Assembly (NCBI GenBank): GCA_958296165.1
Contig: OY282447.1
Coordinates: 248,001-312,000 of the forward strand
Source of the DNA: an uncultured Pseudomonadales bacterium
GTDB taxonomy: Bacteria > Pseudomonadota > Gammaproteobacteria > Pseudomonadales > Azotimanducaceae
Direction of reading: 5' to 3'
DNA: 64,000 bases
This document shows, one piece after another, positions 1 through 64,000 of the stretch. Position 1 is the first letter of the stretch. Each line of letters begins with the position of its first letter. Below the pieces are notes generated by a model. It had not been told where the DNA came from, ran no database searches, and saw only the letters and a program-made list of their open reading frames with translations. The position numbers were made by a program, and so were the translations under genes.

Positions 1-1023
1 GCCGATTTGCCCGACCTTCGAGTTGGCAACGGCGTTTGCCAACTCGAACACGGCGCATTCGGGCGACCGCAGCGCCAATCGATCCGCCAAGTCCAAGATG
101 GGATTGTCGGACTCCACGCGCGCCTTCAGGATGCAGCCGTCGAATCCGCCGTTCTCCGCCCGTCGGTCGAATTCGCGCAAAGACCCTTGGAACTGTTTGA
201 GCGGGCGGCCACTTGGCAACTCGAATGGTTCCACATGGACATCGTCGCCCAGAGTCACGATCACCGCCTGCTTGACCTGCTCACTCTCGCCGAAGTCCAG
301 CGGTATGAGCGAACCGGCGTAGCGGCCCGTGGCTATTCCCCCAGGCAGGAGCTGCGGATCGTGGATGTGGCCGAAGGCGCAATACAACGCCTGCTGCAAG
401 CCCTGCACGTGAGTCGCGTAGTCTTCGCCAACGGTGATACGGCGTTCAGACTTGCCAGGTCTGGCACCGTCCACATGGAGATGGGCCGCGTACAGCACGA
501 CGCCCCGCTCGCCCACACTCAGGCTCGCCTTGTCCAAGAAACGGTCGTTGATGATGCGCACCCCATCGGCATAGACGCCTTGGAACTTCTCCACATCGTC
601 GCTGGCAAAGTCGGCGATGGCGCTTGGCGGAATGAACGGCACACACACCACCGCCACTCGCACATTTGCGATGTTTGGAAACTCCACGGGCCCTGGTTGG
701 GTAAGGAACCAGAGGCGTCTAGGTGCCGTTGCGCCGGCCAACTGATCGAGCACACGGAACAAGGCTGGCGAGTCATGGTTGCCGCAGAGGACAACCGTAG
801 GTGCCAGTGCCGCAAGCCTCTGCAGCGCTGTGATGCCGAGGCCGAGCGAGGCATACGGCGGCCTAGAAGCATCGAAGAGGTCGCCCGTGTGCAGGATGAG
901 GTCCGGCCGTTCAGACTCTGCGACCTCCAGCAGGCCCCGCAACGCCACCTCGTGGTCCGGTTGCCGATCGTGTCGCCCAAGCCGTGCGCCAAGGTGCCAA
1001 TCCGAGGTGTGCAGGAGTTTCAA
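1..1023 (-). CDS. SbcD/Mre11-like DNA exonuclease (3' end outside window)
   Basis: Calcineurin-like metallophosphoesterase of the SbcD/Mre11 family, expected to trim DNA ends in a two-metal site. The N-terminus reads LKLLHTSDWHLGARLG (phosphoesterase motif I, D-x-H), followed by LILHTGDLFD (motif II) and VVLCGNHDS (motif III, GNHD). Later motifs YAAHLHVDG and CAFGHIHDP supply the remaining metal-binding histidines. The start is a TTG whose reverse-complement context has GGAGG 7 nt upstream; it overlaps the TGA of the HerA-like gene by 2 bases (TTGA), so the two are probably translationally coupled. About 341 codons are present before the left edge; the family is usually near 400. A Rad50/SbcC-like ATPase might follow beyond the window, but that cannot be seen. 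Confidence 0.88.
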   Translation of the reverse strand, partial: MKLLHTSDWHLGARLGRHDRQPDHEVALRGLLEVAESERPDLILHTGDLFDASRPPYASLGLGITALQRLAALAPTVVLCGNHDSPALFRVLDQLAGATAPRRLWFLTQPGPVEFPNIANVRVAVVCVPFIPPSAIADFASDDVEKFQGVYADGVRIINDRFLDKASLSVGERGVVLYAAHLHVDGARPGKSERRITVGEDYATHVQGLQQALYCAFGHIHDPQLLPGGIATGRYAGSLIPLDFGESEQVKQAVIVTLGDDVHVEPFELPSGRPLKQFQGSLREFDRRAENGGFDGCILKARVESDNPILDLADRLALRSPECAVFELANAVANSKVGQIG

Positions 1024-2837
1024 AGTTCTACCTCCGGGCCTGCGAACGCTGCCATGTTACGGCCGATCTCATCGACTCGCGCCGCGTTCGCGGCGTCGTC
1101 CTTCGCGGCCTCGCCGGGATTGGTGGCGAACGGCGGAAAAGGGAACCGTATCGGGATAGGCTCCGGCACCACTGGCTGAGACACCACCATCGTGCCGGGC
1201 ATGAAACGGGTTGCCCTTTCGCGCAACGCCGGCGTGAGAAAGCGGTAGGCGTCGGCCTCGCTAGCGTCCAAGCGGCCGGCCACCTTGAGCGAAGCGTTCC
1301 TCGGCAATGCTGGCGCCACCGCGGAGGCGGCCTGTTGGGCACCGATCAGCAAGACGCCTAGCGACCGGCCTCGTTCGGCGATGTCCACTAGCAACTCCTT
1401 GAGTGGTGAGAAGCCTTGGGCAGGCGCGTATTTGTTCAACTCGTCGAGTACCACGAAGCGCAACGGCTCGCGTCCCGTCCCTTGCTTCTCGTTCCAGACC
1501 CGATCGAGCAGCGCCCCAACGACGAAGCGTTGCGCATCTTCGTGCAGCCTGGAAATATCCACCACATGCACCTTCGCGTTCTCGGTAGACACCGGGGACA
1601 ATCCGATGCCGATCACCGCGCCAAGATGGCGGCGTAGCCGTAGCAGCCGACGCAGAAATGCTTGGCGAGTACCGAGCGTTGTCCGTCCGAACCATAGGTT
1701 TTGTAGGCGTTCGTCTTCGGCAGTGGCCAAGCCATCCAAGAATCCCACGAGATCGCCGAAATCGCGCACGACATGGCCGGCGCCGGCCGCTGCCTGCTCT
1801 GGTTCGCGCCCCGCCAAGCGATCCGGGTCGAACGATGTGTTAGGCGCTGTCGTGTTGGCAACCACCACAGCCCCGCTCTTGTCGTCTGCGAGACGACGAA
1901 AGTGCCGTAGTAGCTGTATCCGAACCTGCTGCTCCACGAACCCTACCTGCGTAGTTCTGTCGTCTTGAGATGTGAAGCAGAATTGCAGGAGCTGCTGGCG
2001 GATGAATTGCTCCGGCGTCCAACCGTAGGCGTGTACCTCCTTCATCTCCCGCGAGCGAACATCAGCCACATGGCCAGCATCTGATCGGCGCGGCGCATAC
2101 AGCCGAACCGACTTGAACGGCCCTGGGTTGTCCACGCCAAGCACATTCCACTTTTTGCGTTCATCGTCTCTGTCGGCGAACACCGCGTTGGCACGATCCA
2201 AGTGCAGCAAGTCCTCGCCTTTGGTGTTGAATACGAAAGCGCGTGCGTTCTCTCGGTTCGCACGGCCGCCAAGCAAGTTCATGCCGCGCTCGGTTTCGAG
2301 TAGCTGATACAGCAGAAAGAGCGCGTAGGACGTCTTCGTGCCAACGCCGGAGATGCCGGAGATCGAAACATGCGCCCCGGCCCGGCCGTCCACAAACCGC
2401 ATGTCCGCGTAGACTGGCTCGCCGCCGAGGTCCAGTCCGATGGGCAGCTTGCCGTGGCTCATTTCGTCCTCGAACAAGGCGAGCTCACGATGGTGACCAC
2501 TTGCCCGCAACACCGGCGCACCAGCTTGGGGTGCGACGAACACCTCCGGCGCGACACGCAGCACGCGGGCTTGTGCACGACGCACATGCTCCGCCGGCAA
2601 GGTGCTGTCGACTACGCGAGCTGTGTCCGATGGAAAGTCGGCACCCTCGAATCGCGAACTCAGTTCCGTCACGATGCTATAGTGCGTAAGCTCTCGGCCA
2701 TCGGCGAGAACGGTCGTGACAGACAGCAGTTCGTCGAGCTGGACGACCGCATTCTCCTCAAGCACGACGTAGAAGGTCCGGGAGCTACTCTCTGTAGATC
2801 CATCCACCAACCCGACATGAGATCGCGCCAGCGTCAT
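1020..2837 (-). CDS. HerA-like (DUF87) DNA translocase/helicase ATPase
   Basis: A 605-residue P-loop ATPase of the HerA/FtsK superclass, expected to form a ring that pumps DNA and partners with NurA nucleases. The P-loop is a variant, GISGVGTKTS at residues 161-170, with one extra residue between the last Gly and the Lys. Walker B is FVVLDELNKYAP near residue 460, followed by the sensor-like segment GVLLIGAQQA. The start at 2837 was preferred over longer in-frame options because its ATG overlaps the TGA of the upstream NurA-like gene (ATGA). Its own TGA overlaps the TTG of the SbcD-like gene. The tight overlaps and the family logic (NurA-HerA-Mre11) point to a DNA-end resection or defence complex. 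Confidence 0.87.
   Translation of the reverse strand: MTLARSHVGLVDGSTESSSRTFYVVLEENAVVQLDELLSVTTVLADGRELTHYSIVTELSSRFEGADFPSDTARVVDSTLPAEHVRRAQARVLRVAPEVFVAPQAGAPVLRASGHHRELALFEDEMSHGKLPIGLDLGGEPVYADMRFVDGRAGAHVSISGISGVGTKTSYALFLLYQLLETERGMNLLGGRANRENARAFVFNTKGEDLLHLDRANAVFADRDDERKKWNVLGVDNPGPFKSVRLYAPRRSDAGHVADVRSREMKEVHAYGWTPEQFIRQQLLQFCFTSQDDRTTQVGFVEQQVRIQLLRHFRRLADDKSGAVVVANTTAPNTSFDPDRLAGREPEQAAAGAGHVVRDFGDLVGFLDGLATAEDERLQNLWFGRTTLGTRQAFLRRLLRLRRHLGAVIGIGLSPVSTENAKVHVVDISRLHEDAQRFVVGALLDRVWNEKQGTGREPLRFVVLDELNKYAPAQGFSPLKELLVDIAERGRSLGVLLIGAQQAASAVAPALPRNASLKVAGRLDASEADAYRFLTPALRERATRFMPGTMVVSQPVVPEPIPIRFPFPPFATNPGEAAKDDAANAARVDEIGRNMAAFAGPEVEL
1031..1035 (-). promoter_or_regulatory. 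Ribosome binding site deciding a TTG start
   Basis: GGAGG on the minus strand, 7 nt upstream of the TTG at 1023-1021, inside the 3' end of the HerA-like gene. It supports the rare TTG start of the SbcD-like gene over any downstream ATG. Confidence 0.7.
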
Positions 2838-3859
2838 AGCTTTGCCTCGTTCCGCCTCATCACTGCCTCCCGAACGGCTCGGAGCGCCAACTGGGGATTG
2901 CCTTGAACACGATGTAGATGGCGTTCCAAGCCCGATATGGGCGTCAAGTTTACGGGTGCCCGCGGATCTCGATGGGCAGCGGATGCAAAAGCTGGCAGGC
3001 AGCTCGCCATGCGGTCGGCCACTTGCGATGCGATTTCTCGACCCACGCCCGCTGCCATTTCCACACGGGCAATGGCAGCCCAAGGCGTTGTCCAGGGCCC
3101 AACGTCGCCGACCCGTAGGTAGCAGGCGTAGAAATCATCGCCCAATGCGAACAGCCCGGTACGTTCGCCTACGCCCAGGCCCGGAACCGCCGCCCAATCT
3201 TCGGCCTGCAACAGGCGCCTGTAGTGGGTCTTCACATAGCCCACGACCGGTTGACCGCGGGCTTGGCGAATACTGTGCAACGGGCCATCGACGACAGCGA
3301 ACCACTCATCGCCACAAAGCGTTTCTGCGATTCGTCCCTCGGCATCGCGCATGCGGCGCTGCAGGTACAAGTGTGCGGCTTGTGGCTCTTGGCTATCCAC
3401 TGCGTGCGGTTCCCAACGCCAGCCGTTCGCGTTGTCGGGAAGGCGAACAGGTGTGCCGCCACACAATACGGTTAGGCGGCCTACCTCCACACGGTCGATC
3501 CGTGCAGGACTAGGACCGTCGATGAGCACTGCGCCAGCGGCCCAGCTTCCCGCCAAGCCTGTGTGGATGTGCCCCTGTACGTCGGTTCTCGTCAGTCGCG
3601 CCTCTGTGCGCATCGTTCCATCGACAAATGCGATGCGTGGCATCGACTGTGTGGGTTCGTTGGGGCGATAGGGATGGGCTGCAAATCCGTCATCTTCCAC
3701 CCACTCGCATGCCAGATCGTGCTTCGACTCTTCTTCGGCGTTGTAGCCGGCACCGTAGTCGGGCCGGAACGGATCAACCCCCACATGGTCACCGACGATG
3801 CGGCCAGCCGACACCACCGCGGCCATGCCTACCGACACCCGCAGCTGTTCATCGTTCAT
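2834..3859 (-). CDS. NurA-like nuclease
   Basis: A 341-residue NurA-domain protein. Visible family features are the acidic motif IAFVDGTMRTE (Asp80), a second acidic motif FAVVDGPLH (Asp191), GYVKTHYRR, and the C-terminal stretch VNLTPISGLERHLHR followed by a Gly-rich turn, typical of NurA. NurA enzymes are RNase H-fold 5'-3' nucleases that act with HerA. The gene is first in a three-gene overlapping set (NurA-HerA-SbcD), all on the minus strand. The start at 3859 has a G-rich stretch about 6 nt upstream but no perfect Shine-Dalgarno. Function in bacteria is less studied than in archaea, so repair versus phage defence cannot be decided from sequence. Confidence 0.85.
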   Translation of the reverse strand: MNDEQLRVSVGMAAVVSAGRIVGDHVGVDPFRPDYGAGYNAEEESKHDLACEWVEDDGFAAHPYRPNEPTQSMPRIAFVDGTMRTEARLTRTDVQGHIHTGLAGSWAAGAVLIDGPSPARIDRVEVGRLTVLCGGTPVRLPDNANGWRWEPHAVDSQEPQAAHLYLQRRMRDAEGRIAETLCGDEWFAVVDGPLHSIRQARGQPVVGYVKTHYRRLLQAEDWAAVPGLGVGERTGLFALGDDFYACYLRVGDVGPWTTPWAAIARVEMAAGVGREIASQVADRMASCLPAFASAAHRDPRAPVNLTPISGLERHLHRVQGNPQLALRAVREAVMRRNEAKL

Positions 3860-4034
3860 CGCCCCGTCATTCGACAGACGGGCAGCTTAGCCATACGCGG
3901 ACGCCGCCGCCAACGGCCTTCGGGTCGCGATTCGCACGGTACGACGCAACAGCAAGCGCGATTCAGGCGTACAATTCCTCCGTTCGCGCAGTGCTTGCGA
4001 GCACTGCGGCGCACGCAGCCCTTGGAGGGTCGCC

Positions 4035-4320
4035 ATGCACCTCCCCAACCAACAGCCATCCTAAATCTGGCGCCCGCTTACGGGCGTGCCCGATGGCGCT
4101 CACGGCTGGCTGGTGTCCGGCTACGCCGAGCTCAGGGACGAGTGGGCGTCTATCCGCGCCAGGCTGAAAGACCGCGACGAACCTCGCGCCTTCCTCGACA
4201 AGTGGCTGGAGGAGCGCGGTCGGGCGTTCGCCATCGAAACCGGCCAGATCGAGGGCCTCTACACGCTCAAGGCGGGCATCACCGAGCGACTCATTGCCGA
4301 GGGCCTCGCCGGCGTGGGCA
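4035..4320 (+). pseudogene. fic-family gene, 5' remnant only
   Basis: Reading on the plus strand from GTG 4086, the product contains the Fic-family N-terminal signature WLEERGRAFAIETGQIEGLY followed by TLKAGITERLIAEG, after which homology stops near 4317. An in-frame ATG at 4035 has a good GGAGGG site just upstream, but an in-frame TAA at 4062 separates it from the WRPL segment that usually opens Fic proteins. The catalytic HPFxxGNGR half is absent. So the gene carries a nonsense codon and is cut off where the convergent ClpP/ATPase pseudogene ends. Either an element boundary or a deletion lies at about 4320. Fic proteins AMPylate targets, often as toxins; this remnant cannot. Confidence 0.7.
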
Positions 4321-6634
4321 TAGAGTTGTCGTGCGCCTTCGAGGTCGAGGAAAGCGAGTCGCTCCACGGCACGGACGCGCCTCCCGGTCGTGGTCGATGG
4401 CGACCGTGTAGCGCATGTCCCCTTCGTCCGTCGACGCTGCGATCTCGAAGAACATGGTCCCGCCGCAGTCCGGGCGCATCGGCGAAAGCACCGGAAGTTG
4501 GCGATGCCGAGTTTCCGATCGGGCCTCTGCCCGTGGCTTCGCGGGCAGAGGTCCCGGACGTGCCGCTGCGCCGTGCCGTCGGTCGAGCGGAAGAACAGCT
4601 TCGTGGCCGTGTTCGCGAGCAGCATCTCTACCGCGTGCTCGCCGCCGTGGCCGAACTCGCCGAGCGCGTGGCGCAGGCTGCTGCACGACTGCGTGGCGAG
4701 CACGCAGAACGCCCCGAAGGAGCGGCAGGCGTCCATGAAGCTCTGCTCGCCGTGCGCCGCGTCGCAGGTCACGAAGCGGTGCGCCTCGTCGGCGACATAG
4801 GCCGCGAGCGGCATGCCGTGGCCGGCGAGCGAGCGCCGCTCGCTGCCGAGGATGGCCTCGAAGTACGCGGCCTTCAACGCCTTCGCGATGAGGATGTCGT
4901 GCGCCGCCCCCAGGCTCGGCTGGTAGAGATGCACCGCGCGGCCGTCCGTCGCGTCCACGCTGCGGTCGAACGCCACGGACGCGGCACCGCCGCCCGCCAG
5001 GGCCGCCTTCAGGCCGGGCTCGCATCCGAAGTAGAGCGTGCGCGCAGGCGTTTCGGCGGCGAAGTCGGCGAACGCCTGCCGCGCCATCGAATGGACGCCC
5101 ATGAAGTGCGGCCCTTTGCTGTGCGCGGCAAGCTGGCGCCATTGCCGGACGTCGTCGGCGAGGGTCCGAATCTCGCTGTCCGCCGCCTCGAAGCGCCTCA
5201 CCAGCAGCGCGCCGAACGTCGGGCAGCGGTCCGGCCCGAAGAACTGGGCCAGGGCGAGCACGTTGGGACCGGCGCGCCCGTCGCCGCCGTCCGCCGCCAG
5301 CCCCGCCAGCCGCCGGAAGCCGGCGAGTTCGCGCGCGAAGTCCCGATGGACGGCGTCGTCGACCGCCGGCGCGGGCCGTTCGTCGCGGAACAGCGCCAGC
5401 GTCGTCGCCACGGCGGTGAGCGCGAGCTTGGCCCCCTCCACTTCCCAATAGGGGTCCCGCCCCTTCGCCGGCGTTCCGTTCAGCGTCTGCGCCGGACTCG
5501 CCGGCGCGAGGCTCGCCGAGCGGAGCAGTATCTTGCGCGCCGCCGTCCTCGCGCGGCCGGCGGCCAGGTCCGCTTCGAGCGACCACTCCGGCGACGCCAT
5601 CACGTCGATGATCTGCCGGACGCCGTCGCGCCGGCCCGGCTCGAACACGCGCAGATCGGCGCCCGCCAGATCGGCCACCGCGTCCCGGATCTCCCGCTTG
5701 GGGTCGATCAGCAGCGCGCATCCCACGCGGTTGCCCGGATCGCACGCCGCCGCGACGGCCGGCAGGATGGCCGACGCCGTCTTGCCCGATCCGGGTTCGC
5801 CGAGCACGAGCACGTGCCGGCACAGCGCGTCGCGGGCGACTTCGCCGGACGGAAACAGGGCGCTCCACTGCGGCACCCGGAACGCGTCCTTCGGCCGTTC
5901 CGGCGCGCCGCCGCCGCGTCCGTCGGCGATGCCGTCGATCAGCCGGAGCGCCAGCGCCAGCGCCGCCGAGATCGTCTGGTCCAGCCGCAGCAGGCCCGCG
6001 TACAGCGCGGCGAAGCGCCCGCGCGGCCCTTCCGCGCACCACGCCACCAGCGCGCGCAGCCGCGCCAGCGCCGCGTCGCCCGGCCCGTCCGTTTCCGGCG
6101 CGTCCCGCCCCGGCCAGTCGACGCCGCGCGCCAGCCGCGCCGCCGCCAGCCGGTCCTCGACCGTGATCCCGTCCGCGGCGAACTCCCGCGCCGGCGCCTC
6201 CAGCGCGCGGGCCGCGAGGTCCGACAGAACGGCGGCGTCGACCCGGCCCATCCAGCCGGCCTGGTACGCCGCCACCTCGGCCGTCAACGACTGCTGCTCC
6301 GATATCCGCACGCCGTGGTAGTGCAGGCGGGCGTTGCGCCTGGCCTCGCGCCGGTCGCCGAGCGACAGGATCACCGCCGCCGCGCTGCCGACGCCGGTCA
6401 GGCCGCGCGTCACGATCCGAAGGCCGCTCCGGCGCAGCCCCTCGGCGGCGTCGAGCCAGTAGCTCAGGCCGTCTCCGATCCGCCGGGCGACGCGATCTCC
6501 AGATGGACGCCGTCGTAGAAGCAGTCGCCGCGCAGGTGGCGCATCACGTCCGCCAGCTCGATCACGGCTGCGTCGGTGATCTCGGACACCAGCGAAACCA
6601 CCGCGGTGTCGCTCTCGTAGTTCACACTTATCAT
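4291..6634 (-). pseudogene. ClpP-like peptidase fused to VirD4/TraG-like conjugation ATPase, frameshifted
   Basis: Start is ATG 6634 with AAGGAG 8 nt upstream. The first 56 codons (MISVNYESDTAVV...IASPGG) match ClpP-like peptidases and then hit a stop at 6464. One frame over, the text continues without a break (GLSYWLDAAEGLRRSG, then VGSAAAVILSLGDRREA with the putative catalytic Ser, then LHYHG with the putative His) and runs directly into a large ATPase. Walker A is GEPGSGKTAS (about 5772-5800) and Walker B is AAYVADEAHRFV (about 4790-4825), with ATQS as in coupling proteins. A second frameshift near 4540 affects the C-terminus. Rejoined, it would be roughly 780 residues. It is probably a conjugation-type DNA pump with an attached Clp-like domain, now inactive unless the shifts are sequencing errors. 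Confidence 0.72.
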
Positions 6635-7036
6635 TGTGCTCTCTCCTTGCGGGGGAGAGCCGGCCGACAGGAGTGCGGAGCGACCTCCCCCTTCGTTATC
6701 GAAAGGTTGACGTCGCCCGCCTTGGCCAGTAATTCCGCATCGTGGCTGGTGCCCCCCTTTGGGGGGTTGCAATCTGATGGCCTTCCGAAGCGAGTTCCAC
6801 CAGCCATCGCGGGGCGCGGATGGATCTTTATCCCCTGCTAGCTCCGCGCCACGGAGAGCGGTTCCCGCCGTAGGCGTCCGGGCCCGCTTGTCAAGAGCTT
6901 TGTTCGGCTTCTTCGGCGTTCGGCCATGTCGTTCGTCGGCGCGCTGGCCGACAGCGGCAGCTTGGCGACTGGGTCGCTGCCTGGCGCCGGCGCTCGATCT
7001 TGTGCGGCGGTCGGTTCCGGGCGCCGGAACCAGCGG
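6635..7036. other. Intergenic debris upstream of the ClpP/ATPase pseudogene
   Basis: About 400 bases. Next to 6634 lies the ribosome binding site of the Clp-like gene. The rest holds no convincing gene: all open frames here are low-complexity Arg/Ser/Pro products typical of antisense reading of GC-rich DNA. It lies between two gene remnants and is probably decayed mobile-element sequence. Confidence 0.5.
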
Positions 7037-7261
7037 CTCGGCAAGGCACTCGAATCAGCGGTGAAGGCGCACAACGAGTCCATTGGCGCTTTCGACGAGG
7101 GCGTGCTGCGGAAGGGGCGTCGCTTCGCCGAACTGGTGGTTGGCGGCGTAGACGAATCGCAGCTTCGGGTTGATGCCGTCGAAGGCCAAGTGCGCGTCTC
7201 AAAATGTGCGGTTGCCGAAGTCGGCGCGTTGGACGAGCGCTCGATGACGGAACCGGCGTAG
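7037..7261 (+). pseudogene. RmuC-like C-terminal fragment
   Basis: The plus frame encodes LGKALESAVKAHNESIGAFD followed by EGVLRKGRRFAEL, closely resembling the helical C-terminal part of RmuC-family DNA recombination proteins, where GKAL.KAV.AYN..VGS...VL..AR.F.EL is typical. It continues with DAVEGQVRVSK and ends at a stop at 7259-7261. No RmuC core is seen upstream in any frame, so only the 3' end remains. It overlaps minus-strand remnants, showing mosaic debris rather than an operon. The family match rests on a single segment of about 35 residues. Confidence 0.5.
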
Positions 7262-7318
7262 CCGGAACCGGCGACGAACAGGCCGATGCTCGGATCGAAA
7301 GCGAGAACTAGGCGAGTC

Positions 7319-7458
7319 CTACGGGTCGTTGCAGTAGGTTTCCGCGTCGACGACGTATGGGTTCCGGCGGCCCGTCGAGGTCCTTCCCGCCGGAGTCCTT
7401 CGCAAACGCGGGCCGCCAGCGGCGCGTCCGCGCTGGAGTGGCTGAGGAAGACCTTCAC
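7319..7458 (-). pseudogene. TIR-like domain protein, N-terminal fragment
   Basis: Starting with GTG 7458, the frame reads VKVFLSHSSADAPLAARVCE then GLRREG, the beta-A/alpha-A opening of TIR and related domains (KVFLSHSS.D). After about 25 codons a frameshift leads to a frame ending at 7319 (NPYVVDAETYCNDP). No further TIR motifs, and no catalytic Glu, follow. The GTG overlaps the TGA of the preceding minus-strand frame as GTGA, the usual sign of a translationally coupled pair. So this was probably the second gene of a small operon, now broken. Confidence 0.45.
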
Positions 7459-7660
7459 GACTGGTTCCTCGCCGTGTCGCTCGAAGACGGGCGCGTCCGC
7501 TGCTCCGCCGGACTCTCCGCGCCTCCGGCGGCTCGACCGTCCCAAGCGTCGTGGAATCGGTCCGCCACCTGCCGGAGTCCACTGCGCAGATCGCCGCCGA
7601 AGAGGCGCCGAACATCGCCGGGCCGACGTCGGCGGGCCGGGCGTCGCGGGGTTCGGTCAT
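7455..7660 (-). pseudogene. Unrecognised small protein upstream of TIR fragment, frameshifted
   Basis: A start ATG at 7660 gives MTEPRDARPADV, then the sense continues one frame over as RRLFGGDLRSGLRQVADRFH then DAWDG, ending in SSSDTARNQS at 7455, where TGA overlaps the GTG of the TIR-like fragment. The single-base shift and the overlap suggest a former two-gene unit downstream of a conjugation-ATPase-like 3' end. I do not recognise the family. Confidence 0.35.
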
Positions 7661-7873
7661 CGAAGTCCTCCCGCGACCGGGGACGGCCCGCGCGCAAGCG
7701 CCGGGGCGGCCTGCGAACTGGCCGAGCCGCCGGCGCTCCATGCGGCCGTCGGCGAGCACCGCGTAGCACTCGCCCGGCCGCAGCGTCGAGAGCGGCCGCA
7801 CCTGCCGTCGCTGCGCCGCTCGCGAGTCGGGCACGCTGCGAGGCTCTGCGAATTTGGGCCGGAGACCGACCTT
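7661..7873 (-). pseudogene. 3' remnant of a conjugation-ATPase-like gene (left copy)
   Basis: The minus frame encodes VRPLSTLRPGECYAVLADGR followed by MERRRL, resembling the tail of VirD4/TraG-like proteins, where a proline, LRPGE and a short beta-hairpin close the ATPase. No upstream ATPase core exists. A closely similar stretch occurs on the same strand at 14177-14275, on the other side of the kinase-helicase/PLD operon, and the two also match at DNA level. The parent family is inferred from this short tail only. Confidence 0.4.
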
Positions 7874-8185
7874 GCGGCGGAGCCGGGACGCAGCGCGGCG
7901 GCCCTCCGCTTCGAGGCTGTCCGCGACTTCGAGCGCGACTAGTGCTGCCGACCGCTGCGCGAGGCGGCCACCGCTGCCGCGGCGCCAGCTGCGCCACGCG
8001 CGAAGCCGCCAAGCCACGCCGGCCAGCAGTTCTCCATGTGCCGGCGGCGCTTTGAACCGTCGACGAGCGCCGCGCCCACGATGCGTCCTGATCCATCCGA
8101 TGGCGAATGTCCTGTACGGCTTGCTTCCCCTGCCGCCTCAATGACTTGGAGCTAACTTTGGGCTGGCCTTGATTTTTATACATTG
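7874..8185. other. Stretch with no supported gene upstream of the Mokosh-like operon
   Basis: About 310 bases. Open frames are short and Arg/Ala-rich. A/T-richer DNA begins near 8160 (GATTTTTATACATT), marking the change from debris to the promoter region of the kinase-helicase gene. Confidence 0.5.
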
Positions 8186-8200
8186 CCCGTTGACAACGGG
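8186..8200. promoter_or_regulatory. Inverted repeat overlapping a TTGACA box
   Basis: CCCGTTG-A-CAACGGG is a perfect 7+1+7 inverted repeat about 50 bases before the kinase-helicase gene. It contains a consensus TTGACA at 8190-8195. The nearest -10-like TATACG lies at 8217-8222, giving a 21-nt spacer that is longer than usual. It could be an operator for a repressor, or a -35 region needing an activator. Confidence 0.4.
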
Positions 8201-8248
8201 CTGCTTTGCGTGGCCGTATACGCTCCCTCAATCCCGGCAAGCTAGTTG

Positions 8249-11200
8249 ATGCTCCGTCCCGGCACAGAGATATTGCGCGCCAAATACCGCCTACTTCCTC
8301 CGGGCCCGATTGCACCAGACGCTGCGGCAGAAGCTTGGCTCGGCGTCGATGAAGACGACACTCAATACCTCATCAAGATCTGGCCATTCTCTGGGGACCG
8401 TCCGGATGACCTAAGCCGTGCTCTTTGGGACACAGAACTCCGCAACCTCTACCGAGTCTGCAGTTCGCCGGGCGCCGAGGACGCGATTCTCGTGCTTCGC
8501 AATGCAGGCGTTGATCTGGACAACTGCTGTTATGTGATGGTCTTGGAAGCTCCGGGTTACGAGAGCCTCGATTCGGCGATCATCCATCGTCGACAGATCC
8601 CCTGGCTCGATAGTCGCGACCCTAGACTGCGCAGTGACCTCTGGACCAGCGTTCAAAAGCTCGCTTCAGGTGTGCAGCTTCTTCACGAGCAACAGACGCT
8701 GCACCGCAACCTTCAACCGGCAGCTATCTTCTATAACGCAGAACTCGGCGCCCAGTCCATGCGCTTGGGCGGGTTCGAGTGGAGTATTCGGCTAGGCGCT
8801 CCAAGCAACCAGGGACGACCGACGCCGAACTGGTCATCTCCGCCAGAGTTTTTCGACGGCACCGCGTTTGGCTACCGACCCGACACTGACTGGTTTGGCT
8901 TCGGAATGCTTGTCGTCCGCTTACTTGTCAACGTCGAGGCGGACGCCAACGCAGGGCCTCTTCACCGTTACGAAAAGATTCTGCAACGCCTTGGCCGGTC
9001 AATCCCAAACCTATCTGATCTAGAGCGGGAGTTCTTGCTGCGACTAATCTCGCGCAATCCACTGGAGCGCCTAGACCGTGGCGGAGAAATCGTCGCTGGC
9101 ATCCGCGAAGTCCTCCGAGGATTGCGGCAAGTCTCGCCGTCTGGCCACGAGCAAAGGGGGGCACTTACGGTAGTCATTCATCCACCGTCGTCCGACAAGC
9201 TACTTGAGCGCGCTCAAGAATCTGGATTCATGCCAGATCCAGACGAGCCAAACCTGTCGTTCAACCCGAACAACTTGCTGCACGTCGCTAGGCTAACGAA
9301 CTTTATTCGGCGCGATCTCGACCAACCGCAACTCTACGCTGTTCCGGGAGCCCATTTCTACTTACTCGTCGGTTCGCGATTGACCTTAAAGCTTACCCAG
9401 TTCGAATACACTGATCGAGCGACCAATGAGCGCGTTCGAAATTGGAATCTTGCATTCTGCCCTGATGTCGCTGAACTGCGCTGGAATGCCGGTGGCTCCG
9501 CCTGTGTCCAGCTCCCACTTGGCAACGTGGTTGTCCGCACGAAACAGGACGCGCTAGGTCTGCGGCACATTCGCCAAAATGCACGTGATTGGGAGCCTTA
9601 CTTACCAACGATTGACGAAGCGGTCGCTCTCCGTGCGAATCTCGCACGATTTCACGATTTCATCCGATGCACAAATCAGTTGGAGCTACTGATCCGTGAC
9701 TCGGAGATATTCCGCTATCGTGTTCTCAAAAGCGATCCTGAGGATCGCCTCGAAAAGCTCGTGGTCGAAGAGGTATCGAGAGAACGTCAAGCAGCTCCGT
9801 TCTATCGAATGGAGGGTGGCATGACGGAGTATCTCCTGCGGGAATTCGAGTCACGGAAGCCTGACTGCGACCTAGTTGTCCTATCGGGCACGGACCAAGA
9901 TGGGCTCATGATAGGGTCCAAGCCCAAAGCCGAGTGCTGGCGCATATCGAAGATTGACACACAAGAGCGCCAAATCCACCTTCAGCGCGTTACCACTCGT
10001 CGGCCTCTGCACGGACCAGCGGCTGAGGGCACGATCCGGACGTGGGGGATGTTCGGCCAAGTCGCCTTGATCCGCCGGAGAAAGCGTGCCATTGATCGGG
10101 TCATATCGCACTCGTATTTGCTGCGTTCGCTCTCATCCCCCGGTCAAGTGTACATGGACACGGGAGCAATACCCCTGCCAGTGCAGTTGGACAGCGCTCT
10201 GGTGGACGAGGCAAAACAGGCAGCTATTAGGGACATCCTACGCGTCCGCCCAGTGTATGCGTTGCAGGGCCCGCCCGGAACCGGCAAGACGACACTTGTT
10301 GCCCACCTTCTTCGGCAGATATTTGGAGATGATCCAGTCGCCCAAGTCTTGATCACGGCACAAGCGCACGGTGCGGTCGACGTGCTAAGGGCCAAAGTTC
10401 GTAACGAAGCGTTCAATGGCATTCCCGAGGAGGAACAACCCTTGGCCGTGCGTTTGGGGCTCCCCGATCCGGAAGCAGTCGGCCCTATAGAAGGGTCGGT
10501 AGAAGAGGTCAGCCTTCGCGTTCTGGAGCGTGCGAAATCTCGTCTTCAACTGCGCGCAGCCAGAACCCCATTGCAAGACGATTGGCTAGATACCGTCACT
10601 CGGATGGAAGCCGCACTTCGACGCTGGAGACCCGACAGATCGGCACCCGATTTCTGCGAGGTCGTCAAGCGCGGGGCCAGTATCACCTACTGTACTACCA
10701 GTTCGGGCGACCTAGAAGTCCTCGCTGACGCCACGCACACGTTCGACTGGGCCATAGTCGAGGAAGCGGGCAAAGCCCATGGTTTTGACCTGGCACTGCC
10801 GCTGCAAGCAGGACACCGTTGGCTACTCATTGGAGACCACAAGCAGCTGCCGCCATACCGTTTCCGAGACTACCGCGAAGGCTTGGATCGTCTCGGTCAA
10901 GCGGTCGACGCGCTCGAGAGACTACCAGATCGGGCGGGAAGGTTGTTGGACACCGAGTGGATTCGATCATGGCGGGACCGAGAACAAGCGGAAAAGGACT
11001 CGTTTAAGGATTACGCACTCCATTGGCTCAACTCGTTCGAACGAATCTTCGAGTCTTGCAGCGTTGCCTCGGGTTCGCAGAGGTACACGGCGCCTCACGT
11101 CGATGACGCCGCCGCAGCAGGTGTACTTTCTCATCAGCATAGGATGCATCCGGTAATCGGCGATCTGATCTCGTCAGCGTATTATGAGGACAAACTCGTC

Positions 11201-11938
11201 AACCAAACGTTAGGTGGTCGGGATCGACCGTTACCGCGCGTCCAACATCCGTTTCATCTTCCAGAGGGGATCTCTGGAAAGGCCATCGTATGGCTTGATC
11301 TGCCGCGGGCAGTACACGGGGTCCAGTACGCGGAGGTTGGGCCTTCGAAGGGCCAACCCCGCTACACCAATCCTATGGAAGTCAAAGCACTCTCGGCCCT
11401 TCTTGAGTGCCTCGACTGCCCTCCGGACCACGACCTCCGAGACTCCGCTCTGCTGACCTTGGCCGTTCTTTCGCCCTACAACCAGCAAGTTGCCCTAATA
11501 AACCGAACGATACAGACGACGACGATCCACTCGATTGGCCTGCAGCCCAAGCAGGCACTGCGAAGCGGCAATGACGCTGATGATCCCCAAGGGCCCGGGC
11601 GCGTAGCCCACACCGTGGATTCCTTTCAGGGGAACCAAGCAGACATCATCGCGGTCAGCTTGGTGCGCAACAACACATTGCCTACTGGAGAAGGCATTGG
11701 GTTCCTCGGGGAAGCGCCACGGATCAATGTCCTGCTCTCCCGGGCGGAACGGCTATTAATTCTTGTGGGAAGCTGGGAGTTTTTCGAGTATCAGCTGGCC
11801 GCAGTCGCACCAGATGATCGCCACCACCCGCTGTGGCACTGGAAAAGAGTGTTGTCCACTCTTGACGAATGGTTTGAGTCCGGTCTCGCGCTACGAATCG
11901 ACTCAAGAAAGCTGTCTTCGTCGGTAACCCTGCCGTGA
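8249..11938 (+). CDS. mkoA: Pseudokinase-SF1 helicase fusion (Mokosh type I MkoA-like)
   Basis: A 1,229-residue fusion. Residues 1-300 are a Ser/Thr kinase-like fold: a beta-3 Lys in YLIKIW (about 44), but HRNLQP (about 152) in place of HRDxKxxN and LGGFEW in place of DFG, so catalysis is doubtful. The C-terminal half is a COG1112-type superfamily 1 helicase: Walker A GPPGTGKT (about 674), motif II VEEAGKA (about 837), motif III GDHKQLPP, SHQHRMHP, motif V DSFQGNQAD, and motif VI VLLSRAERL. A PLD nuclease gene overlaps its stop (GTGA). Kinase-helicase plus PLD nuclease is the published layout of type I Mokosh anti-phage defence. ATG 8249 was chosen over the TTG just before it; neither has a clear ribosome site. 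Confidence 0.85.
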   Translation: MLRPGTEILRAKYRLLPPGPIAPDAAAEAWLGVDEDDTQYLIKIWPFSGDRPDDLSRALWDTELRNLYRVCSSPGAEDAILVLRNAGVDLDNCCYVMVLEAPGYESLDSAIIHRRQIPWLDSRDPRLRSDLWTSVQKLASGVQLLHEQQTLHRNLQPAAIFYNAELGAQSMRLGGFEWSIRLGAPSNQGRPTPNWSSPPEFFDGTAFGYRPDTDWFGFGMLVVRLLVNVEADANAGPLHRYEKILQRLGRSIPNLSDLEREFLLRLISRNPLERLDRGGEIVAGIREVLRGLRQVSPSGHEQRGALTVVIHPPSSDKLLERAQESGFMPDPDEPNLSFNPNNLLHVARLTNFIRRDLDQPQLYAVPGAHFYLLVGSRLTLKLTQFEYTDRATNERVRNWNLAFCPDVAELRWNAGGSACVQLPLGNVVVRTKQDALGLRHIRQNARDWEPYLPTIDEAVALRANLARFHDFIRCTNQLELLIRDSEIFRYRVLKSDPEDRLEKLVVEEVSRERQAAPFYRMEGGMTEYLLREFESRKPDCDLVVLSGTDQDGLMIGSKPKAECWRISKIDTQERQIHLQRVTTRRPLHGPAAEGTIRTWGMFGQVALIRRRKRAIDRVISHSYLLRSLSSPGQVYMDTGAIPLPVQLDSALVDEAKQAAIRDILRVRPVYALQGPPGTGKTTLVAHLLRQIFGDDPVAQVLITAQAHGAVDVLRAKVRNEAFNGIPEEEQPLAVRLGLPDPEAVGPIEGSVEEVSLRVLERAKSRLQLRAARTPLQDDWLDTVTRMEAALRRWRPDRSAPDFCEVVKRGASITYCTTSSGDLEVLADATHTFDWAIVEEAGKAHGFDLALPLQAGHRWLLIGDHKQLPPYRFRDYREGLDRLGQAVDALERLPDRAGRLLDTEWIRSWRDREQAEKDSFKDYALHWLNSFERIFESCSVASGSQRYTAPHVDDAAAAGVLSHQHRMHPVIGDLISSAYYEDKLVNQTLGGRDRPLPRVQHPFHLPEGISGKAIVWLDLPRAVHGVQYAEVGPSKGQPRYTNPMEVKALSALLECLDCPPDHDLRDSALLTLAVLSPYNQQVALINRTIQTTTIHSIGLQPKQALRSGNDADDPQGPGRVAHTVDSFQGNQADIIAVSLVRNNTLPTGEGIGFLGEAPRINVLLSRAERLLILVGSWEFFEYQLAAVAPDDRHHPLWHWKRVLSTLDEWFESGLALRIDSRKLSSSVTLP

Positions 11939-13737
11939 TTGTCCTCGTTCCCTTGAGCCGTTTTCGAGTCACGTACGAAGTCGCTGCTGGGCGGCCATTC
12001 TCCGAGTTCGAGAGCCTAATACTCAGAGCGATTCAGCAAGGTACAACGGAGGTGTCCGCACTGTTGGGTATATTCGAGGTGCATCCGCGGCTGCTCATCG
12101 AGAGCCTTGTGACCCTAACCTATGCAGGATGGGTTTCGGTTGGCGGTCCCGGGCACGACGGTTTAGTCCTTACGGCCAGCGGAACTGAAGCGGCGGCCTC
12201 AGACGAACCACCATCGACAATAGTCGTGTCGTCACGTCGGACCTCAGTCGTGATGGAGAGGGTCACTGGAGCTTTGATTCCGAATCAGGAGATCCAGTTT
12301 GCTTCTCAAAAGGATTTCGCAGACGTTTGGAACAGCACCGTGCGGCTTCCAACGGAGGTCACAGCCAATCATCTGGATGAGGGACAGGTACAGCACCTCC
12401 TTCCCCGCAATCAGAACGAATGGGTACGTTGGATCGAACCGATAGAGATGCTCACCAAAGACGCGAATTGGCTTCCAGTCGACGTGGATCTGGACAGCAA
12501 ATCGGTCTTTGGGCTGCCACAGGCGTGGCAACAGCGGCTAAAGCCTACAGTACTCAAGGAGGCGGCGTCTCGGGTCGCAGGACTGTCGGCAACGGGCAAC
12601 ACCAAAACGTCACCCGGGTGGCGCGGGCGCCAACGGGGCGGTCGTGCAAGGTCGACCAATCTCGACGAAACCGACACCACCTCGGCAGGGATATACAGCT
12701 GGCCAACTACACTCTCCAACGACGACTTCCTCTTCACCGCTGCCGAACATGAACGCTTAGCTAAGCTAGCGTTGGACGAGGCAGAAACATCAATTCTCAT
12801 CGCCTCCGCCTTTGCGTCTCCTAAGAAGCTGGACCAGCTCCGTGACAGCATCATCGGTGCGCTGCAGCGCGGGGTCGATGTCGACCTACTGTGGGGCTAT
12901 GTTGATGGCCGTGCTGGGGCTGAGCCAACCCGCGATTTGCTCCGCTGGCTGAGGCAACTGTCCTATGACGGTCGGCCGAGTTCCCTCCGCTTCAATTCTC
13001 GACCGTCTGACTCCCATGCGAAGCTGATGCTCTGGGACCGGTCTGACGGCACTGCTGCATGCGTTGGCTCATACAATTGGCTATCAGCAATGTTTGACGG
13101 TGCTGATGCCAACCTTCCACTGAACGCCACCATCAGGACTCTCGAACCTGCTATTGTTGCATCTCTAGCACGATGTGCTGCCGGCCTGTGGTCCTCAGCC
13201 ACCGATCCGCTTTCGACTGCAGGCGACCGGTGGCGTCGCATCGCATCAAGTCTCGAACAAGCTTCCTTGCACGTGGACTCGTCCTCTGCGAATGCCAATG
13301 TGCGACTCGTACTTGATCGCGACCACGAGCCATTGCTTTATGATTGGACGACGAAAGCGCAATCTAGGTTGCTTGTCGCGTCCCACAAGCTGGGTCCTAT
13401 ATCTGAGGCTCGCTTGGTCAACGCCAACCGAGCACGTCCGGGGTCGTTCGATTACAAGGTTGTTTTCGGGAGAGCCGGGAGAGATGAAACGTGGCGGGAA
13501 GGTGTAACCAAAACCGTGGTAGCGGCCAATGGTGTTGCTAGGCACGTAAAAGGCTTCCACGGCAAAGCCCTGGTGTCCGACAGATCCGCTTGTGTATCAA
13601 GCTACAACTTTCTTTCAGCGGATCCATTTGGCACGGATCAAGACGCTCGTGAGATCGGACTCGCGATTGACGGAATCATAGCCGCAGATTGGATATGGGA
13701 TCGAATCGCCGCTGCCATCACCGATCTGAAAGTGTAG
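11935..13737 (+). CDS. mkoB: PLD-family nuclease with two HKD motifs (Mokosh type I MkoB-like)
   Basis: A 600-residue protein starting with GTG, overlapping the TGA of the helicase gene by 3 bases. An N-terminal segment (FSEFESLILRAIQQG onwards) looks like a winged-helix. Two phospholipase D motifs follow: HAKLMLWD (His about 361), with GSYNWLS after it, and HGKALVSD (His about 542), with SSYNFLS after it. Both keep the H-x-K-x4-D pattern, so a complete two-half active site is likely, and nuclease activity is expected. A spacer rich in Arg/Gly (residues about 220-245) separates the domains. The pairing with a kinase-helicase matches type I Mokosh. Confidence 0.85.
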   Translation: MIVLVPLSRFRVTYEVAAGRPFSEFESLILRAIQQGTTEVSALLGIFEVHPRLLIESLVTLTYAGWVSVGGPGHDGLVLTASGTEAAASDEPPSTIVVSSRRTSVVMERVTGALIPNQEIQFASQKDFADVWNSTVRLPTEVTANHLDEGQVQHLLPRNQNEWVRWIEPIEMLTKDANWLPVDVDLDSKSVFGLPQAWQQRLKPTVLKEAASRVAGLSATGNTKTSPGWRGRQRGGRARSTNLDETDTTSAGIYSWPTTLSNDDFLFTAAEHERLAKLALDEAETSILIASAFASPKKLDQLRDSIIGALQRGVDVDLLWGYVDGRAGAEPTRDLLRWLRQLSYDGRPSSLRFNSRPSDSHAKLMLWDRSDGTAACVGSYNWLSAMFDGADANLPLNATIRTLEPAIVASLARCAAGLWSSATDPLSTAGDRWRRIASSLEQASLHVDSSSANANVRLVLDRDHEPLLYDWTTKAQSRLLVASHKLGPISEARLVNANRARPGSFDYKVVFGRAGRDETWREGVTKTVVAANGVARHVKGFHGKALVSDRSACVSSYNFLSADPFGTDQDAREIGLAIDGIIAADWIWDRIAAAITDLKV

Positions 13738-13740
13738 TGA

Positions 13741-14119
13741 TTCGACGATGTGCGCTTCGGCTACCTTGCCGAACGGCACGACCGGATGCGCTGCGACAAG
13801 CACCTCGCCGCCCGCCTGCCGATCGGGCGAGTACACGGGTACAAGTACGGTGCCGACGTTGGCATCGTATCCGACGCGACGCGGCCTGGACGCACCCTAC
13901 GAGTGGGCGCAGGTCGCGCGGTCCACGCTCGGCGGCGACGACGAAGCCGTACAGCGACTGGCGGCGCGGTACGATCCGCGCAGCGAAATCGACCGCCGCG
14001 AGTCGGACGACCGCGCAAGGCCAACCGGGCCGCCCCAAGTGGCTGGGGCACAACTCGGCGCGGAAACATCCACGATGACTGAGGACCTCCGGGCAAAGCC
14101 GCGGCGGCCGACGCGCTGA
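13741..14119 (+). pseudogene. Unrecognised plus-strand coding remnant
   Basis: Directly after the PLD gene, one plus frame has strong G/C third positions: FDDVRFGYLAERHDRMRCDK then HLAARLPIGRVHGYKYG. It loses sense near 13870, where the next frame takes over (LDAPYEWAQVARSTLGGDDE, then AVQRLAARYDPRSEIDRR) and ends at 14119. This looks like one gene carrying a frameshift and lacking a start. I do not recognise the family. It may be plasmid- or ICE-derived like its neighbours. Confidence 0.35.
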
Positions 14120-14176
14120 CGCCGTTGCCGGGCAGGCGCCGCAGAACCGCCCCTGCCCTACGCGGAACCGACCACA

Positions 14177-14275
14177 TGCAATGGCCGGCGGCGAGCACGG
14201 CGTAGCACTTGCCCGGCCGCGGCGTGGAGAGGCCGCACGTCCGCCACGCTCGGCCGGCCCGGAGTCGTGCAGGCT
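14177..14275 (-). pseudogene. 3' remnant of a conjugation-ATPase-like gene (right copy)
   Basis: The minus strand encodes LSTPRPGKCYAVLAAGH, matching the left copy near 7724-7798 (LSTLRPGECYAVLADGR) in protein and in DNA, with a one-base deletion just before it. No other part of the gene is visible. The two copies lie in the same orientation on either side of the Mokosh-like operon and next to an integrase. Confidence 0.4.
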
Positions 14276-14342
14276 GCTCGCGCCAGCCGCTGGCCCAGGC
14301 CGTGGACGGCGTCAGTTGGCGCCGCGGGATGAGCGCCTTCTC

Positions 14343-15521
14343 TCACGAGATGTAGGCGGCCCATGCGTCCATCAGTTCGCGCCGCCGGGCGAACAGGTCG
14401 CTCCTCGCGTAGGCCGCTTCGGCCTGGTTCCGCACGGCGTGCGCGAGCGCCGCCTCCATCACCGCGTGCGGCGCGTCCGTGCATTCCGACGCCCAATCCC
14501 GGAAGCTGCTGCGGAAGCCGTGGGGCACGGCTTCGACGCCGCAGCCGCGCAGGAGGTCGCTGACGGCCCCGTCGGAGAGTCGGCGGCCTCGGACGCTCGG
14601 AAAGACGAGATCGGCCGCCGCGGCCGTTCGGGGAAGGTTCCGCGCCTCGGCGAGAATGGCCAGGCAGCGCGGCGACAGCGGCACCCGGTGCTCCGTCTTC
14701 GCCTTCATCCGCTCGGCCGGGATCGTCCACGCCTTCGCCTCGACGTCGATCTCGTCCCACGTCGCGCCGCGCGCCTCGCCGCTTCGGCTCGCGGTCAGCA
14801 CGATGTACTCGAACGCGAGCTTCGCGCCGGTCCACGCGTCGGACGCCGCGACCGTCGCGATCGCGCCGGCGACTTCGGCGTGCGGCAGCGCCCTGTGGCG
14901 CCGCCTCGCCCTGCCTTCGCCCTTCGGCAGCGCCTGCAGCACCGCCGCGCCGGCCGGGTCGTCGGCGCGGTGGCCGTGCGCCATGCTCCACCGCATGACC
15001 GCCGATATCCTCTGCCGGACGCGGCTCGCGGTCTCGCGCTTCGCGCCCCAGATCGGCGTCAGCACCCGCATCACGTCGGCGCTCGCGATGGCGTCGACCG
15101 GCATGTCGCCGAGCACCGGGAAGGCGTAGGCCGCGAGCGTCGACTCCCATTCCGCCCTGCTCCTGCTGGCCTTCTTCCACGCCGCGGCCTGGGCGTCGAT
15201 GACGTGCGCGGCGGCCTCCGCGAACGTGGGCGCGGACGGCCGGCGGCGGTCCGCGAAGGGGTCGCCGCCGCGCCGGGCGACTCTGCGGTTGGCGAACGCC
15301 GCGTCCCTCGCTTCGGCGAGCGTGACGAGCTCGAAGCTGCCGAGGCCCATCGCGCGCCTTCTGCCCTTCACCACGATGCGCTGCACCCAGCTCTTCGCGC
15401 CGCTCGGCTTCATCGCCAGCATCAGTCCGTGCCCGAGGCCGTCCGCCAGCCACTCCACGTGCTCGGTCTTCCCCGAGTGCGTTGCGGCCTTGGCGGCCTT
15501 CGCGGTAAGCGGTCTGCGCAT
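14343..15521 (-). CDS. P4-type tyrosine integrase
   Basis: A 392-residue site-specific recombinase. The N-terminal arm-binding DUF4102-like region (residues 1-100) has LMLAMKPSGAKSWVQRIVVK and MGLGSF. The core-binding region begins about residue 100. The catalytic domain shows the first Arg in SGEARGATWDE, HGFRSSFRDW carrying the H-x-x-R box, and AHAVRNQAEAAYAR with the second His and the nucleophilic Tyr. The start at 15521 has GGGAG about 8 nt upstream; longer frames lack this. No excisionase is visible. It lies at the end of the mosaic island, consistent with an integrated element whose other genes have decayed. The attachment site is probably upstream (15522-15753), since no tRNA gene is seen. 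Confidence 0.88.
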   Translation of the reverse strand: MRRPLTAKAAKAATHSGKTEHVEWLADGLGHGLMLAMKPSGAKSWVQRIVVKGRRRAMGLGSFELVTLAEARDAAFANRRVARRGGDPFADRRRPSAPTFAEAAAHVIDAQAAAWKKASRSRAEWESTLAAYAFPVLGDMPVDAIASADVMRVLTPIWGAKRETASRVRQRISAVMRWSMAHGHRADDPAGAAVLQALPKGEGRARRRHRALPHAEVAGAIATVAASDAWTGAKLAFEYIVLTASRSGEARGATWDEIDVEAKAWTIPAERMKAKTEHRVPLSPRCLAILAEARNLPRTAAAADLVFPSVRGRRLSDGAVSDLLRGCGVEAVPHGFRSSFRDWASECTDAPHAVMEAALAHAVRNQAEAAYARSDLFARRRELMDAWAAYIS

Positions 15522-15593
15522 TTGTGGCTCCCTTTCGAGTCGATTGGTTAAGCCACGTAATATACCAGTTTGACGCGGATGCCGGCAAGCATC

Positions 15594-15666
15594 TGCGGAC
15601 TGCTGCGGAACGAATATCATGAAAAATCAACTACTTGATGCACAAATGCGGATTCCTGCGGAACGA
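15594..15666. repeat. 20-bp direct repeat next to the integrase
   Basis: TGCGGACTGCTGCGGAACGA at 15594-15613 and TGCGGATTCCTGCGGAACGA at 15647-15666 match at 18 of 20 positions, 53 bases apart. They lie in the 230-base gap between the integrase start and the crotonase gene. Paired direct repeats next to a tyrosine integrase are candidates for arm-type binding sites or a remnant attachment site. Confidence 0.45.
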
Positions 15667-15753
15667 TGCAGACCAATGCTCGGCCGTGGACTCCTCGGCC
15701 GCCGCCACGGTCGCCAAACCGGAAGATCCGGCAGCCGCCACGGCGAGCTGACC

Positions 15754-16530
15754 TCAGCGCCCCTCGAACTTCGGCGCCCGTTTCTCCACGAAGGCGCGGA
15801 ACGCCTCCCTCGAGTCTGCGCTCCCGCCGGTGCGCGTGTGTCGCTCTGTTTCCACTTCAATGTAGTCGCGCAGCGGCATGTTCTCGGCGTTGATGAAGTT
15901 CTTCTTCATCTCGCCGATGGCCAGCGGCGCCGACAGGGAGAGGCGTTCTGCGATGGCGCGCACTTCGTCGCGAAAGGTTGCGTCCGGGAAGGTCTTCAGC
16001 ACCAGGCCGATACGTTCCGCTTCGTGGGCGTCGAACTTCTGCGACATGAAGAACAGTTCGCGCGCCTTGGTGGCGCCGACGATGCGCGGCAGCAGCCACG
16101 GCCCGGCCATGTCGCCGGAGATGGCGACGCCGAGGAAGGCCGAGTTGAAGACCGCGCGCTCGCTCGCGTAACGCAGATCGCACGCGCACGCCCAGCCGAA
16201 GCCGGCGCCGGCGCAAGCGCCGTTCACCGCCGCGATGGTCACCTTGGGCATCTCGTGCAAGAGCGTGGTGATGTGGAAGTATTCGCGCCGGTTGGGCTCT
16301 TGTTTCGCCCCGCTGGTGGATGCTTTCAAGTCCACGCCGGGGCAGAAGCCGCGCCCCGCGCCGGTAAAGAGCACCGCGCGCACGCGCTCGTCCAAGGCAA
16401 CCACGTTCAAACACTCGTACAGCTCGCGCATGAGCGTATTGGTAATGCCGTTCAAGCTGTCGGGGCGATTCAGAGTGACGGTGGCGAGGTTGTCTTCTAC
16501 CTCGTAGAGTATGGTTTCGTAACTGGCCAT
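15754..16530 (-). CDS. Enoyl-CoA hydratase/isomerase (crotonase) family protein
   Basis: A 258-residue crotonase-fold protein acting on acyl-CoA thioesters. The oxyanion-hole regions are visible as GAGRGFCPGVDLKA and NGACAGAGFGWACACDLRYA. The first catalytic Glu region reads FNSAFLGVAISGDMAGPWLL, where canonical hydratases carry acidic residues (E in the 'PE..LG..P' motif). That position appears substituted, so the reaction may be isomerase-, thioesterase- or ligase-like. The C-terminus (HTRTGGSADSREAFRAFVEK) is typical of the family. It stands alone, divergent from the MacB-like operon. ATG 16530 gives the usual length. Confidence 0.8.
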   Translation of the reverse strand: MASYETILYEVEDNLATVTLNRPDSLNGITNTLMRELYECLNVVALDERVRAVLFTGAGRGFCPGVDLKASTSGAKQEPNRREYFHITTLLHEMPKVTIAAVNGACAGAGFGWACACDLRYASERAVFNSAFLGVAISGDMAGPWLLPRIVGATKARELFFMSQKFDAHEAERIGLVLKTFPDATFRDEVRAIAERLSLSAPLAIGEMKKNFINAENMPLRDYIEVETERHTRTGGSADSREAFRAFVEKRAPKFEGR

Positions 16531-16673
16531 GAGCGCCTCGTCCTGTGGAAACGAACGTGAAGCCTACCAGCCCGTGGCCGTCGGTGCGTTCAGCAATGCA
16601 CGGGGGCGAGAGACGGCGGCAGTGGTCTGCTTCGACCATGACAAACCACCGACGGTTTGCGCCGCCGCTCGCG

Positions 16674-16679
16674 TACAAT
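16674..16679 (+). promoter_or_regulatory. Candidate -10 box for the MacB/MacA-like operon
   Basis: TACAAT, 32 bases before the ATG at 16711, in the 180-base divergent gap. No good -35 box sits at 16-18 nt upstream, so this is a weak call. Confidence 0.3.
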
Positions 16680-16710
16680 CGGTGAACGTCTCCGCAAGAT
16701 CAGGCCCGCC

Positions 16711-17511
16711 ATGGCCCAAGATGCAACCGCGCCAGCAGCGACCACGCCCGTCATCCGGGTGGGCGCCCTGTACAAGAACTACCGCATGGGCGCAGAGACC
16801 ATCCATGCGCTGAACGGCGTGGACTGCACCATCGACGAGAACGAATATGTCGCGGTGATGGGGCCGTCCGGGTCCGGCAAGTCGACGCTGATGAACATCA
16901 TCGGCTGCCTAGACAGCCCTTCTTCTGGCGAGTATTGGCTGTCCGGCGAGAACATCTCCAAGCTCGGCGACAAAGCGCTCGCGCGGGTGCGCAACCGCCG
17001 CATCGGCTTCGTCTTCCAAACCTTCAATCTGCTGCCCCGCGCCACCGCTTTGCAGAACGTGGAGGTGCCGCTGATGTACGGCGGCGTGGGTCGCAGGGAA
17101 CGCCGTGCGCGGGCGCGAGAGGCGCTCGCCCATGTGGGCCTCGCCGACCGCATGGCCCACAAGCCCAACGAACTGTCCGGCGGCCAGCGCCAGCGGGTCG
17201 CGGTGGCGCGGGCACTGGTCAACGAACCGGACATCCTGCTCGCCGACGAACCCACCGGCAACTTAGACAGCCGCACAGGACGAGACATCATGCGGCTATT
17301 CGACGCCCTGCACGATTCCGGACAAACCATCATCTTGGTCACCCACGAGCCGCACATCGCCGAACATGCCGCCCGCCACGTGCAGTTGCGCGATGGCGTG
17401 GTGACCGAGGATCACCTTACAAGACAGGCCGCAGGACAGGCCACCGCACAGGCATCCGGACACGCCTCCGGACACGCCCCCCGACAAGCCACCGGACAAG
17501 CCAATGCGTAA
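16711..17511 (+). CDS. MacB/LolD-type ABC transporter ATPase
   Basis: A 266-residue ATP-binding subunit. It shows Walker [10 protein letters not shown], a Q-loop in VFQTFNLLP, the signature [15 protein letters not shown], Walker [14 protein letters not shown] and the switch His in LVTHEP. The LNMIG/NLLPR context is that of MacB and LolD-like exporters. The last 30 residues are a repetitive tail ([16 protein letters not shown]) coded by a degenerate short tandem repeat at about 17431-17510. The gene overlaps the next by 8 bases and is first of three. ATG 16711 is preferred because homology begins right after it. Confidence 0.9.
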
Positions 17512-19021
17512 ATCCAATCAAACGCCATCGTCGTTAGCTGTGGCGCTCGCCTTCCCATGCCTGTTGGCAGTCGCCGCCTGCGACAAGGTCGAAGACTATT
17601 TCGCGGACGAACCCGCGGAAGACGAAGCGGTCGCTCTGTACCAGACCGCGTCCGTGCAGCAGCGCGACATCATCGTCGCGGTCGAGGCCGCCGGCATCAT
17701 CGAACCGGTGACCACCGTGGAGGTCAAGTCGAAGGCGTCGGGAGAAATACTCGCTTTGCCGGTGGACACCGGCGACCACGTCGAGGCAGGCACCATGCTG
17801 GCGCGCGTCGACCGGCGCGTGCTGAACAACTCGCTGCAAATGGCCAAGGCGAATCTGGAGGTCGCCAAGGCGCGCCTCACCAACGCCGAATCGTCGCTTG
17901 AACGAGTGACGCAGCTCTACGAGCAGGAGTCGCTCTCAAAGGCGGATTTCGAGCAGGCGACGCTCGAACACGCGACCGCCGGCTCGGAGGTGGTGCGTGG
18001 TGAAATCCAAGTCGAAAACGCCACCATCCAACTCGACGACAGCGACGTCATCTCGCCCATCACGGGCACCGTCATCGAACGCCTCGTAGAGCAAGGCCAA
18101 GTGATTTCGTCGCCGATGGGCGATGTCGGCGGCGGCACCTTGCTGATGAAGATGGCGGACCTGTCGCACGTCCAGGTGCGCATGCTGGTGGACGAGATCG
18201 ACATCGGCAAAGTCCAGTCCGGCGTCGGCGCCACCGTGAACGTGGCGGCCTATCCGAACAGACCGTTCGAGGGCGAAGTCACGAAGGTGGAGCCGCAAGC
18301 GGTGGCACAACAGAACGTCACCATGTTCCCGGTACTGATCGACATCGAGAATCGAGACGGCCTTCTGAGGCCCGGCATGAACGCCGAAGTCGAAGTGCTG
18401 ATCGCCGAGCGCCGCGGCGTGCGCACCATACCCAACGCTGCCTTGCGCACGCGCGGCGACATCTTCGAGGCCGCCAGCGTGCTCGGCCTCGACCGCGACG
18501 AAACGGAGCGGCTGCTGGCTGCGGCGCCGCCACCGGGCGGAACGGACAGTGCCAATCCTCGGCGCGGCGACGGCGCTCGTCGTGCCGAGGGGCCGCCGCC
18601 GACCGCTGACCGCGAGCAAATGCGCGCCATCTTCGCCAAGATGCGCAGCGGCGAATCACTGACGGACGAAGAGCAAAAGCTCGTCGCGCAGATGCGAAGC
18701 CGTATGGGAAGCGGCGGCGGACGCGGCGAGGGCCGCGGCGCCGGCGGCGCAAGACGCTCCTTGGTAGACGGCCAGTTTGGTGGCGAATACCTGGTCTTCG
18801 CGCTGCGCGGCGGCGAACCGGTGCCAATGCGCATCCGCACCGGCATCACGGATTTGGATTACACCGAGGTGGTCGCCGGCTTGGTGGAAGATGCAGAGGT
18901 GCTGATTCTGCCCAGCGCTTCGTTAGTGCGGGCGCAAGAGAGCTTTCAGCGTCGCATGAGCGGGCGCATGGGCATCCCGGGGTTGAGTCGGCAAAGCAGC
19001 GGCAGCGGACGCCGGGGCTGA
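17504..19021 (+). CDS. MacA-like periplasmic adaptor lipoprotein
   Basis: A 505-residue RND/MacA-type membrane fusion protein. The signal peptide ends in a lipobox-like LLAVAACD, so it is probably lipid-anchored. Residues about 60-110 are the first half of a lipoyl domain ([20 protein letters not shown]). A coiled-coil hairpin follows (about 115-185), then [20 protein letters not shown] and a beta-barrel. Unusual is an insertion of about 100 residues (about 340-430) rich in Pro, Gly and Arg ([16 protein letters not shown]) holding the segment [20 protein letters not shown]. The C-terminal part resumes with the membrane-proximal domain. It bridges the inner-membrane ABC pump to an outer-membrane channel not encoded here. 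Confidence 0.87.
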
Positions 19022-19049
19022 GTTCCAGCGCGGCTAGGCGGCTATTCCC

Positions 19050-20261
19050 ATGTCGATACTCGAGACCGTGCGCGTGGCCTTGGAGTCCATCGTCGCCAAT
19101 CTGTTGCGCTCCAGCTTGACCATGCTCGGCATCATCATCGGCGTTGCAGCGGTGATTACGATGGTGGCGCTCGGCGCTGGCGCACAGAGCGCCGTGGACG
19201 ACCAGATCGAAAACCTCGGCGCCCGCGTTCTGTCGGTAAGGCCGGGGCAGTCGTTCTGGCGCGGCGTCGCTTCGTCCGAACGCGTCTCGCTCACCGTGGA
19301 CGACTACGAAGCGCTGCAGCGCGATTCACAAGTGCTGTCGGCGGTGGTGCCGGAACTCGGTTCGGGACGACAGATCAAGTTCGGCAACAAGAACCTCTAC
19401 CACTCCGTCAACGGCACCACGCCAAACTACCCAGAGGTTCACAAGCTGGAAGTGGAGCACGGCCGCATGTTCACCGCCGGCGACATCGCCGCCAAGCGTC
19501 GGGTCGCCGTGTTGGGAGCGGAAATCCCGCCCAATCTCGAAATCGAGCCGCAGCATCTCATCGGCGCATCCCTATCCATCGGCCGCATCCCGTTCGAGGT
19601 CGTCGGCGTGTTCGGCGCGGTGGGCGAGCGCTTCGGCCCAGACCCAGACGACGACATCTTCATACCGCTGACCACCGCCGAGCTGCGCGTGTTCGGGCAC
19701 GACCGCTTGCGCGGCCTGTCCGCACAGGTAGCGCAGGACGCTTCTTTGGAAATGGGCATGGTGGACATCGAGCGCGTCCTGCGCCGCGAGCACAAGATTC
19801 GCCCGGGTCAAGACAACGACTTCATGATTATGAACCGACGCCAGTTCATCGACATGGCCGCCGCTTCAACCGAGATATTCGCCTTCCTGCTGGCCAGCAT
19901 CGCCGGCGTCAGCCTGCTGGTGGGCGGCATCGGCATCATGAACATCATGCTGGTGTCGGTGACCGAGCGCACGCGCGAAATCGGCGTTCGCAAGGCGCTG
20001 GGCGCAACGCGCTTCAACATCCTGATGCAGTTCGTCATCGAAGCGCTGACCATCGGCGCGCTAGGCGGGGTGCTTGGCATCGTGATGGGCGCCGGCGGCG
20101 CTCTGGCGTTGGCCAGGCTGGCGCAGTGGAACGTGCTCGTTTCCCCCAACGCGGTGGCGTTGGCAGTGGCGTTCAGCGTCGGCATCGGCCTGTTCTTCGG
20201 CATCTGGCCGGCGCGCCGAGCGGCGCAGCTCGATCCCATTGAGGCGCTGCGCCACGACTAG
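19050..20261 (+). CDS. MacB-like ABC permease
   Basis: A 403-residue FtsX/MacB-type permease. One N-terminal transmembrane helix (LTMLGIIIGVAAVITMVALG) is followed by a large periplasmic MacB-core domain (about 45-270), then three C-terminal helices including VSLLVGGIGIMNIMLVSVTE, with the conserved coupling helix TREIGVRKALGATR. The 28-base gap after the adaptor and shared strand make a three-gene operon with the ATPase and permease on separate genes, unlike E. coli MacB where they are fused. Probably exports a lipophilic compound, peptide or toxin; the substrate cannot be told. Confidence 0.9.
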   Translation: MSILETVRVALESIVANLLRSSLTMLGIIIGVAAVITMVALGAGAQSAVDDQIENLGARVLSVRPGQSFWRGVASSERVSLTVDDYEALQRDSQVLSAVVPELGSGRQIKFGNKNLYHSVNGTTPNYPEVHKLEVEHGRMFTAGDIAAKRRVAVLGAEIPPNLEIEPQHLIGASLSIGRIPFEVVGVFGAVGERFGPDPDDDIFIPLTTAELRVFGHDRLRGLSAQVAQDASLEMGMVDIERVLRREHKIRPGQDNDFMIMNRRQFIDMAAASTEIFAFLLASIAGVSLLVGGIGIMNIMLVSVTERTREIGVRKALGATRFNILMQFVIEALTIGALGGVLGIVMGAGGALALARLAQWNVLVSPNAVALAVAFSVGIGLFFGIWPARRAAQLDPIEALRHD

Positions 20262-20317
20262 AGCGGTCGGCCTCCCCTACCCTACCCTTCCCTTCGTCGG
20301 TGCAGCCGAGCGCCGAT

Positions 20318-21901
20318 TCAATCGTCTGCGGGGCCGGAGAACCCCGGCCCGCCGGCGGCGACGAAACCTCGACTGGCACCGGCTGCGGTTGGACTCACCC
20401 AAAACGAGTACAACTTGGCGCAACGCAAGCGGAAGCGGAACTGAACCTCGCGTTCAGCAAGCGTTGCCAAGTCGCCGCTGCGCCAAGTGACCCGTTCGCG
20501 CGTGCCGTCGACGCGCACTGGCGAACAGTTGGCAAGCGAAAACGGCTCGATGACGACGCCGCGCCGATCGACGACCTCCACGCGCAATTCGCCCTCGGCC
20601 GCATCGACGTTCACGAATAGATGCGCACCGGAGAACACTACCGGTCGCGTCGCCAAGATGCCCTCCTCGCCTTCCGTTTCCATGCTGGCAAAACCATCGC
20701 GACGCAAGGTGGCAAGACCCGTGTGCCCGCCGGCGTACATGGCGTTGTCTTGCGGATAGCCGCCCTTCCGACCGGCCTTGAGAATGGAGCCTTGGCCGGA
20801 AAACGCACCGTAGTAGAACCACAACTCGTCGCCCACCACCAAGCAGACGCCGCCGGCAGCGTGAATGTAGCCGTAATCCCAGCGGCCCCAATGCCGGCTT
20901 GCGGCGATGAAGGCTGCTCGGTGCGGCCGATGCCAATGGAACCCGTCGCGGCTGTAGGCGAGCTGCAAATCGTTGATCTTCGGCCGGCCGAGTTGCGCGG
21001 CGCGGGAGTTCTCGGGGCCGTGGAAGATCGCGAACGCACCGAGCATGATGCTCTCGTAGGCAACGGCATTCACGTCGTAGAGCTGCGGCCGGTCGCCGAG
21101 GAACGGGTCCGGCCGGTCTAGGCGGTCGATGCGGGCCCAGCGAACGGGCGCCGCCTCGTGCCAGCGGCCAGCGCACAGGAAGTCGCTGTGCTCGTAGTAG
21201 CAGCGCGCACGCATGTGCCAACCGTTGCGGATGCTGAACACGAACTTCTGCCGGAACGGGTTGTAGAAGAAGCTGGTGTTGTCGCCGCACGGCGAAACGA
21301 CGCCGCGTTCGGACCAACGCACGCCGTCCGGCGACGTATAGACCTTGCCGGCCTGCCGCGTCTGTTTGGCCCAGCGCCAATAGACGAACATCTTGAACCG
21401 CTCGTCAGGGGCACCGTCGTGATCCAGCCAGACCAGCGCGCCGTCGCGGTGGTGGCCTAGCGGATGGGCTATGACGGCGTTGGTGCCTGGCACGGCGGCG
21501 AGCTTCGGGCGCCGCCAGTTGACGCCGTCGTCACTCACCGCCAACGCCGTGCCGTCGAACCAACCGGCCTGGTAGAAGAGCTTGAACGTGCTGTCCGCCG
21601 GATCGAACCAAACGCCGTCGTTGAACGGCGCTGCGACCGGACAGCGATGGCCATTCAGTTCCAGCTCCGTCTCCGGCGCGAGCACGGGCGCGGCGTCGTG
21701 GACCTTGGCGACGTGGTAGACGCGCTTGAGGGTCGTGTATTCGATTAGGAAGTCATCAACGAAGAGCTGGCGGCCCACGTCCACGCGAATGACCGCCGGC
21801 GGACTTGACAGGTAGGGAACCGGCAACGGATCGTCGCCCGCCTCGACGTCGCGGGGCGGCCACTGATCGGGCAACGCGATGCCGTTGTAGGAGGTCGTCA
21901 C
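20318..21901 (-). CDS. Five-bladed beta-propeller glycoside hydrolase-like protein (GH32/GH43-like)
   Basis: A 527-residue protein without a signal peptide. Repeated blade motifs are visible: FNDGVWFDPADSTFKLFYQA, DDGVNWRRPKL, KVYTSPDGVRWSERG, YSRDGFHWHRP, WDYGYIHAAGG. Such SxDGxxW signatures occur in GH32/GH43/GH68-like propellers and related uncharacterised sugar-processing proteins. The C-terminal segment (LFVNVDAAEGELRVEVVDRR) resembles the beta-sandwich attached to GH32 enzymes. GTG 21901 was chosen because GGAAG sits about 8 nt upstream. It is convergent with the efflux operon and has no sugar-transport genes beside it. The substrate is unknown. Confidence 0.7.
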   Translation of the reverse strand: MTTSYNGIALPDQWPPRDVEAGDDPLPVPYLSSPPAVIRVDVGRQLFVDDFLIEYTTLKRVYHVAKVHDAAPVLAPETELELNGHRCPVAAPFNDGVWFDPADSTFKLFYQAGWFDGTALAVSDDGVNWRRPKLAAVPGTNAVIAHPLGHHRDGALVWLDHDGAPDERFKMFVYWRWAKQTRQAGKVYTSPDGVRWSERGVVSPCGDNTSFFYNPFRQKFVFSIRNGWHMRARCYYEHSDFLCAGRWHEAAPVRWARIDRLDRPDPFLGDRPQLYDVNAVAYESIMLGAFAIFHGPENSRAAQLGRPKINDLQLAYSRDGFHWHRPHRAAFIAASRHWGRWDYGYIHAAGGVCLVVGDELWFYYGAFSGQGSILKAGRKGGYPQDNAMYAGGHTGLATLRRDGFASMETEGEEGILATRPVVFSGAHLFVNVDAAEGELRVEVVDRRGVVIEPFSLANCSPVRVDGTRERVTWRSGDLATLAEREVQFRFRLRCAKLYSFWVSPTAAGASRGFVAAGGPGFSGPADD

Positions 21902-22057
21902 GGCGTGACTTCCTAGAGGCTTCGCATCACGGACATGATCTTGGCGCCACGATCGTTGGCGCCACCGTACCATGCAGTTGGGCGGTCAGGCACACTTAGC
22001 GCCTAGTTGCGTGATCGCTAGAGACGCCCGTATTCCTTGCAGGCGGCCCGCAACGAC

Positions 22058-22549
22058 TCAGGCGCAGGTGCCCGGAGCTCCTGCCTGCTGCACATTATCT
22101 GCCAAGGCACTCACATGCGGCTGGCAGTCGCTCTCCCTAGTCAATCTGGGATAGTGCTTTGACTCCTCCACATCCTGCCCATCGAGGTAGGCGAGCCAGC
22201 TCTCGATGGACCACGTCGGCACGAAAACCAGCACTCGCTCACTCGGCCTTCGAGGCTCGACACCCGCTGACCTGCACGCATCGAGCAGGTCCTTGTGCCG
22301 ACCCGCTAAACCTTTCTCGTCGCCGTCGATCATCACGGCGAGCGCAGTCTCCTGCCGGCCCAACCTACGCAAAGCGGTGAGCTCTACGGGGTACTGTTTG
22401 CGCGCGAACTGCTCAGCGGAACCACGCCCCGGCGGTGCCCGTTCCACACGCCACCAGCGCGTGTCCCATCCATATTTCTTGAAGAAACGCCGCACGAACA
22501 CTTCGTGTTGCAGATCTTCGCAGAGCAAGACTGCCCGCACTCTCCTCAT
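22058..22549 (-). CDS. TOPRIM-like small protein partnered with AAA ATPase
   Basis: A 163-residue cytoplasmic protein. VLLCEDLQHEVFVRRFF at the N-terminus and LAVMIDGDEKGL in the middle place a Glu and a D-x-D in the pattern expected of TOPRIM or DUF4276-like nuclease folds. VFVPTWSIESWLAYL is a later conserved-looking block also seen in such proteins. It begins 19 bases after the stop of the AAA ATPase, so both are probably co-transcribed. ATPase-TOPRIM pairs are common in OLD-like, Gabija-like and RloAB-like defence modules, but this pair does not match a named system I can identify with confidence. Confidence 0.55.
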   Translation of the reverse strand: MRRVRAVLLCEDLQHEVFVRRFFKKYGWDTRWWRVERAPPGRGSAEQFARKQYPVELTALRRLGRQETALAVMIDGDEKGLAGRHKDLLDACRSAGVEPRRPSERVLVFVPTWSIESWLAYLDGQDVEESKHYPRLTRESDCQPHVSALADNVQQAGAPGTCA

Positions 22550-22568
22550 CTGTTACTTGCCGTTCGGT

Positions 22569-23678
22569 CTATGCCTCGCCTAACCATCCTCTGGCGACCA
22601 GCTGCGACAGTCGCAATTCACCTTCAAGCTCCATAGCCGAGAGGTCCCGGGTTCTGGTCACGCCGGAGTCCGTCCTGTCGAGCAATATGCCCTTGTCTGT
22701 ACCTAGGTAGTCGATGAGCTCGGGATGGTGGGAACACACTATCGCCTGACATTTCCCCGTACCGCATGCATCGACCAACGCCATCAGCCAAGGCTGAATT
22801 TCCGCGAGCGCCGTATAGTTGTCCGGCTCGTCAAGGAACAACGTGACACTCCGATCGCCTGCCAAACCGATCAATGCGTAGAGGACTATGAGTACGCGTT
22901 GCCCGTCTGAGATTTCGTCAAAGCGTAAGGTGTAGCCCTCCGGGCCACGCCACGACACGAGCATCGCTCGCGTGTCCTCACCGACCTTCTCCATGCGAAT
23001 GCCGCGAAAGTCCTGAAGCACATCCCTCAGATTCGATGCGAAATCCACGACCAGTTCGGTACGTTCCTGCACCAAATGTCGGTACCAATCTGCGAAGTTG
23101 GCACCGTCACGCTCGAGCAGCGTGCTCTCCCGCGTGGACTCCGCCGCGAAACTCTGCGGATGCAAAGCGCAGACCATCAAGTCGCGCATGAAGTCTATGA
23201 ATCGATTACGTTTGTGATCGCTTCCAGTCGAGACCCGCCCAAGGAACGATTCCTGCCGACCCACAGTTAGTCGTGGCCCCTCAGAATGGTCGTCGCGGTA
23301 TAGCTGCACTTTACCTCGCGAACATGAGAAAAGTGGCATCCCGTTGAATCTCAGTTGTTCCGTCTCAATGCGAGATTGGCCGGTCGTACGTTGATGCCTA
23401 ACCGCCAACTGATAGAGGAATCTATCTCCCTCAATCTCCACCTCAAGCCCGAAGAACTGCACGTCGCGCGTGTCCCAGCGTGTGAGCGTAGATGTGGGGA
23501 ACGCTTCGCGTGCTCCGACTTTGATCCCGTCGACCAAGACTCGCCGCAGGCGGAAAATCACATCAAGTACGGCCGTCTTGCCGGTGCCGTTCGGCCCGAG
23601 CAGCAGTGTCAGGTCCTTCAACGGCAACTCGAAGTTGACGAGGCATTTGTAGTTGTCTGCGTATAGCTGGTGCAGCAT
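22569..23678 (-). CDS. AAA_21/OLD-like ATPase (ABC-type ATPase fold)
   Basis: A 369-residue ATPase with the SMC/ABC-like arrangement. It shows Walker A LLGPNGTGKTAVLDVI (residues about 26-42), a central variable region, signature-like DEISDGQRVLIVLYALIGLA, Walker B VTLFLDEPDNYTAL, and the switch-His segment IVCSHHPELID. It belongs with the AAA_21/AAA_15 ATPases that accompany TOPRIM nucleases or toxins in defence systems. ATG 23678 has an AGGGG about 8 nt upstream. The next gene downstream is a TOPRIM-like protein, and the gene upstream is the end of the urea carboxylase operon, in the place where allophanate hydrolase is often found. Confidence 0.8.
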   Translation of the reverse strand: MLHQLYADNYKCLVNFELPLKDLTLLLGPNGTGKTAVLDVIFRLRRVLVDGIKVGAREAFPTSTLTRWDTRDVQFFGLEVEIEGDRFLYQLAVRHQRTTGQSRIETEQLRFNGMPLFSCSRGKVQLYRDDHSEGPRLTVGRQESFLGRVSTGSDHKRNRFIDFMRDLMVCALHPQSFAAESTRESTLLERDGANFADWYRHLVQERTELVVDFASNLRDVLQDFRGIRMEKVGEDTRAMLVSWRGPEGYTLRFDEISDGQRVLIVLYALIGLAGDRSVTLFLDEPDNYTALAEIQPWLMALVDACGTGKCQAIVCSHHPELIDYLGTDKGILLDRTDSGVTRTRDLSAMELEGELRLSQLVARGWLGEA

Positions 23679-23796
23679 ATGTGCTCACCCCTCTTGTCGC
23701 GACCTGAACCAACGAGGCTGCACATCCTACAGCAGGTGTTAGCGAGGGTCCGGCTCTTTGAACCACCGCGGCAGCGTTCCAAGCGACACGCTCGCG

Positions 23797-26700
23797 CTAC
23801 AGTGCCAACGGCTGCCCCGCATCGACGGCTTGCCCCTTGGCCACGAGCACCTGCGCCACAACGCCGGCCGTCGGCGCGGCGACCTCGAACTCCGCCTTCA
23901 TGGATTCGACAACGAACAGCGTGTCGCCGGCCTCAACACGCTGGCCCGGCTGTACCGCAACCGCCCAGATTGAACCCGCCATCGGGCTTGCGACGAACGG
24001 CGGCGACCCATCCTCGAGCTGCGTCTTGGCAGCATCAACGGAACGACCCGCGTCGGCCTGCTCGAAGGTCAGCAGGCCACGCTCGCGCCAGTCCGCAAGC
24101 TCGGCCGCAAACGCGTGCCGACGACGGGCGGCGAAAGCGTCGATGTCGTCGCGATGGGCGGCGAGGAAAGCGCGGTGTTGTTCGATGTCGAAAGAGGTCG
24201 TTTCGATGTCGATGTCGAAGCCGCCACGCGGGAACGCCTCCCGCATGGCTCTAAGTTCGGCGGCGTCGACCTCGTAGAAGCGGATGCGGTCGAAGGGGCG
24301 CAGCAGCCAGTGCTTGTCGAACGCCCGGCCGCGCCGGTGTCGGTTCCACACCTGTACGGTGCGGCCGACGAACTGGTAGCCGCCCGGGCCCTCCATGCCG
24401 TAGATGCACAAGTACGCGCCGCCGATGCCGACGGAGTTCTCGGCGGTCCACGTGCGCGCCGGGTTGTACTTGGTGGTCACCAAGCGGTGGCGCGGGTCGA
24501 GCGGCGTGGCAACGGGCGCGCCGAGGTAGACGTCGCCCAAGCCCATCACGAGGTAGTCGGCGTTGAAGACGATCTCTTTAACGGCTTGCCGGTCCGCCAG
24601 GCCGTTGATGCGGCGGATGAACTCGACGTTGTCCGGGCACCACGGCGCGTCGGCGCGCACGCTGGCCGTGTAGCGCTCGACGGCTTCCCGGCAGGCGTCG
24701 TCGTCCCAGGAAAGGGGCAGGCGGACGATGCGCGAATCCACCCTGGCGGTCGCGCCCGCACGAGCGGACTCGAGCAGCGGCACGAGGCGGCTGGAGAAGC
24801 CGGCGCCGGAGAAACGTGCCGAGTCGTAGCGGATCAGCAGCGAGCGGATGCCAGGGGTCGTCTCCACCACGCCGTCAAGGTGTGCGTCCTCTATGGCGGC
24901 TTGGCAGGCATGCACGCGCAGGCGCAGTTCGATGTCCAAGGTGTTCGGTCCGAACTCCACCAGCAGCGCTTCGTCGCCGGCGCGCCGCACACGCACGTCT
25001 TCATGTTCCAGAACGATGGAACGTTCGATGTGATGTTTTGCGGCCACGGGTTGGATTCGCACGGGCGTGCGCGCCGCGATGGCCGCGTTCTGACTGCGAA
25101 GCAGCCGACGCGCTTCGGCCTCCGTAACAGCCCGCAAGCGCAGCTTGTCGCCGGCGGCGAGCTGGCCGAGTTTCCAGCGGTCCGCTTCGATCACCACGGC
25201 CGGGCATACGAAGCCACCCAGGCTCGGCCCGTCCGGGCCCAGCACAACGGGCATGTCGCCGGTAAAGTCGATCGCGCCGAAGGCGTAGGCGTTGTCGTGG
25301 ATGTTGGAGGGATGCAGCCCGGCGTCGCCGCCGTCGCTGCGCGACCAGGCCGGGCGCGGGCCGATCAAACGCACGCCGGTGCGGTCGGAGTGGTAATGCA
25401 CGGTCCACTCGGCTTCGAGGAAGGCGCGGATGTCGTCGCTGGTGAGGAACTCGTCCGTGCAGTGCGGCCCCATCGTCACGCGCAACTCGAGTCGGCCGGC
25501 CCAATCCGGCGTTGGCGCTGGCGGTTCGGCAACTCTCATGCCGGCTTCCAAGAGCGGTAGAACGTCGCCCACGGCCAACGCGCGACCGTTCATGCCGCCG
25601 ATGCCGCCCAAGGTGAACGTGGCCGAAGAACCCATCACGCACGGCACGTCGAGCCCGCCCGCGACGAGCAGATAGGCACGAACGCCCCGCGTCACCTTGC
25701 CGATGGCGAGTACGTCGCCCGGCGCTACATCGAACGGTTGCCAGCAGGCGCCGGCGTTGAGTTCGCAGAAGCCCGCCACGCACACGGTTGTCGCGCTGCG
25801 AAAGCGCAACGTTGGGCCTTGCACCGTGATTTCCAAACCCGTCGCGCCTTCGGCGTTGCCAAGCAGCCGGTTGCCGAAGCGAAACGAGAAATCGTCCATC
25901 GGCCCGGACGGCGGCACGCCCACCGGCCAATAGCCCTGCCGACCCGGCCAAGACTGCACGGTGGTGTGAACGCCAGCTGCCAATACCTCGAACGCGCGCG
26001 GCTGGTAGTCGAGAGTCGCCAAGGTGCCGGTGTCGTGGCGCGCGCCCGCAAACGGCGCGGAAGCCAGCGCTTGCCGCAAGTAGTCGCGGTTTGTTTGCAC
26101 GCCGAACGCAACCGTCTCGCGCAAGGCGTCGGCGAGGCGGCGCCGGGCCAGGTCGCGGCTTGCCGCGTGTGCCATCACTTTGGCGACGAGGGAATCGTAG
26201 AGCGGCGGAATCTCCGTGCCGGAGCGCAGCCACGTATCCACGCGAACGCCCTCGCGAGCCGGGAACGAGACCACGGAGGCGGTGCCGGGCGAAGGGCGAA
26301 AGCCCTGGTGCGGGTCTTCGGCGCACAGCCTTGCCTGCATGGCGCAGCCGTTGGCTTCGAGATTGGCGGCGAGCTCATCCAACGGCGGCAGTTCGCCGGC
26401 GGCCAGCTCGACCATCCAGCGCACCAAGTCCACATCGAACACGAGCTCGGTGACGCCGTGTTCTACCTGCAAGCGAGTGTTCACTTCCAGGAAATACGCG
26501 GCTGTGCGGTCGGGGTCGTAAAGAAACTCCACGGTGCCGGCGCTGCGGTAGGCCACCTGTTCCAGCAGCGCCTTGGCGTCCGCGCGCATTCGCGTACGAA
26601 CCGCGTCGGCCAGGTTCGGCGCCGGGCATTCCTCCACTACTTTCTGATGGCGGCGTTGCAGCGAGCAATCTCGATCGCCCAACACCGCCACGCCGCCAGC

Positions 26701-27348
26701 GCCGTCGCCGAACGCCTGCACTTCCACATGCCGAGGCGCGGCGACGCAGCGTTCCACGAACAACCGGGCGTCGCCGAACTGCGCGTTGGCCAAGCGCCGC
26801 ACCGTGGCGAAGCTACGGCCAAGTTCCTGTTCGTCGTTGCAGCGCGACATGCCGATGCCGCCGCCCCCGGCGGAGCTCTTCAGCATCACGGGATAGCCGA
26901 TCCGCTCCGCCCAGGCGTGCGCTTCGTCGACATCGGCCAGCACGCCGCTGCCGGGCAGCAGCGCGAGGCCAGCGGATTCGGCCAACTGGCGCGCCTCGTG
27001 CTTGAGGCCGAACGAGCGGATGTGGGCCGGCCGCGGGCCGATGAAGACGACGCCGCGGTCTTCCAACGCCTGCGCGAAGGCGGAGTTCTCGCTTAGGAAA
27101 CCGTAGCCGGGATGTACCGCTTCGGCACCGGTTCGGCGCACGGCGGCCAACAGTTTGGCTTGATCCAAGTAGGTTTCCGCAACGCCGCCTTCGCCCAGCG
27201 ACACCGCCTCCCGCGCCGCTTCCACATGCAGCGCGTCGCGGTCCGCTTCCGAGTACACGGCGACGCTCCCGATGCCGAGCGCGTCCAGCGTCCGGCAGAT
27301 GCGCACCGCAATCTCGCCGCGATTGGCGATGAGCACCTTCTCGAACAT
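23797..27348 (-). CDS. uca: Urea carboxylase (biotin-dependent)
   Basis: A 1,183-residue multidomain enzyme that carboxylates urea (or a guanidine-derived substrate) to allophanate using ATP, bicarbonate and biotin. The biotin carboxylase domain (about 1-450) starts FEKVLIANRGEIAVRICRT, with the ATP-grasp Gly loop KSSAGGGGIGMS. A KipA/AHS2-like domain (about 470-790) includes GPSDDFSFRFGN-like and NAYAFGAIDFTGDMP segments, then a KipI/AHS1-like domain (about 800-1000). The C-terminal biotinyl domain carries FVVESMKAEFEV with the biotinylated Lys near 1151. It is last in an operon after two UAAP proteins and an ABC ATPase. Allophanate hydrolase, normally adjacent, is not found in the window. 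Confidence 0.92.
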   Translation of the reverse strand: MFEKVLIANRGEIAVRICRTLDALGIGSVAVYSEADRDALHVEAAREAVSLGEGGVAETYLDQAKLLAAVRRTGAEAVHPGYGFLSENSAFAQALEDRGVVFIGPRPAHIRSFGLKHEARQLAESAGLALLPGSGVLADVDEAHAWAERIGYPVMLKSSAGGGGIGMSRCNDEQELGRSFATVRRLANAQFGDARLFVERCVAAPRHVEVQAFGDGAGGVAVLGDRDCSLQRRHQKVVEECPAPNLADAVRTRMRADAKALLEQVAYRSAGTVEFLYDPDRTAAYFLEVNTRLQVEHGVTELVFDVDLVRWMVELAAGELPPLDELAANLEANGCAMQARLCAEDPHQGFRPSPGTASVVSFPAREGVRVDTWLRSGTEIPPLYDSLVAKVMAHAASRDLARRRLADALRETVAFGVQTNRDYLRQALASAPFAGARHDTGTLATLDYQPRAFEVLAAGVHTTVQSWPGRQGYWPVGVPPSGPMDDFSFRFGNRLLGNAEGATGLEITVQGPTLRFRSATTVCVAGFCELNAGACWQPFDVAPGDVLAIGKVTRGVRAYLLVAGGLDVPCVMGSSATFTLGGIGGMNGRALAVGDVLPLLEAGMRVAEPPAPTPDWAGRLELRVTMGPHCTDEFLTSDDIRAFLEAEWTVHYHSDRTGVRLIGPRPAWSRSDGGDAGLHPSNIHDNAYAFGAIDFTGDMPVVLGPDGPSLGGFVCPAVVIEADRWKLGQLAAGDKLRLRAVTEAEARRLLRSQNAAIAARTPVRIQPVAAKHHIERSIVLEHEDVRVRRAGDEALLVEFGPNTLDIELRLRVHACQAAIEDAHLDGVVETTPGIRSLLIRYDSARFSGAGFSSRLVPLLESARAGATARVDSRIVRLPLSWDDDACREAVERYTASVRADAPWCPDNVEFIRRINGLADRQAVKEIVFNADYLVMGLGDVYLGAPVATPLDPRHRLVTTKYNPARTWTAENSVGIGGAYLCIYGMEGPGGYQFVGRTVQVWNRHRRGRAFDKHWLLRPFDRIRFYEVDAAELRAMREAFPRGGFDIDIETTSFDIEQHRAFLAAHRDDIDAFAARRRHAFAAELADWRERGLLTFEQADAGRSVDAAKTQLEDGSPPFVASPMAGSIWAVAVQPGQRVEAGDTLFVVESMKAEFEVAAPTAGVVAQVLVAKGQAVDAGQPLAL

Positions 27349-27360
27349 GGCCGATTGGCG

Positions 27361-28014
27361 CTAGAGCCTGTCCGCCGGCGCCCAAACGGCGAGTTCGATG
27401 GGCGTTGGGTTGTAGCCGTTGCAGGGATTGTTGAGTTGGGGGCAGTTGGAAATGAGCACCAATACGTCCATCTTCGCTTCGAGTTCCACGTACTTGCCCG
27501 GTGCGCTGATGCCGTCCTCGAAGGTGAGGCCGCCGGCGGGCGTTACCGGCACGTTCATGAAGAAGTTGATGTTGTGCGTGATGTCGCGCTTGGTGAGGCC
27601 CCACTCTTCGTGCGTATTCACGGCCAGCAGCCAGCTGTCACGACACGAGTGCATGAACTTCTTCTCCAAGGCGTAGCGCACCGTGTTGCTCTCGCCGGCG
27701 CAGGCGCCGCCGAGGGTGTCGTGCCGTCCGCAAGTGTCCGCGACGATGGCGAGCAAGGCATTGCCTTCGTCGGACAGCAACGTGGTGCCGGCGGTGAGAT
27801 AGAGGTTGCCCTGGGCACGGATGGTGTCCGTGGCGCTGTAGCGCTCGCGCGGGTTTCTGGCGTTGAAGAACAACGTGTCCACGGCTTGATTGCCCTTCAA
27901 GTCCGTGATGCGCAGCACGTCTCCCTTGGCGACTTCGCCCAGCCAGTAATCGCCGGCTGGAACTACGTCGGTCCAACCGGCATCGGCGGTGTTCAGGCTG
28001 CTCTCTTGCAGCAT
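27361..28014 (-). CDS. Urea carboxylase-associated protein (DUF1989), UAAP2-like
   Basis: A 217-residue DUF1989 protein. It shows [56 protein letters not shown] and a closing [20 protein letters not shown], with the conserved Cys/His residues of the family. Paralogous to the next gene upstream and to the enzyme now known to help guanidine or carboxyguanidine breakdown in some bacteria. It ends 12 bases before urea carboxylase, so they form one operon. Confidence 0.87.
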
Positions 28015-28027
28015 CGTCGCCTCCGTT

Positions 28028-28750
28028 CTAGGTTCCGAGCGCGTACAAATAGTTGTTCATGAAGCCGCGGCCGTTCTCGGGCCTCGACAGCCGGCAGGCG
28101 TCGTCCTCGGCGACCGGGCCGGCAGGGATGAGCTGATAGCCGATGCGCCGGCGCGGATATTCGGCGGCGGCGTTGAGCGGATGCGGACACGTGTGCAGCA
28201 CGACGAGCGTCGGCATCTCGAAACGCAGGGTTACGGAGCTGCCCGCCGGCGAATGGTCTTCACGGTAGGCGAGGCCGCCATCGGCGCCCGCATCCACCCG
28301 CGAGAACCAGTTCACGTTGGCGGCGAAATCGCGCCGGCCCAAACCGTATTTGCCGAGTTCCACCAAGAAGCTGTCGCGGCCGTTGCGGCGATAGTCGTTG
28401 TGCGCTTCTTGGTAGGAGAGCGCGCCCCACTTGCGCTTCACCAGCGCCGCATTGCAGGTGCCGCCAGCGGCGTCGTGCCAGCCCAGGTCGTCGGCGACGA
28501 TGGAGCAGAAGATGCGTCCCATGTCGGAGTACAGGCAGTGGCCGGCGGTGAGCCGAAAAGTGTGCTGGCACTTCAGCGTGTCCGGCAGGTTGAGGCGTTC
28601 CAGCGGATTGTGCGGGTTGTAGGCCAGCATTGCGGCATTGCCGCCGCCTTCGGCGTCCACCAAGCGCAACTGCACGCCGGCGTTGACGATGAAGGACCAG
28701 TGGCTGCCGCCCGGCAGCACGTCTTCGTACAGAACATCGCCAGCGGTCAT
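28028..28750 (-). CDS. Urea carboxylase-associated protein (DUF1989), UAAP1-like
   Basis: A 240-residue DUF1989 protein: [48 protein letters not shown] and [15 protein letters not shown] mark the same fold and conserved Cys/His positions as the neighbouring paralog. DUF1989 pairs accompany urea carboxylase, where they probably form the carboxyguanidine deiminase that feeds it. The ATG overlaps the TGA of the ABC ATPase by 3 bases (ATGA), indicating translational coupling. Confidence 0.87.
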
Positions 28751-29562
28751 CGTGCCTCCTCGGCAGATGGGGCTAACTCCGCAAGCGCCTGTGCGGATGC
28801 AAGCGCTTGGCGGTCGTTCGCAACGGGTAGGTCGAAGGTGATCGTGGCGCCGTAGAAATCCGGCTCGTGCGGGTCCACGCGGGGCTTGTCGAATACCAGC
28901 AGCCGCGTGCCCAGCTTGAACCCTTCTGCGATGTCGTGCGTCACCATGAACACGGTGAGTGCCATTTCCTCATGCAGACGGCTCACGAGCTCATGCATGT
29001 CTGCGCGAATGCCAGGGTCCAGCGCACCGAACGGCTCATCGAGCAGCAGGATGCGCGGCGCGGTAACGAGCGTTTGCGCCAGCGCCAAGCGCTGCTGCAT
29101 GCCGCCGGACAGCTGCGAGGCGTAGGCGCCGGCGGACGAAAGCAGCCCGACGCGATCCAGCATCCGTTCGGCTCGTTCGACGTTGCGCGCTCGCTTGGCA
29201 CCGAACGTGCGGCTCAAGAACCGCGAGCTGCGCAACTCCAAGCCCAGCAACACGTTGCCGAGCACCGTGAGATGGGGGAACACCGAATAGCGCTGGAATA
29301 CCACGCCGCGGTTGGAGTCCGGTTCAGCCGCAAGCGGTTCGCCGGCCAACTCGATGGCGCCGTCGCAAGGTGTGATTTCGCCCAGCAGCAGCCGCAGGAA
29401 GGTGGTTTTGCCACAGCCCGAAGCGCCGACGATGGTGAGGAACTCGCGTTCGCGGACTTCCAAGCGGATGTTCTCGAGCACGACTTTCTGCGCACCTGCC
29501 CGGCGGCCGGCACCGGCCGCCGGATAGCGTTTCCACACATTGCGTACTTTGATGAACGTCAC
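28747..29562 (-). CDS. ABC transporter ATPase (nitrate/taurine/urea type)
   Basis: A 271-residue importer ATPase with Walker A GASGCGKTTFLRLLLG, Q-loop VVFQRYSVFP, signature QLSGGMQQRLALAQTL, Walker B ILLLDEPFGALDP and switch MVTHDIAEG. This is the SsuB/TauB/NrtC-like group, and its place beside UAAP proteins suggests urea- or guanidine-related uptake. GTG 29562 is chosen because homology begins at once and GGAAG sits about 9 nt upstream. The periplasmic binding protein and permease that normally precede it are missing; upstream (29563-29775) is non-coding and then a DUF3226 gene ends. Without a permease the ATPase can work only with a partner encoded elsewhere. Confidence 0.87.
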   Translation of the reverse strand: MTFIKVRNVWKRYPAAGAGRRAGAQKVVLENIRLEVREREFLTIVGASGCGKTTFLRLLLGEITPCDGAIELAGEPLAAEPDSNRGVVFQRYSVFPHLTVLGNVLLGLELRSSRFLSRTFGAKRARNVERAERMLDRVGLLSSAGAYASQLSGGMQQRLALAQTLVTAPRILLLDEPFGALDPGIRADMHELVSRLHEEMALTVFMVTHDIAEGFKLGTRLLVFDKPRVDPHEPDFYGATITFDLPVANDRQALASAQALAELAPSAEEAR

Positions 29563-29775
29563 GAGGCGCTTCCGCACGCTTTTGCATTTGGAGACGGTTG
29601 AGGCAAGGCGCGTGCCAATCGAGGGCGAACGCGGCCTGGCGCGAAACACACTCGGTTTGGCGACGTGGGTGGCGCAAGCATGGTGCGCTCTGCGCACCTA
29701 AATGGTGCGGTCGTTCGCGTAGGGATCAGCGCCGACCTGCTGCTAGCGCAGGCACGCTAGGCGAATCTTGCCTCG

Positions 29776-30405
29776 TTAGTCTTTCGTGGTGCCTGCCGTT
29801 GGGCAAAGCGCCATCAAGAACGTCCGCACTCCCTCCAAGGCCGGATGCCCCAGGTCCCAGTTGCCGCGCTTCGCGGCAACTCCGACCGAGAGGTGCGGCT
29901 CAGGCTTCGTTGCTAACCACGCACGACACCGGGCCTTCTCTGGCCGCTTAGGCGCATCGAGGCCGGCCGCGTCGACGCACTCGAACAGCTGGTCGATGCA
30001 GTGATCGAGAGGCGTGCTGGCAAATGTCATACAGAGCAGCGTCTCCAGCATTCCGGACTCTGCATCAAGCGGCAGCACCAGCACACTCACGCTTGGTTCG
30101 CCGCCAGTCTCCATCGCCGGTTGGGCAGGGACCGGGAGGCCAGCGTTTCGTAGGGACGACTGCACGCTACCGAACGCCGAGGCTGCCGATGTCTCGGCGT
30201 CCCGGACGATGCCAATGCGCCGCACGATGGAGAAGCCGGGCATATTCACAAACGCCGCCAAGTAGCCACGCAGTTCCTGTACGCCCCCGAAGTTCTGCAC
30301 TTGAACGTCGGCCAGAGCCATGTGCTCCACCATGGCTTCAAAGAAATTGCGCTGGTCGTTTCCTTCCACCAGCAGTTGAATGCTGGATTCGACTTGCGTT
30401 GCCAT
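29776..30405 (-). CDS. DUF3226 TOPRIM-like protein partnered with AAA ATPase
   Basis: A 209-residue protein. SIQLLVEGNDQRNFFEAMVE near the N-terminus gives the TOPRIM Glu, RRIGIVRDAET gives the D-x-E-like site, and LPLDAESGMLETLLC is a third block typical of DUF3226. The ATG at 30405 has TGGAGG 9 nt upstream, lying in the 15-base gap after the ATPase stop. Together with the ATPase it forms a two-gene unit of the sort found in phage-defence islands (OLD/Gabija-like logic, ATPase regulating a TOPRIM nuclease). No named system was recognised. Confidence 0.72.
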   Translation of the reverse strand: MATQVESSIQLLVEGNDQRNFFEAMVEHMALADVQVQNFGGVQELRGYLAAFVNMPGFSIVRRIGIVRDAETSAASAFGSVQSSLRNAGLPVPAQPAMETGGEPSVSVLVLPLDAESGMLETLLCMTFASTPLDHCIDQLFECVDAAGLDAPKRPEKARCRAWLATKPEPHLSVGVAAKRGNWDLGHPALEGVRTFLMALCPTAGTTKD

Positions 30406-30420
30406 TTTCGCTGGCCTCCA

Positions 30421-31482
30421 TCAGCGCACTTCCAAGCCATGCTTGATGGCGCCGTCAATGGCGTCTGCGCTGTACGTGACGCAGCGGCGCTCGTCGTTTT
30501 CGATCTCGAGCCGGTGGAGACGAAAGGCAGCGTGCGGCAGTGCACGATGCGCGGCCTGTGTACACTCGAAGCTGTGCGTTGTAGCGAACACTTGGGTACC
30601 GAGCTGCCGGGCGGCCAACTCCACGACTTTCCAGACCTTTTCGAGCACCGAGTGGTGCAGGCCGTTTTCTATCTCGTCTACCAGCACCACGCCGTTAGGC
30701 GACGAAGAAATCGCCAGCACGATTCGAGCGATGCGGGTCATGCCTTCGCCCATGACGGCCAACGGCACGAGTTCCGGCAGGCCCAAATCACCCCATATCA
30801 TGGGTGCGCCGCTCGCGGAGTTGTCCTCGATGCTCTGCAACTTGGGCTCCACGATGCGCAGCGCTTCGAGCAGAATATCGCCGCGCTTCTGGCGACGCAG
30901 TACGCCGAGGCGCACGGCGTCTTCGTGAACGTCCCCGCCTCGGGGGACGAGAATAGTAGCCGGAAAAGGCACATCCACTGTGGGTCGAGCCACTTCAATG
31001 CCCGCGCCCTTGCGCAGGATCTGGCCCCGAACGACTTTGTCTCCTTGGCGGAACGAAAACAAGAGTCCGCGTTCATCCGCCACGTTGGTGGTGGCACTTG
31101 GCGGGCTCGCGATGTCGTCGTCGTTGGTTGGCTTGACGGTCACTACCTGCTCCGGCAAGCCGGACTCTATGTTGAGCGTCAGCTCGCCGAGCGCTTGGTG
31201 AGTGGCCGCAACTTTGATGACTTTGCCGACATCCAGATTGACGAAAAACTCCTTCCAGAGTGCGGTTGAGGGGCGTACCTTTCTGTCGCCCTCAAGCCCG
31301 CGCACGACATTGGTGTTGACCGCCAAGTGCGCACTTCCGCCGCCCGACAACAGGAAAATCGCCTCCAGCAGGCTGGTCTTGCCGGCGTTGTTCATTCCCG
31401 TGAACAGGTTGATCGGGCCAAGGTCCGCTATTTCCATCTCGCGGAAGACGCGGAAGTTCTTGATCGCCAAGCGCGTGAACAC
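30421..31482 (-). CDS. AAA_21-type ATPase
   Basis: A 353-residue SMC-like ATPase. The N-terminus reads FTRLAIKNFRVFREMEIADL, then Walker A LFTGMNNAGKTSLLEAIFLL. The C-terminal half has the signature-like MGEGMTRIARIVLAISSSP, Walker B GVVLVDEIENGLHHSVL, and QVFATTHSFECTQA as switch His. GTG 31482 is used because the family N-terminus begins there; the frame stays open further upstream with unrelated sequence. It is followed by the DUF3226 gene and probably co-transcribed with it. Confidence 0.82.
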   Translation of the reverse strand: MFTRLAIKNFRVFREMEIADLGPINLFTGMNNAGKTSLLEAIFLLSGGGSAHLAVNTNVVRGLEGDRKVRPSTALWKEFFVNLDVGKVIKVAATHQALGELTLNIESGLPEQVVTVKPTNDDDIASPPSATTNVADERGLLFSFRQGDKVVRGQILRKGAGIEVARPTVDVPFPATILVPRGGDVHEDAVRLGVLRRQKRGDILLEALRIVEPKLQSIEDNSASGAPMIWGDLGLPELVPLAVMGEGMTRIARIVLAISSSPNGVVLVDEIENGLHHSVLEKVWKVVELAARQLGTQVFATTHSFECTQAAHRALPHAAFRLHRLEIENDERRCVTYSADAIDGAIKHGLEVR

Positions 31483-31699
31483 TATCCAATTCTCAGTTGT
31501 TTGCGGCCATAGGCGCCAGCGCCTACGAATACCAGGCTGCGGACGCTCCCACGTGAACGCGAGTTCGCCATCCGCTTCGAGCGTCTCCTGCCGGAGCAGG
31601 TTCGGACTCCTCGGGCTCTGCCCCGTCGCCGCCGCCGGGAACGGCTGCCGCGTCCACTGCGGCACCCTGGCCGGGCTGGTCGAATCGCTCGAGCGCCCA

Positions 31700-32190
31700 C
31701 CCGGCGCAGCTGGTCGTTGAAATCGGCCACCTGCCGGTCAGCCGGGGGCGGCGCCGTACTTTCCAACTGCTCGACGCCCGCTGCGGGCGTCCACGGCGCC
31801 CACCTCGAACAAGGCGGGGAATGGCGCCGTGCTCGGCGACGAGGCGATGGCCGCGGCGCTCGTTGACAGCCTCCATCTGGGCTCCGGTCGTTCGCTGCGG
31901 AGATGGCGGCCGGCGCGAGGCGGGGCTTGCGGACCTGTCGCCGCCGAAAGCGGCAGGTCGTCGGAGTGGCTGCGCCGGATGTGCGTGGAGTTTGCTCCGG
32001 GGAAGATCAAGTTGGCGCACACGGGGCTCTGTGCCAAACCCCGAGTACGTGGGTGTCAGCGCGATGGGGGCGGCCTGCCATCGACACAGGGGCAAAGGGG
32101 ACATTTCTACTTTGCACAAAAGGGGACATTTCTACTTTGCGTTGACATGGCGGTTCGCGGCGTTGACATGGGCAGATTGCAGCAGGAAAC
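31700..32190 (+). mobile_element. IS21-family remnant (istB 3' part and right end)
   Basis: Broken frames on the plus strand encode LVVEIGHLPVSRG (Walker B region of the IstB helper ATPase, with one residue lost before EIG), FQLLDARCG in a shifted frame, TSNKAGNGAVLGDEAMAAAL then VDSL, matching the end of IstB. At least two frameshifts are present. Downstream, AAAGGGGACATTTCTACTTTGC occurs twice in perfect copies (32094-32115 and 32119-32140), followed by GTTGACA twice, as in the repeat-rich ends of IS21 elements. No IstA is seen. The element is inactive. Confidence 0.6.
32094..32140 (+). repeat. Two perfect 22-bp terminal direct repeats
   Basis: Two identical 22-base copies starting AAAGGGGACATTTCTACTTT, offset by 25 bases, with a third weaker block of repeated GTTGACATGG just after. 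They are the binding-site style repeats of an IS21 end and belong to the istB remnant beside them. Confidence 0.7.
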
Positions 32191-32284
32191 TGCCGTTTTG
32201 GTTGGTTTACGCCTGATCGTTGGGGAGTGGCCGGCCTACTCGGAGCGACGGTGAATCCGTCGCGCAACCTTTGAGGGCAAGCAA

Positions 32285-32728
32285 GTGTCTGAAGCGAATT
32301 CCATGAAAGGCGATTATGTTCAGATGGACGAAGTGGGCTGGGCGCAGTTCCCGGCGCACTTGTGCAAGGGCGACATCAAGTTCAAGCTCTTGCACGTCTC
32401 GCCGGAGCGCGGCGGATGGACTGCCATCTATAGCTGCAAGGCTGGCTCGTCGTTCTTGCCGCACATCCACCTAGGGCCGAGCGAATACTTCCTCTTGAAG
32501 GGTCGCATGCAAGTGCGCGGTGGCGAGGCCGCTGGCGGCGCAACAGCGGTGGCGCCGGGATACGCGTACGAAGTGTGCGACGTCCACCACGATCACACCG
32601 AGTTCGACGAAGACAGCGAGCTTCTCATGATCGTCTACGGCGCGCTGAACTACGTTGACGATGAGGGCAATACCACCGCCTTGATCGGCCCCAGCCAGAT
32701 GTTGGACCTCTGGAACGCCTCGAGGTAG
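32285..32728 (+). CDS. Cupin-domain protein
   Basis: A 147-residue single-domain cupin. SSFLPHIHLGPSEYFLLKG gives cupin motif 1 (H-x-H...E), followed by RMQVRGG, and a second half with YEVCDVHHDHTEF supplying the final His. It resembles ChrR-like and acetylacetone/dihydroxyacetophenone dioxygenase-type cupins, which bind Fe or Zn. GTG 32285 has GAGGG 8-9 nt upstream, so it is preferred to the ATG six codons later. It stands alone between an IS21 remnant and the permease genes. Substrate unknown. Confidence 0.72.
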   Translation: MSEANSMKGDYVQMDEVGWAQFPAHLCKGDIKFKLLHVSPERGGWTAIYSCKAGSSFLPHIHLGPSEYFLLKGRMQVRGGEAAGGATAVAPGYAYEVCDVHHDHTEFDEDSELLMIVYGALNYVDDEGNTTALIGPSQMLDLWNASR

Positions 32729-32891
32729 CCGCGTTCACGCCGGCGGCGTCCCGAGGGCGCGGCCGGCGTTGGCCGCTTCTTGCCGCCCGCCGCCAAAGCA
32801 CCCATCGGTCGGTGCCTGCGCCCTTCAACCGCCGCTTGTCGTTCGGCCTCGGCGGCCCTGCGCCTAGAAGAAGCCCGTCTCGTCAGCAAGA

Positions 32892-34643
32892 ATGAACACA
32901 GCACTTCGCTACGAAGCGAACGGCATACCGTCGACGTGGCTTGTTCTCGGCCAAGGGGTCCAGCACGCCATGCTGGCGATCAGTCCGGCGGTCTTGCTGG
33001 CGACGGTCGCCTTCCGGGCCGGAGGCGTGGATCGGTATCTGCTTTGGGGCGTCTTCGCGACCATGTTGTGCAGTGGCGTCGGGACGGCTTTGCAGGCCGT
33101 TCGGTTCGGCCGGCTAGGCGCCGGCTATTGCGTGTTGGCGGGTACGTCCGCCATATTCGTCCCCGTTTGCGCAACGGCGCTCGCCAGCGGCGGCCCGGCA
33201 CTGCTCGCCACCCTCGTGTTGGCAGTAGCGCTGGTGCAGATGGCCGTTTCCACCCGGTTGTCGCTGGTGCGGCGGCTGCTGACGCCGGCGGTTACGGGCA
33301 CCGTCATCATGTTGGCGCCGGTGTCCGTCATGCCGTCGCTGGCTGGGCTGCTCAACCAAACGCCCGCAGGAGCGCCACTCGCGGCGGCGCCGGTCTGCGC
33401 CGTCGTCACGGCGGCGCTTATTGTTGGCATCGGCCTCGGAGGCAACGCGGCGCTACGGCTGTGGGCGCCGGTCATCGGCGTCGGCGGCGGCGCGGTCGCC
33501 GCGGCGCTGTTCGGCATCTACGACACGCGGCTTGTGGCAGAAGCGCCATGGTTCGGCTTGTCCGTGGCGAATTGGCCGGGCCTGGATCTCTCCTTCGGCA
33601 CGGAGTTCTGGGCGCTGTTGCCGGCGTTTTCTTTCGTCGCCTTGGTGGCGGTCACAAGATCCATCGGTTCGGCCGTCGTCGCCCAGCGGGTGTCGTGGCG
33701 TCGCCCGCGCGCGGTGGACTACCGCGCCGTGCAGGGCGGCATCGCCGCCGAAGGCGCCGGCAATCTGCTGGCTGGCCTGGCCGGCGGCGCCCCGAACACC
33801 GCCTATCCGGTGGGCACGTCCGTGATCGAACTCACCGGCGTGGCGGCGCGCCGGGTGGGCGTCGCCGCCGGCGCCATAATGACTCTGGTGGCCTGCGCGC
33901 CGAAGGCGCTGGCCGTCGTCATTGCCATACCGAACCCCGTGGTGGCTGCCGCGGTGGGCGTGGTCATGATCATGGTGTTCGTCGTCGGCCTGCGGGAAGT
34001 GATGCGAGAGGGCCTGGACTACTCCACCGGCTTGATCGTCGGCGTGTCGTTCTGGATCGGCGTGGGCTTTCAAGCGCAGCTGATCTTTCCGCACGTCGTC
34101 GGGGATTTCGCCGGCGGACTGTTGGGGAACGGCATGGTCGCCGGCGGCGCCGCCGCGATCCTGCTGACGCTGGCGGTGAATCTCATGCAGCCGCGCAGCG
34201 GGCGCTTTGCCGGGCGGGCGGAGACGGCGGAACTGGCGAACATCCAGGCGTTCCTCGCCGCGTTCGCAGACCGCCGCAACTGGGGCGCCGCCATGCAGCA
34301 GCGGCTGGCAGCCGCCGTCGAAGAGGCGCTGGCGGCGGTGCTGGAGAGCGAGGCGACCGAGAGTGTACAGGGCGCAGAAGGCGAAGGTGCGCGGGCAGCT
34401 CGCCGGCTGCAGCTAACGGTGCGCGGCACCAGCGCCGGCGCAACGCTGGAGCTCGTTAGCGCAGTCGCCGGCGACGAGAACCTGCAAGATCGAATTGCCC
34501 TGCTCGCCGAGGAACCGGCCGATGGCGACCCATCGCGGGAAGTGTCGTTGCGGCTGCTGCGCCATCTCACGTCTTCCGTGCGCCATCAGCAGTTCCACGA
34601 CGCGGATGTGCTCACCGTACAGGTGGACGACCGGCCAGAATAG
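32892..34643 (+). CDS. NCS2 xanthine/uracil-type permease with C-terminal HATPase-like domain
   Basis: A 583-residue fusion. Residues 1-440 are a nucleobase-ascorbate transporter-like membrane domain of about 12-14 helices: QHAMLAISPAVLLATVAF, AAEGAGNLLAGLAGGAPNTA (the conserved 'N-T-x-x-x' region), IPNPVVAAAVGVVM and GGLLGNGMVAGG. From about 450 onward the protein is soluble: ELANIQAFLAAFADRR, QQRLAAAVEEALAAVLES and LLRHLTSSVRHQQF, which resembles the anti-sigma/HATPase_c_2 fold in length and spacing. The fusion implies that transport and a regulatory kinase-like or partner-switch domain are linked. A degenerate copy follows downstream. Confidence 0.8.
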   Translation: MNTALRYEANGIPSTWLVLGQGVQHAMLAISPAVLLATVAFRAGGVDRYLLWGVFATMLCSGVGTALQAVRFGRLGAGYCVLAGTSAIFVPVCATALASGGPALLATLVLAVALVQMAVSTRLSLVRRLLTPAVTGTVIMLAPVSVMPSLAGLLNQTPAGAPLAAAPVCAVVTAALIVGIGLGGNAALRLWAPVIGVGGGAVAAALFGIYDTRLVAEAPWFGLSVANWPGLDLSFGTEFWALLPAFSFVALVAVTRSIGSAVVAQRVSWRRPRAVDYRAVQGGIAAEGAGNLLAGLAGGAPNTAYPVGTSVIELTGVAARRVGVAAGAIMTLVACAPKALAVVIAIPNPVVAAAVGVVMIMVFVVGLREVMREGLDYSTGLIVGVSFWIGVGFQAQLIFPHVVGDFAGGLLGNGMVAGGAAAILLTLAVNLMQPRSGRFAGRAETAELANIQAFLAAFADRRNWGAAMQQRLAAAVEEALAAVLESEATESVQGAEGEGARAARRLQLTVRGTSAGATLELVSAVAGDENLQDRIALLAEEPADGDPSREVSLRLLRHLTSSVRHQQFHDADVLTVQVDDRPE

Positions 34644-34795
34644 GCGTCCGCGCCAGAGCTTCAGCAGCGCCGGGCCTCGTTCGATTTTGCCGGGCCACAT
34701 CCAGCAAGTGCCACCGTATCAGCTTCGCCTCCTCACGAGACAGGACTACCTCGGTGGTACAGTGCAGCGTTCGTCGCACGGTCTCGTGAACGGGA

Positions 34796-36252
34796 ATGAA
34801 CGAGGAACTTCGCTACGAAGCCAACGGCACCCCCTCGACATGGCTTGTTCTCGGCCAAGGGGGCCAGCACGCTTTGCTGACGATCAGTCCGGCGGTCTTG
34901 TTGGCGGTAGTCGCGTTCCGAACCGGAGGCGCGGACCGGTATCTGCTTTGGGGCGTCTTCGCGACCATGTTGTGCGGTGGCGTCGGAACGATTTTGCAGG
35001 CCGTTCGGTTCGGCCGGGTTGGTGCCGGCTATTGCGTGTTGGTCGCTACGTCCGCCATATTCGTCCCCGTTTGTGCAACGGCGCTAGCGAGCGGCGGCCC
35101 GGCGCTGCTCGCGACGCTTGTGATAGCGGCGGCGCTCGTGCAGATGGCCGTTTCCACCCGGTTGTCGATCCTGCGGCGGCTGCTGACGCCGGCGGTTACG
35201 GGCACCGTCATCATGTTGGCGCCGGTGTCCATCATGCCGTCGCTGGCTGGGCTGCTCAACCAAACGCCCGCGAACGCGCCACTGGCGGCAGCGCCGGTCT
35301 GCGCCGTCGTCACGGCGGCGCTTGTTGTTGGCATCGGCGTCGGAGGCAACGCGGCGCTGCGGCCGTGGGCACCGGTCGTCGGCGTCGGCGTCGGCGCGGT
35401 CGTAGGGGCGCTGTTCGGCATCTACGACACGCGGCTTGTGGCCGAAGCGCCGTGGCGGCGCGCCGGGTGGGCGTCGCCGCTGGCGCCATCCTGATTCTGG
35501 TGGCCTGCGCGCCGAAGGTCCTGGCCGTCGTCATTGCCATACCGAACCCCGTAATGGCAGCTGCCATGGGCGTGGTCATGGTGATGGTGTTCGTCGTCGG
35601 CCTGCGGGAAGTGATGCGAGAGGGCCTGGACTTTTCCACCGGCTTGATCGTCGGCGTGTCGTTCTGGATCGGCGTGGGCTTTCAAGCGCAGCTGATCTTT
35701 CCGCACATCGTGGGGGACTTCGCCGGCGGGCTGTTGGGCAACGGCATGGTTGGCGGCGGCGCCGCCGCCATCCTACTGACGCTGGCGGTGAATCTCATGC
35801 AGCCGCGCAGAGGGCGCTTTGCCGGGCGGGCGGAGGCGGCGGAGCTGGCGAACATCCAGGCGTTCCTCGCCGCGTTCGCGGACCGCCGCAACTGGGGCGC
35901 CGCCATGCAGCAGCGGCTGGCAGCCGCCGCCGAAGAGGCGCTGGCGGCGGTGCTGCAGAGCGGGGCGACCGAGGCGACCGAGAGAGAGGAAGGCGAAGGT
36001 GCGCGGGCAGCTCGCCGGCTGCAGCTAACGGTGCGCGCCACCAGCGCCGGCGCAACGCTGGAGCTCGTTAGCGCAGCGGCCGGCGACGGGAACCTGCAAG
36101 ATCGCATTGCCCTGCTTGCGGAGGAGCCGGCCGGCGACCCGCCGCGCGACCTGTCGTTGCGGCTGCTGCGCCATTTCACGTCTTCCGTGCGCCATCAGCA
36201 GTTCCACGACGCGGACGTGCTCACCGTACAGGTGGACGACCGGCCAGAATAG
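34796..36252 (+). pseudogene. Tandem copy of the NCS2-HATPase fusion, broken by 292-bp deletion
   Basis: The copy starts at ATG 34796 and matches the first gene almost codon for codon up to AEAPW (about 35452). It then jumps to AARRVGVAAGAI in another reading frame. Aligning to the first gene, bases equivalent to 33552-33843 are missing (292 bp, not a multiple of 3), and the short word GTGG/ATGG sits at both edges, so a microhomology deletion is likely. The product stops at PLAPS (35494). The second half, through the HATPase-like domain to 36252, remains open one frame over and is well preserved, so the loss is probably recent. Confidence 0.82.
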
Positions 36253-36293
36253 GCGTACCTGCCCTCCCCGGCCGCCCTAGTCGCCAATGGCGT

Positions 36294-36923
36294 TCATGCG
36301 CTGGCGCTTGGTCGACTCGATACCGCCGCGTACCAACGCTTGATGCGGGGATGTTCGTCGCCGGCGCGCAGCTGAATCCACTTCGCGAAGTCCACCACGC
36401 AGAGCGCCGTGATGTCGGCGATGCTGTAGGCGTCGCCAGCCACGAACTCCGAATCGGCCAACGTGTCGTTCAGCGAGGCATAGAAGCGCTCCGCGGCGGC
36501 GCGCCCGCGCTCGACGAGCCCCGGCACCGCCGGAACGCCCTCGCTGCCGGAAATGGAACGGTTGGCGAACGTCGGATTGCTGTTGCGGAACGCCTCCGCC
36601 ACCGCCTGCAAGCCGTCGAACTCCATGTGCCGCTGCGCCGAGGCGACAACGGCGCGCGTCTTGGCGTCCGTTCCGATCAGTGGCGGGTCTGGTTGCAGCG
36701 ACTCGAAGTAGAGGCAGATGGCCACCGACTCGTCGATGACGGTGCCGTCGTCGAGCACCAAGGTGGGCAACAGGCCGCGCGGATTGATGGCGCGGAACGC
36801 GGGCGCGAGATTCTCGCCGGCCGGGATGTCCACTTGCACCTTCTCGATTTCGATGCCCTTCTCGGCCAGAAAGATGCGCACGCGGCGCGGATTGGGCGCC
36901 ATCGTGTAATCGTAGAGTTTCAT
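36294..36923 (-). CDS. Glutathione S-transferase family protein
   Basis: A 209-residue GST. The N-terminal thioredoxin-like half has MKLYDYTMAPNPRRVRIFLA and the cis-Pro motif RGLLPTLVLDDGTVIDESVA (the glutathione-binding E-S). The helical C-terminal half ends in AGDAYSIADITALCVVDFAK, where the N-capping box (S/T-x-x-D) lies. The Cys or Ser near the N-terminus that some classes use is replaced by Asn-Pro. GGGAG 8 nt upstream supports the start at 36923. It is convergent with the permease copy. Confidence 0.85.
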   Translation of the reverse strand: MKLYDYTMAPNPRRVRIFLAEKGIEIEKVQVDIPAGENLAPAFRAINPRGLLPTLVLDDGTVIDESVAICLYFESLQPDPPLIGTDAKTRAVVASAQRHMEFDGLQAVAEAFRNSNPTFANRSISGSEGVPAVPGLVERGRAAAERFYASLNDTLADSEFVAGDAYSIADITALCVVDFAKWIQLRAGDEHPRIKRWYAAVSSRPSASA

Positions 36924-37160
36924 TGCTTTGCTCCCCTGCTCGCTAGTGACGCTACATGGCCACCATAGACGCAAAACTCATTGGATTTCCAGTACGACTT
37001 CGGTCGCAGAACAACCTGTCGCCATGACACGCGTCGGCGCACCAAGGCCATGACGGTCGGTGCCATCGTCCTGCCACCAGGTGTACCCCGCCGCGCATGG
37101 GCCAAGCGTGCCGCCACAAGCGTACTCAACGTCCGTTCGGTGACGAGTGACTGACGCAAC

Positions 37161-37187
37161 GCGTATCACACGGATCCCGTGTTACGC
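37161..37187. promoter_or_regulatory. Probable VapB autoregulatory operator
   Basis: A perfect inverted repeat ACACGG-ATC-CCGTGT (37168-37182), extended outward by GCGTA (37161-37165) and its complement TACGC (37183-37187), with an extra TC on the left arm. It lies 28 bases before vapB. Ribbon-helix-helix antitoxins repress their own operon by binding such palindromes. Confidence 0.55.
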
Positions 37188-37214
37188 TAATGCCGTGTTC
37201 AGACGGGAACGGAC

Positions 37215-37445
37215 ATGATGAACCTGACCATTACGGTGGAAGCCGAGGTCCTCAAGCGAGCACGGATGCGGGCACTGGACGAAAATACTTCGGTGAACGC
37301 GATCCTTCGGAAACACTTGGAGTTGTACGCAGCGACGACACGGCACAGGCGCCGTGCGCTGGAAAGCCTGCTTAAGCTGTCCCGAAGCACTCGCGCCGGA
37401 AGAGGCACCGCGAGATGGACCCGCGACGAGTTGCATGACCGCTGA
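37215..37445 (+). CDS. vapB: VapB-like ribbon-helix-helix antitoxin
   Basis: A 76-residue protein: MNLTITVEAEVLKRARMRAL is a ribbon-helix-helix strand and first helix, and NTSVNAILRKHLELYA the second. The remaining 40 residues are basic and likely wrap the toxin. It starts at one of two consecutive ATGs (37215 or 37218) and overlaps vapC by 11 bases. Palindrome at 37161-37187 is probably its operator. Confidence 0.8.
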   Translation: MMNLTITVEAEVLKRARMRALDENTSVNAILRKHLELYAATTRHRRRALESLLKLSRSTRAGRGTARWTRDELHDR

Positions 37446-37887
37446 GCTGAAGTTCGTCGATACGAATGTACTGGTCTACCTGTTCGATGGCGATTCCCCG
37501 GGCAAACAGGCGCGCGCCAGAGAGTTGCTGGACAGAGAGGCAGAGAACATCGTACTGAGTACGCAAGTCCTCGGCGAATTCTACGTCGTGGTAACCCGCA
37601 AACTCGCCCGTCCGCTTGGGACGGATGTGGCGCGCGAGGCAGTGGATGACCTGTGTGCCTTTCAGGTCAGGCCATTGCACGCCGCATTGGTGCGAGCTGC
37701 CGCGAGGAGAAGCGAGTCGTCGAAGCTGTCGTATTGGGACGCCCTGATCGTGGAGACCGCGATCGACGCCGGCGCGGCCGTCCTCCTGACCGAGGATCTG
37801 CAGCACGGCCAGACGTTCAGTGGACTCCGGATCGCCAATCCGTTTCGCGAGGAACATGAAGCCGGGGCGGTACATGAGCTTGTTTGA
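37435..37887 (+). CDS. vapC: VapC-like PIN-domain toxin
   Basis: A 150-residue PIN ribonuclease. The acidic active site is complete: Asp9 in FVDTNVLVYLFD, Glu48 in TQVLGEFYVV, Asp101 in SYWDALIVETA and Asp120 in LLTEDLQHG. Start at ATG 37435, inside the end of the antitoxin gene, indicates coupling. Expected to cleave RNA (often initiator tRNA) when freed from VapB. Confidence 0.88.
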   Translation: MTAELKFVDTNVLVYLFDGDSPGKQARARELLDREAENIVLSTQVLGEFYVVVTRKLARPLGTDVAREAVDDLCAFQVRPLHAALVRAAARRSESSKLSYWDALIVETAIDAGAAVLLTEDLQHGQTFSGLRIANPFREEHEAGAVHELV

Positions 37888-38141
37888 CATAAACAATCCT
37901 GCTACGTTGACGGCCAAACGGGTTCGACTTCATTCTGATGACGGTGCCTCCGCCGCGGACAGCGCCTACGACATCGTGCCGGGGCGTGTTGGCAATCAGA
38001 GCGCTGCGCCGAGAGGGTACAACTGCCGACTCATCCTGCTTCCCGGCCCGAAACCCTTTGCGACAGAGTTGCGTTTAGCTCAGCTTCTTGCCCCACCGAG
38101 CGCTGTTTGCCTGGCAACGTGACCGTGCTGGAACACATGAC

Positions 38142-39734
38142 ATGACAGCTCTGATACAGACGCGGGAGATCACGGAAACGCAGCAGTCCGCGGCATCCGC
38201 TGCGCCCGTCCGCAAGCGGATCTTGATCATCGATCCGCCGTTCAAGCGCCTCTACCACGACAATGCCTCGCTGGTGAAGCTCCCCTTGGCGCTCGGCTAT
38301 CTCTCCGGGGCGGTCTTGAAGTGGACGGATTGGCAGGTGCAGGCATACAACGCCGATTTCAACCCGACCAAGAAAGCGATCACGATCGACAACGTAACCC
38401 GTATCAAAGAAGGGATGGCCCGCTACCTGCGCACGCTGGAAGACCCGGCGGCGCCTATTTGGGCCGAGATACGGTCGGCCATAGCGGAGTTCGATCCGGG
38501 CGTCGTGGGCCTCAGCGCCAAGACCCAGAACTTTCCGTCCGCGATGAAGGTCGCGCGCATCGCCAAAGAGCACAATCCGAACACGCTGGTCGTCTTGGGC
38601 GGCCCCCATGCCACCTTGTCCACGAGCGATGCGTTGGATTGCCCGCACATCGACGTGGCGGTGTTGGGCGAAGGGGAGATGACGCTGGTCGAGCTGCTCA
38701 AGGCTTGGGAAAGCGATGCGCCGTTGAGCGAGGTGGCGGGGTTGGCCTACCGTCAAGACGAGCGCAAGGTGTTCACGCCGACGCGCACCAATATGGCCGA
38801 CCTCGACGTGCTGCCGTTTCCGGCCGAAGCGGCGCCGCGAGTGCTTCGAGACTACGAAAGCTACCCGGCCGAAGCCTTCGGCTACGTCTTCTCGGCGCGC
38901 GGCTGCCCGTATGCTTGCACTTTCTGCGAGTCCAAGGCCATCTGGACGCAGAAGACCCGTTGGCGCTCGCCGGAAAACGTGGTGGCGGAGCTCAAGTTGC
39001 TGATGGAGCGGGGCGTTCGCTACGTCTACTTCGACGATGATACGTTCGGCATCCACCCGCGTTATATCGAGCGGCTATGCGGCTTGATCGAAACCGAATG
39101 CCCTAGCCTCAAGTGGGGCTGCGAGATGACCGTGGGCGTCGTCAAGGAGCGGTCGGTCGAGTCGATGCGCCGTGCCGGCTGCGTGCGCGTGAATATCGGC
39201 ATCGAGTCGGGCAACAACCAAATACTGCGCAGCGTCAAGAAGGGTCACACCATCGAGAAGGCGTATCCGGCAGTAGACCTCTGCCGCAGAAAAGGCATCG
39301 AAGTCGGCGCCTTCTTCATGATTGGTTTTCCGGAGGAAACGGAAGAGACGCTGCAAGACACGCTAGCGGCCATCAAGCGGATCAACGCCGACACCATCAT
39401 GCTGAGCATCTTCACGCCCTATCCGGGCTCCGAGCTATTCCAAGTGTGCAAGGAGCTCGGCGTGGTGGACGACGACTTCGACATCACGATCTACAACCAC
39501 CAGAGCCCCGAGAACTGCTTCACCGCCTTTATTCCGCCGGAGCGTTTCAAGGAACTGGTGCGGCAGGTGGTCGCCGTTGTCCGGCGCAAGAACAGGCGCG
39601 GCCGATGGCGCCGGATCCCGCTGATGCTGCGCCAGCGGGACTTCCATCGCGCAAACCAGATGGCGCGGCAGTTCCTCGCCACGCGCGCGGCGTGGTATTT
39701 GAATGGGCTGAAACTGGCGGTCTCCAGACGCTAG
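38142..39734 (+). CDS. B12-binding-type radical SAM protein
   Basis: A 530-residue enzyme. Residues about 25-190 form a cobalamin-binding-like Rossmann region (ILIIDPPFKRLYHDNASLVK, LGGPHATL, VAVLGEGEMTLVELL). The radical SAM core follows with the CxxxCxxC cluster motif at Cys255, Cys259 and Cys262 (CPYACTFC) and a GGE-like segment (VRYVYFDDDTFG). The C-terminal part has FFMIGFPEETEET and IFTPYPGSELF, typical of this family. Such enzymes methylate or rearrange unactivated carbons in lipids, cofactors or sugars. It heads a plus-strand set with a glycan propeller, GT4 and methyltransferase. ATG 38142 is one of two close ATGs. Confidence 0.83.
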   Translation: MTALIQTREITETQQSAASAAPVRKRILIIDPPFKRLYHDNASLVKLPLALGYLSGAVLKWTDWQVQAYNADFNPTKKAITIDNVTRIKEGMARYLRTLEDPAAPIWAEIRSAIAEFDPGVVGLSAKTQNFPSAMKVARIAKEHNPNTLVVLGGPHATLSTSDALDCPHIDVAVLGEGEMTLVELLKAWESDAPLSEVAGLAYRQDERKVFTPTRTNMADLDVLPFPAEAAPRVLRDYESYPAEAFGYVFSARGCPYACTFCESKAIWTQKTRWRSPENVVAELKLLMERGVRYVYFDDDTFGIHPRYIERLCGLIETECPSLKWGCEMTVGVVKERSVESMRRAGCVRVNIGIESGNNQILRSVKKGHTIEKAYPAVDLCRRKGIEVGAFFMIGFPEETEETLQDTLAAIKRINADTIMLSIFTPYPGSELFQVCKELGVVDDDFDITIYNHQSPENCFTAFIPPERFKELVRQVVAVVRRKNRRGRWRRIPLMLRQRDFHRANQMARQFLATRAAWYLNGLKLAVSRR

Positions 39735-39778
39735 GAGGTCTGCGCCGTAGAAGCGGCCAACCTTGGATATGGCCCAGC

Positions 39779-40720
39779 ATGGACATTTTGCGTTTCCTAA
39801 CCGGTCATTCACCCCCGCTGGTCAAGAGAGCGTACCGACGTTTCTTCGGCGACGAGCAGTGGTTCCTAGCGGTGAACGCCGGTCTGCCCATGGCCGATTC
39901 GGCAATCGCCGGACGGCAGCCCGCGGCGGAGCTGAAAGTGCATCACGCCCCGCCCGGTCGTTTCTGGGCGGACCCCGTTCCCATCGTCCGCGACGGCAAG
40001 GTTTGGGTGTTCTTCGAGGATTACTCCTTCGCGTCGAAGAAGGCGGCTATCGCGTGCGCTCCGGTGTCCGCCGACGGCCACTTAGGCGAAGTCGCCACCG
40101 CGTTGGAATGTCCCTACCACCTCTCCTACCCGTTTGTCTTCGAGCATCGAGGCCAGCTCTATCTGATTCCCGATACTTGGGATGAGAATCGGGTTGAGCT
40201 GTGGCGCTGCCGCCGGTTCCCGATCGATTGGCGCCTTGAACGGACGCTGCTGGACGACGTACACATGGGCGACCCGACCCTGCACAGGCAGGACGCGAAA
40301 CTGTGGCTGTTCGGCACGGTGAGCGAGGCAAGGGCGCGAGCGAACGATGAACTGCACATCTATGTGGCGGAAGCCCTGGACGGTGCGTGGCGGCCCCACC
40401 CGGCCAATCCGGTGGTGTCCGACCGCCGCCGCGCCCGCCCGGCCGGCCGGCTGTTTTTCCGCGACGGTCAGCTGATTCGCCCGGCCCAGGATTGCGGCGG
40501 AGGCTACGGACGCGCGGTAGTCCTCAACCGGGTGGACGAACTGAACGAGCGGGTCTATGCCGAAACCCTCGTCGGGCGCATCAACGGCACCGAGCTGGCC
40601 GGCAACCGGGGCACGCACACGGTCAATTACGCCGGCGGCCTCGAATTCCTGGACGGACGAATCCTGCGCAGGCGATCAAGGACAACCCAAGAAAGGGATC
40701 AGGTACTCGCCGCCCGATGA
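39779..40720 (+). CDS. Glucosamine inositolphosphorylceramide transferase N-domain-like beta-propeller protein
   Basis: A 313-residue protein with a GH43-like propeller. Diagnostic motifs are GRFWADPVPIVRDGKVWVFF with EDYSF after it, ECPYHLSYPFVFEHRGQLYL, DVHMGDPTLHRQD and AGRLFFRDGQLIRPAQDCGG. This matches the GINT1-type N-terminal domain often fused to or next to formyltransferases and glycosyltransferases in surface glycan loci. Start ATG 39779; its TGA overlaps the ATG of the GT4 gene (ATGA). No signal peptide. Enzymatic role unknown; probably sugar binding or transfer. Confidence 0.7.
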   Translation: MDILRFLTGHSPPLVKRAYRRFFGDEQWFLAVNAGLPMADSAIAGRQPAAELKVHHAPPGRFWADPVPIVRDGKVWVFFEDYSFASKKAAIACAPVSADGHLGEVATALECPYHLSYPFVFEHRGQLYLIPDTWDENRVELWRCRRFPIDWRLERTLLDDVHMGDPTLHRQDAKLWLFGTVSEARARANDELHIYVAEALDGAWRPHPANPVVSDRRRARPAGRLFFRDGQLIRPAQDCGGGYGRAVVLNRVDELNERVYAETLVGRINGTELAGNRGTHTVNYAGGLEFLDGRILRRRSRTTQERDQVLAAR

Positions 40721-41811
40721 AGGTTCTGCTCATGGGCCCGCTGCCGGCCAAGTTGGCGTCTCTCGGCGAACCGATCGGCGGGGCCAGGGTGACGTTTGCG
40801 GAAGCGGTCCGAGAGTTGGGCCGGCGAGGCTTCGATCTCGACGTCGTCGACACGGCCAGGCCGAGGCCCAATCTGCCCATCTGGAAAATACTGAGTTACG
40901 AGTTCCTCACCTTCGCATGGGTGATCTGGCAAGTCCTGCGGCGGGCGCGGCGCTCCGATCTGGTATTCCTTCACATGTCGGCCTATTCCGCGCTGTCAGC
41001 GGCGTCCACCATCTGGGCGCTATGCCGGATGCTGCGCCGCCCCTTGGCGCTGCGGTTCTTCGGCGACAGCCTCTACTTCACCTACCATCGTTACGGGCCG
41101 GCTCGCCGTTGGCTGATGGACCGCACGTGTCTGCGCGCCTCGCTGGTGTACGAGGAAAGACGAACGCGCCGGGCGTTCAGCAGCCGGGGCAACTTCCGCT
41201 GGCTGGCCAACACCAGAGACATCATCCCGGCGGCAGGCGGGCAAGACCGAGATCGTGTCCGCAGACTGCTGTTCATGGGACAACTCAGGAAGGAAAAGGG
41301 ATTGGCGCAGGCGCTGGATGCCTGCCGTTCCCTGCCGGAGGGCTGCCAGCTTCGAGTGTTCGGCCCGCGTATGCCCAACACCGACTTTTCCCTGTTCGAC
41401 GGCCACCCCAGAGCGATCTACGGCGGGGTGCTGGCGCCGGAGGAGGTGCCGGGCGTGCTCGCCGAACACGACCTGCTGCTGTTCCTCAGCTATATGAGAA
41501 GCGAGGGCACGCCGGGAGTCATTATCGAAGCCTTCCAATGCGGCGTGCCAGTCGTCGCGACCGCGATTGGCGGAGTAGCCGAGCAGGTCGAACAGGAAAA
41601 GAGCGGGCTCTTGGTGGCGCCTCGCTCCGTCCCGGAGTTGAAGGCGGCCATCGAGCGGTTGATTGACGATCCCGCTCTGTATCGGCGACTTTGCGCCGGG
41701 GCCAGACAGCGCGGCGAGTTCTTCCGCTGCGGGCGCCATTTCGACCGGTTGGCCGAGGAGTTGAGGGGCTTGGCGCGCGAATGTACAAAGAAGGGACTAT
41801 CTCGCGGATAG
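40717..41811 (+). CDS. GT4-family glycosyltransferase
   Basis: A 364-residue GT-B fold enzyme. The N-terminal half opens MKVLLMGPLPAKLASLGEPI and IGGARVTFAEAVREL, as in retaining GT4. The C-terminal nucleotide-sugar domain has LLFMGQLRKEKGLAQALDAC, the acidic E-x7-E motif in YMRSEGTPGVIIEAFQCGVP, then VVATAIGGVAEQV. Start overlaps the stop of the preceding gene. Eight bases separate it from the methyltransferase, so the four genes are probably one operon building a glycan or glycolipid. Confidence 0.85.
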   Translation: MKVLLMGPLPAKLASLGEPIGGARVTFAEAVRELGRRGFDLDVVDTARPRPNLPIWKILSYEFLTFAWVIWQVLRRARRSDLVFLHMSAYSALSAASTIWALCRMLRRPLALRFFGDSLYFTYHRYGPARRWLMDRTCLRASLVYEERRTRRAFSSRGNFRWLANTRDIIPAAGGQDRDRVRRLLFMGQLRKEKGLAQALDACRSLPEGCQLRVFGPRMPNTDFSLFDGHPRAIYGGVLAPEEVPGVLAEHDLLLFLSYMRSEGTPGVIIEAFQCGVPVVATAIGGVAEQVEQEKSGLLVAPRSVPELKAAIERLIDDPALYRRLCAGARQRGEFFRCGRHFDRLAEELRGLARECTKKGLSRG

Positions 41812-41818
41812 GCGCCAG

Positions 41819-42667
41819 ATGTTTGGTAAGACGATAGATTACTGGCTGCTTCGACCACTCGTGCATGGCAGGCACCCCGAAGCGGAGGAGCTTCGTCAGC
41901 TTGAGCGCACTCTCGGCATCGAGTCAGCGAAGGCTCGCTTCGAGAAGTGGAACCGCCGCCTGGGAAACGAAATCCCCGTTGACCCGGCCATGCGCTACTT
42001 GGAGGTCGGGTGCGGCATGGGGGAGATGTCCTTGGCACTGGCGCAGTACGGGTGCAGACACGTGACAGGTGTCGATAAAGACCCGCACTACATCGAAATC
42101 GCAAAGCGCTTGGCCAGCAAGGCGCAACTGCAGGACAGATGCACATTCGAGTGCATGAATGTTCATGATCTACCGAACGAGAAGGAGTACGACATCGTAC
42201 TTTCTCACGAGATGCTTGAGCATGTGGAACGCCCTGGCGACCACCTCCGCCACCTAGACAGCGTTCTCAAGTCAAGAAAGTCGGGGGGGATGATAATCCT
42301 GGCATTTGGCCCGCTGTTTCATTCACCGTTGGGGGGCCACCTGAACCGGTTCTTCAGATTCCGCATACCGTGGATAGGAGTCCTGTTCTCGGAAGACGCG
42401 CTCATGCGTCTGCGGCGCGAGTTCTGGCGACCTGTAGCGGATGAGGCCGAGTCGTTCGAAGATACGCGGGAAGGGCTGAACAAAATGAAGTTTTCGGAGT
42501 TTCTTCGCTATATCGAAGAAATAGGGTGGAGAACGGAACGGTTGATTGTGAACCCGCAGTTGAAACGCTGGCCGGCGCTCTGGCGGCTTTCCAACGCATT
42601 GTTGCGCGTGCCTTTGTTGCGTGACTACCTTGCGGTCTCCGTGTATGCGATTTACCGGCAGCCGTAG
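41819..42667 (+). CDS. SAM-dependent methyltransferase
   Basis: A 282-residue class I methyltransferase. Motif I is YLEVGCGMGEMSLALAQYGC and motif II is TGVDKDPHYIEIA. The later DIVLSHEMLEHVERPGDHLR block is that of UbiE/COQ5- and Methyltransf_11-like enzymes. C-terminal residues 180-282 are basic and probably bind the acceptor. It is last in the operon; the 45-bp tandem hairpin array follows 14 bases after the stop. Confidence 0.82.
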   Translation: MFGKTIDYWLLRPLVHGRHPEAEELRQLERTLGIESAKARFEKWNRRLGNEIPVDPAMRYLEVGCGMGEMSLALAQYGCRHVTGVDKDPHYIEIAKRLASKAQLQDRCTFECMNVHDLPNEKEYDIVLSHEMLEHVERPGDHLRHLDSVLKSRKSGGMIILAFGPLFHSPLGGHLNRFFRFRIPWIGVLFSEDALMRLRREFWRPVADEAESFEDTREGLNKMKFSEFLRYIEEIGWRTERLIVNPQLKRWPALWRLSNALLRVPLLRDYLAVSVYAIYRQP

Positions 42668-42681
42668 ACGGCAGGATCCAG

Positions 42682-42906
42682 AAGAGCCCTCAGCCGGGGA
42701 GCGCGAGGGGCGTGCCCCTCGCATGGAAGAGCCCTCAGCCGGGGAGCGCGAGGGGCGTGCCCCTCGCATGGAAGAGCCCTCAGCCGGGGAGCGCGAGGGG
42801 CGTGCCCCTCGCATGGAAGAGCCCTCAGCCGGGGAGCGCGAGGGGCGTGCCCCTCGCATGGAAGAGCCCTCAGCCGGGGAGCGCGAGGGGCGTGCCCCTC
42901 GCATGG
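42682..42906 (+). repeat. Five-copy 45-bp tandem array, each unit carrying a hairpin
   Basis: Five perfect or near-perfect units of 45 bases starting AAGAGCCCTCAGCCGGGGAG run from 42682 to 42906, followed by a partial unit. Each contains GCGAGGGGC-GT-GCCCCTCGC, a perfect 9+2+9 inverted repeat, so RNA from either strand would fold into five identical hairpins. A CCGGGG lies next to each stem. The array is between the methyltransferase and flippase genes and lies in one continuous open frame on either strand, but no ribosome binding site is seen. It may be a termination or RNA-stability array, or an expandable repeat. Confidence 0.85.
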
Positions 42907-42986
42907 AAGAGTACGCAGCGGCGCACGCAAGCCCTTGCGTGGTTGGCCCGCTGGGAATCCCATGCTGGAATGACCTGGCGTAGCGC

Positions 42987-44318
42987 TTGAATCATCCTCT
43001 AATCGCCCGGTTGCTTCCGGCCTCGGACCGGCGGAGCGCACGGCAGACGTTTCAGATGGGTGCCATCACGGCGGTCCAACTCTTGGGCGGACTGGCCCAG
43101 CTGATCCTCTCCGCCCGGATACTGGGGCCGGAAGGTTTCGGCATCCTGGCGATCATCGTTGCCGTGGCCGCGCTCGTCCACGGGCTCTTGGCTGCGCCGG
43201 GCGGCGAAGCCGTTACGACGTTCGTAACGCGGGCCATCGCGGAGGAAAGACCGTCCGAGACATCCTGCATACTGCGTTTCACGATCGCCATGTCTCTAGG
43301 GCTCTCGCTCGTCGCCTACGCCTTGATCGCGGTCCTTGTCGTCGCGGCAAGCAGCCTGCTGGGGATTGAGTACGCCTACCGGGACATAGCACTCATGTAT
43401 GGCGTCGTGGGCGTATTTCTGGCTACTCGGACCGAGTGCCTGGCTGTCCTGCGGTTGTCCGACCGCCTTTCCCTCGGACTGGCCATCGTCCTGGCAGGCG
43501 TTGCAATCCGCACCGCCCTACTCGGAACGGCATGGTTGCAGGGCGGCGGGCTGTTCGAGGTGGTCTTGGCGCACATTGCCGGCGTCGCGGTGAGCGGTGC
43601 CGGGATGCTCGTTGCCGCGGCTGTATCGGCACCGCGGGCCGGTATCACCGGCTTTTTGAGCTCGCCATCGCTCGACGTACCGGCGGACGTGGTGCGCTTC
43701 CAGACCGGCGTGTTCGGCAGATCCAGTGTTTCGGCACTGGCCTACAACGTGGACACTCTCTTGGTGGCGCAATTGACCGGCGTGGCGGAAGTCGGGCTGT
43801 ACCGGGCGGCGAGGCAGATTGTCGAGACGGGACATCATCCGTTTCAACCGCTCAAGGATGGCGTGCAACTCCAGTACAGCCGGCAGTGGTACTCGGGACA
43901 AGGCGCGGCACTGCGTCGCACGTCGCTGCTGTTCGGCCTGGTGTCGTTCACATCGGCCGTCGCTCTGTTCGGGTTGCTTGCCATATTCCATCAACCCATA
44001 GCCTGGTTCTTTCTGGGAGATGAGTTCTCAGGCGGCGCCCCCCTACTGCTGATTATGATTTTCGGTGCCTTCGCCGTTAACAGTATTTCGGCGCTAACCG
44101 TGCTGCCGGCGGCTGTTGGTCGCGCATGGCCAATGTTGGCGGCGGAAATCGGCGGTTTTGCGACGTTCGTCGCCGGCATCGTATGGCTCGTTCCGCTGCA
44201 CGGCGCCGAAGGCGCGGCCTGGGCCAATACGACTTACTACAGCGCCATAGCGTTGATCTTGGTGCCTTTCATCGTCGCAACCCTGCGGCAAAGCCGGCGT
44301 TTGCGGCAGAAACCGTGA
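42987..44318 (+). CDS. Polysaccharide flippase (Wzx/MATE-like) membrane protein
   Basis: A 443-residue integral membrane protein of about 12-14 helices, with the N-terminal MGAITAVQLLGGLAQLILSA and RILGPEGFGILAIIVAVAAL typical of RfbX/Wzx flippases that move lipid-linked glycans across the inner membrane. The start is TTG 42987, with no strong ribosome site; an internal ATG at 43056 would lose 23 residues and the N-terminal segment before helix 1. It closes the glycan-synthesis run and lies beyond the tandem hairpin array. Confidence 0.8.
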   Translation: MNHPLIARLLPASDRRSARQTFQMGAITAVQLLGGLAQLILSARILGPEGFGILAIIVAVAALVHGLLAAPGGEAVTTFVTRAIAEERPSETSCILRFTIAMSLGLSLVAYALIAVLVVAASSLLGIEYAYRDIALMYGVVGVFLATRTECLAVLRLSDRLSLGLAIVLAGVAIRTALLGTAWLQGGGLFEVVLAHIAGVAVSGAGMLVAAAVSAPRAGITGFLSSPSLDVPADVVRFQTGVFGRSSVSALAYNVDTLLVAQLTGVAEVGLYRAARQIVETGHHPFQPLKDGVQLQYSRQWYSGQGAALRRTSLLFGLVSFTSAVALFGLLAIFHQPIAWFFLGDEFSGGAPLLLIMIFGAFAVNSISALTVLPAAVGRAWPMLAAEIGGFATFVAGIVWLVPLHGAEGAAWANTTYYSAIALILVPFIVATLRQSRRLRQKP

Positions 44319-44382
44319 AGAACGCAACGACTTAGCCTACGTCCGCGGTTTTGGGTCCGTTCCGAGTGGAGGGCCAAGCGAC

Positions 44383-44477
44383 ATACCGAGAACCCCTCAT
44401 CCCGCACCGTCCAGCACTGCCGCGACGTGCCGGGCAACCTCCCGGCCCCGACGAATCGCATAGTTCGTGCCCCGGTC
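44383..44477 (-). pseudogene. 3'-end remnant of FAD oxidoreductase gene
   Basis: Bases 44383-44477 match 46773-46865, the last 80 or so bases of the intact oxidoreductase gene plus its downstream flank, with about 85-90% identity and a 2-base length difference. The encoded tail would read RGTNYAIRRGREVARHVAA. Nothing else of the gene is present on this side. It makes a direct repeat of about 90 bp flanking 2.3 kb that holds an unrecognised gene and RM-like debris. Confidence 0.7.
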
Positions 44478-44660
44478 GGCCGATGGTGTCGTTGACGATG
44501 ACGAGGTCGAGCGCATTGCCAAGGTCTACGAGAGCGTCTTTGCAGCGACCTTAGACCCCACGTGGGTCCGAACTTCGGCCGAAGCCTTGCGGAGCGAGAG
44601 CCTCGACATTCGCCGGACCCGTGGGGCGCTCAATCTGGCGCTGTGGTGCCTCCGCCTCGT
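44478..44660. other. Gap with a coding-like plus-strand fragment
   Basis: About 180 bases. On the plus strand, DDDEVERIAKVYESVFAATL then DPTWVRTSAEALRSESLD reads like the start of a real protein but ends in nonsense at 44736, inside the 461-residue gene. I do not recognise it. It is probably the left part of a truncated gene. Confidence 0.3.
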
Positions 44661-46046
44661 TCAAGTACGACGGTACCCGATCCAAGACCAAGGGAGCGTT
44701 CCATGTTCACGGCTTGGCATCGACAGAACACGATAGTCATCGCCCTCGTGGCAAACGCACAAGCGGACGCGTTTTTTTTCGTTTGGTGCCGTACCCCACG
44801 ACCAGAAAGGCACTAGTAGTGCCAAGAACGTCATTCTCTCCTCGCCATCCCGCAGCAGCACGAATCTCGTCGCTTCTCCGCCATTTACGGAACCGGCGAA
44901 TTCGCGCATGTCCTCGCGGTCAAGGGCCAGAGTAATCCGTGCGCCACGCTCGGGTAGCGTCCTCCAATCCGGCACATTATCTCTGTCGAGTGGTATGCAT
45001 CCGCGCCGGTCTCCTTGTTGCCAGCGCAGAAAATAAGGTGGCGAGCGCAGAACATAGGGGTCGTCCCCATCAAAGGCCCTGTATGCCTCGTGCTTCGGTC
45101 CGTCTGTGAAGAACGCTTCCCCTGTCGCATCCCAACGGACGTTTTCGCGCACCGCCCTCTCTAGGAACAGCCTCATGTCCAACGACTGGGGAGCATCCGC
45201 AGTGTCTGCTTGCAGCCGCTCCTTGGCCGCGGTCAGCCAAGCGCGAAGATACTCGTCACCGTCGGGGACGTCGCCGCCACGTATGAGATAGGCTGCGGTG
45301 TTAATCCATCCACCTCGATCTTCGACGAACGACCACATTGCGTCCATCGCCGCCTCGACTGCTGAGTCGCCGCCATCTGCCGGGTGCTTGGGTATGGGCG
45401 TTTCGTAGGCACCCTTAATAGCACCTTCAATAGCGTGTTCCAGTCGAAGGTCTATGGTGTAGGGGCCATGATCCGTGTATGCCTTCGCGCGCAATATGCT
45501 CACTAGCGCTTGCGCAAGTTCAGCCATGACCCAAGGGTGCATCTCCTCGTGGCTTCCCGCGACTTCTCCCCATGACTGTCCGACAGCTTCGACCGCTGCC
45601 AGCCGGTTGTTGATATACATATCTCCTTGGCCCCACTTTGAGAGATATTCTTCTAGCGACATGTCGCCGATGTGGTCGTAGAACGACACATAGATGTCGA
45701 ATTGACGTCGTACGATGCCTTGATCCAATTTGTGAACTTTGTGGAAGAGCGGCAACAGGTCATGGTGCTTGTCGCCACACCCATGCTTACTCGGCCGCTT
45801 GTCAATGAAGTCACCACGAATCTTGAGAAGTATCTTGAGCCCCTGTTCGACCACCTGGTGCAGTTGCTCCATCAATCTGCGCTGTTTGAGCATGTAGCGC
45901 TCATCCATGGCGGGCCGCCATGCTTGAACTTCTTCCCAGACAGGCATGAAGTACTCATCCAGCCAGCGTACGGCGATCTCGTAGTCATCCGGTATCAGCT
46001 TGTCTTTGATGCCATGCTTCTTTTCGAGATCGACGTAGTGTGTCAT
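44661..46046 (-). CDS. Unrecognised 461-residue protein
   Basis: No family was recognised. The N-terminus is MTHYVDLEKKHGIKDKLIPD, then a helical region with HDLLPLFHKVHKLDQGIVRR, AELAQALVSILRAKAYTDHG and WSFVEDRGGWINTAAYLIRG. The C-terminal 100 residues look like a separate beta-rich domain (FLALLVPFWSWGTAPNEKKR). There are no signal peptide, transmembrane segments, P-loop or obvious nuclease motifs. The helix-rich middle could be HEPN-like but the R-x4-6-H signature is not clear. G/C at third positions is lower than in neighbours, suggesting transfer. It lies in a block flanked by oxidoreductase repeats. Confidence 0.55.
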   Translation of the reverse strand: MTHYVDLEKKHGIKDKLIPDDYEIAVRWLDEYFMPVWEEVQAWRPAMDERYMLKQRRLMEQLHQVVEQGLKILLKIRGDFIDKRPSKHGCGDKHHDLLPLFHKVHKLDQGIVRRQFDIYVSFYDHIGDMSLEEYLSKWGQGDMYINNRLAAVEAVGQSWGEVAGSHEEMHPWVMAELAQALVSILRAKAYTDHGPYTIDLRLEHAIEGAIKGAYETPIPKHPADGGDSAVEAAMDAMWSFVEDRGGWINTAAYLIRGGDVPDGDEYLRAWLTAAKERLQADTADAPQSLDMRLFLERAVRENVRWDATGEAFFTDGPKHEAYRAFDGDDPYVLRSPPYFLRWQQGDRRGCIPLDRDNVPDWRTLPERGARITLALDREDMREFAGSVNGGEATRFVLLRDGEERMTFLALLVPFWSWGTAPNEKKRVRLCVCHEGDDYRVLSMPSREHGTLPWSWIGYRRT

Positions 46047-46294
46047 TTGGTTACGGCTGAGTTCGAGGCACTCCAAGCAGCATAGCACGTACCTTCGCTC
46101 GGCCCCCTTGCGGGCACCACGGCGCCGCGTACCACAGCACCGCTTGCCGGTCGTCCTTGGGAACGCCTCTGCCTTCGGGGTACATGAATCCGAGGTTGGA
46201 CCGTGCGCCCGCGTGCCATCCCGCATCGCTGCGGTGTTGGCGTTGCGGCTGCTTAAAGAACTGCCGAGATTAGGAGCAAACCCACGCCCAGCGC

Positions 46295-46614
46295 CTATGC
46301 CGACTTCGCCCGCCCCTTGGGCGCCTGAAGGCGTGAACGATCACTTGGCGTGGGCGGATGCGCTCTTTCGCGCTGCGGATTTGAGAACCGGCAACAGATG
46401 GCTTGCTCCCCACGATGATGCCGCCCTTGGCATCGCCCGTATCGAAGACGAGGAACTTCCGCGATGGGTCGGCCTGGGCGGTGAAGGTGTCGCGTCGCAC
46501 ATGAACGAAGTCGTCCACTCACGGGCCAACGTTCTCGGCCCGGCGACGACGCGGGTCGTAGCGCTCGGAGGCGAGAATCCAGCCGTCGTCCACAGCCGCT
46601 GCGATCGCCACTCA
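46295..46614 (-). pseudogene. Type I restriction specificity (HsdS-like) fragment
   Basis: Minus-strand reading gives VDDGWILASERYDPRRRRAE, stop, then GTG 46518 opening VDDFVHVRRDTFTAQADPS and KFLVFDTGDAKGGIIVGSKP then SVAGSQIRSAKERIRPRQVI. The VFDTGDA/AGSQIRSAK.RI...QVI pattern resembles the start of HsdS-like specificity subunits, where GDVIVSRLRPYLRQ normally follows; here a one-base indel turns SRLR into SRLQAPKGRAKSA and a stop at 46295. The preceding short frame may be the tail of an HsdM-like gene. Family call is from pattern only. Confidence 0.4.
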
Positions 46615-46784
46615 AGCACTCCATCCCACGCGCGAACCCATGCCGGATGGTCTGGCAATGCGCCGGGGCGAAGCCGTTGAAATGGCCGGTCTCTCGCGCA
46701 GTTCCGACACGTCGCTGGAGGTCGAGCATCCAACCGCGTCAACCATGCGGCGCACCACGCCTTGGACGGGAAATACCGAACCTC

Positions 46785-48131
46785 TCATCCCGCACCGTCC
46801 AGCGCCGCCGCGACGTCCCGTGCAACCTCCCGGCCCTGACGAATCGCATAGTTCGTGCCCCGGTCCTCGGGATAGATCTGCGCCATGGTCGCAAGAAACA
46901 GGTGCGCCAAGGACGTGCGCGTAGCAGGTATCAGCCGGCGATAGCCGCGCTCCACGACGGGCTGCGCGTACTGCGCGCGCCAGACGTGGGCGGCGAGAAC
47001 CCAGTCGTCCGCCAGATCGGGGAACATCCGCCGTAAGTGTTCGAGCGTGAACGCAATCACTTCCTCGTTCGGCATCCGCCAGAGCGCGTCGCTCTCGGGC
47101 AGATAGCGGGACAGGTACACGATGTGCCGCCCGGCATAGGTCGAGGCCGGCTCGAAGTTGGTGTGCTCGATGACCCCCACGAAGGGGAAGCCGGGGTCGT
47201 TGACGTTCAGCCAGTAGATGTCCGACAGGCTGCGGTCCAGCTCCAGCACGACACACACATTGGCGAGATAGCGGATGCGCCGCAGGCCGTCCACGTACTC
47301 GCCCGGCGCGTGAGGCGCCACGAGGTCGGCGACGATGGGCAGCGCCGGCGTCGCGATCACGGCGTCGGCGGCCAGCGTTGCCTCCGGCGTAACCACGCCG
47401 GTCACCCGTCCGTCGCGTACCCGCAAGCCACTGACCGGGGCCCCGGTGCGGACCTCTCCGCCTTGGTCCCGGATGGCCCGGGCCAGCGCGTCGGCGAGGG
47501 ACGCGAAGCCGCCCCCGTAGTAGGCTAGCCGTTCCTCGCCGCCTCTGCCGCGGCTGCCGCCCCTGAGCTTGAGCTTGTTCCAGAACCATACCGCCGCCAC
47601 CTCTTCCGACAGATCGCCGAACTTCCCCTGCAAGAGCGGCGCCCACACCACCCGATAGACCCGCTCGCCGCCCATCTCCCGCAACCAGTCCGCGGCGGTC
47701 CGGTCTTCGAGGGCGCGCCAGTCCTTCACCCGGCGCGCCCTGAGCGCGAGCAACCCGAGCCGGATGCGGTCGAACAACGGCAGGGGCGAGAAGCGCAGGA
47801 GGTCGAAGGGCGTCGAGAGCTTGAAGAAGTCGTGGGCATAGTATGTGCCGGTCCGGGTAGGCCGCGTGAGCACTTGGTCCGACTGCCCCAACTCCGCGAT
47901 GAGATTCATCACATGGACATCGCTGGTGAACCAGTGGTGGTAGAACTTCTCGAGCCGTGCGCCGGCGGCGGGAAAGCTACCAGCGAGGCCGCCGACTTCG
48001 GCGTCGCTCTCCAGCACCGTAGCGCGGACGCCGCGCCGGCCGAGCTCGTAAGCCGCGGCAAGTCCGCAGAAGCCGCCGCCGATCACCGCGACGTGGCACT
48101 GGGAGACGCCGGCCGTCGTCCGGCTACTCAT
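46785..48131 (-). CDS. FAD-dependent oxidoreductase (UDP-galactopyranose mutase/amine-oxidase-like)
   Basis: A 448-residue flavoprotein. The dinucleotide-binding site is VIGGGFCGLAAAYELGRR. FYHHWFTSD and the C-terminal AQYAQPVVERGYRRLIPA, then YPEDRGTNYAIRQG, match the NAD(P)-binding/UGM-like family that acts in glycan loci. ATG 48131 is used because the FAD motif follows closely and this start overlaps the 3' remnant of a GT39-like gene. It is the intact copy; fragments of the same gene lie at 44383-44477 and 49459-49702. It probably oxidises or isomerises a sugar or lipid in the surface glycan pathway. Confidence 0.8.
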   Translation of the reverse strand: MSSRTTAGVSQCHVAVIGGGFCGLAAAYELGRRGVRATVLESDAEVGGLAGSFPAAGARLEKFYHHWFTSDVHVMNLIAELGQSDQVLTRPTRTGTYYAHDFFKLSTPFDLLRFSPLPLFDRIRLGLLALRARRVKDWRALEDRTAADWLREMGGERVYRVVWAPLLQGKFGDLSEEVAAVWFWNKLKLRGGSRGRGGEERLAYYGGGFASLADALARAIRDQGGEVRTGAPVSGLRVRDGRVTGVVTPEATLAADAVIATPALPIVADLVAPHAPGEYVDGLRRIRYLANVCVVLELDRSLSDIYWLNVNDPGFPFVGVIEHTNFEPASTYAGRHIVYLSRYLPESDALWRMPNEEVIAFTLEHLRRMFPDLADDWVLAAHVWRAQYAQPVVERGYRRLIPATRTSLAHLFLATMAQIYPEDRGTNYAIRQGREVARDVAAALDGAG

Positions 48132-48204
48132 CGAAGCGAATGTCCCCTTCCCAGAGCCGTGTGTCGGAGCCGTCCTCGCGGATGAGGAACTGGCCGGTGC
48201 GGAT
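48124..48204 (-). pseudogene. 3' remnant of a GT39-like gene carrying the RTGQF tail
   Basis: The frame ARIRTGQFLIREDGSDTRLW then EGDIRFDE ends in TAG at 48124, overlapping the ATG of the oxidoreductase (ATGAGTAG). It matches the last 25 residues of the intact tail at 49695 (RTGQF...LWVEELRFDE) and shows the same arrangement: tail, then oxidoreductase start. Upstream sequence is unrelated. So this is the right edge of a duplicated unit. Confidence 0.65.
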
Positions 48205-48464
48205 GCGGGCCCGCACTGAACGCGAGAATGCACGTCGCCCCGAACGTCAGCGTGGCACGCGTTACCCTTGACATGCTGTTAGCAAGCACCCGTCGCTCTA
48301 GCCGACATCTTGATCTTCGCCGTGCCTTGGAACGAACTGTGGCGATACACGAGCACGTCGCCACGCTACGACCGTAGCGCCTTGGCGCTCGCTTGATTCG
48401 GAGATGTGGATGTTGGTTGTCACTGGAACAACACAATTCGTTCGCCAGCAGGCAGATATGCCCT

Positions 48465-49292
48465 TCATTGCGTCGAGTTCTGTACCTGCCGGTGGAATCG
48501 CTTTAGGAGCAGAGCAGCTGTGAGAAAGGTCACATGCAGGCGAAATGTGCTGTCTTCCTTATCTGACCGGCCAGGATGTGGCCCTTCCGGATGGAGACGT
48601 CGCCACAGGCCATCGACAAAACCTCCCCGATTGCCGTCCCATTCGTTTAGCTCCTCCTTAAGGATTCCGTGTTGTCCCAACTTCGACAGTAGGCGTTTGA
48701 TATTCGGCGGTTCATCGCTAGTACCACCCAGCTCACCAGTGATTCCCTTCAAGAGCGCTTCAAAGAACGTCCGTATCTGCCCATTGGCAGCTGCCCACTG
48801 TCCTCTGGCATGAGTATCGATCGCCTGTTCAAAGTGATCTTTGGCCGTCTCGAACCCATGTAAATCCAGCAGATTCTCAAGTTCGCTCCTGACTCCCGGC
48901 AGGTTGACGTCAGTAGGGAGCGCCGGCTGCAAACGACCGTCCGCTATCTCGTACCCGTCTCGTGCCAAGGCGTCCTCTAGCCCCACAAACGACGTGGAAG
49001 GTCGGGTTCCGCGACATAGGCTCTCACTCCGGCACTCCAATGCCTCCACCACGATGGCCCTGCCGATCGACTCGCCACTCGCACTACGCACTCCGTCGTC
49101 GTACGCGTCGACTAGATCATTGAGGCGCTTTAGGACAGACGCTGACTCATCACGGACAACTCTCTTGACTTGCGGGCCTAGTTCCTGAAGGAACCGCGTC
49201 GTTTCGGCTTGGGTAAGGCACGCGGCGAGCACACGTGTGGCGGCGAGTACCGTTTCGCGAGAGAAACTGCGGCCAAGTAGACTCTCATTCAT
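48465..49292 (-). CDS. Unrecognised protein with AbiJ-like C-terminus
   Basis: A 275-residue soluble protein. The C-terminal half (FEQAIDTHARGQWAAANGQI, then RTFFEALLKGIT, and DSTFRLHVTFLTAALLLKRF) resembles the helical C-terminal domain of AbiJ and related HEPN-type defence proteins, where shape R..fE.l, G..., and S.EDA.FRLH..L...LLLRR recurs. The N-terminal half has no recognisable motif. It stands alone within 1.2 kb of non-homologous DNA inserted between oxidoreductase/GT39 remnants. A defence role is a guess from the tail only. Confidence 0.5.
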   Translation of the reverse strand: MNESLLGRSFSRETVLAATRVLAACLTQAETTRFLQELGPQVKRVVRDESASVLKRLNDLVDAYDDGVRSASGESIGRAIVVEALECRSESLCRGTRPSTSFVGLEDALARDGYEIADGRLQPALPTDVNLPGVRSELENLLDLHGFETAKDHFEQAIDTHARGQWAAANGQIRTFFEALLKGITGELGGTSDEPPNIKRLLSKLGQHGILKEELNEWDGNRGGFVDGLWRRLHPEGPHPGRSDKEDSTFRLHVTFLTAALLLKRFHRQVQNSTQ

Positions 49293-49458
49293 CGCACATC
49301 ACAATAAGAAGACCAGCGAACGTACATTAGTTCGCTCCAGAGATCGCGTCAATGCTCTGAACTGGTTCAGTAGATATGGCACTGGGGCTAGGCAGCCTCC
49401 TGAGCGACAAGGTACTCGTTGGGGGCGAGGTTGCAGCGTTGGTTTCCGGTGAACGGGC

Positions 49459-49702
49459 ACCAACTTCGCGATGAGATTCATCACGTGGACGTCGTTGGTG
49501 AACCAGTGGTGGTAGAACTTCTCGAGCCGCGTGCCGCCGGTGGGAAGCTGCCGGCGAGGCCGCCGACTGCGGCGTCGCGTTCCAGCACCGTGGTGCGGAC
49601 GCCGCGCCGGCCGAGCTCGTAGGCCGCGGCGAGTCTGCTGAAGCCGCCGCCGATCACCGCGACATGGGGCCGGGAGTCGCCGGCCATCTTCCGGCTACTC
49701 AT
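49459..49702 (-). pseudogene. 5'-end remnant of FAD oxidoreductase gene
   Basis: Starts ATGAGTAGC at 49702, as does the intact gene at 48131. It encodes SRPHVAVIGGGFSRLAAAYE then LGRRGVRTTVLERDAAVGG, then a frameshift, and stops matching near 49459, at the equivalent of 47900 in the intact gene. The stop of the GT39 C-terminal part lies at the same overlap. It shows an old tandem duplication of GT39 tail plus oxidoreductase. Confidence 0.75.
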
Positions 49703-51002
49703 CGAAGCGAAGTTCCTCTACCCAGAGGTTTGCGTAGGAACCGTCCTCGTTGCCGAGGAACTGGCCGGTGCGGAAGAGGGCGATGGCGTAGTCGGGCAAC
49801 TCTTGCCAAGCGAAACATTGCTCGACTGGCATCACTGGTATTTTGAAGACGTTGAAGTTGACGCGGTCGATGCCGTATTCTTGTATTTTGAAGATGTTGA
49901 AGTGGACGCCGTCGAAGCCGTATTGTCGGCGATCAGCCGGCAGGTCGTCCCCGTCAACGGGCTCGTAGTGCAGGAAGAAGGTTGCCTGCATGTCCTCTGC
50001 GCCGCACGGCTCCTTGAAATAGACCAGCATGTTCTCATGGAGATAGATGTCGAAGGTGGTGCGGATTAACGGCTCGCTAGGTAAGATTGGCTTTATATCT
50101 CGAAACATATCGGTGGCGGCAGCGATCTGAATCAAGGATTTCGCATCTTCGATCAGATAGAGATTAGGCGTACCACCAGAAACGACATGCTCAACCAGAA
50201 CGTGCCCGGCCATCGTTTGCAGCATTCCCAGAAAGGCCAGAGGCTTGTAGGAAACCAACCAGAGTCTGCTTCTTCCAATCTTCGGGGTGATCTCGTCGAT
50301 CATTACTTGTAAACATAGTCCTTCTCCAATCCAACAAGCTACCTTTCCATCAAACACCAACCCATCAAACACCAACCTTCCTCGATTTGGCTTTCGATGG
50401 AACTCTATAAGATGTCGCATATCTCCGCCATAAAATAGAACATCGTCTTCTTGTGCGTGCTCTTGTAGTACGGCAACAATCTCCTCGCCTCTATCGTGGG
50501 GCGGGTACAAGTCCATCCGCCGTAAGGCATCCACTCCGGAAAGCACTATCGCGCTTGCGGATAACACGATCAACAGGGGCCCCAGCCATGCTTGCCGTGC
50601 GGTCGATGCCAGCGCGTCAGCTCCTGAATGAAACGCCAAACCGACCGCCAAGAAAATAATCGGACCCAGATAGATGCCTTGGCGAATGCCCCCAAGCGGA
50701 TATATGCCCAGCACGGCAGCACCGACGGAAACTGCAATGCAAAACGAGAATAAAGCTGCGATGGCACCGCCTTGAAATTTTCTTAGGAATGCTGCGACCA
50801 GGAGGATCGCGAATGCGGGAAGCGCCGCCATCGCAACAACCTCCGGCAAATGATACTCCAACAAGCCCCAAATCCCGTCAATCGAAAACTCGAAGATCGA
50901 GTACGCGTCGAACTCTCCCTGATAGTAATACGGTGACAAATAGCCATCCGGGCCGAAGAGCGGTCGATGCCATTGATAGCGTACGGTCACCAAGTAGCTC
51001 AA
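49695..51002 (-). pseudogene. GT39-like membrane glycosyltransferase, C-terminal part (cut by IS1380)
   Basis: 435 codons continuing the gene that begins at 53456. Joining the TTG at 51002 to the TTG at 52751 restores the frame exactly (...GGA-L-SYLVTVRYQW). The part has about four transmembrane helices (VVAMAALPAFAILLVAAFL, AIAALFSFCIAVSVGAAVL, LGPIIFLAVGLAF, LGPLLIVLSASAIVLS), a soluble region (ILLV...YLIEDAKSL) and then the tail domain: FDIYLHENMLVYFKEPC, ATFFLHYEPVDGDDLPADRR, YGFDGVHFNIFK and LPDYAIALFRTGQF. A 27-base internal duplication of YGxDxVNFNxFKI is visible within the tail. Family enzymes transfer sugars from polyprenyl carriers. Confidence 0.75.
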
Positions 51003-51337
51003 CCCTATTGTTGCATTAGATTCTCAATCTATCCCCTTGGGATTGAGCGGCACGGCGAGTCGTAGTCGGTTCTCCCGACGAAACGAAGCGGGAGAAGAGT
51101 AGGCGCGCACCAAGGGAAGGCGCGACGAAGGCGTTTCGGCGAGGACGATTCGGATCCTCCCCGATTGGATCCAATGCGGATTTTCGGCGTTGCCGCTCAA
51201 ACGCACCGGCGGTTGGCCTGAGCGGCGCCGCTCCGACGACGCCTTTCGGCCCTTTCGAAAACCGATGCCGAATCGTTCTGCGGATCTCGGAAGCGGCGGC
51301 CTCCCTTGGTACGATGGAGGTGCTCAAACAAACATCG

Positions 51338-51344
51338 AAGGAGG
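51338..51344 (+). promoter_or_regulatory. Ribosome binding site for the IS1380 transposase
   Basis: AAGGAGG, 8 nt before GTG 51353. It decides for that GTG over the upstream ATG at 51314. Confidence 0.75.
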
Positions 51345-51352
51345 CCGCCGAA

Positions 51353-52720
51353 GTGAAGATTAGCAGGAACGCCGTGCGCGGAAAAGCGAACCGGGCGCTG
51401 GAAATCCGATTCGAGGCGCAGCGCCTCACGTCGCACGCCGGGCTGGTCGTCTTCCAGCGGCTGTTCGCCCGGCTGGGGCTGAAGGAGCGCCTGCGGCCGT
51501 GCTTCCGGCACCTGCCCGAGCGCGCCTACCCGCCGCACGCCGTCGTCCTGCTGCTGGTGGTTCACCTGCTGCTCGGCTGCCGCAGCCTGCGCGACATGGC
51601 GCGCTACCGCAACGACGAGGCGGTGCGGCGCGCGGTGGGGCTGCGGCGGCTGCCGGACGTGTCGACGGTCTCGCGCGCGCTCGCCGGCATGGACGGGCGC
51701 TGCGTCGACAAGATGCGGGCGGCGAACCGGGAACTGGTGGTCGAGCGGCTGCGGGCGCTGCGCCCGGGGCGCGCGACGGTCGACTTCGACGGCTCGGTGC
51801 TGGGCACGAAGCGGCAGGCGGAAGGCACGGCGGCGGGCTACAACCCGCAGCGCAAGGGCCAGCGCAGCTACTGGCCGCTGTTCGCCACCGTGGCGCAGAC
51901 CAGCCAGGCGCTGGACGTGCTGCACCGCCCCGGCAACGTGGCCGATTCCACGGGAGCCCGGGAGTTCATGGACGAAACGCTGGCCCGCCTGCGCGACGCG
52001 CTGCCCGGAACGCGGCTGGAGGCCCGCGCCGACGGCGCCTTCTTCGGCGAGGACGTCCTCGGCCTGTTCGAGCGGCGCCGCGTCGACTACTCCGTGTCCG
52101 TGCCCTTCGAGCGCTTCCCGGCGCTCAAGCAGCTGATCGAGAGCCAGACCCGATGGCGCAAGGCCGGCCGGGACGCCGAGTGCTTCGAGCCGGACTGGAA
52201 GCCGAACAGCTGGGCCAGCCAGCGCCGCATCGTCGTGATCCGCCGGCGCGTGCCGATCCGCCGCCCGGGGCCCCTGCAGCTCGACCTGTTCGAACCCCGC
52301 GCCCACGGCTTCGAGTTCAAGGCCGTCGTCACCAACAAGCGCCAGAGCGCCCGGCGCGTCGCCCTGTTCCACGACGGCCGCGGCGCCCAGGAGGCCCTGT
52401 TCGCCGAACTCAAGTCGCAGTGCGGACTGTCCCGCGTCCCCGCCCGCCGCGAACCCGCCAACCGCCTGTTCGCGCTCGCCGCCATGCTCGCCCACAACCT
52501 CGCCAGAGAACTCCAGATGGCCGCCCGCGCGCCGCAACGCCGCGCCAGCGCCAAGCGCTCGCCGCTTTGGAACTTCGAGCAGCTGCGCACGATGCGAAAC
52601 GACTTCCTGCTGCGCGCCGGACGCTTCCTGTACCCGCAGCGAAAACCCGTCCTTTCCATCATGTGCGACCCCAGGACCGAGGCCACGATGAACGACTACC
52701 TCGCCGCTTTCGCCCTATAG
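51353..52720 (+). CDS. IS1380-family DDE transposase
   Basis: A 455-residue DDE transposase. The acidic triad is visible: first Asp in ATVDFDGSVLGTKRQAEGTA, second Asp in LEARADGAFFGEDVLGLFER, and Glu in AQEALFAELKSQCG. The text YNPQRKGQRSYWPLFATVAQ then TSQALDVLHRPGNVADS is the IS1380 signature. It is complete, so the element may still move. GTG start chosen for its AAGGAGG. Confidence 0.93.
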   Translation: MKISRNAVRGKANRALEIRFEAQRLTSHAGLVVFQRLFARLGLKERLRPCFRHLPERAYPPHAVVLLLVVHLLLGCRSLRDMARYRNDEAVRRAVGLRRLPDVSTVSRALAGMDGRCVDKMRAANRELVVERLRALRPGRATVDFDGSVLGTKRQAEGTAAGYNPQRKGQRSYWPLFATVAQTSQALDVLHRPGNVADSTGAREFMDETLARLRDALPGTRLEARADGAFFGEDVLGLFERRRVDYSVSVPFERFPALKQLIESQTRWRKAGRDAECFEPDWKPNSWASQRRIVVIRRRVPIRRPGPLQLDLFEPRAHGFEFKAVVTNKRQSARRVALFHDGRGAQEALFAELKSQCGLSRVPARREPANRLFALAAMLAHNLARELQMAARAPQRRASAKRSPLWNFEQLRTMRNDFLLRAGRFLYPQRKPVLSIMCDPRTEATMNDYLAAFAL

Positions 52721-52747
52721 ATCGGCGTACTTAATGCAACATTAGGG

Positions 52748-53456
52748 TCAAGGCACCCCCAGCCAGGAAGAACCCGCAGGGCGCGGCCAAGTCTAGGCGC
52801 CTCTTCAGCCAGTCCCCAATCCCCGGGCCAGGAGACGCGCGTGGGGCGACGAGGGCCGCGCCAATGACGGCGGCGCCGAACAGGACCAAGCCGTACTGGA
52901 GAAGCGGCGCGAGGAACAGAAAGACGCAGAGCGGGGCCGTCCTGCCGTCTCGCAGATACCGTAGCAGCCCCGCCACCATGAGCAGGGCGAGCAGCGCGTC
53001 GATGGAGTATTCCCGCACATCCTGGGCGTGCCGGATTGCTTCAACGGAAAGCGTGGCGAGCAGGGCCGCCAGAAACGCGGCGCCCCGAGCGACGCCGAGG
53101 CGCGGCAGCAAAAAGAGCATCAAGGCGATGGTCAGAACGCTGGCCGTCGCCGGTACGATTCGAACGCTGAAGATCGTACTCTCGACTTTCTGGACCGCGT
53201 ACAGGATCAGGGGGTACAGGATCGGCGAGGAGTTATGGGCACGGGTATTGGAGATGACTTCCGAGAATGTGCCTCTTGAATAGTTGGCCGCTGCCGCTTC
53301 GTCGAACGATAGCTGGCGCTCGGCCAGATCATGGAAGCGCGGCCCCGCCGCGGCGACAAGCAGGCAGACACAGGCGGCGTAGTACAGATGCGCTTTGCGG
53401 TCGCGGCCGAAATCGGCGATGCGGCGGGCCATGGCGCGCATCCCTATCGCTCGCAT
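52748..53456 (-). pseudogene. GT39-like membrane glycosyltransferase, N-terminal part (cut by IS1380)
   Basis: The first 236 codons of the interrupted gene, from ATG 53456. AERQLSFDEAAAANYS holds the Asp-Glu pair found after the first helix in GT39/GT83 enzymes (catalytic D-E), followed by ILYPLILYAVQKVES and then helices (ALMLFLLPRLGVARGAAFLA, LVLFGAAVIGAALVA, FFLAGGALTLM). It reads on into the IS as TLMLH-stop. It overlaps the YbhN-like gene by 13 bases, so the three genes were one unit: GT2, YbhN-like, GT39, oxidoreductase. Confidence 0.78.
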
Positions 53457-54547
53457 CGGGCCTCTCCCGCGGTGCCTGCCCGGATCGCCGCCGCGGAAGC
53501 CTGGGGCATGGCGGGCGGTTCGTCGGTGGTCGGCGGCGCCGAAGATTCGCGGCGGCCCGGAACGGGCAGGAGGCCCCGTGTGCGCCATGGACGGATGCCG
53601 TGCGCGAGCAGGCAGAACAGCCCGGCGGCGGTCGACGACGCCCAAAGCACCGCGTGAGCGGTCAGCGCGAAGGCGACGGCGACTTCCGTCGAAGCGCCAT
53701 AGGCTTGGATGCCTTGGGCGGCGAACCAGTCGAATGTCCCGACATAGCCCGGCGCACTGGGGATGGCGGTGGCGAGGGTGCCTGCCGCGAGGGAAAACCA
53801 AGGCCCCATTGGCTCGGCGCCGGCACGGACCGCTGCCGCCACGGTCGCGAAGGCCGCCCCTTCGGAAGCCCACGCGACGGCCGACAGACCGATGAGCACG
53901 AGCGTTCTGGGCCCGGAGCGTACGAGGCGCAGGGCCTCGATCAGCAAAGCGCCTTGGCTGGAAACGGCTTGCGTCCAGCGCCAGCCACCGAAGGTACGGC
54001 GTCCGACCAACCGCTCCCGGACGCGGCCGAGCACGGGCGCGAGCAGCGGCAGAACGACAAGCACGGCGATGCCCCCGCCCGCCAGGGACGCCGCCACCAC
54101 GACGAAGCCCGGCGGGAAGGCGCCGGCCGGCAGGCCGAGCAGGCCCAGAAAGAGCAATGCGGTCAGCACCGCCACGTCCAGAATACGCTCGACGACGACG
54201 GTTCCCGCCACCGCCATGGTCGGCGCCCGAAGCTGGCGGCGAAAGCCCAGCACCCGCAGCGCGTCGCCGGCCCGGAACGGCGTCACGTTGTTGACCGCCA
54301 TGCCGGCGAGAAACGGCCCCGCGCAGACGCCGAGCGGCAAGGTCGGATCCAGCGCACGCAGCATCCACCACCAGCGCACGATCCGCACCGCCCAGCCGGC
54401 GGCCAGGAAGGCCAAGGCGAGCAGGACCGTGGAGACCGACAGACCAGCGAACGCCTGTCCCAGCGCGTCAAGGTCCACCTCGTGCGCGAGCAGCCACACG
54501 AACCCCGCGGTTATGGCGAAACCGATCGACAGCTTCAGCCATCGCAC
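53444..54547 (-). CDS. YbhN/LPG synthase-like (UPF0104) membrane protein
   Basis: A 367-residue protein with about 7-8 helices (IGFAITAGFVWLLAHEVDL, VLLALAFLAAGWAVRIVRWW, VAVLTALLFLGLLGLPAG, FVVVAASLAGGGIAVLVVL). NVTPFRAGDALRVLGFRRQL is the conserved block of the lysylphosphatidylglycerol synthase TM region family, as is SAPGYVGTFDWFAAQGIQAY. It lies 4 bases after the GT2 gene. Such proteins are often partnered with polyprenol-phosphate glycosyltransferases, probably flipping lipid-linked sugars. Confidence 0.82.
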   Translation of the reverse strand: MRWLKLSIGFAITAGFVWLLAHEVDLDALGQAFAGLSVSTVLLALAFLAAGWAVRIVRWWWMLRALDPTLPLGVCAGPFLAGMAVNNVTPFRAGDALRVLGFRRQLRAPTMAVAGTVVVERILDVAVLTALLFLGLLGLPAGAFPPGFVVVAASLAGGGIAVLVVLPLLAPVLGRVRERLVGRRTFGGWRWTQAVSSQGALLIEALRLVRSGPRTLVLIGLSAVAWASEGAAFATVAAAVRAGAEPMGPWFSLAAGTLATAIPSAPGYVGTFDWFAAQGIQAYGASTEVAVAFALTAHAVLWASSTAAGLFCLLAHGIRPWRTRGLLPVPGRRESSAPPTTDEPPAMPQASAAAIRAGTAGEARCER

Positions 54548-54551
54548 CGTC

Positions 54552-55595
54552 TCAATCCTCCATAGGCTCGTCCCGCATCGCCCGCCGGCCAGTGGGCGGG
54601 AACCCCAGCCGTTCCTTGACCAGATAGAGCGGCCGGCGCTTTACCTCGCCGTAGATGCGCCCCAGATACGCACCGAGGATGCCGAGGCATATGAGCTGTA
54701 CGCCGCCGAGGAACAGGACGGCGACGAGGAGCGACGCCCAACCGGAGACCCAGGCGGCGGTAAGGAGGCGAAGGACGAGGACATAGGCGATGCCCGCCAG
54801 GGCCAGCCCGGAAGCGAGAAAGCCGAGCCACGTCGCCAAGCGCAGCGGCGCGAGGGAGAACGACAGAATACCGTCAATGGCGAGGCGCAGCATCTTCCCG
54901 AACGGGTACTTGGTCTCGCCCGCCGCCCGGGCAGCGCGCCGGTAGGGGACCGGCTCCTGGCGAAAGCCGATCCAGGGCACCATGGCGCGCGTAAAACGGT
55001 CGCGCTCGGGCATGGCAAGAAAGGCGTCCACCACCTTGCGGTCCATGAGCCGGAAGCTGCCGGTGTCGAGCGGAATGGGGATGTCGGCGAGCCGGTTGAG
55101 GAGGCGGTAGAAGACGCCGGCCGTCCAGCGTTTGAACCGCGTCTCTCCGTCGCGTTCGGTGCGCATGCCGTAGGCGACGTCGGTGCCGCAGCGCCAGCGC
55201 TCCAGCATCTCAGGGATGATCTCGGGCGGGTCCTGAAGGTCGGCGTCGATGAGGACGACGGCATCGCCGGCCGCGCACTTCAAGCCGGCGGTCACCGCGA
55301 TCTCATGGCCGAAATTGCGGGACAGCGCGAGTACGCGCACGCGCGCATCGGCGCGGTGGAGGTTCCGCAGGGTTTCCAGCGTTGCATCGCGGCTGCCGTC
55401 GTCTACATAGACGCACTCGAAGTCCAGATCGGGGACGGCTTCCAGCGTGGCGACGAGGCGGCTGTGGGTCTCGCCGATGACCGCTTCCTCGTCGAAGCAG
55501 GGGACGACGACGGACAGGAGAGTGCCTGCGGCCAAACGCACGGGAGGGGAAGAGTTGAGGGCGGTATGCTCTCTATCGTCGGCCGTCGTCGGCAA
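54552..55595 (-). CDS. Polyprenol-phosphate glycosyltransferase (GT2, DPM1/GtrB-like)
   Basis: A 347-residue enzyme. The cytoplasmic GT-A domain has LSVVVPCFDEEAVIGETHSR, YVDDGSRDATLETL, ALSRNFGHEIAVTAGLKCA and VLIDADLQDPPEIIPEML (the D-x-D-like metal site, LQDPPE). Then VYFRMRDR-type acceptor region and two C-terminal helices (LATWLGFLASGLALAGIAYV, LLVAVLFLGGVQLICLGIL), as in DPM/GtrB. It loads a sugar onto polyprenyl phosphate for the GT39 enzyme. ATG/GTG at 55595 is kept as the start; a later start at the VVVPC block minus 30 residues is possible. Confidence 0.88.
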   Translation of the reverse strand: MPTTADDREHTALNSSPPVRLAAGTLLSVVVPCFDEEAVIGETHSRLVATLEAVPDLDFECVYVDDGSRDATLETLRNLHRADARVRVLALSRNFGHEIAVTAGLKCAAGDAVVLIDADLQDPPEIIPEMLERWRCGTDVAYGMRTERDGETRFKRWTAGVFYRLLNRLADIPIPLDTGSFRLMDRKVVDAFLAMPERDRFTRAMVPWIGFRQEPVPYRRAARAAGETKYPFGKMLRLAIDGILSFSLAPLRLATWLGFLASGLALAGIAYVLVLRLLTAAWVSGWASLLVAVLFLGGVQLICLGILGAYLGRIYGEVKRRPLYLVKERLGFPPTGRRAMRDEPMED

Positions 55596-55754
55596 CTTTC
55601 ACTTGATCCGTTTGCACAATTCCGCGTTGAAGCGTCTTTTCGCCACCGCAGTGCGGATTCCTGATTGTCGCGGCGTGAGTCCGGAACACCGCAAGCGAAC
55701 GTGGCTTCGTCGCCTGCCCAGTCCAGCGCCAGTATATCCTCTTTACACCTGCCC

Positions 55755-55864
55755 GACGAGTTCTTGGCCATCCAACGGCACGCAACGGCCGGATTCCGCA
55801 CCGGTACCGCTCGATGGCCTTGCCACCTGCCGGGACGAGTTCTTGGCCATCCAACGGCACGCAA
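55755..55864 (+). repeat. 31-bp direct repeat, two copies 79 bases apart
   Basis: The 31-base word starting GACGAGTTCTTGGCCATCCA lies at 55755-55785 and exactly at 55834-55864, with CACCTGCC just before both. It is in the 320-base gap between the divergent GT2 and deacetylase genes, so it could be a regulatory element or a small duplication. Confidence 0.7.
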
Positions 55865-55914
55865 GTGCTATGATTGCAGTTCAGGAGCGAAGAGGCTTCG
55901 CCTTCAACAACGTA

Positions 55915-57198
55915 ATGTCGCATAACGGTTGTTTCCACCCCCGAAACGAGAAGCGGTGGCCGGCAACGCGGGCACGTCTTCGAGCAGTGCGGGCGATTTG
56001 CGCAGCAGTAGCCGCAGCTTGGCTGGCGGCTGTCGCAGGCTGCAATGAAGCAGAGAGCCAGCGACCGAGCGGCGACAGCGCCCACGCACGGAGCGGGTCG
56101 GGCGAGTCGGCCGCCGCCATCACCATCGCAAAGTGGTTCAACAACCACACCGCGGCCATCTCCATCACATACGACGACTGGCCGGACGTGAACCACCCGG
56201 TGGACGACTTCGTGCTGGATATGGGACTGGTGCTGGATTTCCAGATGGTCACTCAGGGATATGCCGACGGAGTGCCCGATTGGGTAGAGCACGACTTGAC
56301 GGAACTCATCCCGCATGTTGTTCCCGGTGCTTCGCAGAGCAAGTTCGAAGACCAGCGGATCGAATACAACTTGGCGCTCACCGCTCGTGGGTTCGGATTT
56401 TACGGCCACGGGCACTGGCACGTCGACCACGACGTGCTGACCTACGCCCAGGCCCATGATTCGTTCCGGCTGTGCTTCGAGGTCATGCAGAAACTAGGGT
56501 TGAAGCCGGTGGCGTACGCGTATCCCCGCGGGGCGGGGCTCGAAGAGGAAACCAGGCGGGCGCTGTCCGACGCAGGCTTTCTCGCCGGCCGCCTGTCTTC
56601 ATCACCGGCGGGTCAATCGCCCTACATCGTCGCAGACGCCGCCACGACGCCGGAGGACTGGTTCTTGCTGCCCGCTCTAACGATGGAGGACTACGACTTC
56701 CAGCAGTGCGGCGGCTGCATCAACAACACCGAGGAACTGCTGCCGTTCCTGGACGCCGCCATCGAGAAGACGGCCTGGATCATCCCTGTATACCACAACA
56801 TCGGCAGGAGCACGGGCTGGGGGCCTTACGGGTGGGAGGACTTCCAAGGAGACGTTCGAGCAATCGCCGCCCGCGACTTCTGGGTCGCCCCGATGGACGA
56901 CGTCGTCCTCTACATACGGGAACGGGAAAAGGCCGTCGTCGAGATGGAAGCGACGGAGCGAGACGGCACAACGGAGCAGATACGTTTCGCCCTTTCCGAT
57001 GGGCTGGACAACGAGCGCTTCGATCAGCCGTTGACGCTGGTCTTCACGCCGCCATCGGACTGGGCCGGGCTGCCGATACACGTCACGCAGGACGGACGGC
57101 ACGTCGACTGGATTTTTCCCGCCGCTGGCGAGGCCGCCACGTTTTCGGTTCCACCCGACGAGAAGCCCTACATCATCAAACCGAAAACTGGGCTTTAA
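55915..57198 (+). CDS. NodB-like polysaccharide deacetylase lipoprotein
   Basis: A 427-residue protein. After a basic start, AICAAVAAAWLAAVAGCNEA is a lipoprotein signal with Cys about 44. The NodB-type domain has AAISITYDDWPDVNHP (D-D) and GFYGHGHWHVDHD (the H-x3-H-like zinc ligands). PRGAGLEEETRRAL and a C-terminal beta domain (about 340-427: ATERDGTTEQIRFALSDG) follow. It would remove acetyl groups from a surface polysaccharide. The upstream ATG at 55870 is in frame; 55915 was chosen because the signal peptide follows more naturally. Confidence 0.75.
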   Translation: MSHNGCFHPRNEKRWPATRARLRAVRAICAAVAAAWLAAVAGCNEAESQRPSGDSAHARSGSGESAAAITIAKWFNNHTAAISITYDDWPDVNHPVDDFVLDMGLVLDFQMVTQGYADGVPDWVEHDLTELIPHVVPGASQSKFEDQRIEYNLALTARGFGFYGHGHWHVDHDVLTYAQAHDSFRLCFEVMQKLGLKPVAYAYPRGAGLEEETRRALSDAGFLAGRLSSSPAGQSPYIVADAATTPEDWFLLPALTMEDYDFQQCGGCINNTEELLPFLDAAIEKTAWIIPVYHNIGRSTGWGPYGWEDFQGDVRAIAARDFWVAPMDDVVLYIREREKAVVEMEATERDGTTEQIRFALSDGLDNERFDQPLTLVFTPPSDWAGLPIHVTQDGRHVDWIFPAAGEAATFSVPPDEKPYIIKPKTGL

Positions 57199-57282
57199 GG
57201 AGTCTGTGCCTCCGAACGGTGCGTCCGGGACAGTCGGCGTCGGAACAGGAACAACGGACGAAACTCAAACGAGGTGATTGAT

Positions 57283-58032
57283 ATGACCAAGCCGAACATC
57301 GCAGCAACCGCTGCCGTGCTGTTGGTTGCGGGCGCGTTCGCAAGCGAACCCGCGCATTGGGAATACGCTGGCGCGACGGGCCCGGCGCATTGGGCGGAAC
57401 TTTCGCCAAACTATCATGCTTGTGCGGGCGCCAACCAATCGCCCATCGATCTTGCCGGCATGGTGGACGCCGATCTGCCGCCGATTCGATTCGACTATTC
57501 GGCAACTGGCACTGAAGTAGTCAACAACGGCCACACCATACAAGTGGCTTTCGCCTTGGGCCAGGTCGCTTTCGCCTCGGGCGCCAGCATCGATCTGGAC
57601 GGACGCACCTTCGCCTTGCAGCAGTTCCACTTCCATGCGCCCAGCGAAAATCTCATCGGTGGCGAGTCGTTTCCCATGGAAGCACACTTGGTACACGCCG
57701 ACAGCGACGGCAAACTCGCAGTCATAGCAGTGATGTTCAGCCTTGGCGAGGCCAACGCCGCACTCGCCGAAGCGTGGGCGAAGATGCCCGAAGCGCCTGG
57801 CCGCAGCACTTTGCCGACCGCCATCTCGGCGGCGGACATTCTTCCTGCCGTGCGCGACTACTACCGCTTCAACGGCTCGCTCACCACGCCACCATGCTCC
57901 GAAGGCGTTCGCTGGCTGGTGATGAAGCAGCCAGTGTCCCTTTCCGCCGCGCAGCTACAGCGGTTCACACGCACCATAGCGCCCAACAACCGACCGATAC
58001 AGCCGCTCAACGCCCGCATCGTTTTGCGTTGA
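57283..58032 (+). CDS. Alpha-carbonic anhydrase, exported
   Basis: A 249-residue enzyme interconverting CO2 and bicarbonate. A signal peptide (AATAAVLLVAGAFA) leads into SEPAHWEYAG, ANQSPIDL (family signature) and NNGHTIQ. The zinc ligands are the two His in LQQFHFHAPSEN and the third in MEAHLVHADSDG, and SLTTPPCSEGVRWLV closes the active site. GAGGTG at 57271-57276 sits 6 nt before ATG 57283. Periplasmic location expected. It follows the deacetylase by 84 bases. Confidence 0.93.
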   Translation: MTKPNIAATAAVLLVAGAFASEPAHWEYAGATGPAHWAELSPNYHACAGANQSPIDLAGMVDADLPPIRFDYSATGTEVVNNGHTIQVAFALGQVAFASGASIDLDGRTFALQQFHFHAPSENLIGGESFPMEAHLVHADSDGKLAVIAVMFSLGEANAALAEAWAKMPEAPGRSTLPTAISAADILPAVRDYYRFNGSLTTPPCSEGVRWLVMKQPVSLSAAQLQRFTRTIAPNNRPIQPLNARIVLR

Positions 58033-58166
58033 TCGCAGCCAACGCCACGATTGGTACGCCGAGGCGTCGCCATAACTGAGTTGAGCCGCGACTGGATCGG
58101 GCGAGACTACGCGATGCGCAACTGCAAGGACCATCAGAGCGGACAAACAGCAGTAAGCGCCTCGCG

Positions 58167-60507
58167 TCAGGGCACCCAGCGCTCGGCCTCCCAAAGCGGG
58201 CTCCCGTCGCGGCCAACCTGGCCGGTTCGGATGCCGACGACGTCCTTGTCGGGAAGCCGGCGCTCGGTGATGCAGATACCGTTGTCCTGCCAAGAAGACT
58301 CGCTCCATGCGAAATCCAGCGCGTCGCGTTCGGGCGTTCCACTTTCGGAATCCAGCGAATAGACGGTCAACCAGAACCGCGTACCGTATTCGTCTTCCCA
58401 TCTGCAACTCCGGTTCTCATAGATCAGCCTGTTGCCGCGGAGGTACAAGTCGTACTTGGAACGAAAGACACGGTCCGCTTCGGTAGCGCCCGCCGCGCCC
58501 CTGCCGCCTTCCCTTCCAGACGGCGCCAAGAACACTTTCGGGAAACCCGGCTGTACGGGCTTGGACGGCTTGGTAGTCGCTCTCACTCGGTTGCCGAACT
58601 GGTCTGCGTAGTACACCGAAGCGCACAGGCGATGCCCGACATCGGCAACCGTGGGGGTGTACACGTGGGTGGGCCGCTGAAGGCGGAGGCCGTACCAGCC
58701 GTCGGCATCGCCGCCCTTCTCCCACCGCCATGGTTCCCCGAACAGCCTCCGGCCGTGAGACCGGACGATATAGGCTTCGAACGACTCGCCCTCCACCGGA
58801 GCATCAGAACTGAGGAACATAGCCGGCCGGGACTCCAGAGATTCGCGTTCGCGCAAGCGATACAGCTTGCCGTCCGCCAGCTCCGCCACCGGCTCCAGCA
58901 AAGGCTCCCGAGACAAGTGGCTTCGGAGGGCGTCGTCCTGCCACTGAGAGCATCCTCCCCGCCAGTCACTGCAATGGAGGATATCCATCTTCGCTGCCAA
59001 GCGCTTTCGACCACGCGAACCGCAGATGATCCGGTTCACACGGCAATCCGTAATGGCGTTGCAGATTGTCGGCGTACAAAGCCGTGACGAGCAGGGAGTT
59101 GCTCCAGATCGCGCCTGTCAGAGCCTCGTCCCGAATGTACTGCACGCTCTCTGAATTCCTCCACCGCGGGGCGGCATACCCTTGTCGCACACCGGCATTC
59201 CACAGCGGCATCTCGCGGGCATGCAGCCCAACCAGCCAAACCGCCTGCAGTGACAGCGCCAACATCAGGACGGCTGCGAGACCCTGGACTCCCCGCCGGC
59301 GCGGAACGGTTCGCCGAGACGCCCGCTGCCGCGCATACCGCAGGGTGCCGTCCATAAGCAGCAGCGCCGCGAACAGGAGCGGGATATACGCTGGAGTGAG
59401 GTACCTCCACTCCAATCCACTCCAAGTGCCTCCGGACATCATCGAGGCGACGAGCAGCGCCAAGTAGGCGAGCGCAAAACCGCCGAACACGCGCAACGGC
59501 CCCTTGGCAACATCCGAAGTAACAAAAGGAGCGCCCCTCTTCGGTCCGAGCGGCGACAGGAGCTCATGGCAAGCGGCCAGCACGAGCGCCAACAGGACCG
59601 GGGCGGTCAACCCGACGAGCCACCAGTCGCTGACGATGACGCGCACCGCTTCGTCCACGATAATAGGAAAAGGGTAGAAAACCTTGCCCCTTGGGCCGAC
59701 CGGCAATCCAACAAGCAGATAGTTCCGCAGCATCCACAGTCCCACCGGCACCGCCGCAATCAGCGTATAGACGGCGACATCTCTGACCTTCTCCCGCGGC
59801 GCCACTCGCGCCGCGAGCAGCAGCGGCACCACTGCCAGGATCACGGACGCGCCCATATAGCGGGTCAGGCAGGCCAGTGCGCTGAACGCCGCCGCCCGGA
59901 TCAGGGCTGCGCGTCCGCCGCCATCCAAGTGAGCGGCGACCTGCGTCAGCGCACACGTTACGAACAGAATGAAAGTCGATTCGCTCCAGGCGTGGGACGC
60001 CGCTTCGGCGAGCGGAACGGCAAGCGCGATCGAGAAGCAGCCCCAGAGCCACAGGAGCCGGGAGTGCAGATGGCACCGCAGCCACCAACCCGCGACCAGA
60101 ACGGTCAGCCCGAAGACGAGGGCGTTGAGAGGTCCGGCGACGGCGTGTGGGTCGAGCCCGAACAGTCCCCCGCCGGCGAGCATCACCGAATACAGCGGCG
60201 GCCAGTTCACCATGGGGCGAATCAGATCGACAAGGCCATTGCCGGCCAAGAGATTGCGGGCCGCCGTGATGTAGTTGACGGGGTCCCACTCTATTCCCGG
60301 TCCGTGGCTGGCCAGCCGCAGGAACACAAGACCCGCGCCTAGCGCCCCTGCCGCTGCGAGGAGGCCGAACAGCGGCAGAGCGAGGCGTTTCTCGTCAGTC
60401 ACGAAGCTGCGGATAGACCGATGGAACGCGATGAAGCGCAAGCGCACCGGGCCGGCGCGTCTGTTGGTCCGCCTTCGGGCGGGATCGAGAACGAGACGTT
60501 CAAACAC
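58167..60507 (-). pseudogene. GT39-like membrane glycosyltransferase with RTGQ-type tail, frameshifted
   Basis: The first frame (60507-58966; 513 codons) is a GT39/PMT-like protein with about 10 helices, starting near GLLAAAGALGAGLVFLRLA and with IEWDPVNYITAARNLLAGNG. It stops at EDGYPPLQ. The second frame (ending 58167) carries on the expected text: SREPLLEPVAELADGKLYRL, an Ig-like YTPTVADVGHRLCASVYYAD domain, and the tail domain (YDLYLRGNRLIYENRSC, FWLTVYSLD and LPDKDVVGIRTGQVG). One indel near 58950-58990 joins them. Start GTG 60507 is uncertain; GTG 60402 also precedes the first helix. Confidence 0.72.
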
Positions 60508-60711
60508 GTAAGAAGAACCAAGGCTGCGAGTTCGAGCACAACTTCAGCCACGAGGCCCAGTGCCGTTCGACACCTCCTGACCCGACCGCCGGGCCGAGCC
60601 GCGCTCGGTTCGTCTTGCCTCGTCATGGAAACGGACGATGCCGAAGACGATGATGCCGATCATCGGCCTATATCGCCGTCTCGAACTAGCAGTGCTGTTC
60701 GCCCTGGCCGT

Positions 60712-62514
60712 TCATTGCGCGGCTTTCCCGTCATCCGCCGGCTCGACAACATCGAGACTGCCCTCCCAGATCCGATCCTCGCCGGTGAACTGGCCGGTGC
60801 GGATCGCGGCGATGCCGTAATCAGGCAACTCCCGCATCGCTACGCAGACTTCCTCGCTCGATGAAAGAAAGTGGTCCTCGAACTCGAAAGCAAAGTCGAG
60901 GTTGTCGAAGCTGTACTGCTTGCGATGGATGGGGAGGTCGTTCCTGTCGACCGGATCCAGGTGGAGGAAGAATGTTGGTTCAGCGTCCTCCGGGATGCAC
61001 GGTTCCTTGACGTAGATGAGACTGTTCCCTACGAGATACACATCCCAATCGGATCGGACCACGGGCGCGGCCCCATCCGTCAGACGAATCAGATAATCCA
61101 TGATTGACGTTATCTCGATCCGGTCACCCGGCGTCAAATCCAGCCCTTGCAGACCCGGGTAGTCCGGCGCATACCGATAGGCGCGGTACAACTGATTGAC
61201 CGGCCTTTCAAAATCATCCTGTTGTTCCCACGGCACCGACTCGCCTTGACGCAGACGGCCCTTGCTGGTCGAAGGGTTGACATATTTCCACACGGTTTTC
61301 CCAGCCGGCGTGACCTCGAAAAGCGTGCCGTGTACACCATCGCAAATCAACGTGTTTCCGTTGGGAAGCCGTTGCGCTCCTGAGACATATTTGGCGAAGA
61401 AGTCGCTGGACGTTGCGGCAGTATAGACCCATATAGGTTCTACCGGCGCGTAGGCGGAGTGCGGATTCAGCCGATAGTTGGCGCCGTCCACCGGCGGCGC
61501 GATCTCGTCCACGGACGAATAGCCGCGCGAGAAATCCCCAAACTCGTGGCCGTTGTTGAAGACGAGAATGTTTCCGGCACCCGGCAGGCCAGGGGCGATC
61601 CACTGGGGATTATGCTGCCAGAAGAGTCGCTGATCGTCGGGAGTTCCGGCGCGATAGGTTCGCGGGTTGCCCCAGCGGTACAGCAGATCGCCCCCCTTGC
61701 CGGACTTTCCGCCGCGGTGGCTGGCCGCCTCTGCCGTAGTGGTGCTGTGGTCGATAATCCACACTTCGCTGAAATAGCGCGGCGACAGGATGATCTGGTC
61801 CAACGCCGGGTTGTAGTCCACTCCATTGCCACGTGCCCATTCCCTCTCCATCGAGTGCGTGCTGGAAAGGCGGAAGTTGATGTCGATCAACTCTGGATGC
61901 TCTGCGACGACCCCATGGTTCGCCTTGCTCGAGTCGAAGTCTTGTATCAGATGATCCCACGCCGACCATTCCCAGACGATTTCGCAGCCCGACCGCCCGG
62001 TTGGTTCGGCTTCAATGATATGCGGCACCGCCAAGCCATCCGCCGCAATGAAGTCCGGGTCGGCACCTGCGGCGATGGCCTCCTCCACCGTTTTGCGTTG
62101 CTGCGACAGCAGCAATACATTGCCGTTGGGCATTTTGAGGGAGTCATGATGCAGAAGCGCCCGATTGCATTTCCAAACGGCGTTCCCGTGCCGGTCAACT
62201 TCACTCACATAGCCGGGCTTCTGGCCTTGAACCAGCAGATTTCCATTCTCAAGCAACCTTGCGAACAAGGCGTTGGCGCCCAACTCCCACCTATGGACCA
62301 CCGCCCCCTGATCATCAATCAGGTAGGTCGTCTTGCCTCGGAGCTTATGGATTAAGGTATAGCCAAATGCCTCCGGCTCGTTCAGGATCAACCCGACTGT
62401 TGGCACACTCACCACTGCTGGTCGTGGCATTGACCTTTCGCTCGGCTCCACCCTGCTGCAGGCTGGCAGCGAAGCTACCGCCACCGCCATGCCACACAAG
62501 ACGATAGCCCGCAT
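60712..62514 (-). CDS. Arylsulfotransferase-like beta-propeller lipoprotein with RTGQF-type tail
   Basis: A 600-residue exported lipoprotein; MRAIVLCGMAVAVASLPACS gives the lipobox Cys. Six repeat-like propeller strands follow (LIDDQGAVVHRWELGANALF, LLHHDSLKMPNGNVLLLSQQ, ILSPRYFSEVWIIDHSTTTA, NPQWIAPGLPGAGNILVFNN), as in ASST-type arylsulfotransferases and related enzymes. Residues about 490-600 are the recurrent tail: WDVYLVGNSLIYVKEPC, PTFFLHLDPVDRNDLPIHRK, YSFDNLDFAFEF and LPDYGIAAIRTGQF. The ASST His is in SSTHSMEREW by position only. ATG 62514 chosen for the signal peptide. Confidence 0.75.
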   Translation of the reverse strand: MRAIVLCGMAVAVASLPACSRVEPSERSMPRPAVVSVPTVGLILNEPEAFGYTLIHKLRGKTTYLIDDQGAVVHRWELGANALFARLLENGNLLVQGQKPGYVSEVDRHGNAVWKCNRALLHHDSLKMPNGNVLLLSQQRKTVEEAIAAGADPDFIAADGLAVPHIIEAEPTGRSGCEIVWEWSAWDHLIQDFDSSKANHGVVAEHPELIDINFRLSSTHSMEREWARGNGVDYNPALDQIILSPRYFSEVWIIDHSTTTAEAASHRGGKSGKGGDLLYRWGNPRTYRAGTPDDQRLFWQHNPQWIAPGLPGAGNILVFNNGHEFGDFSRGYSSVDEIAPPVDGANYRLNPHSAYAPVEPIWVYTAATSSDFFAKYVSGAQRLPNGNTLICDGVHGTLFEVTPAGKTVWKYVNPSTSKGRLRQGESVPWEQQDDFERPVNQLYRAYRYAPDYPGLQGLDLTPGDRIEITSIMDYLIRLTDGAAPVVRSDWDVYLVGNSLIYVKEPCIPEDAEPTFFLHLDPVDRNDLPIHRKQYSFDNLDFAFEFEDHFLSSSEEVCVAMRELPDYGIAAIRTGQFTGEDRIWEGSLDVVEPADDGKAAQ

Positions 62515-62889
62515 TAGGCGCGGATATGCACGAGGGGGAATTTGGGGTCGTTTGGACGTAATGGCGCATTTCGTGGCGCCGCGGCGGCATCCGGCGCGGT
62601 CACCCTCTTGCTCATGTTCACGTCCCTGATGCGGCGCCAACCAGCAGCGCTGTTCCGCCCCGCCAGTGGTACTCTGGCCTTCCCATGCGGCGGAAACTAC
62701 AGCCGCCTACCGCAGGCGTCAAGTAACTGAACTGGTTGGCAGGTACTCCCGCTAACGACACGGGTTGTCCGGGAGTCGTGCTGCGGCGTGGTCTCGCGAT
62801 GGAGTAGGCAAGACCCGACCTCCGGCCTTGTCCGGATGCGCGGGCGGCGAGGTCGGTTCCCTGAAGAAGCAAGGCGGTCCGAGCGCGGT

Positions 62890-63150
62890 TCGGCCCGGCG
62901 GTCGGCTCAGGAGTGTCGAACGGCACCGGCGCGGGAGCCTCGTGGCCGAAGGCCAGGGCGCTGGCGAACTCGTGGACCAGCGGCGCGACCGGCCCGGGAT
63001 GTGGGCGTGGCCGAGATGGCGCCGCACCACGCTGCCGTTCTTGCTCTCCACCAGAGCGTTGTCGTTCGAGCGCCGCGGGCGCGAGCGGGTGAACTCGGCG
63101 CGCAGCTTCTCCAGCAGGGCCGCGACCCATTTTGAGAAAATGACCGAGCT
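62890..63150 (-). pseudogene. IS481-like transposase C-terminal remnant
   Basis: Minus-strand frame: VAALLEKLRAEFTRSRPRRS followed by NDNALVESKNGSVVRRHLGH and AHIPG, a strong match to the end of IS481/integrase-core transposases (EFT.SR...NDN.L.ESKNG..VR...G...IP). One frame over continues as PVAPLVHEFA. The catalytic Glu (ESKNG) remains, but the N-terminal half is gone. No ends are visible. Confidence 0.65.
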
Positions 63151-63200
63151 GCTGGCTGGAACGGGCATCGTTCGTTGAATCTTCTGGTATCGTCAAGGCT

Positions 63201-64000
63201 ATGAAGATCTTGGTCACCGGCGGCGCCGGCTTCATCGGCTCCCACGTCGCCGATGGCTACCTCGCCGCCGGCCACGAAGTGGCGATTGCAGACAACCTGC
63301 TAAGCGGAAACGCGGCCAATGTCCCCGCTGGCGCTCGGCTTCACTTGGTCGACATCGCCGCCGCCGAGTTCGATCTCGTGGTAGAGAGAGAACGGCCGGA
63401 CGTGGTGAACCACCACGCCGCCCAGATGAGCGTCACCGTTTCCGCGCGTGATCCGGGATTGGATGCGCGCATCAACTGCGGCGGGCTTCTGAACGTGCTC
63501 CAGAGTTGCGTGCGGCACGGTGTCGAGCGCTTCGTCATGATCTCCAGCGGCGGCGCCGTATACGGCGATGTCGACCAGCGCCCGACCTCCGAGCAGGTGA
63601 CGCCGCAGCCGCTGTCTCCATACGCCATCCACAAGCTTACCGGCGAGCGCTATCTGGAGTTCTACCGGCACCAATATGGCCTCTCGTCGATTGCGCTGCG
63701 CTACGGCAACGTCTACGGGCCGCGCCAGGATCAGTACGGCGAGGCGGGCGTGGTTGCCATCTTCATCGGCAAGCTGCTGCGCGGCGAGCCGCCGACCATC
63801 TTCGCCTACCCCGATCAGCCCACGGGGATGAGCCGCGACTACGTCTATGTTCAAGACGTTGTGCGCGCCAACCTGCGCGCCATCGAGAGCGACGCGATAG
63901 GTGCCTTCAACATCGCTGGCGGTGTGCCGGTACGCACCGGCGAGTTGTTCCGCGCGGTGCAGGCGGCGTGCGGTACGGATCTGAAGGCAGCCACGGGGCC
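63201..64000 (+). CDS. GalE-like NAD-dependent sugar epimerase/dehydratase (3' end outside window)
   Basis: At least 266 codons. MKILVTGGAGFIGSHVADGY is the NAD-binding GxxGxxG motif. VVNHHAAQMSVTVSARDPGL, VMISSGGAVYGD and the catalytic triad of the SDR family, Ser in SSGG, Tyr and Lys in LSPYAIHKLTGERY, are present, followed by LRYGNVYGPRQDQYGEAGVV. It is an extended SDR (UDP-glucose 4-epimerase-like) giving sugar nucleotides for the glycan locus. AAGG lies about 4 nt upstream of ATG 63201. It continues past the right edge. Confidence 0.9.
   Translation, partial: MKILVTGGAGFIGSHVADGYLAAGHEVAIADNLLSGNAANVPAGARLHLVDIAAAEFDLVVERERPDVVNHHAAQMSVTVSARDPGLDARINCGGLLNVLQSCVRHGVERFVMISSGGAVYGDVDQRPTSEQVTPQPLSPYAIHKLTGERYLEFYRHQYGLSSIALRYGNVYGPRQDQYGEAGVVAIFIGKLLRGEPPTIFAYPDQPTGMSRDYVYVQDVVRANLRAIESDAIGAFNIAGGVPVRTGELFRAVQAACGTDLKAATG

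Follow-up and report, generated by a model that had tools for sequence, protein, structure and literature searches.

The window, i.e. the whole stretch of 64,000 nucleotides analysed here, very probably carries a type I Mokosh anti-phage operon that was acquired horizontally and belongs to a kinase-dead branch; in this operon, an MLKL-like pseudokinase-helicase is paired with a nuclease of the phospholipase D (PLD) type holding two HKD motifs. Among the type I Mokosh systems sampled, all members of one branch have a non-catalytic kinase, whereas those of another branch keep it intact, and the nuclease partner changes alongside. This contrast between intact and dead kinases offers a direct handle on the role of the kinase. 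Annotation by profile only labels both branches 'MkoA', thereby masking the difference.

The operon consists of two genes on the forward strand. The first, mkoA (8249..11938, +), starts with an ATG at 8249 or a TTG at 8246 and encodes 1229 amino acids, with a pseudokinase followed by a middle region and a COG1112-type SF1 helicase (PADLOC; Pfam AAA_11 with 94.5 bits and AAA_12 with 99 bits). The second, mkoB (11935..13737, +), overlaps it by GTGA (11935-11938) and encodes 600 amino acids, with an N-terminal region containing a probable winged helix and then two PLD domains (PADLOC, Foldseek). These open reading frames coincide with the interval 8249-13737 delimited by the earlier note and, together with their motifs, agree with the layout it described, namely a fused kinase-like and SF1 helicase protein, a GTGA overlap and a PLD protein with two HKD motifs. 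The same note had assigned the operon to type I Mokosh and proposed a search against Mokosh profiles. Run with PADLOC, this search matched both proteins nearly full length and far above chance, which bears out the assignment: MkoA hits PDLC03920 with 758 bits (4.2e-228; residues 9-1215, profile positions 7-1107 of 1112) and MkoB hits PDLC03922 with 280 bits (2e-83; residues 2-590, profile positions 7-598 of 610). None of the NCBIfam models scored above cut-off for MkoA or MkoB. Pfam Pkinase stayed sub-threshold on MkoA (27.4 bits vs. a cut-off of 31.7), and PLDc_2 matches MkoB with 36 bits at residues 279-387, covering the first HKD. Judged from its sequence, the locus is a complete Mokosh type I operon.

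That helicase and PLD genes are neighbours by chance, without a role in defence, is exceedingly improbable. The defence function of the operon is predicted here from sequence, which leaves room for such a coincidence; however, both proteins match defence profiles full length, and 26 of the 28 loci of the window's branch, defined below, have a MkoB gene after MkoA. According to the available part of PMC11672841, type I Mokosh encodes the helicase and the PLD protein in separate genes and includes a Ser/Thr-kinase domain. The window has the separate genes and appears to have the kinase fold without its catalysis; a catalytically competent kinase is not found, as the HRD Asp, the catalytic Asn and the DFG Asp are absent. 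Like the type I reference (PDLC03920, PDLC03922), the window thus combines a kinase-like and COG1112-type helicase MkoA with a PLD MkoB in two genes, but it differs in the missing catalytic residues, and its best relatives are only about 30% identical. A NERD domain (PF08378) is tabulated for Mokosh type I in the available part of PMC10952713, where it is not said to occur in every system; it is absent from the Pfam matches of MkoA and MkoB up to E 0.1. Mokosh type II (MkoC) likewise joins a helicase and a PLD, but fuses them in one protein. A type II identity was rejected, since the window has two genes and its MkoC matches are weak (47.7 and 29.5 bits).

The pseudokinase domain spans approximately residues 28-295 of MkoA (8330..9133, +), based on the MkoA profile match and a weak kinase-fold model. 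The first 300 amino acids match positions 7-283 of the MkoA profile with 169 bits. The predicted folds of MkoA and MkoB are held with modest confidence; the model of MkoA residues 1-645 is a weak one, with a mean pLDDT of 52.3 and values of up to 79 in the kinase blocks, and its Foldseek comparison with the PDB returned protein kinases, with TTK as the best match (6.9e-08). Both peculiarities pointed out earlier, HRN and GGFEW, are there: HRN replaces HRD at residues 152-154 (8702..8710, +), GFE replaces DFG at residues 175-177 (8771..8779, +), and the position of the catalytic Asn holds an Ala. These residues back the pseudokinase reading proposed at that time and suggest that the kinase domain of the window is catalytically dead.

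The loss had also been called unusual, which did not survive comparison with the window's branch. This branch is represented by 28 sampled MkoA (the window, 8 genome_contigs loci, 14 plasmid loci and 5 further genome loci), and the Asp of HRD and that of DFG are both gone in 28/28. At the HRD Asp position, N is found in 12, S in 9, R in 3, A in 2, K in 1 and F in 1. The GFE columns read G in 27/28, F in 27/28 (Y in one) and E in 27/28, and the whole motif G-[FY]-E occurs in 26/28, the exceptions being L065 (GFS) and L068 (FFE). A dead kinase site is the rule in this branch, and it is conserved as dead. No variation is seen at H152, G175, E177, D214 and W215 across an alignment of 22 MkoA (the window and 21 relatives with identities to the window down to 16%), made without the deviating L065 and L068. 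This invariance, as well as the retention of the domain in 28/28, makes it very unlikely that the kinase domain is decaying following a loss of function, despite the missing catalytic residues and the variable residue at the HRD Asp position. It is also unlikely that the domain is still enzymatic via an unusual chemistry, e.g. AMP transfer or metal-independent phosphotransfer. The nucleotide pocket may remain, with K in 19, R in 8 and E in 1 of the 28 MkoA at the beta3 position (Lys or Arg in 27/28) and the alphaC Glu retained in 26/28; however, the residues that normally supply the base and the two metal ligands are missing: the HRD Asp in 28, the DFG Asp in 28 and the catalytic Asn in 27 of the 28, a single MkoA keeping the Asn. 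The preferred reading, as far as these residues indicate, is a kept but non-catalytic kinase pocket.

According to the available parts of PMC5104457 and PMC6013482, animal MLKL also has a GFE replacing the DFG, binds ATP without metal ions and is a non-catalytic kinase fold controlling an effector. The MkoA kinase profile reaches the solved MLKL in the PDB (4m68, E 1.8e-7), with 14 PDB sequences, active kinases among them, outscoring it; therefore, GFE is a shared motif and not a proof of kinship with MLKL. Effector and pathway differ between MLKL and the MkoA of the window, and the likeness in motif is probably convergent.

The SF1 helicase core (approximately residues 650-1200; 10196..11848, +) was delimited by motif alignment and by its PDB relatives. 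All helicase motifs examined are intact, with the Walker A GPPGTGKT at residue 674 and further motifs EEAGK, GDHKQLPP, QHRMHP, VDSFQG and NVLLSRAE. UPF1/Nam7 and SMUBP-2 are the nearest PDB neighbours; DNA2 was also matched, so the helicase likeness does not exclude DNA. Two MkoB of the intact-kinase branch described below (L060:6848-8614, + and L075:6908-8758, +) have a C-terminal S1 RNA-binding domain, which is a hint at an RNA target. Together with the likeness to UPF1/Nam7 and SMUBP-2 and with the available part of one paper, according to which Mokosh degrades viral transcripts (PMC11291487), these S1 domains make an RNA target the favoured one.

In MkoB, the first HKD reads HAKLMLWD (residues 361-368; 13015..13038, +) and the second HGKALVSD (residues 542-549; 13558..13581, +). 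H361 and K363 as well as H542 and K544 are invariant in alignment A2, which holds 18 MkoB, the window among them. The predicted model of MkoB has a mean pLDDT of 65.8, and its Foldseek matches are PLD enzymes with two domains (E 2.6e-12; TM just ~0.4). The winged helix was deduced from secondary-structure prediction together with a weak profile hit on AspA (E 0.0074); Pfam gave no winged-helix match on the N-terminal region. Two HxK motifs are present in 24/26 MkoB of the window's branch, the exceptions being L065 (DxK and HxR) and the truncated L048. MkoB was not countable at L046 and L068. On the Acinetobacter plasmid of L046, the MkoB region (L046:7588-10763) is split by an IS3-family transposase gene, and at L068, phmmer with four MkoB queries found no MkoB. 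The latter locus also contains a 2268-aa open frame (L068:5588-12391, -) fusing an N-terminal AAA ATPase to the pseudokinase-helicase MkoA with the FFE motif.

The same PADLOC profiles also match a second branch, in which the kinase is intact and which is represented by 14 loci (L005, L057-L062 and L069-L075). The genome locus L005 served as query and matched 588 plasmid records to some extent; in 22 of these, a single place covered 80% of the query or more, and 13 of the 22 were taken. The Lys, the HRD Asp, the Asn and the DFG Asp are all kept in 14/14, with the last motif reading DFG, DYG or DFA. Since such a branch exists, the loss of the kinase is a feature of one Mokosh branch and not of the whole family. 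The PADLOC MkoB and MkoA profiles match the 5 MkoB and 2 MkoA scanned from it. The domain order is like that of the window, and so is the 4-base gene overlap (11/13 by annotation), whereas the catalytic residues are kept and MkoB has one HKD, a degenerate HKD or none. At L005 the contig ends, leaving 13 MkoB: none has two HxK motifs, eight have one HKD, one is degenerate (L075, VxK) and four have none (L058, on an Aminobacter plasmid, as well as L059, L062 and L070). By annotation, a PP2C phosphatase gene lies directly downstream at exactly these four HKD-less loci, and Pfam PP2C_2 confirmed it for L058, the one of the four tested. The four loci form one clade with two near-copies, so they represent one event or few. 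A PP2C profile built from the four matched no further ORF of at least 120 aa in 41 loci scanned, with flanks of at most ~6 kb.

The layout of MkoB tracks the state of the kinase, a reciprocal pattern that constitutes the novelty of this analysis. In a quick tree of the helicase columns, with the kinase excluded (51 rows), the 28 and the 14 MkoA separate with SH-aLRT values of 100 and 96. A careful helicase tree (24 and 14 rows), which omits six rows (four of the 28 and two outgroups), also keeps the branches apart (100/100 and 98/93). The MkoA of the window is a long row in both trees, neither of which resolves its position inside its own branch. The kinase state switched at one deep split, for which the tree does not decide between gain and loss; as the reciprocal pattern rests on this one split, it does not amount to independent evidence. 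L007-L014 and L016 entered the analysis solely as outgroups of the trees. Among them, L008-L012 are related helicases with HGD-type kinase-like motifs in longer frames, which the tree places in neither MkoA branch. The founding description of Mokosh is reportedly that of Millman (2022, Cell Host Microbe). A literature search, with the founding Mokosh paper outside its scope, found nothing combining Mokosh with a pseudokinase, nor anything combining Mokosh, a phosphatase and a kinase.

A single-HKD PLD protein normally needs a second copy to form its site, while a two-HKD protein holds both halves. In the mechanism that we infer, including its ligand, its target, the order of events, the nuclease activity of MkoB and defence itself, the MkoA helicase would most likely engage abnormal nucleic acid arising during infection. 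The pseudokinase would most likely act as a conformational or docking module instead of an enzyme, and MkoB, as a PLD-type nuclease, would most likely cut nucleic acid. The dead-kinase branch would then have a self-sufficient two-HKD nuclease, and the live-kinase branch may regulate its nuclease, or replace it, via phosphorylation. Tentatively, and with somewhat less than even confidence, 'type I Mokosh' could represent three systems: (a) a dead MLKL-like kinase next to a two-HKD nuclease, the type found in the window, (b) a live kinase next to a nuclease with one HKD, which would need to pair to act, and (c) a live kinase whose MkoB lacks an HKD and is accompanied by a PP2C. Kinase and nuclease would then be alternative effectors on one sensing helicase. 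If so, phosphorylation itself may be the weapon in (c) and the PP2C phosphatase its antidote.

Similarity to two query proteins was the basis for choosing the relatives, most of which come from plasmid records; the proportions given above are therefore not a census. Before counting, L066 (a helicase without kinase) and L015 and L017-L031 (helicase-only or kinase-only matches) were excluded, as were the shorter duplicates L002, L004, L006, L054 and L056 (places of L063, L067, L068, L065 and L064, respectively) and the repeats L055 (same place as L066), L001 and L003 (both the window) and L092 (the L005 locus once more). A search for more intact-kinase MkoA in 347 genomes of the order of G055 returned only G055 itself. 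A first profile survey, with two candidates scored per genome, gave matches in 165/398 genomes at 1e-30; these were rejected as Mokosh, being largely kinase-only or helicase-only. Among the matches listed, those covering most of the profile occur in at least 5/398 genomes, including that of the window. Six short peptide patterns of one protein retrieved no MkoA or MkoB relatives from viral_contigs, and the phages collection gave one partial helicase match.

A tyrosine integrase of 425 aa (14343..15620, -; Pfam Phage_int_M, Arm-DNA-bind_3 and Phage_integrase) lies next to the operon and may have moved it. The kilobases of the operon have a GC content of 55-60%, compared to 59-75% in the other kilobases of 1-24000 and 70-75% at 4-8 kb and 14-15 kb of the window. 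MkoA occurs once in its own genome in a protein search, and full-length MkoA was found in 0/28 related genomes (15 of the same genus, some genomes incomplete), six of which gave short helicase matches. The low GC content, the adjacent integrase and the absence from these relatives indicate that the Mokosh operon was horizontally acquired. The earlier description of the locus as an island is partly upheld by these same three points, but not by an att pair: over 60 kb to the left of the window, no convincing repeat of the integrase-side sequence was found. On either side of the operon lies a 49-base repeat with 90% identity (7744-7792 and 14183-14231); it was rejected as an att pair because sequence of 7700-7830 has three further occurrences in the genome (95-97% over 88 bases). 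About 60 bases beside the integrase (15621-15686) have two further occurrences in the genome (81-85% identity), possibly as remnants of related integration sites. A promoter scan yielded no promoter. To the right of the integrase, an enoyl-CoA hydratase gene is kept in 12/12 same-genus relatives (query window 15621-18600). The best matches of this region in the 12 relatives start at 15753-15779, so that ~130 bases between the hydratase gene and the integrase fall outside them. Among the listed matches of the host's 16S gene in the plasmid collection, Acetobacter ranks first (81% over 95% of the length), while Methylomagnum reaches 87% over 84% and several other gammaproteobacterial records about 85-87%; a gammaproteobacterial host is thus no more than a guess from these matches. 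Elsewhere in the window, at 1020-6413 (-), two HerA/TraG/mad8-like ATPase frames (1020-3083 and 3963-6413) flank a NurA-like frame (2834-3859, below the Pfam cut-off), and this group is possibly another defence or transfer module.
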